Shown here piece by piece: positions 1 to 34,607 of a stretch of 34,607 nucleotides of DNA. Below the pieces are notes generated by a model. The model made no database searches. It was not told where the DNA came from and saw only the letters and a program-made list of their open reading frames with translations. The number at the start of each line of letters is the position of its first letter. The first letter of the stretch is position 1. Location of the stretch: positions 1 through 34,607 of the forward strand of contig NZ_JAFUHT010000008.1 of NCBI RefSeq assembly GCF_017468685.1, given 5' to 3'. The DNA comes from Methanobrevibacter sp. (GTDB taxonomy: Archaea; Methanobacteriota; Methanobacteria; Methanobacteriales; Methanobacteriaceae). Made by a program: the position numbers and the translations under genes.

Positions 1-1
1 A

Positions 2-3000
2 TTGGATGCTGGAAAATACACTCTTGTAGCCATCTATGATCACGACGATTTTGCATTCACATCAACTACTGTTGATTTTGAAGTCTATAAAGCTAATCCT
101 ACAATATCTGTACCTAATGTGGAAGTAGAATATAATGAAAGTATTGTTTTAAACATTGAATCCGATGTTGCATCAATTTATACAATAGAAATTGAAGATT
201 ACAAAAATGTCGTATTTGTCAATGGCAGCAGAACTATTGTAATAGATAAAACACTAAATCCTGGAAATTACACAATCAGGGTCACTTCACAGGAACGTGT
301 AAACTACATATCAAATTCCACTGAGGCCATTTTAAATGTCAATGAAAATCTTCCTGTATTTGGCTTAAGAATCTCAAACACTAATCTGGATGATTTGGAA
401 AATGACAATGCTGGAGAAATATATTCTGTAGTTGATATTTCCAATAATGTTCAGGCCAAACCTTTACTTGCCATGAGGTATTTTGCAGTTGCTGATACTC
501 AATCAAATGAGAATATTGGTAATTCTATAGATAACAACGACCTTGGTGAAGGGGATGGTGAAGGCAGATTCATGTATCAATACGATGAAGATGATGATTA
601 CAAATATTTTGATACTTTAGAAGATGCAGTCGATGAAGCTATATTATATGGTGCAGGTATCATTACAGTTAGAGGCGGAACATATTCTGTATCCAGTATG
701 GATATTGAAGGAGAAGTTGAATTAACAATCAGGGCTTATGGAGATGAAGAGGTTATCTTTGACTGTGGAGGCGAATATTACTTCATGCTTTTAACATATG
801 AAACTGAAGTGGAGCCAATTGAGACACCTCCGTTTTTTGAGGAATATCAGACAGAAGGTCCTACTGTTACACTTGAAAACATTACCATAATCAATGGGGT
901 TGCTACTTATGGTGGAGCTATTGACTTGGAAGCGGGTACTTTAACCTTGACCAACTGTAATTTCTACAATAACGCTGCTGATGAAGGTGGAGCAATATAT
1001 ATTGGTCAATCTGATGCAGAAAATGATGCAATGGTTATTGCAGTAAACACTACCTTTAAAAACAATTACGCAACAAGTGAAGGTGGAGCAATATATATTG
1101 CATCCGATAATTTAGACGGTCAAACAACATCAGCATCATTCTACTTATGTACCTTCTTAGATAACTACCAAGGTGAAGATGATAAGAAAGTTAGGAATTA
1201 CTTTGCTGGTGGTAATGTTGAGGAAATAACTAGCCAATATTGTGTCTTTAATGGTAATGGTGAAATATACAATTTAACTATAGATAAAATCAATCAGACA
1301 GTCTATGTAAACGGTACATCTAATGATGCCTTTGATTCAGTGGTCTTATTGTACTTTGGTCAGGCACCTTTGTACACTATTAACAACAACGGTTCATGTA
1401 ATTTCAGCATCACTTTTGAGGATGTTATGGGTGGAAACTATACTCTCGGTGTAATGAACGACCATAACTTCAATACCTATATTTTTGATGTCAAATTTGA
1501 AATGAAAGTGCCGAATTTCATCATATCCGAAGATGAAGTATATGAAAACTTAACCGATGCTATTGATGCCGTTGCGGAAAATGGTGTTATCTATGCAAAT
1601 GTGAATTACTATACTGAAGACAATATGGAAATTGATATCCGTAAATCATTCACCCTTAAAAACTTCAGAGATGACGGAATTATTTTCGACGGAAGCGGTG
1701 CAAAATGGTTCTTTACAATAGCTGAAGGATGCACTGTTGTATTTGATGGAATTTCCTTTACTGATGGAGCCGTAAAAAATCATGCAAGCATTGAAAATTA
1801 CGGTACTTTAATCATTAAGAACTGTACATTTGAAAGCTTTGAAACAGGTGCCATTATATACAATTTAGGTTTGTTAAATATATTAAACACTACATTTACA
1901 CTCAATTCTGTTAATAATGCTGTTGTTTGGAATGATGCGGATTTAGTTATCGATACCGTCGAATTTTCATACAATATTGTCAATATAAGTTCTGTTGTAT
2001 ACACCAATGGTGCTGCAGAGATTGTTGCTTCCAATTTCACAGGCAACTATAATTTTGGAAATGGCGGTGTAATCTATAACACTAAGTCATTATCTGTTAA
2101 AGACACTGTTTTTACAGAAAATGAAGGTTACAATGGTGGAGCTGTTTATAATGAAGGAACCTTAGAAGTTATAAACTCCACTTTTGAAGACAACACTGCA
2201 AACGGATACGGTGGGGCAGTTTACAATGGAAATGAAGCAAACATACTAAATTCAACATTCACAGGATCATCCAGTGAATTTGATGGTGGTGCCATTTATA
2301 ATAACAACATTCTTACTTTGGATAATTCCACATTGGTTGGAAATACCGCAACCGGCAAAGGTGGAGCAATCTACAACAACAAATCTGCAGTAGTTACAAA
2401 ATCAGTATTCGGAATTAACTTTGCTGATGAATTTGCAAACATTTTCAATGCAGGAGATATTCAATTCAGTGAAAACGTATTTGATTTCTATGATGTGATA
2501 TTGCACATTCCTGATGGTGAATATGGCATTCCTACAACAATTACAGGTACACTTAACCCTGAATTCAACATGGACCTTCAAGTAGTATTGCCTGGTTTTG
2601 TCAATAATAACTATGCCTCAGTAACTATTTCAGAAGGAGTATTTGAATATACTACAGACATCCTGCCAAAAGGAATTTATGATGTTGTATTAAATGAAGT
2701 CATTTATGATGGCTACGGCAACATCTATTATGGACAATCAATAGCGGACAGGCTTATCATACATAAGGCAAATGTCTACATCAACATTACTGTAGATGAT
2801 ATTGTCCTTAGAAATTCACTTCAAGCTGCACCGGTTTTAAATATCAGTGCAAGTAAAGACGGATTATTGCGTATTCTTTTCAATAATAAGTTTTCCGAAG
2901 TAAATGTCACAGGCGGTCAGGCCACATTAACATTGGATGAAGTTGGTGAAGGAAACTACAGCGTATTTGTTGTCCGTGAGGGTGATGAAAACCATAACGA

Positions 3001-6000
3001 TGCTGTAAACACAACCACATTCAAAGTTACAGAATATGAAGGTAATTTCATTGTAAACAGTACCGGCAATAAATTTGATACATTACGTGAAGCCCTCGAA
3101 GATTCTTCAAATGATGATGTCATTTATGTAAATGAAGGAAATTATTCCGGTGCTGACAATTTGGGATTGACTATTTTAGGTAAGAAATTATCTATAATTT
3201 CACTTGGGGATGTTGTTTTCGATGGAAATTCAACTGATTTAAGCTTTTTGACTATTGATGAAACTTCTGAGGTTACTATATATGATGTTGTAATTACAGG
3301 TTTTAATGGTAATCAAAATAGGGTCATTTGGAATAAGGGTAATTTGACTATTGATGGAGTTACCATTTTCAATAATACTTTAACTGGAAGTGATAAATCA
3401 TTTATATATAATGATGGAAAATTAAACATTGTTGAATCAGGATTTTATGACAATAAATTATATTCTGCAAATTTAATATACAGTTCTTCCTCATCCAGTA
3501 TTATAGTTAACGAATCAACATTTGAGAACAATACAATCGATGGGGCCTGTGTCATGATTCTTAGTCATGTGAATTCAGCAAAAATCATATCAAATGTATT
3601 TACTGAAAACAAAATAATATCTGAGTTATATAATATTATTGATGTTTACAATTCTGAAAATGTTCTCATTAACTCTGAGTTTTACAATAATACTCTAGAT
3701 GGGGAGATTATTTTTGCGGCTGGTAACAATAATCTGCTTGTAAATAATTCCATATTCACAGGCAATAAAGCAAGTCAAATAATTTCCTCAGGATACAGGG
3801 ATCAAATTACTATTTCAGGATCACTATTCACAGACAATATTGTTAGAAATGTTGTTTTAAGTGGAGGTAATAATCTATCTGTTCTTGAATCAGTATTTTC
3901 AGCCAACACACTTTCAGGAAATGGTGCATTATATATTAGATCAAGTGTGAATGCAACAATCAATGGCAGTGTGTTTACAGGCAATAAAGCAGACGAATAT
4001 AGAAACATTTATGCTCAAACCAGTAATTTGAATATTACTAATTCAGTATTTGATGCAATAAACGTTGATTTCACTGTTCATGATGTTGACTATGGACAAA
4101 CTGAAACAATTGAAGGAACTGTTGATATTGGTGTAAACTTCCAATTTACTGTTAATTTGGACATTAACTCCAATACTTATTCAGTCAACGTAACTGGCGG
4201 TAAGTTCACCTGCAATGCAGGCATTCTTAACGGTGGCGACTATACTGTTGTATTAAATCCAAAAGATAATAATTCAAACACTTTTGTATTTGATAAAATA
4301 ACTAAAATGTTCACCGTAAATCGTATTAATCCTGGTTTAAGCGTTTCAATAGAAGATATTACTCAAGGTGAAAAATTAAATGTTACTTCAGCTATTGCTA
4401 AGAATGCTAAGGGTAATGTTGTCTATGAATTGAATGGTAATGTATACAGTAAGGCTCAACTTGAAAATCTCACATTAAATCCGGGTAATTATTTAGTTAC
4501 CGCTGTGTACAGGGGAGATAAAAACTATCTTCCAGCCAGTGAAATGGTTAATGTTAATGTTTACAAAATCGTTCCAAAAATAACTGTCAATGATGTTTCA
4601 GTCAACTATAATGATGAAATTAAAATAAATGTCACTGTAGATGTTGCTGATTATTATACCGTATTTTTAGACAACAGATACAATGAGTCAATTACATTAT
4701 ATGTTGAGGATAATGCAACATTCCTATTCTCAAGTGAAAACTTCAAACCTGGTAGTTATGAAATCAGGGTTTATGTATTTGAAAGTGATGATCATGCTGA
4801 AGCATATGCAAATGCAACTTTAACAGTTAATAAAGCTAAAGGATTTTTCAATTTATCTAACGATTTAATTAATCCTGGTGAAAATGCAACTGTTAGTGTA
4901 ACTATTCCAGTCAATGCATATGGAAACATTACCTATAAGGTATATGATGAGGATGCTGAACTAGTTTATAGTATCACTCAATCATGTTTGGAAGAACTTG
5001 TTGTTCCTAATTTGAATCCTGGAATATATATGGTCACAGGTACTTATGGGGGCGATTGCTACTACATTGATGGTTCCAAAATCAATTCCTGCACAATATT
5101 TGTCAGGGAATCTGCAGATGTAAACATTACTGTATCTGATATAAATTATGGTGAAAATGCCACTGTTATTGTTGAAGGTAATGTTGACGGTGAATATTTG
5201 GTTTATGTTGATGGCAATCCGTATACTGTAAATGTTGTTGAAGGTGTTGGAAATGTTAGTGTTGGTGATTTGGCTTTGGGCAGTCATGTTGCTAATGTTA
5301 CCTTTTTAAACGGTAATTATTTTGGATTCAATTCCACAACATTTGAGGTTAACAAATCAAAATCAGATGTTGAAATTGACATTGAAGATGGAAATACTGG
5401 AATGCCTGTATTGAATTTCAGATTACCTACTGATGCTGGTGGAAATGTAACAGTGTATGTTAATGGCAAAGAGTCACAAGTCGTTAATTTGGTTAATGGA
5501 AGTGCAGTTATTGTTGTATCTGGTCTGATTATTGGTAATAATAATGTCACTGTTGCCTACAGCGGTGATGATAATTATGGTCCGGTTAACAAGTCTGTTG
5601 TCATCAATCGTAAGTCTACAATTGTCGCTTCAGATATGACCAGAGGATATAATAGTGGCTTGGATTATACTGCAACCTTATTTGACGGTAATGGATTACC
5701 TCTTGCAAATGCAGATGCAACAATCAAGGTAGGTACAAACATGTACACTGTCAAAACCGACTCCAATGGTGTCATTAATTTTAATAATAAATTGGCTACC
5801 GGAGATTATGCTGTTGTTATTTCTAATCCTGCAACAGGGGAATATAAATTAACTAATCTGAAAATTGTTCCAAGAATCACTGGTAATAAGGATGTAAAAA
5901 TCTTCTTTGCTGACGGATCCAACTATAAAGTCAGAATCACTGGTGATGATGGCAATTACGTTGGAGCAGGTGAAACTGTCAGTATAAATGTTGGAGGCAA

Positions 6001-6424
6001 AACTTATTCTGTTAAAACAGATAATAATGGTTACGCTAACCTTAAATTAAGTTTAAAAGTTAAAAAACACACTATTACTGTAACTTATAAAGAATTTACT
6101 ACTAAAAATACAGTAACAGTTAAATCTGTAGTAAAACCTGTTAAAAAGACAGTAAAAGTTAAAAAGACAGCTAAAAAACTTAAAATTAAAGTTAAACTCA
6201 AAGGCAAAAAGGTCCTTAAAAAGAAAAGGGTTTACTTGAAGTTTAAGGGTAAAACATACAAGGCAAAAACCAATAAAAAAGGAATTGCAACATTTAAAGT
6301 ACCTAAAAAAGTTATCAAAAAACTTAAGAAAGGTAAAAAATACAAAGCAGTCTTTACCTACAAAGCAAAAGCAAACGGAAAAACAATCAAAAACACTGCT
6401 AAATGCTATGTAAAAGTAAAATAA
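2..6424 (+). CDS. Adhesin-like surface protein, 5'-truncated by window edge
   Basis: The reading frame is open from the window edge for about 2140 codons to the TAA at 6422-6424, so the true start and signal peptide lie upstream. Three right-handed beta-helix blocks are visible (roughly residues 203-415, 514-820 and 1016-1345), each opened by a motif of the type F/L-xx-LxxAI/L and built from GGAIYN-, NSTF- and FxxN-type rungs (Chlam_PMP/pectate-lyase-like). Ig-like beta-sandwich modules lie before, between and after them (about 1357-1880), then two Big/CNA-B-like modules with the pattern YxVKTDxNG (about 1880-2040). The last 100 residues are about half lysine, in short amphipathic strands. 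This is the usual build of Methanobrevibacter adhesin-like proteins, which are thought to act in attachment to other cells or host material. No C-terminal membrane anchor is seen; the cationic tail may hold the protein to the wall (inference). A 22-bp exact direct repeat lies within the first helix block. Confidence 0.93.
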   Translation: MDAGKYTLVAIYDHDDFAFTSTTVDFEVYKANPTISVPNVEVEYNESIVLNIESDVASIYTIEIEDYKNVVFVNGSRTIVIDKTLNPGNYTIRVTSQERVNYISNSTEAILNVNENLPVFGLRISNTNLDDLENDNAGEIYSVVDISNNVQAKPLLAMRYFAVADTQSNENIGNSIDNNDLGEGDGEGRFMYQYDEDDDYKYFDTLEDAVDEAILYGAGIITVRGGTYSVSSMDIEGEVELTIRAYGDEEVIFDCGGEYYFMLLTYETEVEPIETPPFFEEYQTEGPTVTLENITIINGVATYGGAIDLEAGTLTLTNCNFYNNAADEGGAIYIGQSDAENDAMVIAVNTTFKNNYATSEGGAIYIASDNLDGQTTSASFYLCTFLDNYQGEDDKKVRNYFAGGNVEEITSQYCVFNGNGEIYNLTIDKINQTVYVNGTSNDAFDSVVLLYFGQAPLYTINNNGSCNFSITFEDVMGGNYTLGVMNDHNFNTYIFDVKFEMKVPNFIISEDEVYENLTDAIDAVAENGVIYANVNYYTEDNMEIDIRKSFTLKNFRDDGIIFDGSGAKWFFTIAEGCTVVFDGISFTDGAVKNHASIENYGTLIIKNCTFESFETGAIIYNLGLLNILNTTFTLNSVNNAVVWNDADLVIDTVEFSYNIVNISSVVYTNGAAEIVASNFTGNYNFGNGGVIYNTKSLSVKDTVFTENEGYNGGAVYNEGTLEVINSTFEDNTANGYGGAVYNGNEANILNSTFTGSSSEFDGGAIYNNNILTLDNSTLVGNTATGKGGAIYNNKSAVVTKSVFGINFADEFANIFNAGDIQFSENVFDFYDVILHIPDGEYGIPTTITGTLNPEFNMDLQVVLPGFVNNNYASVTISEGVFEYTTDILPKGIYDVVLNEVIYDGYGNIYYGQSIADRLIIHKANVYINITVDDIVLRNSLQAAPVLNISASKDGLLRILFNNKFSEVNVTGGQATLTLDEVGEGNYSVFVVREGDENHNDAVNTTTFKVTEYEGNFIVNSTGNKFDTLREALEDSSNDDVIYVNEGNYSGADNLGLTILGKKLSIISLGDVVFDGNSTDLSFLTIDETSEVTIYDVVITGFNGNQNRVIWNKGNLTIDGVTIFNNTLTGSDKSFIYNDGKLNIVESGFYDNKLYSANLIYSSSSSSIIVNESTFENNTIDGACVMILSHVNSAKIISNVFTENKIISELYNIIDVYNSENVLINSEFYNNTLDGEIIFAAGNNNLLVNNSIFTGNKASQIISSGYRDQITISGSLFTDNIVRNVVLSGGNNLSVLESVFSANTLSGNGALYIRSSVNATINGSVFTGNKADEYRNIYAQTSNLNITNSVFDAINVDFTVHDVDYGQTETIEGTVDIGVNFQFTVNLDINSNTYSVNVTGGKFTCNAGILNGGDYTVVLNPKDNNSNTFVFDKITKMFTVNRINPGLSVSIEDITQGEKLNVTSAIAKNAKGNVVYELNGNVYSKAQLENLTLNPGNYLVTAVYRGDKNYLPASEMVNVNVYKIVPKITVNDVSVNYNDEIKINVTVDVADYYTVFLDNRYNESITLYVEDNATFLFSSENFKPGSYEIRVYVFESDDHAEAYANATLTVNKAKGFFNLSNDLINPGENATVSVTIPVNAYGNITYKVYDEDAELVYSITQSCLEELVVPNLNPGIYMVTGTYGGDCYYIDGSKINSCTIFVRESADVNITVSDINYGENATVIVEGNVDGEYLVYVDGNPYTVNVVEGVGNVSVGDLALGSHVANVTFLNGNYFGFNSTTFEVNKSKSDVEIDIEDGNTGMPVLNFRLPTDAGGNVTVYVNGKESQVVNLVNGSAVIVVSGLIIGNNNVTVAYSGDDNYGPVNKSVVINRKSTIVASDMTRGYNSGLDYTATLFDGNGLPLANADATIKVGTNMYTVKTDSNGVINFNNKLATGDYAVVISNPATGEYKLTNLKIVPRITGNKDVKIFFADGSNYKVRITGDDGNYVGAGETVSINVGGKTYSVKTDNNGYANLKLSLKVKKHTITVTYKEFTTKNTVTVKSVVKPVKKTVKVKKTAKKLKIKVKLKGKKVLKKKRVYLKFKGKTYKAKTNKKGIATFKVPKKVIKKLKKGKKYKAVFTYKAKANGKTIKNTAKCYVKVK
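983..1100 (+). repeat. 22-bp exact direct repeat inside adhesin gene
   Basis: The same 22 bases occur at 983-1004 and 1079-1100, 96 bp apart, encoding the rung motif EGGAIYI. The spacing is 32 codons, so recombination between the copies would delete or duplicate one unit in frame. Confidence 0.75.
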
Positions 6425-6436
6425 ACACAAAATTTT

Positions 6437-6471
6437 TGAGGATTTTTTAATCCTCACATTTTTCTTTTTTT
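6437..6471 (+). terminator. Terminator of adhesin gene
   Basis: A perfect 8-bp stem (TGAGGATT at 6437-6444, AATCCTCA at 6449-6456) with a TTTT loop starts 13 bases after the adhesin stop codon and is followed by a T-rich run to 6471. Hairpin plus T-tract fits a factor-independent-like archaeal terminator. Confidence 0.75.
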
Positions 6472-6816
6472 AAGAGTGAAACTTTTCAGCTGAGGGTTTT
6501 AAGGACTCTATTTAAAATGATTGGTTAATTTTTGATTATTTCAATTGTTTTTTTCTCAGAAAAGCAATTCAGTTTAATTAATTTCACGGGTTATATAATT
6601 AAAACAAATCGTTATTCTATAATTTTAATACTTCTTATTTCACATTACTGGCAAGGTTTGTTAAAATCAATTCATTTTATAAAATGGCATGTATATCAAT
6701 AATCTTTAAAAGTATTTTCTAATAAAAAAATGCTTGTTGTTAATGAAAATTTTACAATTCATTTAAACTGTAAATTCGCCAGTTAGAAACTTTTTTATTA
6801 AAAAATTACCATAAAT
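6472..6816. other. Intergenic region before cstA
   Basis: AT-rich stretch without a credible gene on either strand. A 14-bp palindrome CATTTTATAAAATG at 6673-6686 contains a TATA-like core and could be the cstA promoter with a leader of roughly 110 bases. No Shine-Dalgarno-like sequence precedes the cstA start. Nothing else recognisable was found. Confidence 0.5.
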
Positions 6817-8208
6817 ATGAACATGTATAGTTTTGTCATTTGTTTTGCTGCATTGGTGGTATCATATTTCATTTATGGGAAATTCATTGAAATGATCTCT
6901 GGTGTTGATGAAACACGCCAGACACCTGCATTTAAACTGCAGGATGGTGTTGACTATGTTCCAATGTCAAAATTCAAAAATTATTTAGTTCATTTTTTAA
7001 ATATTGCTGGTTTGGGACCTATTTTTGGAGCAATACAAGGTGCACTGTTTGGGCCAGCAGCATTCATATGGATTACATTAGGTACAATTTTCATTGGAAG
7101 TGTTCATGATTTCTACTCCGGATTCATGTCCATGAGAAATGATGGACTGACAATGCCGGGCATTATTTCAAAGTATTTGGGAAGTAAAATCCAAAAGGTT
7201 ATGGCAGTTCTTATTGTTGCTACTGGAATTCTTGTTTCAACCACTTTTGCAAAAGGAGCTGCGGATTTGCTCACAGTTCTAACCGGTATTCCAATACTTA
7301 TCTGGATAGTAATAATATTCATTTACTTTTTGGTTGCAACAGTATTTCCTGTTGACAAAATCATTGGAAGAGTATATCCGATTTTTGGAGCATTGCTTTT
7401 AATTATGGTTGTTATTATGACTGGAGCATTGATTTTAAATCCGGCATATAGTATTCCTGAGTTTACAACACAGGGATTGTATTTAACTGACAAAAGTATT
7501 TTTCCATACTTGTTTGTTACAGTAGCCTGTGGTGCTATTTCAGGTTTTCATGCATCACAATCTCCAATCGTTGCAAGATGCGTTGAAAATGAACGTGATG
7601 CAAGGCCAGTATTTTTTGGAGCAATGGTCTTGGAAGGTTTGGTTGCTCTTTGCTGGGCAGCAATTGCAATGGCATTTTTCCACGGACAGCCTCAACTTGC
7701 AGCAATATATGGTGCAACACCTTCAATTGGAGTCTATGAAATGGCAAATACATTAGTAGGACCAGTTGGACTGGTTTTAACCATTGTTGGTGTGGTGATC
7801 TGTCCAATTACTTCAGGTGACACTGCACTTAGAAGTTCAAGGATAACAGTAGCTGATGAGCTTAATCTCAACCATGAAAAAATAATTCCAAGACTTAAGG
7901 TAGCCGTTCCATTGTTTTTAGTGGCATTTGGGTTAACATTTGTTGATTTCAGTTTGATTTGGAGATATTTCGCATGGTCCCAATTGATCGTGGCTACAAT
8001 TGTATTATATGCTGCAAGTGCTTATCTGAGAAAAACTGAAAAACCATATATCGTTGCACTTCTTCCAGCTGTTGTGTGTACTTTAATTGCATTTGGATAT
8101 ATTTTCCAGGCTCCTGAAGGTTTCAGATTGCCTTCATTGATTTCAAATGTGATTTCAGTTATTGCAACGGCCATTGTGTCAATAATATTTCTTAAAAAAA
8201 TCAAATAA
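6817..8208 (+). CDS. cstA: CstA-family carbon starvation protein / transporter
   Basis: A 463-residue polytopic membrane protein with the CstA N-terminal domain: VSYFIYGKF near residue 16, NYLVHFLNIAGLGPIFGAIQ near 54-74, and GSVHDFYSGFMSMRNDG near 94-110. The FHASQSPIVARCV and CPITSGDTALRSSR segments are also characteristic of the family. E. coli relatives (CstA, BtsT) take up pyruvate and peptides; the archaeal substrate is not known. At 463 residues it belongs to the short form found in archaea and Gram-positive bacteria, not the ~700-residue enteric form. The ATG at 6817 is chosen (a second in-frame ATG is at 6823); neither has a good ribosome binding site. It stands alone, between a terminated adhesin gene and a convergent TPR gene. 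Pyruvate import would suit a por-encoding host (inference). Confidence 0.9.
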   Translation: MNMYSFVICFAALVVSYFIYGKFIEMISGVDETRQTPAFKLQDGVDYVPMSKFKNYLVHFLNIAGLGPIFGAIQGALFGPAAFIWITLGTIFIGSVHDFYSGFMSMRNDGLTMPGIISKYLGSKIQKVMAVLIVATGILVSTTFAKGAADLLTVLTGIPILIWIVIIFIYFLVATVFPVDKIIGRVYPIFGALLLIMVVIMTGALILNPAYSIPEFTTQGLYLTDKSIFPYLFVTVACGAISGFHASQSPIVARCVENERDARPVFFGAMVLEGLVALCWAAIAMAFFHGQPQLAAIYGATPSIGVYEMANTLVGPVGLVLTIVGVVICPITSGDTALRSSRITVADELNLNHEKIIPRLKVAVPLFLVAFGLTFVDFSLIWRYFAWSQLIVATIVLYAASAYLRKTEKPYIVALLPAVVCTLIAFGYIFQAPEGFRLPSLISNVISVIATAIVSIIFLKKIK

Positions 8209-8223
8209 ACTATTTAATAAGCG

Positions 8224-8251
8224 ATGAAGGAAATTTATTCTTCATAATTTT
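8224..8251 (+). terminator. Weak terminator hairpin after cstA
   Basis: ATGAAG at 8224-8229 pairs with CTTCAT at 8240-8245 and is followed by AATTTTT, 16 bases after the cstA stop. The stem is only 6 bp, so this is tentative. Confidence 0.4.
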
Positions 8252-8309
8252 TGTGATGAGTTAAAAAAAGATTGGATCTGGTAATAATATTCTCATAAAA
8301 AATAGGTGT

Positions 8310-8343
8310 TTGGTGTTTAATTTGGAGGAGATTTAAACACCAA
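8310..8343. terminator. 11-bp hairpin with T-runs on both sides
   Basis: TTGGTGTTTAA (8310-8320) pairs perfectly with TTAAACACCAA (8333-8343) around a 12-base loop. On the plus strand a T6 run follows at 8347-8352, and on the minus strand T6 follows as the complement of 8297-8302, so it can terminate in both directions between the convergent cstA and TPR genes. The loop is GGAGGAG on the plus strand and CTCCTCC on the minus strand. Confidence 0.6.
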
Positions 8344-8494
8344 GTGTTTTTTGGAAAATTATATTTGGCAGATTTTTTTAATTTTCCAACGACTTGTATC
8401 AAATTAGTAAATTGTGAAAATCTAATTTGACAGATTTTTATATTTTGGAGATTGTATTATTATTTGACTAATAATGTGTTTGTATAAGTGATTA

Positions 8495-8510
8495 TTTAGG
8501 TGTGCCTAAA
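8495..8510. promoter_or_regulatory. Iron-box-like operator, downstream of TATA
   Basis: TTTAGGTGTGCCTAAA, inverted TTTAGG/CCTAAA arms with 4 central bases, resembling operators of DtxR/IdeR-family metal regulators. It lies just downstream of the start predicted from the minus-strand TATA box at 8545-8552. The same motif is found before feoB, which supports an iron link (inference). Confidence 0.6.
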
Positions 8511-8544
8511 TTCATGTCACTTGTATAAAAGTTGGTTGTCATAG

Positions 8545-8552
8545 TATATAAA
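8545..8552 (-). promoter_or_regulatory. TATA box for leftward transcript
   Basis: Minus-strand TTTATATA inside ACATTTATATA. The same 11 bases precede the tRNA-Leu gene in this window (18236-18246), a promoter that can hardly be doubted. Transcription would run away from the TPR stop codon toward the three hairpins. It sits between two iron-box-like palindromes. Confidence 0.55.
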
Positions 8553-8564
8553 TGTTTCTAAATT

Positions 8565-8580
8565 TTTAGGCATGCCTAAA
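8565..8580. promoter_or_regulatory. Iron-box-like operator, perfect palindrome
   Basis: TTTAGGCATGCCTAAA is a perfect 16-bp palindrome directly abutting the TPR stop codon (8581-8583). Being at the 3' end of that gene it is unlikely to control it; it lies 12 bases upstream of a minus-strand TATA box. The motif is shared with the feoB upstream region. Confidence 0.65.
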
Positions 8581-9588
8581 TTAATGGTATCCCATATATC
8601 TCAAAATTACATATAATATTAAAATAATTATCAATATTATAATTGAAGTCCTGGCTGAAAAAAATCTGGTTTTTCTGAATTCCTCATCTTTGACTTCACC
8701 TTTTTTCATGATTCTTTCCTTTTCGAAGGAACATTTTTGATAAATCATTTCCAAATCATTTGGAAGTCTTCCATGTTCATTTAACATGTTTATGGTTTTA
8801 TTTAAATATTTGATGGCTTCCTGTTCGTCATCTAATTTAACACAACAGAAAGCGGCTTTGTAGTTAAAATTAGTAACCAATTCCAAATCATCTTCGATTT
8901 TGCTTTCATAGTTGATACAGGTTTTATAGTTTTTCAATGCATCCTTATACTGCTTCAAATCATACAGTGCATCGCCTTTTGCATTAAAACCGATGATTGT
9001 ATCTTCATTTTGAAGTGACTTGTCCAAGTACTCAATTGCTTTTTCGTTTTTGCCGGTCTTTTGAAGCATCTGTCCTTTATACAAATCGGATTTTTCATCA
9101 CCGCCGAACTGGTTTTCATAAGTATTTAAATTGGATAATGCATCATCATATCTTTTTGCCTGAATTAAAAGCTCAATTTTTCCAAGCAATACTTCTTTTT
9201 TGCTGATACGTGGTTTTTCGATTTTTGAATAAGATTTATATTTGTCAAGAGCTTTATCCATAAGCTCTATTGCTTCATCAATTTTTCCTTTATTGAATCT
9301 GGATAATGCCTTGTCGCTTATTACATTGATTGAACGAGGTTGCTTTTCTAGATATTGATCAAAATACTTTTCACCATAATCTCCATTGTCATGGCTTTTG
9401 TCATAATATTGGTAATACATTCCCTTTTCTTCAACTGCAAGTAAGTAATCAGCATCAATTAATAAATCTAAAATGGTCAAATAATCTTCAACATCATCTT
9501 TTCCATGTCTTTTTCTAGCTAATTTAAGAGCTTCCTTACAATTATTATCTTCAATGTATTTTTTGGCGGTTTCGATTGCATCACTCAT
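8581..9588 (-). CDS. Tail-anchored TPR protein
   Basis: 335 residues. About five tetratricopeptide-like helical pairs are visible between residues 90 and 270, for example ALSRFNKGKIDEAIELMDKA, GDALYDLKQYKDALKNYKTC and AAFCCVKLDDEQEAIKYLNK. A single hydrophobic segment of about 18 residues (IIILIIILILYVILRY) sits at the extreme C terminus, which suggests a tail-anchored protein with its TPR scaffold in the cytoplasm. No enzyme motif is present. The gene is divergent from feoB and shares its promoter region, which holds two iron-box-like palindromes; a TATA-like sequence (minus strand, about 9628-9641) lies close to the start. This suggests co-regulation with iron uptake. A partner role at the membrane, possibly with the Feo system, is only a guess. 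Start: ATG at 9586-9588, no strong ribosome binding site. Confidence 0.85.
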   Translation of the reverse strand: MSDAIETAKKYIEDNNCKEALKLARKRHGKDDVEDYLTILDLLIDADYLLAVEEKGMYYQYYDKSHDNGDYGEKYFDQYLEKQPRSINVISDKALSRFNKGKIDEAIELMDKALDKYKSYSKIEKPRISKKEVLLGKIELLIQAKRYDDALSNLNTYENQFGGDEKSDLYKGQMLQKTGKNEKAIEYLDKSLQNEDTIIGFNAKGDALYDLKQYKDALKNYKTCINYESKIEDDLELVTNFNYKAAFCCVKLDDEQEAIKYLNKTINMLNEHGRLPNDLEMIYQKCSFEKERIMKKGEVKDEEFRKTRFFSARTSIIILIIILILYVILRYMGYH

Positions 9589-9655
9589 TATATCAACTTA
9601 TTATTTCCATTTTTTAATATTTAACTTCTTTATAATATAAGTACTTTAGTTTTTT

Positions 9656-9672
9656 ATTTGGCATGCCTAAAT
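9656..9672. promoter_or_regulatory. Iron-box-like operator A upstream of feoB
   Basis: ATTTGGCATGCCTAAAT shares the GGCATGCC core of the perfect palindrome at 8565-8580. It lies upstream of a TATA-like ATTATAAAAT at about 9680-9689. Its place before feoB identifies the motif as a probable DtxR-family iron operator. Confidence 0.65.
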
Positions 9673-9707
9673 ATTTAAATATTATAAAATACAATAAAAT
9701 AATATGT

Positions 9708-9721
9708 TTAGGTTAACCTAA
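9708..9721. promoter_or_regulatory. Iron-box-like operator B upstream of feoB
   Basis: TTAGGTTAACCTAA is a perfect 14-bp palindrome and close to the bacterial DtxR/IdeR consensus. It falls at the transcription start predicted from the TATA-like sequence near 9680-9689, where a bound repressor would block initiation. Confidence 0.75.
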
Positions 9722-9750
9722 TTTTTTGTTTATGGATTAGTGAACTTAAA

Positions 9751-9799
9751 CTAAAAAAATTTTTTTAGTCATGAAAAATATCTTAAAAATATTTTTCAT
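9751..9799 (+). promoter_or_regulatory. feoB: Structured leader elements before feoB
   Basis: Two further inverted repeats lie between operator B and the feoB ribosome binding site. One is the perfect 18-bp palindrome CTAAAAAAATTTTTTTAG at 9751-9768. The other is an 11-bp stem (9771-9781 with 9789-9799, loop 9782-9788). They would sit in a feoB leader of about 120 bases. Whether they act as operators or RNA structure cannot be told from sequence. Confidence 0.45.
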
Positions 9800-9828
9800 A
9801 TTTAGTTAATAAAACGGGAGAATGGTTA

Positions 9829-11847
9829 ATGACAGAATTAATTGTAGGATTAGCAGGAAACCCGAACGTGGGTAAAACTACAGTTTTCAACAGATTAACC
9901 GGTATGCGCCAACATGTAGGTAACTGGCCTGGAAAAACTGTCGAAAGGGCAGAAGGTCATTTCAAACATGGAAGCTATGATTATGATGTTATCGATTTAC
10001 CGGGTAATTATGCATTAAGTGCTCATTCTATGGAAGAAATCGTATCAAGAGATTTCATCGTAGATGATGATTCTGATGTAATTATTAACGTAGTTGATGC
10101 TGCTAACTTAGAACGTAACTTATATTTAACAGTTCAAATGATGGAATTAGGTGCTAATTTAGTAATGGCACTTAACATGAACGATTTTGCAAAGAAAAAA
10201 GATCACATCATTGATATTAAATTGATGAGTGAACTTTTAGGATTCCCAGTTGTTGAAATTAACGCAAAAACTGGTGACGGATTTGATGAATTATTAAACA
10301 CTGTTGAAAAACAGGCTGCAAATCCAATCGATTCAAGTGCAAAATTAGCTTATGGTGATGAATTAAGAGAACACCTAGGAGAATTACAGGCACTTGTTGA
10401 AAAAGACAATAATTTATTGGATGTTCCTTCAGTATGGACTGCAATTAAATTATTGGAAAGAGACTCAATTGTTATAGATAAAGTGCAAAAATCTTCTCAA
10501 AGTTCTGCTATAATGTCTGAAACTGATAAGGTAGCAGGTCACCTTCAAGGCATTTTTAATGAAGGTGCAGAAGAAGTTATTGCAAATGCAAGATATGCAT
10601 TCATTGGTGGATTAATGACAGAAGCCGTTAAAAGACCGGCTGTTGAAAAAGAAACTACTACTGATAAAATTGATAAAATTGTTACAAACAGAATTTTAGC
10701 AATTCCAATTTTCATTGTTATCATGTGGGCTATGTTCCAGTTCACATACACTATTGGTGCTCCATTCCAGGACATGATTGATGAAGCATTTGGAATGTTA
10801 GGTGAATGGGTTGCAGGATTTATTGCAAACGAATATTTAGCTTCCTTCATCTGTGACGGTATCATTGGTGGAGTAGGTGGTGTTCTTACTTTCTTACCTA
10901 TTATTATTCTAATGTTCTTGTTCTTAAGTATATTAGAAGACTGTGGTTACCTTGCAAGAGCAGCATTTACATTAGATAAAATCATGCACAAATTAGTAGG
11001 TCTTCACGGAAAAGCATTTATTCCTATGATTTTAGGATTCGGTTGTGGTGTACCTGCTATTATGGCTACAAGAACCATGGAAAACGAAGGGGACAGAATG
11101 TTAGCTATGATGCTCGTTCCATTCATGTCTTGTACTGCAAGATTACCAATTTATGCTATTTTTGTTGCAGCATTCTTCGCTGAAAATGAAGGTACTGTAT
11201 TATTATCAATTTATCTATTAGGTATTGTTGTGGCACTTATTGTTGCAGCTATCCTCAAAAGAACTATGTTTAAAGGATTATCCACTCCATTCGTTATGGA
11301 ATTGCCTACTTACAAAGTACCATCTGTAAAAGGTATTTTATTACACACTTGGGAAAAAGTAAAAGGATTCTTAAGAAAAGCAGGTACTATTATTCTTGCT
11401 TGTTCCATTGTATTATGGGCTTTAAGTATCTTCCCATTAGGTGTAGAATACGGATCTGCTGAAAGTGTATTAGGTATGATTGGTAGCGTAATTGCACCAA
11501 TATTCGCTCCTTTAGGATTCGGAACCTGGCAAGCTGCAGTAGCAATCATTGCTGGTTTAGCTGCTAAAGAGGTAGTAGTAGCAACCTTCGGTACATTAGC
11601 TGGTATGGAAGAAGATGATGAAGACGGTATTACTCAGTTAGTACATGATACATTCACTCCATTATCTGCATTCTCATTCATGGCATTTACCTTATTATAC
11701 ACTCCATGTTTCGCAGCTATCGGTGCTATCAAACAAGAAACCAACAGTTACAAATGGGCTTTAACCATGTGTGCTATTACATTAGTAACTGCATATATCG
11801 TTTCCTTCTTGATTTACAATGTTGGTCTTTTAGCAGGATTTGGATAG
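9829..11847 (+). CDS. feoB: Ferrous iron transporter FeoB
   Basis: 672 residues, full length for the family. The N-terminal GTPase domain has G1 GNPNVGKTT (10-18), G3 DLPG (56-59), G4 NMND (116-119) and a G5-like NAKTGDG. It is followed by a helical linker and a polytopic membrane domain with two Gate regions and the FeoB signature stretches CGYLARAAF and [14 protein letters not shown]. It imports Fe2+ across the cytoplasmic membrane. The ATG at 9829 has GGGAG 8 bases upstream. feoA follows 163 bp downstream with its own promoter and operators, so the two are separate units. Two iron-box palindromes upstream predict repression when iron is plentiful. The strong, even codon use suggests high expression. 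Confidence 0.97.
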
Positions 11848-11868
11848 AATAAAAGTTTTTAAATGATT

Positions 11869-11908
11869 ATTAGATTTAATCTAATTTTCATTTTTCAATA
11901 TTTTTTTT
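11869..11908 (+). terminator. feoB terminator
   Basis: ATTAGAT (11869-11875) pairs with ATCTAAT (11879-11885) around a 3-base loop, followed by T-rich sequence ending in T8 (11901-11908). It lies 21 bases after the feoB stop. Confidence 0.6.
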
Positions 11909-11921
11909 AGTCATAACTAAA
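11906..11921. promoter_or_regulatory. Degenerate iron-box-like repeat upstream of feoA TATA
   Basis: TTTAGTCATAACTAAA has the same 6-4-6 geometry as the iron boxes near feoB, with the inner G/C pair changed to T/A. It lies just upstream of the TATA box TTTATATATT at 11924-11933. Confidence 0.45.
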
Positions 11922-11923
11922 TA

Positions 11924-11933
11924 TTTATATATT
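11924..11933 (+). promoter_or_regulatory. feoA: feoA TATA box
   Basis: TTTATATATT, about 80 bases before the feoA start; transcription would begin near 11955, shortly before the next inverted repeat. Confidence 0.5.
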
Positions 11934-11960
11934 GGTTAGGACATAATATTGAATAAGAAG

Positions 11961-11979
11961 TTTTTAGTATACCTAAAAA
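11961..11979. promoter_or_regulatory. Iron-box-like operator upstream of feoA
   Basis: TTTTTAG (11961-11967) and CTAAAAA (11973-11979) form a 7-bp inverted repeat around TATAC. It contains the CCTAAA arm of the feoB boxes and lies at the beginning of the predicted feoA transcript. Confidence 0.5.
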
Positions 11980-12010
11980 TTTATTTTAATTATTATAATT
12001 TGGTGATAAA

Positions 12011-12238
12011 ATGAAAACCTTAAAAGATGCAAAACCTGGTGAAACCGTAACTTTGGTAAAATACCATCAAACCGGTGATGTAGATTTAAGAAGACATTTA
12101 TTAGGTATGGGTTTTGTTAAAGGAGCTAAAATTACTGTTAAAAAAGTAGCTACTTTAGGAGATCCTATTGAAATGTCTGTAAAAGGATATGATGTTTGTC
12201 TTCGTAAAGAAGAAGCTGAAAATATTGAAGTGGAATAA
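12011..12238 (+). CDS. feoA: FeoA-family protein
   Basis: 75 residues, the usual size of a stand-alone FeoA (SH3-like beta barrel). The family pattern is clear: LKDAKPGETVTLVK at the start, then RRHLLGMGFVKGAKITV, DPIEMSVKGYDVCLRKEEAENIEVE. FeoA is a small cytoplasmic partner of FeoB that is needed for iron uptake, probably through contact with the GTPase domain. The ATG at 12011 has GGTGA 4 bases upstream, a spacing common in this window. It is preceded by its own TATA box and two operator-like repeats, so it is likely co-regulated with but not co-transcribed with feoB. The zinc-ribbon gene follows after 54 bp and may share its transcript. Confidence 0.95.
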   Translation: MKTLKDAKPGETVTLVKYHQTGDVDLRRHLLGMGFVKGAKITVKKVATLGDPIEMSVKGYDVCLRKEEAENIEVE

Positions 12239-12292
12239 ACTTCAATTTTTCATTTATTTTTTTTAATCTAAAATTATTAACGGTGTTATATT

Positions 12293-12487
12293 ATGAAATG
12301 CAGAATGTGTGGTTTTGAATTTGATGAAAATGAAATTGAAAACCGAGGATGTTCCAGTTGTGGAAAAAGTAACTGTAACAGTTACCATTGCCCTAATTGT
12401 GGCTTTGCAAACTCACCAGAACTAGATCAGGAATTTGAATTTATTACAAAAATCAAAGACAAATTCAGAAAAAAATCAACAAATTAA
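12293..12487 (+). CDS. Small zinc-ribbon protein downstream of feoA
   Basis: 64 residues. CRMC near the start, CSSC in the middle and CPNC near residue 34 give three CxxC knuckles, enough for one or two zinc (or iron) sites, followed by a charged helix. Similar small Cys-rich proteins accompany feoA in related methanogens as far as I recall; the function is unknown. GGTG at 12282-12285 serves as ribosome binding site for ATG 12293. The stop codon (12485-12487) overlaps that of the convergent cbiO (12484-12486). It could deliver or sense metal in the Feo pathway (inference). Confidence 0.8.
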   Translation: MKCRMCGFEFDENEIENRGCSSCGKSNCNSYHCPNCGFANSPELDQEFEFITKIKDKFRKKSTN

Positions 12488-13323
12488 CTTTTTTTACTTT
12501 TTAATATTTCTTCAACAGTCTCATCAATACTGATTTTTTCAGTATCGACAGTTAATCCGTTTTCTTTTAATTTATATAATATTTCAGTTGTCACCGGTGC
12601 TTTTAGGTGAGCTTTTTTTAACAATTCCTTGTCTGAAAATATTTGGTGCTTGTCGCCTTCGGCAATTATCTCACCATTGTACAAGACAAATATCTTGTCT
12701 GCGAACTGATTGACCATTTCTATATCGTGTGATGAAATGACAATACTTATTCCTTCTTCATTTAACTTATTTAAGATATTCAATACCTTATCAACACCTT
12801 CAGGGTCAAGACCGGCAGTAGGTTCATCAAGAATCATTATTTCAGGCCTCATTGCAATAATTCCTGCAATGGCCACTCTTTTCTGCTGACCTCCACTTAA
12901 GTGGTGTGGGGTTTTATCCTCAAAACCAGACATTCCGACCATTTCAAGGGCCTCTGATATTCTGGATTTTACCTCATCATATTCTAAGCCTAAGTTCATT
13001 GGTCCAAAGGCCACATCCTCTTTAACTGTAGGTGCAAACAGTTGGTCATTTGGATCTTGAAACACAATTCCAACTTTCTGTCTGACTTTAAGTAGTTCAT
13101 CACGTTCAAAAATGATTTTTTCACCGTCTATCTCAACATGTCCGGATGTAGGTTCACTCAAACCGTTGAAATGAGAAAACAATGTTGATTTTCCTGCACC
13201 GTTAGGTCCCATAATAGCAATCTTTTCACCTTTTTTAATTTTGAGATTTACATTTTTCAAAGCTTGTGTTCCGTCAGGATAAGTAAATGATAATTCTTTT
13301 GTCTCTAAATGAATATGTTCCAT
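12484..13323 (-). CDS. cbiO: ECF transporter ATPase CbiO/NikO
   Basis: ABC ATPase of the nickel/cobalt ECF transporter, 279 residues from the chosen ATG. Walker A GPNGAGKST (39-47), Q-loop FQDPNDQLF (Q near 89), signature LSGGQQKR (142-149), Walker B MILDEP (E near 167) and switch His in SSHD (near 199) are all intact. The longer frame begins at GTG 13332, but that GTG is part of the sequence AGGTGG, which looks like the ribosome binding site for the ATG at 13323, so the ATG is preferred. The binding site also overlaps the cbiQ stop codon, so translation of the two is coupled. It powers metal uptake together with CbiQ and the M/N subunits encoded upstream. Confidence 0.95.
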   Translation of the reverse strand: MEHIHLETKELSFTYPDGTQALKNVNLKIKKGEKIAIMGPNGAGKSTLFSHFNGLSEPTSGHVEIDGEKIIFERDELLKVRQKVGIVFQDPNDQLFAPTVKEDVAFGPMNLGLEYDEVKSRISEALEMVGMSGFEDKTPHHLSGGQQKRVAIAGIIAMRPEIMILDEPTAGLDPEGVDKVLNILNKLNEEGISIVISSHDIEMVNQFADKIFVLYNGEIIAEGDKHQIFSDKELLKKAHLKAPVTTEILYKLKENGLTVDTEKISIDETVEEILKSKKS

Positions 13324-13332
13324 ATGTTCCAC

Positions 13333-14163
13333 CTAATTAATTGCTAAATTTTGTCCAAAGTAACCTAATTGTCCAGAATATTTAAATATGATTATTTCAA
13401 GTATTATAACGATAATAATTATTGAAATTAAATAAATATAATCACTTTTTTCAGGAGATTTCTTTTCATCAAACATTTCTGATGCGTCTGAAAATCCACG
13501 GCTTACCATACTTTTGTGAACTCTCTCTCCCTGCTCATATGCCTTTAAAAACATCATTCCAATAGTGTATCCAACTTGTTTTACTCTCCATTTATATGGA
13601 GTGTTTTTGGAGTGAATGCTGAAATTTCTTGATTTTTGACTTTTTCTGATTGCTGAGAGTTCATCAACAAACAGGAATAAGAATCGAACCATGATTGAAA
13701 GTATCATTGCTAAATCCCTTGGCATCTTCAGCTTTCTAAAAGAGCTTGCCATTTCCTGAAGGGGTGTTGTTGATGAATATATGATGATTGCAGTTAGGGA
13801 TACAATCATACGAACTAAAAGCAGTATTGCCCAATTAAGACCAAAGTCAGTAACATGCAACCATGAATAGCTCCATATTATATTTCCAGGCTGGATAAAT
13901 GGCTGAAAGATTATGATTGCTCCTCCAAAAGGAAGTAACATCAGTAATCTTTTGAGTGAATCGGTATATGATAAATCTGCTATTTTCAGTATAATCAATA
14001 GCATTATTTCCAAAATAATAGGTATGAATATTTCTTTTGATACAACACAGACAAGAATAATAAATATTGTTGAAATTAGCTTGATTCTACTTTCTAAATT
14101 ATGAATTGGACTATTTTTTGAAGCTAAATCATCAAATCGTATAATTTGTGTTATGTCAGGCAT
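13333..14163 (-). CDS. cbiQ: ECF transporter transmembrane protein CbiQ/NikQ
   Basis: 276 residues, polytopic, of the CbiQ/EcfT family. The coupling region with SFRKLKMPRDLAMILSIMVR and the Arg-Gly motif MVSRGF (near residue 220) matches the two ATPase-contacting motifs of EcfT proteins. The usual membrane segments lie before and after. It joins CbiO to the metal-binding M subunit. The gene lies 118 bp after the PDGLE gene, and a strong minus-strand terminator-like hairpin lies in that gap (14246-14284), so cbiQO may be made at a different level from the M and N subunits. The ATG at 14161-14163 is used. Confidence 0.94.
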   Translation of the reverse strand: MPDITQIIRFDDLASKNSPIHNLESRIKLISTIFIILVCVVSKEIFIPIILEIMLLIILKIADLSYTDSLKRLLMLLPFGGAIIIFQPFIQPGNIIWSYSWLHVTDFGLNWAILLLVRMIVSLTAIIIYSSTTPLQEMASSFRKLKMPRDLAMILSIMVRFLFLFVDELSAIRKSQKSRNFSIHSKNTPYKWRVKQVGYTIGMMFLKAYEQGERVHKSMVSRGFSDASEMFDEKKSPEKSDYIYLISIIIIVIILEIIIFKYSGQLGYFGQNLAIN

Positions 14164-14245
14164 GTTAATTCACTATTATAATATTAAAAATTAGTCATAT
14201 ATTATTATTTGCTTATGTCAATTTTATTAAATTTCAATTACTTTT

Positions 14246-14284
14246 AAAAAAAGAAAAAATAGAAATTAAAAAATTTAATTTCTA
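14246..14284 (-). terminator. Terminator/attenuator between nikN and cbiQ
   Basis: A perfect 9-bp inverted repeat TAGAAATTA (14260-14268) / TAATTTCTA (14276-14284) begins at the stop codon of the PDGLE gene. On the minus strand it is followed by two long T runs (complement of 14246-14259). This is the strongest-looking terminator in the cluster, although cbiQ and cbiO lie beyond it. Confidence 0.65.
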
Positions 14285-14581
14285 CTTTTTAACGATGTAT
14301 GCAACACCGAATCCTAAAACTAATGTTACCAGTACTCCAATCACCAAGGCTACAATTTGTAGTGGTTGGCTGTCTGGATCACTTGCGAATGCATAGTCAG
14401 GGAATGCGGCATCAGGAATTCCGTTGATTTCTTCTATTGAGAAATCTTCAGCTAATCCTGAATCTTCAGCTGATTTTTCGAGTCCATCCGGGTCACCAGA
14501 CGCAATGTATGGTGAGAGTACACATATTACAACACAGATTACAATAGCAACAACTATCAACATGATGTCTTTTTGTTCCAT
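14282..14581 (-). CDS. PDGLE-domain N subunit of Ni/Co ECF transporter
   Basis: About 99 residues with two membrane segments (near 5-23 and 75-95) and the PDGLE motif (DPDGLEKSAED) in the extracytoplasmic loop, as in CbiN/NikN-type small subunits that assist the M component. An earlier in-frame ATG at 14590 lies directly against the sequence AAGGAG with no spacing, whereas the ATG at 14581 is 9 bases from GGAG, so 14581 is preferred. The gene overlaps or abuts the end of the M-subunit gene (stop 14583-14585) and is surely co-translated with it. Gene name left open because CbiN and NikN cannot be separated with confidence. Confidence 0.88.
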   Translation of the reverse strand: MEQKDIMLIVVAIVICVVICVLSPYIASGDPDGLEKSAEDSGLAEDFSIEEINGIPDAAFPDYAFASDPDSQPLQIVALVIGVLVTLVLGFGVAYIVKK

Positions 14582-14582
14582 A

Positions 14583-15215
14583 TTATGCATCTCCTTGATT
14601 CCATGCGAGTAAATCTGGTCTAAATTTATCTAATGCCGCAAGAACGATTACAGTTAATACTGCTTCGATTATTCCAATAAAGAAGTGGTATAAAACCATT
14701 GATGGGATACCAATGTTCATTGGGAATGTTCCTGCGATACCCATTTCAATAGCACATGCTAATGCTGCAATGACTGTTGCTAACCATGCTGCAACACCTG
14801 CTGCAGGGTATTTTCCGATTATTCCTTTTAATCCTTTGAAGGTGTATAATCCTACAAATCCTCCAATGATTGCCATATTCAATACGTTTGCTCCTAAAGC
14901 AGTAATTCCTCCGTCACCAAAGATTAATGCCTGGATGAGGAGTACTACAGTAAATACTAGTACGGCAGCTTCAGGTGCTAAAAATACAATAGCGACTAAA
15001 GCTCCTCCAACCATGTGTCCACTGGTACCAAATGGTATTGGCATGTTCATGGACATGATTGCAAAAATACCTGCTGCGAGTACTGCTAAAAGAGGAATAC
15101 GTTTTTCGTCTAAGTTGGATCTGGCCCATTTTACAGAGAAGTATAATGCAACGATTAATATTACATAATATACTAAACATTGTGCAATAGGTATAAATCC
15201 GTCAGGTATATGCAA
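14583..15215 (-). CDS. cbiM: Nickel/cobalt ECF transporter substrate-binding subunit (NikM-like)
   Basis: 210 residues, seven hydrophobic segments, CbiM/NikM family. The protein begins MHIPDGF, and His67 lies in TSGHMVGGA. In the nickel protein NikM2 the metal is held by the N terminus, His2 and His67; all three positions are kept here, and MHIPDG is the form I associate with nickel while CbiM proteins for cobalt usually start MHIMEG. Nickel is therefore the more likely substrate, which suits a methanogen (hydrogenases, F430). The start codon is TTG (15213-15215) with GGAGG 7 bases upstream; the conserved N terminus leaves no other choice. TAATAC/GTATTA half-sites flank its TATA box. Confidence 0.93.
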   Translation of the reverse strand: MHIPDGFIPIAQCLVYYVILIVALYFSVKWARSNLDEKRIPLLAVLAAGIFAIMSMNMPIPFGTSGHMVGGALVAIVFLAPEAAVLVFTVVLLIQALIFGDGGITALGANVLNMAIIGGFVGLYTFKGLKGIIGKYPAAGVAAWLATVIAALACAIEMGIAGTFPMNIGIPSMVLYHFFIGIIEAVLTVIVLAALDKFRPDLLAWNQGDA

Positions 15216-15236
15216 ATTTATTCCTCCATTTTTATC

Positions 15237-15278
15237 AGTAATACTTTTTTTAATTTTATTTATAAATAAAGTATTACT
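15237..15278 (-). promoter_or_regulatory. Promoter and candidate NikR-type operator of the nikM cluster
   Basis: AGTAATAC (15237-15244) and GTATTACT (15271-15278) are a perfect 8-bp inverted repeat, 26 bases apart. Between them lies the 16-bp palindrome TTTATTTATAAATAAA (15255-15270), which holds the TATA box. A transcript starting about 26 bases from the TATA centre would begin in the 15237-15244 arm. Another GTATTA is at 15284-15289. Paired half-sites around the core promoter suggest a metal repressor such as NikR (inference). Confidence 0.55.
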
Positions 15279-15415
15279 AAAAAGTATTATTGTTTCTTAA
15301 TTTTAGTAATATCAAGTTAATTGGGAGTTTTATTAAATATAATGGTTAATAAAACAGTATTTTTGCTTGACATTTATAACTTTTCTTTAATTAACCTATA
15401 TAAAGGTTATTAAAG

Positions 15416-15453
15416 TAATACAAATTAGTATTATTTTGCCGTTTTTGTAATAC
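15416..15453. promoter_or_regulatory. Second cluster of TAATAC/GTATTA half-sites
   Basis: TAATAC (15416-15421), GTATTA (15428-15433) and TAATAC (15448-15453). The pair GTATTA-N14-TAATAC has the inward-facing layout of NikR operators (E. coli GTATGA-N16-TCATAC), but its relation to the promoter about 150 bp away is unclear. Confidence 0.4.
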
Positions 15454-15471
15454 TAAAATGCTAAAAACAGT

Positions 15472-16752
15472 CTAATTTTTTGTAATTTTTATATTTAATA
15501 AATAGATAAAAATAGCTATTGTGAAGTATAATAAAACTTGAATGTCCAAAATTCCGGTTTCAATACCTAAAATGGTGTATGTTAAAATCAGGGAGTAAAT
15601 TCCAATATAGAAATAATTTTTGGTAATCTGCATAAGTTTAAATCCTATTCCTAAAACGAATCCTAAAAGGCACATTTCAACAAAAACGCCGATTTTTCCA
15701 AAATCAACTACCATCTGTCCGATTAGTGTTGGGGTCACTGTGACTTCACTTCTCCAGGCGATTAATTTTCCGACCATCATTCTAGGACCCAAATCACTGC
15801 CTGGAATTGAGCTTGCTAGCATATGTCCATGTGTCAGGCCGAAGTTTCCGCCAATAAAATCTAGCAAATTCAGCACATGCAAAGTGAAATCCGCTCTTGA
15901 CTGTAATGTGTATATTGGGCTGGTGGATGATGTAATTGTCATCTCACTTAATGAACGAAAATAACCAATTCCTATTATAGCACCTATACCAATTAGTGCG
16001 CCAACAACAACTTCCCATAGGGAAACAATATTTCCATAGAAACCTATGATAATTATGATGAGAAATGATGCAAGTAGTGGTGTCCTATAACCTAAAAGCA
16101 ATAAAAATGCACAGTCAATAACAAGTAATAATAGGAATCTGAATCTTGCCTGTGAACGGGTTATGGTATTGTCCTGAAAATCTTTAAGAAACACGCTGGC
16201 TATTAGGCATGTTGCCGGTATGATTAAAAACACGGGCATTGTAAATGCTGGTTTTAATAAATACCTAATTGAAGGCTTTAAAAGAGGTATTCCACCAACA
16301 GAAGCAATGCTAATAAAGAAAAATACAACGCTTACAATCATCAGGCAAAAGCCAATGGAATAAATGTCGTCTCTTTTAAATTCAACAATATTTTTCAAAT
16401 TTCTATTTATGAAATATTTTGGAAGGATTGCAGATCCGATAAAAAATCCGGCGAATGCCAGGATTAATGTAATTGTTAGGCTGCCTGATGGATTATTAAT
16501 TGACAAAAGCAGGAACAGTGCAAATAAAAAAAGAACAATTAAAGGATTGAAAATATGTATGCTTAAAATTTTATTTTTATTCAAGAATCCTAAAAAATTC
16601 TCACTTGGATAAAATCTTTTAAAATAGCTGTTTGTCCATTGGGCTTCAATGAATCCTAAAATAGTAAAAATAAATTTAAATAAAAAGGATTTGTGAAATT
16701 CATCACTTATCCTATTTATTAAGGATGTTAAACTTGAATAAATCATGCTCAT
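15472..16752 (-). CDS. Oligosaccharide repeat unit polymerase-like membrane protein
   Basis: 426 residues with roughly eleven hydrophobic segments. The segment LLGYRTPLLASFLIIII (near residue 218) is the R-T/S-P-x-hydrophobic motif common in Wzy/O-antigen polymerase-like proteins. A long hydrophilic extracytoplasmic loop (about 260-340, with TLQSRADFTLHVLNLL and HGHMLASSIPG) precedes the last segments. This fits a polymerase of surface polysaccharide or glycan units at the membrane; substrate unknown. The gene follows the DUF4330-like gene by 12 bp, so they are one operon led by a ferredoxin gene. The ATG at 16752 is chosen; another ATG two codons on is possible. No glycosyltransferase genes accompany it, so the assignment rests on topology and one motif. 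Confidence 0.7.
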   Translation of the reverse strand: MSMIYSSLTSLINRISDEFHKSFLFKFIFTILGFIEAQWTNSYFKRFYPSENFLGFLNKNKILSIHIFNPLIVLFLFALFLLLSINNPSGSLTITLILAFAGFFIGSAILPKYFINRNLKNIVEFKRDDIYSIGFCLMIVSVVFFFISIASVGGIPLLKPSIRYLLKPAFTMPVFLIIPATCLIASVFLKDFQDNTITRSQARFRFLLLLVIDCAFLLLLGYRTPLLASFLIIIIIGFYGNIVSLWEVVVGALIGIGAIIGIGYFRSLSEMTITSSTSPIYTLQSRADFTLHVLNLLDFIGGNFGLTHGHMLASSIPGSDLGPRMMVGKLIAWRSEVTVTPTLIGQMVVDFGKIGVFVEMCLLGFVLGIGFKLMQITKNYFYIGIYSLILTYTILGIETGILDIQVLLYFTIAIFIYLLNIKITKN

Positions 16753-16764
16753 ATTTCACACAAC

Positions 16765-17544
16765 TTAAAATTTTCGAATGTTTATGACATCAAAGTTTTT
16801 TGAAATCTCATCGATTTGACTGTCGTTGCAGTCATAAATCCTGATGGTAACCTCATCAGTCAATGCATCAATTTTGCCTAAAATTGCATTGGCATCCTTG
16901 AGATTTTCTTTTGTAGCTTTGTTAATCAGTAACTGATTGTCATGATCACTGGTTGCAGCTTTAATGGACAATCTTTTGTCTTTGCTTAATGTATTGGTAA
17001 TATTTTGAATAACCTTGCTGTTAAGGGAATCCAGTGAAATGACAGTTGTTAACTCGTAATTTGCATTATCTGGAAGATTATCTGTTAAATCATTCAATGA
17101 TTTTATCTCTTCAGGCTTAACTTTAATTTCACATAGGTTTTTATATTTCTCGCCATTGCTTTCTAGGCTAATGTGGTCAATGTAAATGTCGGCATTTGGG
17201 ATGTTTCTGTATAATCCTGCAAGATATGTTTTGTTGTTGGATTCGATTAGCAATCGAACATCATTTCCTCCATTGTCGTCTTGCCAGACAACAGTACCGT
17301 TAAGGGTTATTCTTTCACCATTGGTTGAATTGAATCCTTCAACAGTAGCTTTTGTAATAAACCCGTCCTTATAATACTTGAGGTAGGTATCAGGTATTTT
17401 GTTAACTGTTGATTCATCAAAAGCAGTTTTTTGCAAATCGGATGAATCATCAGTGGTAATATGAACAAATGCAAATATGATTGCACCTATTACTAAAATG
17501 ATGATGATATAATCAATTATTGTGAATTTTAATTTCATAGCCAT
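16765..17544 (-). CDS. DUF4330-like exported protein
   Basis: 259 residues. One N-terminal membrane segment (KFTIIDYIIIILVIGAIIFAF) is followed by an extracytoplasmic domain of beta-rich sequence, for example TKATVEGFNSTNGERITLNGTVVW, and a C-terminal half with two similar-looking alpha/beta parts. The N-terminal layout resembles DUF4330 proteins; function unknown. A longer frame starts at TTG 17568, but this lies inside the ferredoxin gene. The ATG at 17544 follows the ferredoxin stop (17546-17548) by one base and is preferred. Coupling to a polymerase-like gene suggests a part in surface glycan assembly (inference). Confidence 0.72.
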   Translation of the reverse strand: MAMKLKFTIIDYIIIILVIGAIIFAFVHITTDDSSDLQKTAFDESTVNKIPDTYLKYYKDGFITKATVEGFNSTNGERITLNGTVVWQDDNGGNDVRLLIESNNKTYLAGLYRNIPNADIYIDHISLESNGEKYKNLCEIKVKPEEIKSLNDLTDNLPDNANYELTTVISLDSLNSKVIQNITNTLSKDKRLSIKAATSDHDNQLLINKATKENLKDANAILGKIDALTDEVTIRIYDCNDSQIDEISKNFDVINIRKF

Positions 17545-17545
17545 C

Positions 17546-17713
17546 CTATTCTTCGTATAACGCTCCAACTGGACACACGTCTACACATTCTCCACAGTTA
17601 GTGCATTTTGTTTCATCAATGATGATTGTATAAGCTCTTCTTTCAATAGCTTCTTCTAAACAAACATCAATACAATCTTCGCAAACTCCGCATTCTTCCA
17701 TATCTACTTTCAA
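17546..17713 (-). CDS. Small 2[4Fe-4S] ferredoxin
   Basis: 55 residues. Two cluster motifs are complete: CGVCEDCIDVC and CTNCGECVDVCPVG, both of the form CxxCxxCxxxC, so two [4Fe-4S] clusters are expected. The first lacks the usual Pro after the last Cys. The TTG start at 17711-17713 has GGTGT 6 bases upstream; an ATG four codons later (17701) has no such site. It is the first gene of a minus-strand operon with a DUF4330-like protein and a polysaccharide polymerase-like protein, an odd company for an electron carrier. A TATA-like sequence lies at about 17748-17760, and the iron-box repeat at 17794-17807 lies upstream of it. Confidence 0.9.
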   Translation of the reverse strand: MKVDMEECGVCEDCIDVCLEEAIERRAYTIIIDETKCTNCGECVDVCPVGALYEE

Positions 17714-17767
17714 TTAATACACCATTTAAATTTTTAAAAAAATATAATTAAATATATAACCTTTATC

Positions 17768-17776
17768 TTTATATAT
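17768..17776 (+). promoter_or_regulatory. TATA box for 17853 gene
   Basis: TTTATATAT, about 26 bases before a start near 17800 that would lie inside the iron-box repeat. Confidence 0.5.
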
Positions 17777-17793
17777 TTTTGTTGATGAAATTA

Positions 17794-17807
17794 TTAGGCT
17801 CACCTAA
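17794..17807. promoter_or_regulatory. Iron-box-like operator between divergent genes
   Basis: TTAGGCTCACCTAA: TTAGG and CCTAA arms with 4 central bases, the same geometry as the feoB boxes. It covers the start predicted for the plus-strand membrane protein gene and lies upstream of the ferredoxin promoter on the other strand. Confidence 0.6.
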
Positions 17808-17852
17808 AGTTTTTAATATTATTAACTTCAAATTATGTATTGGTGTAATTAA

Positions 17853-18206
17853 ATGATTTTTAACAAGACTGTATCCATAATTCTATCAGGTTTATTTTTC
17901 TTATTTTTGGGATTGTTGTTTTCAACAATTTCTGCAATGTTTTTACATGGAGGATTGCTTCCAGTAGTCGGTATTGTAATATTTGTAATTTTTTACTTTA
18001 TTACAAGGATGTTTTATAATTATCTGAGAAATGATGATAAATACAAGAATACTCGTCAAAGATCCAGTGATGTGCCTGGTGAAAAATATCTGATTAAAGG
18101 TGAATCAGATCCTAAGAAGGTATTTATTGTAATATGGGTTATTGTGATATTAATATTGACTTCAGTTTCACTATGGTTATATTCATTTAACAATGGTTTG
18201 GTTTGA
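17853..18206 (+). CDS. Small membrane protein with three predicted helices
   Basis: 117 residues. Hydrophobic segments at about 7-30, 34-55 and 90-111, with a charged stretch rich in Arg/Lys/Asp (56-88) between the second and third. I do not recognise the family. The ATG at 17853 follows GGTG with 7 bases between. An iron-box-like repeat covers its predicted transcription start, so it may belong to the same regulon as feoA and feoB and could have a part in metal handling (inference). It ends 69 bp before tRNA-Leu. Confidence 0.75.
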   Translation: MIFNKTVSIILSGLFFLFLGLLFSTISAMFLHGGLLPVVGIVIFVIFYFITRMFYNYLRNDDKYKNTRQRSSDVPGEKYLIKGESDPKKVFIVIWVIVILILTSVSLWLYSFNNGLV

Positions 18207-18238
18207 AATCATTGAAAAATTGTCATATGACCATAACA

Positions 18239-18246
18239 TTTATATA
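18239..18246 (+). promoter_or_regulatory. TATA box of tRNA-Leu
   Basis: TTTATATA in the context ACATTTATATA, 29 bases before the mature tRNA 5' end. A useful local standard for promoter strength. Confidence 0.7.
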
Positions 18247-18274
18247 GTAGGTCTGCACATAATAAGTATTATAT

Positions 18275-18357
18275 GCATGGGTGCCCGAGCGGCCAAAGGG
18301 GAAGGACTTAAGATCCTTTGGCATAGGCCTTCGAGGGTTCGAATCCCTTCCCATGCA
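18275..18357 (+). tRNA. tRNA-Leu (anticodon TAA)
   Basis: Acceptor arms GCATGGG (18275-18281) and CCCATGC (18350-18356) pair fully, with discriminator A at 18357. The anticodon arm is AAGGA-CTTAAGA-TCCTT, giving anticodon TAA. A long variable arm confirms the type II tRNA form expected for leucine. The T arm GAGGG-TTCGAAT-CCCTT closes with one G-T pair. No CCA is encoded, and there is no intron. Confidence 0.96.
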
Positions 18358-18391
18358 CTACTTATATTTTTTAAATAATTTTTCCGATAAT

Positions 18392-18464
18392 GCCTTAGTG
18401 GCTCAGGTGGTAGAGCGCTACCTTGGTAAGGTAGAAGTCGGGGGTTCGAATCCCCCCTAAGGCT
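18392..18464 (+). tRNA. tRNA-Thr (anticodon GGT)
   Basis: Acceptor arms GCCTTAG (18392-18398) and CTAAGGC (18457-18463), discriminator T at 18464. Anticodon arm CTACC-TTGGTAA-GGTAG gives GGT. T loop TTCGAAT with a 5-bp G/C stem. No encoded CCA, no intron. It lies 34 bp after tRNA-Leu and may be made in the same transcript. T-rich sequence follows directly. Confidence 0.96.
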
Positions 18465-18589
18465 TTTAACTGTTTTTAATGATTTTAACTATTAGATAAT
18501 ATTTACCTTAAAGTTTAATTACTTTAAAAATTATAAGTATATGATGAAAATTTTATTTTTTTAATAAATTATTTAAGGGGAAAATTTTT

Positions 18590-19462
18590 ATGAATTATAA
18601 AAAACTTATACTAGTAGGTTGTATTTCAGCATTTGTTGCTGTTTTAACTTCTGTTTTGGGAGTTGCAGGTACTGTTATAGGTTCAGTTATTTCATCTGTT
18701 CTTTATAATATGCTTTCAGAAGCTTTGGAAAAACCTGTCACCTCAGCTACATTCAGTACAAATTTTGAATGGGAAATTGCTTATATATTTCCATTAGCTG
18801 TTATAGGATTAATTCAGTTACTATTAATTTTCGCCATGCTTTCTGAATTTGGAATATTGCCTTCCACATTCCTTAATGCTTATTTGTCACTGCAGCATGT
18901 TGCAGACAATAATCTGTATAGGATTTTAGGTTTGGCTATGCTTGTCATAAGTGCATATCCTCTGGTTGTTAAGCCTGACATTATTAAAAAATCCCATGGG
19001 GCAATCATTGCCTTTGTCGGTTTGATCTTTTTGGCTAGAGGATTTGTGGATTTGGGAAACTCTATCACAAACATGTATGACATAGTTTTTATCTATTTTG
19101 ATTTCCCGATTGCCATTATAGCATTGCTGTTGATTTTATTTGTGATATATAAAATTTTATTGTCTGCCAGGGAATCTGAAAGGGAGTTTAAACTTGTAAA
19201 ACATCAAATTAATCAGGAAAACTTTTCCAAAGATAATATTAAAAAGGTTCATCATTCAAATAAACACGAAGATTTTGATTATGAACACAAAAGACAGAGC
19301 ATTCGTGTAAAGGATCATAAACCAATTAATAAATCCAGTTTGGATAGCAATGTTAAATTCAGCAATCAAATCGATGATGAAAAATCCCATGGGGGAATTA
19401 ATGAATCTTCTGATAAAATTCATTTTGAATCTAATGATTTATTGGATGATTATAAGAAGTAG
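18590..19462 (+). CDS. Membrane protein with long hydrophilic tail, unknown
   Basis: 290 residues. About five hydrophobic segments occupy residues 7 to 190 (near 7-38, 63-84, 109-127, 138-155, 165-190). The last 100 residues are very hydrophilic, rich in Lys, His, Asp and Ser, and probably disordered in the cytoplasm. I do not recognise the family. GGGG at 18578-18581 stands 8 bases before the ATG at 18590. The HTH-PhoU gene starts 8 bases after the stop, so the two are probably one operon. A role as membrane partner of the regulator is inference. Confidence 0.75.
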   Translation: MNYKKLILVGCISAFVAVLTSVLGVAGTVIGSVISSVLYNMLSEALEKPVTSATFSTNFEWEIAYIFPLAVIGLIQLLLIFAMLSEFGILPSTFLNAYLSLQHVADNNLYRILGLAMLVISAYPLVVKPDIIKKSHGAIIAFVGLIFLARGFVDLGNSITNMYDIVFIYFDFPIAIIALLLILFVIYKILLSARESEREFKLVKHQINQENFSKDNIKKVHHSNKHEDFDYEHKRQSIRVKDHKPINKSSLDSNVKFSNQIDDEKSHGGINESSDKIHFESNDLLDDYKK

Positions 19463-19470
19463 TGTGTAAT

Positions 19471-20355
19471 ATGAGCAAACGAGACAAAACATTAAAAGAC
19501 ATTCTTGATTTGATTTTATATGAAAATCCATCCACTCAGGAAGAAATAGCAGAAAAACTAGGTATCACTCGTCGATATGTTACTCAGCTTTTACAACCGT
19601 TAGTAAAAGACGGTACAGTTAAAAGAGCATATATGATTGATTTAAAAAGCTATGAGAAAGTTGTAGAATCCGGTGATTATGTTACAACTAAAAATACTAC
19701 TGGTAATGTTTTAATTAATGATATGCTGGCAAATATGGCTCGTCATGTTCATTCACAGTTGGAAACTTCATTCGATGCTGTTTTGGAGTATGATGAAGTT
19801 AAGGCTAATAAAGCATTGGAAATGGATTTTGCTACAAACAATATGGTTGAAAAAGTCAGAACCTCTGTTGAAACAATTGTAAGTATTAATAAACATTCTG
19901 AAATATCAAAATCGTTACTTTACAATGAGATTGCTTATGATTTGGAAAGAATTGGGGATTACTGTGGCCATATTGCGAAATTTGTCATCAATGATATTTA
20001 TGAAGTGGATGATAATGTTTTAAAGAAATTGAAAAAAATGTATAAAACTGCTCAATCAATGATTACTTTAGCAATTAAGGCTTTCATTGAGGGTAAAACC
20101 GAGTTAAAAGATGATTTGATGGAATTAGAAGAAACAATTCATATCATGCAGTCTAAAGCTATCAATCTTATTGCCACTCAAATGGCTGAAAGTTCATTTG
20201 ATGAAAAAGAGCGTTCAAATTATTTTATATATTTGTTCAGACTTATTAAGGCATTTAAAAGAATTGGTGATATTTCCGTTGAAATGATGGATGTTGCTGT
20301 TGAATTTCATGATAATATCCCAAGACCAACAACTCCAAGAACATTCAGGCAATAG
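19471..20355 (+). CDS. HTH-PhoU fusion, phosphate-uptake-type regulator
   Basis: About 294 residues. The N terminus (about 5-65) is a winged helix-turn-helix: TQEEIAEKLGITRRYVTQLLQPLVKDG. The rest holds two PhoU three-helix repeats with the metal-binding E/DxxRIGD motifs (DLERIGDYCGHI and FKRIGDISVEM). The fusion suggests a DNA-binding regulator that senses phosphate-transporter state or metals. No pst transport genes are near. A GTG at 19462 would add three codons and overlap the preceding stop; the ATG at 19471 is preferred. A terminator follows. Confidence 0.9.
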   Translation: MSKRDKTLKDILDLILYENPSTQEEIAEKLGITRRYVTQLLQPLVKDGTVKRAYMIDLKSYEKVVESGDYVTTKNTTGNVLINDMLANMARHVHSQLETSFDAVLEYDEVKANKALEMDFATNNMVEKVRTSVETIVSINKHSEISKSLLYNEIAYDLERIGDYCGHIAKFVINDIYEVDDNVLKKLKKMYKTAQSMITLAIKAFIEGKTELKDDLMELEETIHIMQSKAINLIATQMAESSFDEKERSNYFIYLFRLIKAFKRIGDISVEMMDVAVEFHDNIPRPTTPRTFRQ

Positions 20356-20361
20356 GTTTTA

Positions 20362-20401
20362 ACTTTGTGTGGTGAGCACAAAGTAATTATTTTTTTTTTT
20401 T
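20362..20401 (+). terminator. Terminator of HTH-PhoU gene
   Basis: ACTTTGTG (20362-20369) pairs with CACAAAGT (20377-20384) around a 7-base loop and is followed by a long T run ending at 20401. It faces the convergent fumarase gene, whose stop codon lies in the T run. Confidence 0.8.
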
Positions 20402-21242
20402 ATTCATCGTAAATTCTTGTTGTGGCATGTCTGTCTGCCCAGCATTGGATGCAAACACCAATCGGAAGGCCTGCAGTATGAGTATGTGATTTTAAGATTT
20501 TCACATCTAATGTTGTTGTCTTACCGCCCAATCCCATAGGTCCGATTCCTGATGCATTAATTTCTTCTAAGATTTCTTCTTCAAGTTTTGCAATTTGGGG
20601 ATCAGGGTTTCTTTCACCGACTTTTCCAAGCAATGCTTTTTTACCTAATTTTAAACACAAATCGGAGGTTCCTCCAATTCCAACTCCAACAACTGTTGGG
20701 GGACATGGTTTTCCTTTTGCTTTAAGGACAGACTCTACAACAAACTCTTTTATGCCTTCAATTCCTTCAGCAGGCAATGCCATTTTTAGGGCATTGTTGT
20801 TTTCTGAACCGAATCCTTTTGGTAAAATGGTTATTTCTAGATAATCTTCATCTATTAGCTCTATATCTATTGGTGGAATGTAGTCTCCGACATTAATGTT
20901 GGTGTTTTCACGTGTAAGTGGATCTACAATATTCGGTCTGATTGGCACGTCAGTTGTTGCTTTTTTGATTCCTTCTTCAATTCCTTCACGCAAGTTTTCA
21001 ACTTCAACATTACCCAACTTTACAAAAACAACAGGCAAACCTGTATCTTGACACATTGGAATGCCTTTTTCTTCAGCAAGTTCAATATTTTTTAAAATAG
21101 CTTCAATATTTAACCTTGCAAGTTCATGTTCTTCAATTTTAAGTGCATCTTCAAGTGATTTTTTTACATCATCACCAAGAACGATAACTGCCTGTTTGTA
21201 AAGTTCATAAACAGTATCTTTAATAATATCTTTAGTAATCAA
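20400..21242 (-). CDS. Class I fumarate hydratase, alpha (N-terminal) subunit
   Basis: 280 residues, the size of the split N-terminal subunit of oxygen-sensitive [4Fe-4S] fumarases. Cys64 in MCQDTG, Cys180 in GKPCPP and CIQC (264/267) are the candidate cluster ligands; [19 protein letters not shown] and [18 protein letters not shown] are family signatures. With a beta subunit, not in this window, it interconverts fumarate and malate in the incomplete reductive citric acid cycle that starts from Por-made pyruvate. The start is TTG 21242 with AAGGG 8 bases upstream; the N terminus matches family members. It lies 51 bp after porF on the same strand and may be the last gene of the por operon. Confidence 0.93.
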
Positions 21243-21293
21243 AATAAAACCCTTTATAAAATTATTTAATGTTATTTTTGATTTTTGAAATAT

Positions 21294-21533
21294 TTATATG
21301 TTAATAACATTGATTGGGCAAACTTCAACGCAATCTCTGCAAAGGTTGCATTTTTTTGAATTAATGGTAATAGCTCCACCTAAAACTTCAATAGCATTCT
21401 GCTTGCAGACTTTCATACATGGCGCATCTGATGGTTGGCAGTGCATACAAAATAAGGTTGGAGTGTCAACATTTGGTGTTTGTTGACAGCTTCCGCAGGT
21501 TGTACAAGTTGTACAGTTACCTGAATTGAACAT
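21294..21533 (-). CDS. porF: PorF-type ferredoxin of pyruvate oxidoreductase cluster
   Basis: 79 residues with CMHC-x4-C-x3-C and CNLCRDCVEVCP motifs, which suggest two [4Fe-4S] clusters, plus an N-terminal run CTTCTTCGSC that could bind a metal or serve another role. As the last of six genes in por order it matches the small PorF protein of methanogens, thought to carry electrons to or from pyruvate:ferredoxin oxidoreductase. It starts 4 bases after the porE stop. The assignment of E versus F rests on gene order. Confidence 0.82.
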   Translation of the reverse strand: MFNSGNCTTCTTCGSCQQTPNVDTPTLFCMHCQPSDAPCMKVCKQNAIEVLGGAITINSKKCNLCRDCVEVCPINVINI

Positions 21534-21537
21534 AATT

Positions 21538-22038
21538 TTAATCTTCTAAGACAAGTCTTGCTCTTGCTTGACTTGTAATGACATGAACAAAGCCACCTTT
21601 TTTACTGTCAGGTTCGTATAATCCAGCCATTTTAGCCAAATATTTTTCTTGATTTTTAGATTTGACTTTAGCAGGGTCAACAACACTGATAGCTCTTTTT
21701 GTACAAGCTTTGATACATGCAGGTCCTTCTTCTCTATCAGCACAGAGGTCACATTTTTCAGCGATATTTGCTTCAAAGGTCATTGCACCAAATGGACAAG
21801 CCATAACACACAATCCGCAACCGATACATTTTTCTGTGTTAACTCCTTCATCGGTTACAGCTTCTGTAGGACAGATTGTTATACATGGTGCACTTTCGCA
21901 GTGTTGACATACAATGGAATAAAAAGAAGAATGGTATTCTACAATTTTTATTCTACTAGATTTATGAACTGATGCACACATGTTTTCACAATTCATACAT
22001 CCGTCACATAAATTACTGTTAACAGAAATTTTTTCCAT
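21538..22038 (-). CDS. porE: PorE-type four-cluster ferredoxin
   Basis: 166 residues, HycB/DmsB-like. Four cysteine groups are seen: CDGCMNCENMC, CQHCESAPCITICP, CIGCGLCVMACP and CDLCADREEGPACIKAC, enough for four [4Fe-4S] clusters. Such PorE proteins accompany Por in methanogens, where work in Methanococcus showed PorE and PorF to matter for pyruvate oxidoreductase function. GGTGA lies 4 bases before the ATG at 22036-22038. Between porB and porF with short gaps. Confidence 0.88.
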   Translation of the reverse strand: MEKISVNSNLCDGCMNCENMCASVHKSSRIKIVEYHSSFYSIVCQHCESAPCITICPTEAVTDEGVNTEKCIGCGLCVMACPFGAMTFEANIAEKCDLCADREEGPACIKACTKRAISVVDPAKVKSKNQEKYLAKMAGLYEPDSKKGGFVHVITSQARARLVLED

Positions 22039-22047
22039 TGTATCACC

Positions 22048-22917
22048 TTATAAACCTAATTCTTCACACTCTGCATCAACATATTTTTGGATTTTTTCAA
22101 TGAGTTCATCATCCAAGTGTCTGAATCTTTTTTGTGGTGCTAAATATTCTTTTACAGGTTTTCTTTCTTCAGGTCTGTAAGTGATTTCAAATTTACCATC
22201 AACGATTTCATATAAAATCCAAGATCCAGTTTCAACAGCTAATCTACCCATTTCAATAGTTTTTTCTGAAGGATATCCCCAACCAGTAGTACATGGTTGT
22301 TGTAAGTGGATATATGCAGGACCTTTAGTTTCTGCAGCCTTTTTCACTTTGTTAACATAATCTTCAGGATATGCGATTGATGCGGTAGCTACATATGGAA
22401 TTCCGTGTGCTGCCATAATCATAGGCATGTTTTTCTTAGGTTTGTCTTCACCGAAACTTGCACTTCCTTTTGGTGAAGTAGTAGTGGTTGCACCGAAAGG
22501 TGTTGCTCCACTTCTTTGAATACCTGTGTTCATGTAAGCTTCGTTATCATAACAGATGTAGGTCATGTTGTGGCCTCTTTCCATAGCTCCGGATAATGAT
22601 TGTAAACCGATATCTACAGTTCCTCCGTCACCACCGAAAGCAACAACATTTACATCATCTTTTCCTTGAATTCTAAGTGCACTTTCCACACCAGATGCAA
22701 CAGCACCTGAGTTTTCAAATGCTACGTGAATGAATGGAATTTCCCATGCAGTTTCCGGATATGGTGTAGTCATAACTTCAAGACATCCGGTAGCGGAAAT
22801 AGCTACAGTATTTTCACCTAATGCATTTAATGCTAATTTAACTGCAATAGATGCTCCACAACCAGCACAACCTCTGTGTCCTGGTGCTAATAAATTTTTA
22901 TCAGGAATGTCCACCAT
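22048..22917 (-). CDS. porB: Pyruvate:ferredoxin oxidoreductase beta subunit
   Basis: 289 residues. [11 protein letters not shown] near residues 14-23 supplies the first two cluster cysteines, and later ones lie in ISATGCLEV and QQPCTTGW. The thiamine-diphosphate site is the [20 protein letters not shown] region with [18 protein letters not shown] after it. This subunit, with PorA, makes pyruvate from acetyl-CoA and CO2 with reduced ferredoxin. The gene abuts porA (start ATG 22917, two bases from the porA stop). Confidence 0.96.
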
Positions 22918-22919
22918 TT

Positions 22920-24068
22920 TTATTCCTCCTTAAGTCCAATCCATGTGACGTCTTTTTCAGGCACATTTTTGGTTTTTTCATAAATTTCATGTATTGATTC
23001 AGGAGTGATGTCTCTTCCACCTAAACCAGTAATGAATCCGTAGATTTCTTTATCAATTTTAACTTTCATATCAGCATATAATGCTCCACCAATTCCGAAG
23101 GAGAAGTTTTTATCAACAACAGCTATTTTATCACAGTCTTTAACAACTTCATTGATAGCATCAACTGGGAATGGTCTGTAAGCTCTGATTTTAAGTAAAC
23201 CAACTTTTTCGCCTTTAGCTCTTAGTTCATCAACAATAACTCTAATGGTACTGCAGAGTGAACCCATTGCGACAAAGATAATTTCTGCATCGTCAGTTTT
23301 GTACGGTTCAACAAGACCATATTTTCTTCCAAAAATTTCAGCGAATTCATCGCAGGTTTTCTGGATTACATCAATGGAATTGGTCATTGCAACTTCCATG
23401 TCATGTCTTGCTTCCATATAATACTCAGGATCTGCAAAACTACCAATTGTCATTGGTTCTTTTGGATCGATATATGAATGTTTAGGAACATATGGAGGTA
23501 AAAATTTATCTACATCTTCCTGTTCTGGAATTTCAACAGGTTCTACTGTGTGAGTTAAGATAAATCCATCTAAACATACCATGGAAGGTAGTAAGATATC
23601 AGGATTTTCTGAAACTTTGTATGCCATTAAGGTTGTATCTAATGCTTCTTGTGCATCTTCAACGTAAATTTGTAACCATCCAGCATCTCTTTGTGCAATG
23701 GAATCTTGTTGATCGTTCCATATGTTTAAAGGTGCTGAAATTGCTCTGTTTGCATCAGCTAAAACGAAAGGTGTTCTCATACCTGCTGCTGCAAATAATA
23801 TTTCGTGCATTAACATTAATCCTTGTGAAGATGTTGCTGTAAATACTCTTACTCCTGCACCACTTGCTCCGACAGCCGCACTTATTGCACTGTGTTCGGA
23901 TTCTACTTTAACGTATTTAGCATCAATTTTTTCATCAGCAACATATTGTGCTAAGTATTCGGAAATTGTAGTTTGCGGGGTAATTGGATAAACAGGAATA
24001 ACTTGTGGTTTAGCTAATCTTACAGCTTCTGCAACTGCTTTATTTGAGGTCATTACTTCTTTTACCAT
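22920..24068 (-). CDS. porA: Pyruvate:ferredoxin oxidoreductase alpha subunit
   Basis: 382 residues, full length. The family features [16 protein letters not shown] (near 26-41), the domain with [30 protein letters not shown], and the C-terminal [34 protein letters not shown] are all present. It forms the substrate-binding part of the PorGDAB complex. Gap to porD is 13 bases. The PorA identity rather than another 2-oxoacid oxidoreductase is supported by the porG-D-A-B order with E and F behind it. Confidence 0.96.
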
Positions 24069-24081
24069 CTAATCACTCTCT

Positions 24082-24324
24082 TTATTCTTTTACCATTTCG
24101 ATTGCATCTGAAGGACATTCGTATGCGCAAATTCCACATCCTTTACAGTAATCGTAATCAATATCATGTTGTTTGTTTACACAGGAATCCGGACAAAATA
24201 AAATACAATTGTCACAATCAATACATTTTTCCTTATCTAAAACAGGTTTGAAAGTTCTCCAACTACCGGTTTTATTGTTTTTTGTATTTCCTGGTGTTTT
24301 AATTACACATCCTATATTAACCAT
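24082..24324 (-). CDS. porD: Pyruvate:ferredoxin oxidoreductase delta subunit
   Basis: 80 residues, ferredoxin-like, with [15 protein letters not shown] and [12 protein letters not shown] motifs for two [4Fe-4S] clusters. The N terminus with [11 protein letters not shown] is usual for PorD. It carries electrons between ferredoxin and the catalytic subunits. GGTGA at 5 bases before the ATG; 12 bases after porG. Confidence 0.95.
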
Positions 24325-24336
24325 TATCTCACCTTT

Positions 24337-24858
24337 TTATCCCATCTCGTAAGCTTTTTTAGTAGCTTCGGCATTTAATTCTCCAATTTTTCCAGGGAAT
24401 GTTTCTTTAATAACTTCAAGAAGGGAATCGATACTTACTACTCCAGTTTTTTTAGCAAAGTATCCTAGGATAATTGTATTTACAATGTTACGTCCTAACA
24501 TATCTAATGCGATACCTGTTGCATCAATATCGTGAACTTTATGTTCTCCACTACCTTTAAATTCGGTAGTATTAATAATTACTTCTGTATTGTCTTTAAT
24601 TCCTGAAAATACATCTACCACATTTAATAATCCGTCATCTAAAACCAATACGTAGTCTGGGTTGTAGACTTGGTATCTCATTTGGATTGGCTCATCATCA
24701 ATTCTTGTGAAAGCCATAACTGGAGCTCCTCTACGTTCAACTCCAAAGAATGGGAAAGCTTGAACAGATTTTCCGTCTTTAAATGCAGCTTTTGCCAAAA
24801 TTTCTGCGGCGGTAACGGAACCTTGTCCACCTCTACCATGAAAACGAATTTCAATCAT
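24337..24858 (-). CDS. porG: Pyruvate:ferredoxin oxidoreductase gamma subunit
   Basis: 173 residues. The start [20 protein letters not shown] and the [19 protein letters not shown] segment are signatures of the gamma subunit of 2-oxoacid:ferredoxin oxidoreductases. It is the first gene of porGDABEF, with the strong ribosome binding site GGAGGAG (plus-strand 24864-24870) 5 bases before the ATG. A minus-strand TATA-like TTTATATATTT lies at about 24908-24918. The binding site is complementary over nine bases to the loop of the candidate small RNA at 8297-8522. Confidence 0.96.
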
Positions 24859-24862
24859 TAAT

Positions 24863-24871
24863 TCTCCTCCA
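24863..24871 (-). promoter_or_regulatory. porG: porG ribosome binding site, possible sRNA target
   Basis: Minus-strand TGGAGGAGA. It is the exact reverse complement of TCTCCTCCA in the third loop of the candidate RNA (plus-strand positions 8323-8331). Pairing would hide the Shine-Dalgarno sequence. The complement of an SD is partly generic, so this is suggestive only. Confidence 0.4.
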
Positions 24872-25135
24872 TATATTTATCATGTATAATCATTATAAAT
24901 TACAAAATATATAAATTTTATGTTAAAATTTATTTTTTGAATAATTTTGTTTAAATTTTCTTGTTTTAATCTTTTGTTTTTTGCCAATTTTTTTAATAAA
25001 TCTTTTAATATTTACAATTAATTTCTATACAATTTTAACATCTTTTCTTATAAAATGGATATTTTTAAGAAAAATTATTTAAATTAAACTAATATAATAA
25101 TATATTATAATAAAAAAATTTGGTTGGAATTTTTC

Positions 25136-26740
25136 ATGAAAGTTTTAATAGTTACAGGGGAGTTGGCATATCCGTTAATAAATGATGTTGTTTCAGATTC
25201 AAAAGAAGACATAATAGTTCACATTGTTGACAATACTCAAGTGGCTGCATTTCTAACTCCAAACTTAATTATTAAAGAGGTCAAAAAGTGCTTCTCAGAC
25301 CAATTGGATGATATAGACATGATTCTGGTTCCGGGATTAATCAAGAAAGGAACAAAAGAAATCACAAAGGAACTGGGAATACCAACATTTAAAGGATCAA
25401 CCGATGGAGCTGACCTTGCAATGGTATTGAACCTTATCGGAAGCATAGACTTATCCGAAGACAAACCTGCAGACAAGCTGATTGAAGAGGAAAAAAGAAA
25501 AGAAGCATTCAAACTGATTGAAGACTTTGAAAATGATACAGAAACCATTGAAAAACTCCTTGAAAAACCAAACAATATAAAAATAAGAAACCTGCCTGTC
25601 GGTGAGGACTTCCCAATGAGAGTATTGTCTGAAATAGCAAACGCACCATTTCTTTCAAAGGAAGCATTGATAAACAAATGCCAATACTTTGTTGACTCTG
25701 GAGCGGACATGATTGACATAGGAATGGCTGCAGGCGAAGACTTCTCAGACAAAATTCCCGAACTTATCCAAACATTAAGGCCGATAGTCGGTGACAGGCC
25801 ATTAAGTATCGATACGTTAAATCCTGATGAGATTAAAGTGGCTGCAGAAAATGGAATAGACTTTGTATTGAGTCTGGATTTAGGTAACAATTCTGAAATT
25901 AAAGATATATTAATTGAAAAGGATATTCCGGCAGTATTGCTTCCAACTAATTTTTCACAGGGCAAATCACCAAAGTCTCCTGCTGAAAGGGTTGAATCAA
26001 TGCATCAATTAATTAAAGATACTGAAGGAATACGTTATGTTGCGGATTTGATTTTGGATCCGGTAAACAGTGCAAGTATTGTCGAATCAATCATTGCATG
26101 TCATGAATTTCATAAGGTTAATCCTGCACCAATGTTTTTCGGTGTTGGAAATGTGACTGAACTTATGGATGCGGATTCAGGTGGAGTCAATGTTTTATTG
26201 GCAGGAATCGGAATGGAATTGGGAGTAAGCATATTATTCACTCCTGAAGAAAGTGGAAAAACAAGAGGCAGTGTATATGAGCTTGCAACTGCATCAAAAA
26301 TGATGTTTCTTGCAAAGCACAGAAAATCAATTCCAAAGGATTTGGGAATAAATCTTGTGGCATTCAAGGATAAGCATAAAAGAAATGATATCATTCTAAA
26401 TGAAAGAGATGGAATTGAAGAGACCAGACAAATTGAACCTATGAAATTTGTCAGAGATAAGGCTGGAAGCTTTAAAATAAATGTCGATTACGGAACAACC
26501 GTTGAGGCAAGTAAAATTACTGCAACTCATTTTAAGAAAAATAAACCGGATTTGGTAATTGTTGGCCATTCTGCAAAAGAAATATATGAAGAAATAATTA
26601 CAAAAGGTTTGGTTACCAGAATGGAACATGCTGCCTATTTGGGTTCAGAACTTCAAAAGGCAGAAATAGCGATGATTACTGGTAAAGAATATGTTCAGGA
26701 TTTTGAATTGTTCAAAAATCCTGATGAATTTAAATTGTAG
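25136..26740 (+). CDS. Dihydropteroate synthase-related protein
   Basis: 534 residues. An N-terminal domain (about 1-115, DUF6513-like) is followed by a TIM barrel of the pterin-binding family (about 155-365) with the segments [10 protein letters not shown] and [13 protein letters not shown], and a C-terminal DUF4346-like domain (about 420-533). It belongs to the archaeal DHPS-related proteins. Methanogens make tetrahydromethanopterin through a different route from classical dihydropteroate synthase, so the reaction is unknown; a pterin or corrinoid-related role is likely from the barrel. The longer frame begins at TTG 25124; the ATG at 25136, which gives [10 protein letters not shown], is preferred. 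It ends two bases before the convergent serine-rich gene. Confidence 0.88.
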
Positions 26741-26742
26741 TT

Positions 26743-27162
26743 TTAATCGAAGTCAGTTGGATCGTAAGTTCCTTCAGCCTGTCCAGCTTGTGGTGTTGAA
26801 CTTGAAGAACTTGATGAACTTGATGAACTTGAACTACTACCGTCTGATGAACTTGAATCATCAGAACTTGAACTACTGGTGTCAGAACTTGATGAATATG
26901 AACTGCTGCTGTCTGAAGAGTCACTGTATGAGGAACTGCTTTCAGTAGATGGTCCATAATTTGAACTGGCACCTGATTGTGAATCATATGTCTGAGTATC
27001 TGTTGTCACAGTCGTATTAGAATCACTGTAATTTGCTGCAGGTTCTTCTAGCTGTTCATCCTGATTAAATGAAATTCCATTGCCTAATATAAAAAAGTAT
27101 GTACCTGCAACTATTAGAATAATTACTATTAATGCAATAATTATCGCATTATCAGATTTCAT
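26743..27162 (-). CDS. Serine-rich membrane-anchored surface protein
   Basis: 139 residues. One membrane segment (about 6-27) near the N terminus, then an acidic linker and a low-complexity stretch of Ser with Asp, Tyr and Thr (about 65-125), of which a block of 14 is pure Ser. The end is TPQAGQAEGTYDPTDFD. It probably spans the wall as an extended, possibly glycosylated stalk. The DNA encoding the Ser tract contains 9-bp repeats. No known domain; function unknown. It is divergent from moxR. Confidence 0.72.
   Translation of the reverse strand: MKSDNAIIIALIVIILIVAGTYFFILGNGISFNQDEQLEEPAANYSDSNTTVTTDTQTYDSQSGASSNYGPSTESSSSYSDSSDSSSSYSSSSDTSSSSSDDSSSSDGSSSSSSSSSSSSSSTPQAGQAEGTYDPTDFD
26801..26836. 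repeat. 9-bp tandem repeat in serine tract
   Basis: CTTGATGAA occurs at 26810-26818 and 26819-26827, flanked by the variants CTTGAAGAA (26801-26809) and CTTGAACTA (26828-26836). The unit is a multiple of three, so copy changes alter tract length without a frameshift. Confidence 0.7.
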
Positions 27163-27277
27163 ATTTTACCACCATTTTCTGATTATTATAATATTATTAA
27201 TATTGTAACATATAAAACTATAAATAAAGTTATATTTATAATTATTTTAGTAACTAAATTTTTAGGAAGGTTAAACG

Positions 27278-28132
27278 TTGCAAGTTGAAAATATTAATAT
27301 TAAAGACATAGACAAAATGCTTTTGGATGCAGATTATGTTTCAAATAATGAGATTTCAACAACACTGTACTTGTCTTTATTGTTGGGTAAACCAATGCTA
27401 ATTGAAGGACCTCCAGGTGTTGGAAAAACAGAACTGGCCAAAGTGATTGCAAAATCATTTGATAGGGACTTTTTCAGGATTCAATGTTATGAAGGAATCA
27501 CATTCGAACAGATTGTTGGTGAATGGAATTATCAAAAACAGCTGTTGCACTTGGAAGCGGCTAAAAATGATTCAAGCAATGTGGATGAAATTTTTGATGA
27601 CGAATTTTTCATTAGAAGACCTCTGCTTAATGCATTTTTAAACGAAAAGGATTCTGTTTTATTGATTGATGAAATCGATAAGGCTGATGAGGAAGTGGAG
27701 AGCTTTTTACTTCAGGCATTGGGTGAACAGGAAATCACAATCAATGATTTGGGCACATTTCTTTTAAAAAATGATTTGATTGTTATTTTAACTTCCAATT
27801 CTCAAAGGTCACTTCTTGACGAAACAAAAGACAGATGCCTGTTCTTATATATTCCTTACCCTACAGTGGAAAGGGAAATTGAAATTGTCAAATCAAAATT
27901 GCCTGATGCAGATGATGAAACAGTTTCCCATGTGGTAAAGTTAGTTCATCAAATCCGTGATTTGAATCTGATGAAAAAGCCTTCTGTAAGAGGTACTGTT
28001 GATTGGGTCAGGTCAGTCACTAATCTTGGCACTAAAAATCTTGACGAATCTCTGGAAAATAGTGTTGGTGTCGCCATTAAAACTGAAAGCGATAAAAAAC
28101 GTGTCATAAAAGATATTTTCAATAAAAGATAA
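27278..28132 (+). CDS. MoxR-family AAA+ ATPase
   Basis: 284 residues. Walker [10 protein letters not shown] (44-52), Walker [11 protein letters not shown] (128-137), sensor 1 in VILTSNSQR and an arginine-bearing C-terminal lid. MoxR ATPases act as chaperones, often with a VWA protein, in maturing metal enzymes. The partner is the next gene. The start is TTG 27278 with AGGAAGG 7 bases upstream; the next Met is 14 codons in and would cut the fold. First gene of a plus-strand operon to 32034. A TATA-like sequence lies at about 27228-27240. Confidence 0.92.
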
Positions 28133-28133
28133 G

Positions 28134-29291
28134 ATGATTAGTAAAATTGCAAATTTATCTGCCAACTTAAGAAAAGAAGGATTGCCAGTAAGTATCAGAA
28201 GCACTCAGGCAGCTATGGAAATCTATCAGGATTTGGGAGATTCTGACAGAAATCTTTTGAAAACTGCATTAATGGCAATTTATGTTAAGGACAGATATGA
28301 CATTCCTAAATTTTTAAAGATTTTTGATGAGGTATTTGCAGCTCCGGGACCTGAAAAGAAAGTTGCAGAAGACATGAACAGAAGCAAGGCTTATAGGGGC
28401 ACAGGTCCGAAATCAAATAAATATAAAATTAAAAAACAGGACACAATAGGTAAAAAAATTCAAAAGGAAAAAATCAACAATGAAAAGTTAAAAATGCTTT
28501 CAGGACAACCTCTTTTGGAAGAGGCCAAAAAACTTGAGCGTGATGGGGAATTAATGAACAAGGACTTGACCAAATTAAACAGATTCGACCCTAGAATGCT
28601 TGAAATTTGTCAAAGATTAGGTAAAAGAATAGCTAATAAACGTTCAAGAAGAAAAATTGAATCACACTCTCATAAAATAGATATGAGAAGAACTATGAGA
28701 GCTAATCTTAAATATGGTGGAGTTCCTTTGGAGCTCATTAAAGCAAAACCAAGGCCTCATAAAAATGAACATTTATTTTTAAATGACATCAGCGGGTCCT
28801 GTGAGTGGATTAGCAGTTGGTTTTTCATGTTAATGTTTTCAGCGCAAACCGCTTTTAAGAGATCTCGAACATTCGAATTTGACAACAAGGTAATTGAAAC
28901 AACAAGGGCACTGAAAGAGGAATATCTTATAGATGCATTTGTTAAAGTAAAGGATATGCGTGTTAAGAATATGATGGTTCACGGAACATCAGACATGTAC
29001 TCTGCTTTTAAGCAGTTTAAAGAAAAAGCGAATATCAATAACAAATCATATGTGATTATATTATCAGATTGCAGAGATTGGGCAGGACCGAAAGTAAATG
29101 GAATTCCTGCAAGTGTTGATCTGGTTGAAGAAATGGTCAGGGACTCTAAAAAGGTCATTATTCTAAATCCGGAAGACAGAAATAAATGGGACATTGTAGA
29201 CAGTTGTGTTTCATTATATGAGGAAGCCGGAGCTCAGGTGTTTGAAGTTAATACTTTAAATCAACTTGCACAATTTGTAGAACAGATGTAG
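28134..29291 (+). CDS. CoxE-like VWA-domain protein
   Basis: 385 residues. The C-terminal half is a von Willebrand A domain with MIDAS residues DISGS (218-222), Thr285 in HGTSD and Asp312 in LSDCRDW. The N-terminal half is helical and basic. MoxR plus CoxE-like pairs insert metals or remodel enzymes, as CoxD/CoxE do for carbon monoxide dehydrogenase. The gene starts one base after the moxR stop. The client here is unknown; the downstream genes offer sulfur transfer proteins as one candidate (inference). Confidence 0.88.
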
Positions 29292-29299
29292 GTAATAAT

Positions 29300-30217
29300 A
29301 TGCAATGCAGTAAATGTGGTAATCCTAAAGTCATTATTAAAAAGGAACAATCAGGACAGTTGTTGTGTAAAGATTGTTTCATTGAATCCATTGAAAAGAA
29401 AGTTATTAAAACTGTTAGAAAAGAAAAATTGTTGGACAAGGGCGATAAGGTTTTGGTGGCTCTTTCAGGAGGTAAAGACAGTGTCACTACTTTGGAAATA
29501 TTGGATTCATTCAGAAAAATGAACATTATTGATTTATGTGCAGTGACAGTTGATGAAGGAATAGCCAATTATCGTCAGGAAGGAATAGATATTGCAAAAA
29601 GACATGCTGAAAGATTGGGAATAGAACATAAGGTAGTCTCACTGAAAGAAGACTATGGCATAACCTTGGATGAGATAATGCAAAAACCGAATCATAAGGG
29701 TTCATGTTCCTATTGCGGTGTGTTTAGAAGGACAATAATTAATAAGGCAGCACGTAAAATGGGCGCTACAAAAATCGCAACTGGCCACAATCTGGACGAT
29801 GAGGTTCAGGCGATAATGATGAATTATCTTGAAGGAAATACAGATAATTTAGGTAAATTAGGCGCAAAGACTGAATCAAAAGCAAAAGAGTTCACAGTTA
29901 AAATTAAACCTCTTCGTGAAATTCCTGAAAGGGAAATAGGTTTGTATGTTGTTGCAAAGGAATTGGAAGTTCACTTTGACAGCTGTCCTTATGCAATGCA
30001 GTCATTCAGGGGTGAGGTATCAGAAGTAATCAATCAGTTATCTGAAAAGCACCCGACAATAAAATACTCAACTTTAAGGGGATATGACAAAATAAAAGGT
30101 GCATTGAAAAAAGAAATGCAGAAAGAATATTCTCATGGAAGATGTGTAAAATGCGGAGAGCCTTCAGCAAATGAACTGTGCAAGGCATGCTCATTTTTAA
30201 AAGAACTGGGAGTATAA
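29300..30217 (+). CDS. tRNA 2-thiolation enzyme, TtuA/Ncs6 family
   Basis: 305 residues. N-terminal zinc knuckle cysteines 3, 6, 23, 26; PP-loop SGGKDS (56-61) for ATP; Cys136 and Cys139 (CSYC) with Cys229 (SCPY) match the three ligands of the [4Fe-4S] cluster in TtuA; C-terminal zinc cysteines 282, 285, 294, 297. It activates tRNA uridine by adenylation and inserts sulfur, either at position 54 (TtuA) or at wobble 34 (Ncs6/NcsA); sequence alone does not decide. The sulfur carrier with C-terminal GlyGly is encoded right behind. It starts 8 bases after the coxE-like gene. Confidence 0.92.
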
Positions 30218-30220
30218 AAT

Positions 30221-30424
30221 ATGACATTCACACTAATTTATAAAAATCTAAATGAAAAAAGGCAATTGCCGAATGATAATTATACCATCAGGGACTTGCT
30301 TGATGAATTGGAATTGTCAGCTCAAACTATCGTTTCAAAACAGAACGGAGAGCTGGTTATAGAAGACACTGTAATTCAAAAAGATGATGAAATCCAATTA
30401 GTTCAAATAATCTATGGTGGTTAA
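30221..30424 (+). CDS. Ubiquitin-like sulfur carrier (TtuB/SAMP/MoaD-like)
   Basis: 67 residues, beta-grasp pattern with the end IIYGG, the diglycine needed for thiocarboxylate formation. It is most probably the sulfur donor of the TtuA/Ncs6-like enzyme encoded three bases upstream; SAMP-like protein conjugation or molybdopterin work are alternatives. The E1-like activating enzyme is not in this window. GGGAG at 30208-30212, inside the end of the preceding gene, serves the ATG at 30221. Its own GGT-GGT-TAA end contains the ribosome binding site of the next gene. Confidence 0.9.
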   Translation: MTFTLIYKNLNEKRQLPNDNYTIRDLLDELELSAQTIVSKQNGELVIEDTVIQKDDEIQLVQIIYGG

Positions 30425-30426
30425 TC

Positions 30427-31287
30427 TTGAAAATAAGTTATGAATGTGGGCCTTGCTTTTTAAGGCAAGCCCGAGAAGCACTGGATTTATCAACAGATGA
30501 TGAACTTCTTAAGATGGAAATAATGGAAGATATCTTTAAATATCTCAGCAATAATTTTAAGGTTGATACCAATTCAAATGGAACCGGCTCTGCCATGCAT
30601 AAAATGATTATCGAAAAAACTGGCTGCAGAGATCCTTATTTTAAAGAGAAAATTGAAGGCAATGAAATCGCATTAAAGTATCTGCCTGATGTAAAAAAGA
30701 TATTGGATGAGGATGACAGTTTAGAAAATTATGTAAAAATAGCCATTATAGGCAATATTCTGGACTTTGGAGCATTCACCCTTGAAGATGATATTGAAGG
30801 GGTAATAAAAGAATCCCTTAAAAAAGATTTGGCTGTTAAGGATATTGAAGAATTTGAAAAATCTTTAAAGGCCAATGATAAAGTATTATATCTGGTGGAT
30901 AATACTGGTGAAATTGTTTTCGACAAGCTGCTTTTAGAAAAAATTAAGGAATACGATTTGGATATTACAATAGCAGTTAAATCGGTGCCTATTCTTAATG
31001 ATGCAACTAAAAAAGAAGCACTTGATGCAGGTCTTGATGAATTCGGTGAAATTGTAGAAATCGGTTGCGGAACAGTAGGCTATGTGGATAGTGAAATTTC
31101 AGATGAGTTTAGGGAAATATTCAATTCTCATAAATTCGTGATTTCAAAAGGAATGGGTAATTTTGAGGGATTATCCGAAATTGATTTATCCTCTAAAGAA
31201 GTCTATTTCTTATTATGTGCCAAATGTAACACCATATCAAGAGCTATCGGTGCCAATTTGCATGACATGCTTTTGTTTAAAAAATAA
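30427..31287 (+). CDS. DUF89 (ARMT1-like) metal-dependent phosphatase family protein
   Basis: 286 residues of the archaeal DUF89 type. Cys7 and Cys10 (CGPC) near the start, GNILDFG (109-115), VDNTGEIVFDK (157-167), KGMGNFE (241-247) and CAKC (264-267) near the end. The Asp/Asn residues form the metal site in this family of suspected damage-control phosphatases that remove phosphate from sugar or cofactor phosphates. The start is TTG 30427 with GGTGG 7 bases upstream. The substrate is unknown. Overlapping signals with the sulfur carrier gene show tight translational coupling. Confidence 0.87.
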   Translation: MKISYECGPCFLRQAREALDLSTDDELLKMEIMEDIFKYLSNNFKVDTNSNGTGSAMHKMIIEKTGCRDPYFKEKIEGNEIALKYLPDVKKILDEDDSLENYVKIAIIGNILDFGAFTLEDDIEGVIKESLKKDLAVKDIEEFEKSLKANDKVLYLVDNTGEIVFDKLLLEKIKEYDLDITIAVKSVPILNDATKKEALDAGLDEFGEIVEIGCGTVGYVDSEISDEFREIFNSHKFVISKGMGNFEGLSEIDLSSKEVYFLLCAKCNTISRAIGANLHDMLLFKK

Positions 31288-31299
31288 TTTTGTGAAATT

Positions 31300-32034
31300 A
31301 TGATAATCGGATTTATAGGATTTGGAAAAGTATCTCAAAATCTCATAAAATTAATAAAATCAGAGGATATATTATTCATAACCTCTGCTCAAAACCGGTC
31401 ACCTAAAACAATAGAAAACATTAAACAGTCAGATGTTGAAGTTTTAGATTCATTTAAGGAAGTTGCAATCAAATCAGATATTTTGATTTCTGCAAACTCC
31501 CCTGCCAGTGCATTAAATGTTTCAAAAAAATATGGAAAATATGCAAAGGGAATATATTTGGATTTAAATAACATTTCGCCAGACACTACAATGAAAATCA
31601 ATGAGCATGTTGAAAATCTAATTGATGGTGCAGTTATAGGTAAGATTGATTCAACTAATCCGATATTATATGTTGCTGGCAAAAAAGCTGAGGAATTGTC
31701 ATTTTTAAATGAATTTATCCAAATTAAAGTGATAAGTGAAAAAATAGGTGATGTTAGTCTCTTAAAGTTACTCAGAAGCACATATACAAAAACATTGTCA
31801 GCATTGTTAATCGAATCGTCAAACCTTGCTGAAGGATATGGTCTGGAGGAGGAATTCTTTGATATTTTAACATTGACAGAAGGTGAGACTTTCAGGGAAA
31901 AATCCAAATCAAGAATTGCAAACACTTTAAATTCCAAAAAAAGAAAATCTGAAGAATTGGATGAGATAATAAATTATTTTGATAGTGATGATTTAATAAT
32001 GGTTAAGGCTGCACTTGAAAGACTCAGCCAATAA
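31300..32034 (+). CDS. NAD(P)-binding dehydrogenase with DUF1932-like C terminus
   Basis: 244 residues. The Rossmann start IIGFIGFGKVSQ (2-13) has the GxGxxx pattern variant GFGKVS; then a beta-hydroxyacid dehydrogenase-like domain with DLNNISPDTT, and a helical C-terminal domain (about 160-244) with LLRSTYTKTLSALLIES, as in 6-phosphogluconate-dehydrogenase-like proteins with DUF1932. The substrate is unknown. It is the last gene of the moxR operon (12-base gap) and overlaps the convergent TmcAL-like gene by 11 bases. Confidence 0.83.
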   Translation: MIIGFIGFGKVSQNLIKLIKSEDILFITSAQNRSPKTIENIKQSDVEVLDSFKEVAIKSDILISANSPASALNVSKKYGKYAKGIYLDLNNISPDTTMKINEHVENLIDGAVIGKIDSTNPILYVAGKKAEELSFLNEFIQIKVISEKIGDVSLLKLLRSTYTKTLSALLIESSNLAEGYGLEEEFFDILTLTEGETFREKSKSRIANTLNSKKRKSEELDEIINYFDSDDLIMVKAALERLSQ

Positions 32035-33295
32035 TCACTTTAACCTTAAATCCTTTTTTGGCCTGTTTTATAAAACCGTCAACGGGAATGAAATGGGAAT
32101 CCATAATGTATCGTAAGTATGTCACGTCTCGTGCAGGCAATCTTAGGTTAGTTTTAATCTTTTTACCTTCACTTTTAAACTGAACGGATATTTTTCCGTT
32201 TTTATCAACATATAAATCTGTATTTAGACCTTCTTTGGTTATTTTTGTTTCAAATTTAGTTAAGTTCAATCCTGCTTCAAGAGTTAAAGGGGCAGTATCA
32301 ACAGTAATGTTTTCGCTTCTGAATTTATTGTTTGCATCACGTGCGCTTATGCCCTTTTCACCTTCACACGCAACGTACCATGCACGGTCAATAACCCTTT
32401 GAACTTTCTGGTTATCCGGAATAACTCCTTGTGATTCGTAACTTTTCATAAGTTCCATAACCTCTTTTTTTGTGACATCCATTTCAATGGCACTAACTGC
32501 CAGTCTGGTCATCACAGGCCCATAGTCTGACCTTCTAAAAACGGCCCAAATTGATTCGGGGTCTCTATAAACTCTTCTTTTAATGATTTCATTAATTGTA
32601 TTTCCATTGAGATAAGCTATTTTTTCAAGATTTCCCCGGGAATATGTATTCATTATTTTGTATATGTCTGTCCAATTTCTCTTGCCGGGGGTTCTGCCTT
32701 CATCAATTTCCTGCTCGAGTATTTCAACTGTGGTTTTTGGAAGAAGCTTTTTTACTTCATCTGAAATGATCATGTCATTGTCTATGATTGACTGCCTTAT
32801 CAATCTGCCGGAATATTTTTCTTTGTTAAATTCTTTCACGACATGATAATTAAGTTTTGAGCCTAAAAACTCATTGATGGCATACCATCGAATTTCATTT
32901 CTGTTGGTGTAACTTTTTGGCATTCCAACAAAGTTTCCCTCATCAATGAATCTCTGTGCTTTAGTTTTGATTTCATCTAATGATATACTTGCAGAGGTAA
33001 TATAATCTGTCACGCCATCATCAATCATCTGCTTAATTCTGATTGGAACACTGTAAGACAGGACCAGTCTGTGGTGTAAGCCTTCAAATGATTTAACCTC
33101 ATCTGCACCTAAAGCCAGTGCCATTTTACTTCGAGCTTCAAAATCTACAAAAAATGGAGCATGATTTGCACTAAATCCCTTGTTTAAATATACGACCAGT
33201 TTTTTATTTTCTCTGTCAGCTATTTTCCTAGCCTCTTTAATCAAATGTTCATGACCTTTATGAACGGGGTCAAAATCTGCACTAATTCCAATCAA
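32024..33295 (-). CDS. TmcAL-like HIGH-superfamily nucleotidyltransferase
   Basis: About 423 residues. The N terminus GISADFDPVHKGHEHLI has the HxGH motif (12-15), and KLVVYLNKGFSANHAPFFVDFEARSKMALALGADEVKSF parallels the start of bacterial TmcAL (tRNA-Met cytidine acetate ligase). A second nucleotide motif GRLIRQSI lies near residue 190. The last 150-200 residues are not recognised. In bacteria TmcAL makes ac4C34 using acetate and ATP; an archaeal role is not established. The longer frame begins at TTG 33307, but GGTG at 33302-33305 placed 6 bases before TTG 33293-33295 favours the shorter start, giving MIGISADF. Convergent overlap with the preceding gene. Confidence 0.78.
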   Translation of the reverse strand: MIGISADFDPVHKGHEHLIKEARKIADRENKKLVVYLNKGFSANHAPFFVDFEARSKMALALGADEVKSFEGLHHRLVLSYSVPIRIKQMIDDGVTDYITSASISLDEIKTKAQRFIDEGNFVGMPKSYTNRNEIRWYAINEFLGSKLNYHVVKEFNKEKYSGRLIRQSIIDNDMIISDEVKKLLPKTTVEILEQEIDEGRTPGKRNWTDIYKIMNTYSRGNLEKIAYLNGNTINEIIKRRVYRDPESIWAVFRRSDYGPVMTRLAVSAIEMDVTKKEVMELMKSYESQGVIPDNQKVQRVIDRAWYVACEGEKGISARDANNKFRSENITVDTAPLTLEAGLNLTKFETKITKEGLNTDLYVDKNGKISVQFKSEGKKIKTNLRLPARDVTYLRYIMDSHFIPVDGFIKQAKKGFKVKVIIG

Positions 33296-33303
33296 AACAA
33301 ACA

Positions 33304-33324
33304 CCAAAAAAAGAAAGTTTTTGG
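33304..33324 (-). promoter_or_regulatory. Hairpin over ribosome binding site of TmcAL-like gene
   Basis: CCAAAAA (33304-33310) and TTTTTGG (33318-33324) form a 7-bp inverted repeat. On the minus strand the second arm contains the GG of the GGTG ribosome binding site, so it could limit translation, or act as a weak terminator after the DUF308 gene. Confidence 0.35.
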
Positions 33325-33331
33325 ATAGTAT

Positions 33332-33814
33332 TTAACCATCCATTAATTTTAAAATACCACTAATTACTAACCATATTCCAATTAAAGTACCTAATATAAT
33401 TGGATTTGCAATATAAGTTCCAATAATTATATATAATAATCCAAGAACAACTCCTGCTATTCCAATATAAAAACCATATCTTGATTGACGGTTATTAATC
33501 AATGAAGCAAGCCCTACAATTATTAACATTATTCCAGCAAGGTATAATGTGATTTCTGCTAAAAATCCAAGCAATGCAGGATTAAATATCAAACAGATAC
33601 TTAAGAATAACAGAACTAAACCCAATACTAAATCAAGCAACGCTCCTGTTTTGTTATAATCTATTATTGACACTCCTACAACGAGTAAATAAATAGATAT
33701 TAATAATACTGATAAGCTAATTAATGAACTAACGCCAATAACTCCCATTATAGGGAATATGATAATTATTAATCCAAGAATGATAGCTAGTAAACTAATA
33801 AATTTAGTTTTCAT
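33332..33814 (-). CDS. DUF308/HdeD-like membrane protein
   Basis: 160 residues, almost entirely hydrophobic, with about six membrane segments in three pairs, the repeat pattern of DUF308 (HdeD-like) proteins, for example GLIIIIFPIMGVIG and GLVLLFLSICLIFNPALLG. Function unknown, sometimes linked to acid resistance in bacteria. AGGAGG 5 bases before the ATG at 33812-33814 is one of the strongest sites here. It lies between the RaSEA gene and the TmcAL-like gene on the same strand. Confidence 0.85.
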   Translation of the reverse strand: MKTKFISLLAIILGLIIIIFPIMGVIGVSSLISLSVLLISIYLLVVGVSIIDYNKTGALLDLVLGLVLLFLSICLIFNPALLGFLAEITLYLAGIMLIIVGLASLINNRQSRYGFYIGIAGVVLGLLYIIIGTYIANPIILGTLIGIWLVISGILKLMDG

Positions 33815-33845
33815 ATTTGCCTCCTATAATATATTATAAGTTTAA

Positions 33846-34607
33846 TTAATATAATGGTATATGTTTTATTTCAACGGTTGACGAATTCATGTCTGAGTTG
33901 TTGACTGCACCTTTCCATTCACTTTTACACTCGCAATCGTACTCAATTTTAGTTTGAGTCAGATTATTGGCTATTATCATATGTTTTAAATCCTTATTGC
34001 ATTTCTTACAGTTGTAAGGCCCTCTTCTTGAACCAAAACCTGAAGTGTCTAAAAGTGCAGGAATGTCAAGTTCGTCACGTACGGTGTTAATGATTTCTAT
34101 GCATGACCAGATCCATGGCGGTTGGTATGCTCCTTTTCTCCAAAACCTTTCAATCATGGTTCCGCTGTGTATGGTCGCAGGACAAAATGATAATCGGTTA
34201 ACGCCGATGGAATTACAGTAGCGTGCAGTTTCGATAGATTCATCAATTGCCTGAGCTTCAGATACAAGAATCGGCTTTACAAAAATATATGCTTTAGATT
34301 TGAGATTATAACCTTTGGTTTGTTTTAAGGTTTGCATTAATTTAACTGCATCCTCAAAATCTTGGCGTGTAAAACCTTTATTGATTTTATTTAATCTGGT
34401 ATAATCATTAGATGTTTCAAGACCTATGCTTACTTCAAATAATGTGTCTCCAATTATCTCAAAAATTTCATCCAAATATTCCTCTTTGACATATTCTGGT
34501 CTTGATTCAACAATAATTTCTGTAACATTGCCTAAATTCATTAAAGTTTTCAATATTTCATCACGTGCATCTTTCGGAAGTTCATAAGGGTTGAGGAAAC
34601 TTCCTGA
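33846..34607 (-). CDS. Archaeosine radical SAM protein RaSEA, C-terminal part (truncated by window)
   Basis: The frame is open to the window edge, so the gene begins outside; 254 codons including the stop are visible. SGSFLNPYELP at the edge, VTEIIVESRPEYV, FEVSIGLETSNDYTRLNKINKGF, and FCPATIHSGTMIERFWRKGAYQPPW match the radical SAM family that acts in archaeosine (G+15) synthesis together with ArcS. The SAM-cluster CxxxCxxC lies in the missing N-terminal part. Near the end CKKC and CEC may bind zinc. With TtuA and the TmcAL-like protein it makes the right end of the window rich in tRNA modification. Confidence 0.85.
   Translation of the reverse strand, partial: SGSFLNPYELPKDARDEILKTLMNLGNVTEIIVESRPEYVKEEYLDEIFEIIGDTLFEVSIGLETSNDYTRLNKINKGFTRQDFEDAVKLMQTLKQTKGYNLKSKAYIFVKPILVSEAQAIDESIETARYCNSIGVNRLSFCPATIHSGTMIERFWRKGAYQPPWIWSCIEIINTVRDELDIPALLDTSGFGSRRGPYNCKKCNKDLKHMIIANNLTQTKIEYDCECKSEWKGAVNNSDMNSSTVEIKHIPLY

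Follow-up and report, generated by a model that had tools for sequence, protein, structure and literature searches.

The iron-regulated small RNAs (sRNAs) most comparable to the one considered here are bacterial. IsrR of Staphylococcus is repressed by iron, exposes three C-rich single strands and blocks translation of mRNAs for Fe-S enzymes, including fdhA, at the Shine-Dalgarno sequence and start codon (PMC9410917). FsrA of Bacillus subtilis, also iron-repressed, carries a C-rich motif aimed at Shine-Dalgarno sequences (as summarised in PMC9410917), PrrF is a duplicated pair (PMC9410917), and MrsI of Mycobacterium tuberculosis is predicted to be under IdeR control (PMC9410917). In a methanogen, Methanosarcina mazei, the trans-acting sRNA162 masks the ribosome binding site (RBS) of a second cistron by means of an unpaired linker (PMC3510493). 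The original prediction for the locus described below knew of no iron-sparing RNA described in methanogens, and our literature search, limited to open-licence papers, likewise found none for methanogens or other archaea.

The locus lies in a stretch of 34,607 nucleotides of a Methanobrevibacter genome (the window), and we refer to its predicted product as the iron-box sRNA. By analogy, its nearest working counterpart would be IsrR, which differs in being Fur-controlled and bacterial and has no sequence relation to it; the iron-box sRNA in turn differs from IsrR in its several gene copies and archaeal TATA promoter. FsrA resembles the proposed RNA in its C-rich anti-Shine-Dalgarno motif and iron repression, but it works with FbpA/B/C and Fur, and no sequence relation has been shown. 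RyhB and PrrF1/PrrF2, which are Hfq-dependent and Fur-controlled, share the iron-sparing logic and are unrelated in sequence, and the duplication of PrrF is reminiscent of the duplicated copies in genome G011 (below). IdeR is a DtxR-family iron repressor, so MrsI is similar in regulator class, which for the iron-box sRNA is an inference; MrsI is bacterial, however, and no sequence relation was seen. Finally, sRNA162 is a methanogen precedent for the second-cistron RBS masking proposed here for fwdF, but no iron link has been described for it, and its structure and lineage are different. The iron-box sRNA appears to work like IsrR, FsrA, RyhB, PrrF and MrsI and is a member of no described family: in Rfam 15 the window RNA has no match at the gathering score, and relaxing the threshold yields nothing but matches with E values above 1, far below gathering, so that our criterion for a described family, an Rfam 15 match at or near gathering, is not satisfied.

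Organization of the sRNA gene

The sRNA locus sits in the gap between two convergent genes (8209–8580), and its parts are listed in Table 1. Box 1 is separated by 12 bp from the TATA box that follows it, and box 2 is at about +13 to +28 of the predicted transcript, 70 bp from box 1; both had been described as TTTAGG-N4-CCTAAA palindromes, and both are exact. The 5′ hairpin region around box 2 would double as DNA operator and RNA stem, a role for which there are no binding data. The identity of the TATA region with the tRNA-Leu promoter is real and extends over 12 nt, AACATTTATATA, where 11 had been counted.

The RNA is predicted to fold with −40.1 kcal/mol (z = −6.05), and none of 200 shuffles folded equally well. 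All three hairpins of the original prediction are in the minimum free energy (MFE) structure, with sizes of 11, 11 and 11 bp instead of 9, 11 and 11, and the last is followed by T6 as claimed; the absence of a long open reading frame also held, the longest within the transcript being 7–8 codons where a limit of 7 had been given. Two helices were absent from that account, the 5′ stem enclosing box 2 and the 7-bp hairpin 1. These differences in counts alter nothing material.

Table 1 Features of the sRNA locus and of feoB in the window, and sRNA copies in the same genome
Feature	Position	Strand	Basis or remark
CstA-like transporter gene	ends 8208	+	neighbor of sRNA locus
TPR protein gene	ends 8581	−	neighbor of sRNA locus
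Box 1, iron-box palindrome TTTAGGCATGCCTAAA	8565–8580	.	exact palindrome; kept in nearly all family copies
TATA box TTTATATA	8545–8552	−	archaeal-type promoter of sRNA gene
sRNA gene, ~226 nt	8297–8522	−	start near 8522 predicted, unmapped; fold z, covariance model match, family alignment
Box 2, iron-box palindrome TTTAGGTGTGCCTAAA	8495–8510	.	exact palindrome; on minus strand (8510–8495) reads TTTAGGCACACCTAAA
5′ hairpin AAGTGA...TCACTT around box 2	8486–8522	−	fold; helices 1 and 2 paired in 97.2% and 96.2% of cells
Hairpin 1, 7 bp, ATTATTAGTC-AAATAATAAT	8456–8475	−	fold; sequence conserved
Single-stranded motif 1, ACAATCTCCAAAATA	8441–8455	−	predicted main pairing region
Hairpin 2, loop TTTTCACAATTT	8397–8432	−	helix 3: 12 pairs, 99.2% paired, two-sided changes in 5 pairs
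Hairpin 3, loop motif CTGCC at 8371–8367	8351–8389	−	fold; arms change in step across copies
Hairpin 4 (terminator), loop motif TCTCCTCC at 8331–8324	8310–8343	−	helix 4: 98.0% paired; loop motif anti-Shine-Dalgarno-like
T6 run 3′ of terminator hairpin	8297–8302	−	sequence; T-run also in aligned copies
Iron box TTTAGGTTAACCTAAT upstream of feoB	9707–9722	.	one mismatch; proposed same regulon
feoB, ferrous iron transporter	9829–11847	+	TIGR00437, 672.6 bits vs. cut-off 315.65
sRNA copy	C50:12512–12730		covariance model
sRNA copy (that of the window)	C8		covariance model
sRNA copy	C75:30029–30240		covariance model
Partial fourth sRNA copy	C50:12879–12941		covariance model

An RNA family of Methanobrevibacter

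When the 301-bp segment was used as a BLASTN query, 58 of the 60 Methanobrevibacter genomes searched gave a match, and many gave several. A covariance search of Methanobrevibacter genomes had been suggested in the original prediction, which would have been refuted by a lack of hairpin or loop conservation in relatives. With a model built from 32 copies, 63 of the 67 genomes are positive, mostly with 1–5 copies each, and the hairpins covary while the C-rich motifs are conserved and unpaired; no match was found in 84 genomes from 18 other genera of the order. The window copy matches from 8524 to 8296 (162.6 bits, E = 3.4e-25), and it belonged to the sequences from which the model that scored it was built. 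The genome of the window contains further copies (Table 1), as does genome G033, and the matches to the core pattern that bear names are all Methanobrevibacter, many of ruminant-gut origin. Nearly all of 34 aligned copies have the same parts in the same order, namely box 1, the TATA box, the predicted start, the 5′ hairpin with box 2, further hairpins and a terminator with a T-run. One box precedes the TATA box and the other falls just within the transcript, and their distance is 70–72 bp in 27 box pairs.

In a set of 50 distinct copies, pairing extends to 97.9% of cells, and two-sided changes occur in 11 pairs and 59 cells, compared with 5.1 and 19.1 ± 3.0 in shuffles; when the partner is slid by one column as a control, pairing falls to 44–53%. 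These counts are biased somewhat in favor of the structure, because the copies had been aligned by fitting them to the model. Hairpin 3 was left out of the model, and its arms are seen to change together among the copies (GGGAAAT/ATTTCCC, GGAAAATT/AATTTTCC and CATGGAAAC/GTTTCCATG). Where hairpin arms vary, the loops are kept. Three pyrimidine-rich motifs, UCUCC (within ACAAUCUCCAAAAUA), CUGCC and CUCUCCUC, are unpaired in the MFE structure of nearly all of the 50 distinct copies that have them, and CUCC, present in all copies, is unpaired in nearly all 50; UCUCC and CUCUCCUC resemble the anti-Shine-Dalgarno sequence.

We regard the existence of the RNA family as near certain, and its identity as an sRNA is strongly supported by these comparisons. 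Our criterion of a free-standing structured non-coding RNA with its own promoter and terminator is met on sequence evidence only, and no transcript has been shown. In G011 (C1:712979–714100), four to five diverged tandem copies with differing loop sequences adjoin feoB, which suggests diversification of paralogues.

Iron boxes, feoB and the putative regulator

The pattern TTWAGGYNNRCCTWAA occurs at 14 sites in the genome of the window and at none in the reversed control, and therefore the iron-box motif is real. The original prediction placed the same motif before feoB, and it is indeed there, with one mismatch; in G011 an exact iron box is found 76 nt upstream of feoB. Of the 32 loci examined, 20 contain this transporter gene, in most cases divergent from the sRNA gene, and in the window, too, it is the divergent partner. 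Iron boxes also lie upstream of an ABC transporter and of a heavy-metal P-type ATPase gene. A looser box pattern gave 8 real matches in G011 against 5 for its reversed control, so single sites there need caution.

The genome of the window encodes a DtxR-type protein of 240 aa. What we required of a DtxR/IdeR-type regulon, an interrupted palindrome near iron-uptake genes together with a DtxR-type protein in the genome, is met; that this protein binds the boxes with iron as the signal is an inference without binding or iron-response data, and for the metal of the regulator, be it Fe, Mn or another, feoB is the sole basis of inference. Within these limits, the feoB linkage and the common operator support iron control of the sRNA as a prediction.

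Further iron boxes, several with an adjacent TATA-like sequence, were observed at L036:838, L038:1581, L039:1579 and L034:1558; the genes close to them include one for a hydrogenase-like subunit and one for a cysteine synthase-like protein, and others of these boxes are elsewhere between genes. One more box in the genome of the window (L031:1637) is upstream of the fwd genes, where G011 has none; taken alone, it would predict the opposite effect at low iron. Beside it, in the interval that separates the fwd genes from a mobB-like gene, the palindrome TGTGTAGTTACTACACA occurs twice (L031:1429 and 1619); it was not found in G011 or in the window.

Predicted targets

The best-supported target, as predicted from complementarity and with the pairing untested, is fwdF, which encodes the polyferredoxin of formylmethanofuran dehydrogenase, and fdhA, for formate dehydrogenase, is the next candidate. 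In the genome of the window, motif 1 can form 13 perfect base pairs over the Shine-Dalgarno sequence of fwdF (−17.7 kcal/mol), the match ATTTTGGAGATTG being extended by the G after GGAGATT, and 12 base pairs with fdhA (−14.8 kcal/mol). Formylmethanofuran dehydrogenase is among the most Fe-S-rich enzymes known, and FwdF of G011 has eight ferredoxin-type Cys motifs; the identities of FwdF and FdhA are above curated cut-offs.

A strict test for the 11-mer complementary to motif 1 ahead of a start codon (TTTTGGAGATT-N2-9-ATG) gave mostly 2–7 matches per genome, compared with 0–1 for the control, and the genes that recur in it across the genus are fdhA and fwdF, which share a cluster and both encode Fe-S enzymes. 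With positions joined by hand, the pattern is on the fwdF start in 28 of the 28 genus genomes that could be checked (27 of 27 genomes with fwdF among the matches listed, plus G054) and in one, G065 of genus g3, of the 23 outgroup genomes that have fwdF, in some of which the fwdF start is uncertain. Two genomes that are 75–77% complete, G012 and G032, retain the fwdF motif yet have no detected sRNA copy, and G065 carries it in a genus without a detected copy. Leaders in the genus can be well conserved regardless, as for hdrA, and conservation of the fwdF site is therefore not proof of pairing. In the hdrA leaders (L225–L254) themselves, the Shine-Dalgarno sequence GGTGA is immediately preceded by CTTGTACAAG, which is self-complementary and kept across the genus.

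A first scan covered 1,772 called gene starts of G011, some of which are wrong because the gene calls were simple ORF calls. It favored Fe-S genes in a simple test (p about 0.004), which we set aside in preference for shuffles that keep the anti-Shine-Dalgarno core. By these, Fe-S genes are 3 of the top 30 for motif 1 against 0.7, a borderline result since 1 of 40 shuffles was as high, and no Fe-S enrichment was found for the other two loops among the G011 starts. Two high-ranking candidates were not retained. FrhG, a top target of motif 1, is an artefact of a called start that is internal, in a coding region; HdrA, a top target of the CUGCC loop, is not relied on, since ATGGCAGAAGAA may do no more than encode a conserved MAEE start, and there was no significance under the core-kept control.

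Alternative explanations

The alternative that survives best, which we nonetheless think unlikely, is a DtxR-controlled sRNA whose main role is not iron sparing, concerned instead with another metal, with transport or envelope targets, or with activation. The enrichment of Fe-S targets is only borderline, some of the other 11–13 nt matches in G011 are in genes without an evident iron link, and some of the genes that follow iron boxes in the genome of the window have a different function or none known; set against this are the linkage to feoB, the shared box and the genus-wide recurrence of fwdF and fdhA as the main motif-bearing genes.

The fdhA site has a competitor. We observed a second candidate RNA (RNA2), convergent with and downstream of dphB, on the reverse strand of G011:C1 at about 1590940–1591130, and also at L297 and L306 (two copies each) and at G000:C25:7419; it has a TATA box, a terminator hairpin GAAGTAG..CTACTTC with CTCTCCCC and a T-rich end. 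It contains the same AAUCUCCAAAA as the iron-box sRNA, and the two RNAs are otherwise unrelated. Its UCAACCAUUUUAUAAUCUCCAAA can pair over 23 nt without a mismatch with the RBS and start codon of fdhA (−38.7 kcal/mol), and because of this match at the gene start RNA2 is the better explanation of the fdhA site; it could perhaps account for the fwdF site too. The conserved TTTTGGAGATT sites of both genes could then belong to RNA2, at which no iron box was seen, with the iron-box RNA using other targets. This we hold to be improbable, as the G that extends the fwdF match in the genome of the window to 13 nt is left unmatched by RNA2 of G011. The iron-box sRNA may act together with a second RNA that is specific to fdhA.

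It is very unlikely that the element acts in cis, as a structured leader, a riboswitch or the 3′ UTR and terminator of a neighboring gene. The window locus does have convergent genes on its two sides, and its hairpins might function for the CstA-like gene on the + strand as well, but that gene is found at the window locus only and the neighbors of the copies differ among genomes; in 19 of 28 copies no ORF of at least 60 aa begins on the same strand within 250 nt downstream, and nearly all aligned copies have their own boxes, TATA box and terminator. The absent downstream starts and varying neighbors are our reason for taking the sRNA to be free-standing. A REP- or MITE-like element, mobile or repetitive and with palindromes and hairpins that are not expressed, is a reading that several dispersed and tandem copies per genome might bring to mind, but it is scarcely credible in view of the compensatory stem changes, the conserved architecture and spacing of the promoter, the recurrent feoB linkage and the loops preserved between varying arms.

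Proposed function and implications

We consider it probable, in the absence of expression data, that the locus encodes an iron-responsive sRNA, repressed with iron by a DtxR-type regulator, that masks the RBSs of iron-rich enzymes. Under this model, when iron is sufficient an Fe(II)-loaded DtxR-family repressor would occupy both boxes, 70 bp apart around the promoter, and would at the same time keep feoB down. As iron falls, repression would lift and the sRNA accumulate, and its unpaired AAUCUCCAAAA, CUGCC and CUCUCCUC could pair with mRNAs that encode iron-rich enzymes, at the Shine-Dalgarno sequence and around the start, and so stop their translation. Iron would be saved in central methanogenesis while FeoB imports more. 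The iron-sparing, RBS-masking function is supported at the sequence level, chiefly by fwdF and fdhA, and is plausible and unproven, given the lack of expression data and the weak enrichment.

We know of no earlier archaeal iron-sparing sRNA system, and we put it at slightly better than an even chance that this is the first: a multi-copy, DtxR-controlled family, with tandem arrays beside feoB whose loops have diverged, that tunes the methanogenesis complexes richest in iron (Fwd, Fdh and possibly others) and that arose independently of RyhB, FsrA, IsrR and MrsI. If so, archaea would have reached the bacterial answer on their own, an iron-repressed RNA that lays C-rich single strands over the RBSs of Fe-S enzymes, and the supply of iron in the gut and rumen would be tied to methane production through a defined and testable RNA.

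Follow-up and report, generated by a model that had tools for sequence, protein, structure and literature searches.

Iron-sparing small RNAs (sRNAs) are known from bacteria, among them the Fur-controlled FsrA of Bacillus subtilis. For archaea, no iron-responsive trans-acting sRNA was found in the literature that we searched, and in a review (PMC5867862) the sole entry on this theme is an antisense RNA opposite a ferric uptake regulator gene in Pyrobaculum. The best match in mode of action to the locus described here is IsrR of Staphylococcus, a Fur-controlled iron-sparing sRNA that is conserved genus-wide (PMC9410917). FsrA likewise spares iron and binds the Shine-Dalgarno (SD) sequence via a C-rich motif (PMC9410917), while RyhB and PrrF are repressor-controlled RNAs that are made at low iron and shut down iron-containing enzymes (PMC9410917 and general knowledge). 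Among methanogens, sRNA154 and sRNA41 of Methanosarcina mazei mask ribosome binding sites (RBSs), sRNA154 by means of a loop (PMC5867862).

Here, we analysed a window of 34,607 nt from Methanobrevibacter sp., the window being the whole stretch of DNA under study, and found in its cstA/feoB region a structured RNA of ~220 nt, which belongs to a family with several copies per genome. We regard this family as probably a DtxR-controlled, iron-sparing group of trans-acting sRNAs that mask the RBSs of Fe-S enzymes. Compared by described features, it resembles IsrR in its promoter with a pair of metal-repressor boxes, in its three stem-loops, in its C-rich single-stranded regions directed at the SDs of Fe-S enzyme mRNAs (binding that is predicted here) and in its conservation in one genus (PMC9410917), but differs from it in the archaeal host, in operators of DtxR type and not Fur type, in the presence of several paralogues in each genome that vary in loop 3, and in that its function is predicted. 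The other bacterial systems are more distant, as FsrA needs three protein chaperones, whereas RyhB and PrrF depend on Hfq and have no C-rich loop set against the SD. In contrast to the present family, sRNA154 and sRNA41 are nitrogen-regulated, target glnA2 and ACDS and come from another methanogen order, and they are not described as multicopy families with different loops (PMC5867862).

Table 1. Coordinates of the RNA, its control elements, its neighbour and its predicted target in the window.
Feature	Position	Strand	Basis or remark
DtxR-type palindrome box 1 (TTTAGGCATGCCTAAA), upstream of TATA box	8565..8580	-	kept in nearly all family copies
Archaeal TATA box TTTATATA	8545..8552	-	sequence; near-invariant in 54 copies
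5' hairpin of RNA (ACAAGTGA ... TCACTT), contains DtxR-type box 2	8486..8524	-	fold, alignment
DtxR-type palindrome box 2 (TTTAGGCACACCTAAA), also 5' hairpin stem	8495..8510	-	kept in 48 of 50 copies
Conserved segment S1 ATACAATCTCCAAAA	8443..8457	-	CTC invariant in 50 of 50 copies
Hairpin 1 (GTCAAATTAG ... CTAATTTGAT), conserved loop CACAATTT	8398..8431	-	12 family pairs, 7 with compensatory changes
Hairpin 2 (TTGGAAAATTA ... TAATTTTCCAA), conserved loop ATCTGCCAAA	8351..8389	-	folds in nearly every copy
Hairpin 3 (TTGGTGTTTAA ... TTAAACACCAA)	8310..8343	-	fold and sequence; U-A to C-G and G-C to A-U changes
Loop 3, variable targeting loop (putative), 12 nt	8321..8332	-	holds TCTCCTCCA (8323-8331), porG RBS complement
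T-rich 3' end (CTATTTTTTAT), likely terminator	8295..8305	-	sequence; end inferred
DtxR-type box, 1 mismatch, before feoB	9707..9722	.	sequence scan
feoB, ferrous iron transporter, conserved neighbour of window copy	9829..11847	+	TIGR00437, 673 bits (cut-off 316)
porG ribosome binding site TGGAGGAGA, predicted target	24863..24871	-	TATGGAGGA invariant in 30 species
porG, pyruvate:ferredoxin oxidoreductase gamma, first por cluster gene	24337..24858	-	NCBIfam profiles

The RNA lies close to feoB, in a 372-bp gap that separates cstA from a TPR gene (Table 1), and its fold energy on the minus strand is -45.5 against -24.8 in shuffles (z = -6.0). In 54 aligned full copies, the order of elements is the palindrome TTTAGGNNNNCCTAAA, the TATA box, a second palindrome within the 5' hairpin, segment S1, hairpin 1, hairpin 2, hairpin 3 with its variable loop and a T-rich end, the tail TTATCTCTTTTT being present in almost all copies; in the window a second T run lies at 8261-8273. 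Across the family alignment, 98.8% of the helix cells are paired and double changes occur at 9 of 23 pairs, a level reached by none of 500 shuffles, and the cells with compensatory changes number 42 compared with 11.7 in shuffles. In hairpins 1 and 3, compensatory changes exceed both shuffled and slid controls by a clear margin. With its conserved fold and these changes, the family is a structured non-coding RNA. By alignment, loop 3 is the variable part of the family and is less well conserved than loops 1 and 2 and S1.

A BLASTN search with the 372-bp gap detected several related copies per genome in 35 of the 37 genomes belonging to the genus, and outside the genus it detected none. With a covariance model and Infernal's stricter filters, the family was detected in 62 of 67 Methanobrevibacter genomes and was absent from all 83 genomes of 18 other genera of the order (150 genomes in total), so that, as far as tested, it is confined to this one methanogen genus. 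Against Rfam 15, no hit in the region reached the gathering score, and for 8200-8600 there was none even at E values up to 1. This genome holds three full copies. The commonest neighbour of copies is feoB, which lies divergently in the nearest upstream position at 13 of 54. Tandem copies were also seen (L028:734-1717 in genome G009, L026, L041 and L031:2954-3444), with a run of three next to a rubrerythrin-like gene, and some copies at these loci are truncated, with boxes and TATA kept and hairpin 3 missing. Elsewhere in the window, a minus-strand cluster at 12484-15215 resembles a complete cobalt/nickel ECF transporter (cbiM, N, Q, O type).

The promoter region points to control by a metal-dependent repressor. 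DtxR-type palindromes are found in pairs at nearly every full copy, and similar boxes lie at feoB and at a dtxR-like gene. Transcription of the window copy would be expected to start at ~8520-8525, just upstream of box 2. The sequence TTTAGGNNNNCCTAAA occurs 15 times in the genome, seven of these at RNA copies, while a reversed control gave none. Boxes with at most one mismatch also precede feoB, mvhD, an Fe-S gene region and the sole gene with a DtxR C-terminal domain; the last of these boxes (one mismatch; L058:6212, contig C7 of G000) lies 57 bp upstream of the gene, which is probably autoregulated. This distribution has the pattern of a metal-homeostasis regulon with a putatively autoregulated repressor; DtxR regulons in archaea have been treated by Leyn and Rodionov (2015), taken here as cited in PMC11349517. 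Iron as the metal is suggested by the regulon. The repressor is closest to the MntR and DtxR models in NCBIfam, all of them below cut-off, so the metal could also be manganese. The boxes upstream of mvhD and of a ferredoxin/polyferredoxin region near formate dehydrogenase alpha (L117:838 and L062:13136) suggest that hydrogenotrophic enzymes, too, are under direct metal control. A further palindrome with one mismatch was seen at 17793 of the window, where it precedes the gene of a small membrane protein (17853-18206) by 45 bp.

Hairpin 3 is the third after the 5' hairpin and the last of the series, and its 11-bp stem is formed on the minus strand by the arms TTGGTGTTTAA (8343-8333) and TTAAACACCAA (8320-8310). 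An initial annotation had proposed that its loop is complementary to the SD of porG and that the significance of the match lies in its nine-base length and its presentation in a loop. We found both features: TCTCCTCCA (8331-8323, minus strand) is the exact complement, over nine bases, of TGGAGGAGA at the porG RBS, and in the folded 260-nt RNA its first base is unpaired with a probability of 0.78, the others with 0.98-1.0. The target sequence ends 4 nt before the porG ATG (24858, minus strand), which is preceded by TGGAGGAGAATTA, and porG itself matches NF006321 with 264 bits (cut-off 225) and NF040683 with 271 bits (cut-off 270).

The same annotation had called for the porG match to be compared with other RBSs, for which we used a sample of 1.07 Mb (47% of the genome; 80 contig stretches and the window) with 1031 home-made gene calls. 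Within 25 nt of the start, GGAGG lies upstream of 113 of these genes and GGAGGAG upstream of seven, and the full 9-mer TGGAGGAGA was found upstream of only two, porG and rpsJ (ribosomal protein S10); in the whole genome it occurs 29 times, counting both strands and the loop's own complement. As the 9-mer is rare among genes with GGAGG, the match to porG is better than that to most of them. The duplex of loop and porG has an energy of -17.8 kcal/mol, which ranks second of 1031, rpsJ scoring slightly higher, while the 16S tail pairs with porG at -10.0 kcal/mol; predicted target duplexes of loop 3 span -17 to -22 kcal/mol, stronger than this 16S pairing. With a composite loop 3, porG came first by rank product among 258 reciprocal best ortholog pairs of this genome and a second species. 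The contiguous pairing of the window copy with porG is only nine bases long, a length that 26 of 1743 background genes also reach at some point of the 60-nt region, and a lone 9-mer among the ~30 genes of one window has a chance probability of a few percent; it is the comparative evidence that carries the case.

For this comparison, 58 loop sequences were scanned, blind to function, against 1747 translation start regions, the background being two genomes only (47% of this one and 41% of the second) with starts called by a simple home-made rule. The longest perfect matches were to porG (up to 15 nt, four loops) and hdrB (up to 14 nt, 17 loops). The latter gene encodes CoB-CoM heterodisulfide reductase subunit B (TIGR03288, 492 bits, cut-off 345) and adjoins hdrC; Por and Hdr are both Fe-S cluster enzymes. 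Leaders of porG and hdrB were then gathered from 28-30 species and paired with the loops of their own genomes. Own-genome matches to hdrB span 10-13 nt in ten species: 12 nt in G000, G002, G026, G025 and both C-rich copies of G028, 13 and 11 nt in G006, 11 nt in G030, G003 and G036, and 10 and 11 nt in G016. Those to porG are 13 nt long in G006, G023 and G030, 11 nt in G017, and 9 nt in G000 and G011, and in the four species with 11-13 bases the pairing extends past the SD into TATATGG. Own-genome matches of at least 11 nt are equalled by 0 to 5 of 1743 background genes, and for 16 of 31 C-rich loops the match to their own hdrB or porG is equalled by at most three of 645 strong-SD genes. Complementarity to the translation start regions of Fe-S enzyme mRNAs, a hallmark of iron-sparing sRNAs, is thus present in this family.

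The loops also change together with their putative targets. Species with the hdrB leader TGAGGAGAGTTA have the matching loop TAACTCTCCTCA, while in those with a leader lacking the G before AGGAGAG (TTAGGAGAGTTATA) the loop is mostly TATAACTCTCC and the duplex is extended at its other end, so that 10-12 pairs with hdrB are kept in a shifted register despite the leader change. The four species with porG-type loops are scattered on the por gene tree and form no clade, which implies either retention of the porG match or its gain on more than one occasion; copies at orthologous loci do not count as independent data. Within single genomes, the three copies of G006 fit hdrB, porG and hdrB, and the second copy of this genome (contig C50) fits hdrB with 12 bases. 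The proposal of the initial annotation that porG is an iron-sparing target gains support from the operators of DtxR type that lie at the RNA, at feoB and at the dtxR-like gene, but has to be revised in that the main target of the family appears to be hdrB, not porG.

About half of the copies have loops with no match to hdrB or porG (CTAGTC, ACGTCGG and CTGCC types). One such subfamily comprises a copy on contig C75 of G000 (L032:2974-3242) and similar copies in G005, G018, G022 and G025, with the loop CTAGTCACTT either identical or replaced by ACGTCGG or TTCGTCGG variants; these loops hold no SD complement and several of the copies lie near gatB. The CTAGTC-type loop of the C75 copy found no 12-nt match in the sampled 1.07 Mb. 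A third candidate target of loop 3, mmp14 (methanogenesis marker 14), came third in the two-genome scan and was rejected, as elsewhere the match is kept only in G010; that it does not persist in the other species shows that the own-genome test can fail. We also considered S1 (ACAATCTCCAAAA) as the main targeting element and rejected it, since its enrichment for ferredoxin motifs is no better than that of same-core decoys and its hits are absent in the second species. Most of the RBSs that it matches best in this genome belong to Fe-S or hydrogenase-related genes (two polyferredoxins, Hcp, a NUBPL-type Fe-S carrier, HypC and formate dehydrogenase alpha), and S1 as a second anti-SD element would be a weak and statistically insecure lead. 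For loops 1 and 2, the duplex scan in two species gave no convincing target set.

Among other readings of these data, we find it unlikely that the family, although real and metal-regulated, uses loop 3 as a generic anti-SD sequence to reduce translation in general, hdrB and porG being merely the best-looking of many targets. C-rich loops do match SDs generally, rpsJ and other genes score equally high for some loops, and staphylococcal C-rich sRNAs act on G-rich SDs (PMC9410917). The matches, however, extend past the SD (into GTTATA in hdrB and TATAT in porG) and track leader changes within species, and about half of the C-rich loops outdo nearly all strong-SD genes, as given above. It seems still less probable that a metal-regulated RNA acts via a protein, for example by sequestration of an RNA-binding protein through CACAATTT, ATCTGCCAAA and S1, and that the loop 3 match is incidental. 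The greater conservation of these three elements and the lack of a cross-species target set for them would fit such a route, but it leaves the own-genome matches to hdrB and porG and the register shift unexplained; the two roles are, moreover, compatible, with a constant body for a chaperone and loop 3 for targeting.

We give very little weight to the idea that the hairpins are a terminator or the leftover of a mobile repeat between convergent genes, with the porG match arising by chance. The family is indeed multicopy, and the window copy lies between convergent genes with T runs on both sides, but promoter and operators are conserved, compensatory changes and conserved unpaired segments are present, and the place beside feoB is fixed in many species. 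Least credible of all, to the point of being negligible, is that the strand is wrong and that the plus strand, in which TTTGGAGGAGATTTAAACACCAAGTG has the SD-like run GGAGGAG before a GTG, encodes a small peptide: the order of TATA box, operators and T-rich end is throughout that of a minus-strand transcript, differences in loop length and content ignore any reading frame, and the fold z-score, -6.0 for the minus strand, is only -3.1 for the plus strand.

In the preferred reading, that of an iron-sparing sRNA family, a DtxR-family metal repressor would bind the two palindromes around the TATA box and start and keep the RNA repressed; at low iron the repressor would lose its metal and be released, and the RNA would be made. 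The C-rich loop 3 would then pair with the SD and flanking bases of Fe-S enzyme mRNAs, the window copy taking porG and the C50 copy hdrB, and this pairing would block 30S binding, so that iron is spared. Paralogues with the same body and different loop 3 would divide the targets among them. What the computation shows is a structured conserved RNA, promoter and operator sequences, an accessible loop and target complementarity kept across species; transcription of the RNA, its response to iron, direct binding to the targets and repression as the sign of the effect are predicted.

On the present sequence comparisons, we lean towards seeing here the first archaeal iron-sparing sRNA system, built of genus-wide paralogues, a DtxR-type repressor and an interchangeable loop, in which iron may tune heterodisulfide reductase and pyruvate oxidoreductase. 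If this is true, archaea have reached the same iron-sparing logic as bacteria by way of another repressor, with targeting loops that vary from one paralogue to the next, and the family offers a natural series of loop-target pairs for testing archaeal RNA targeting. Further, iron supply would act directly on heterodisulfide reductase, a core energy enzyme of methanogenesis, and would tune carbon assimilation through pyruvate oxidoreductase. As hdrB is central to methane formation in Methanobrevibacter, the main gut and rumen methanogens, iron supply would in that case be wired to methane metabolism at the level of translation.
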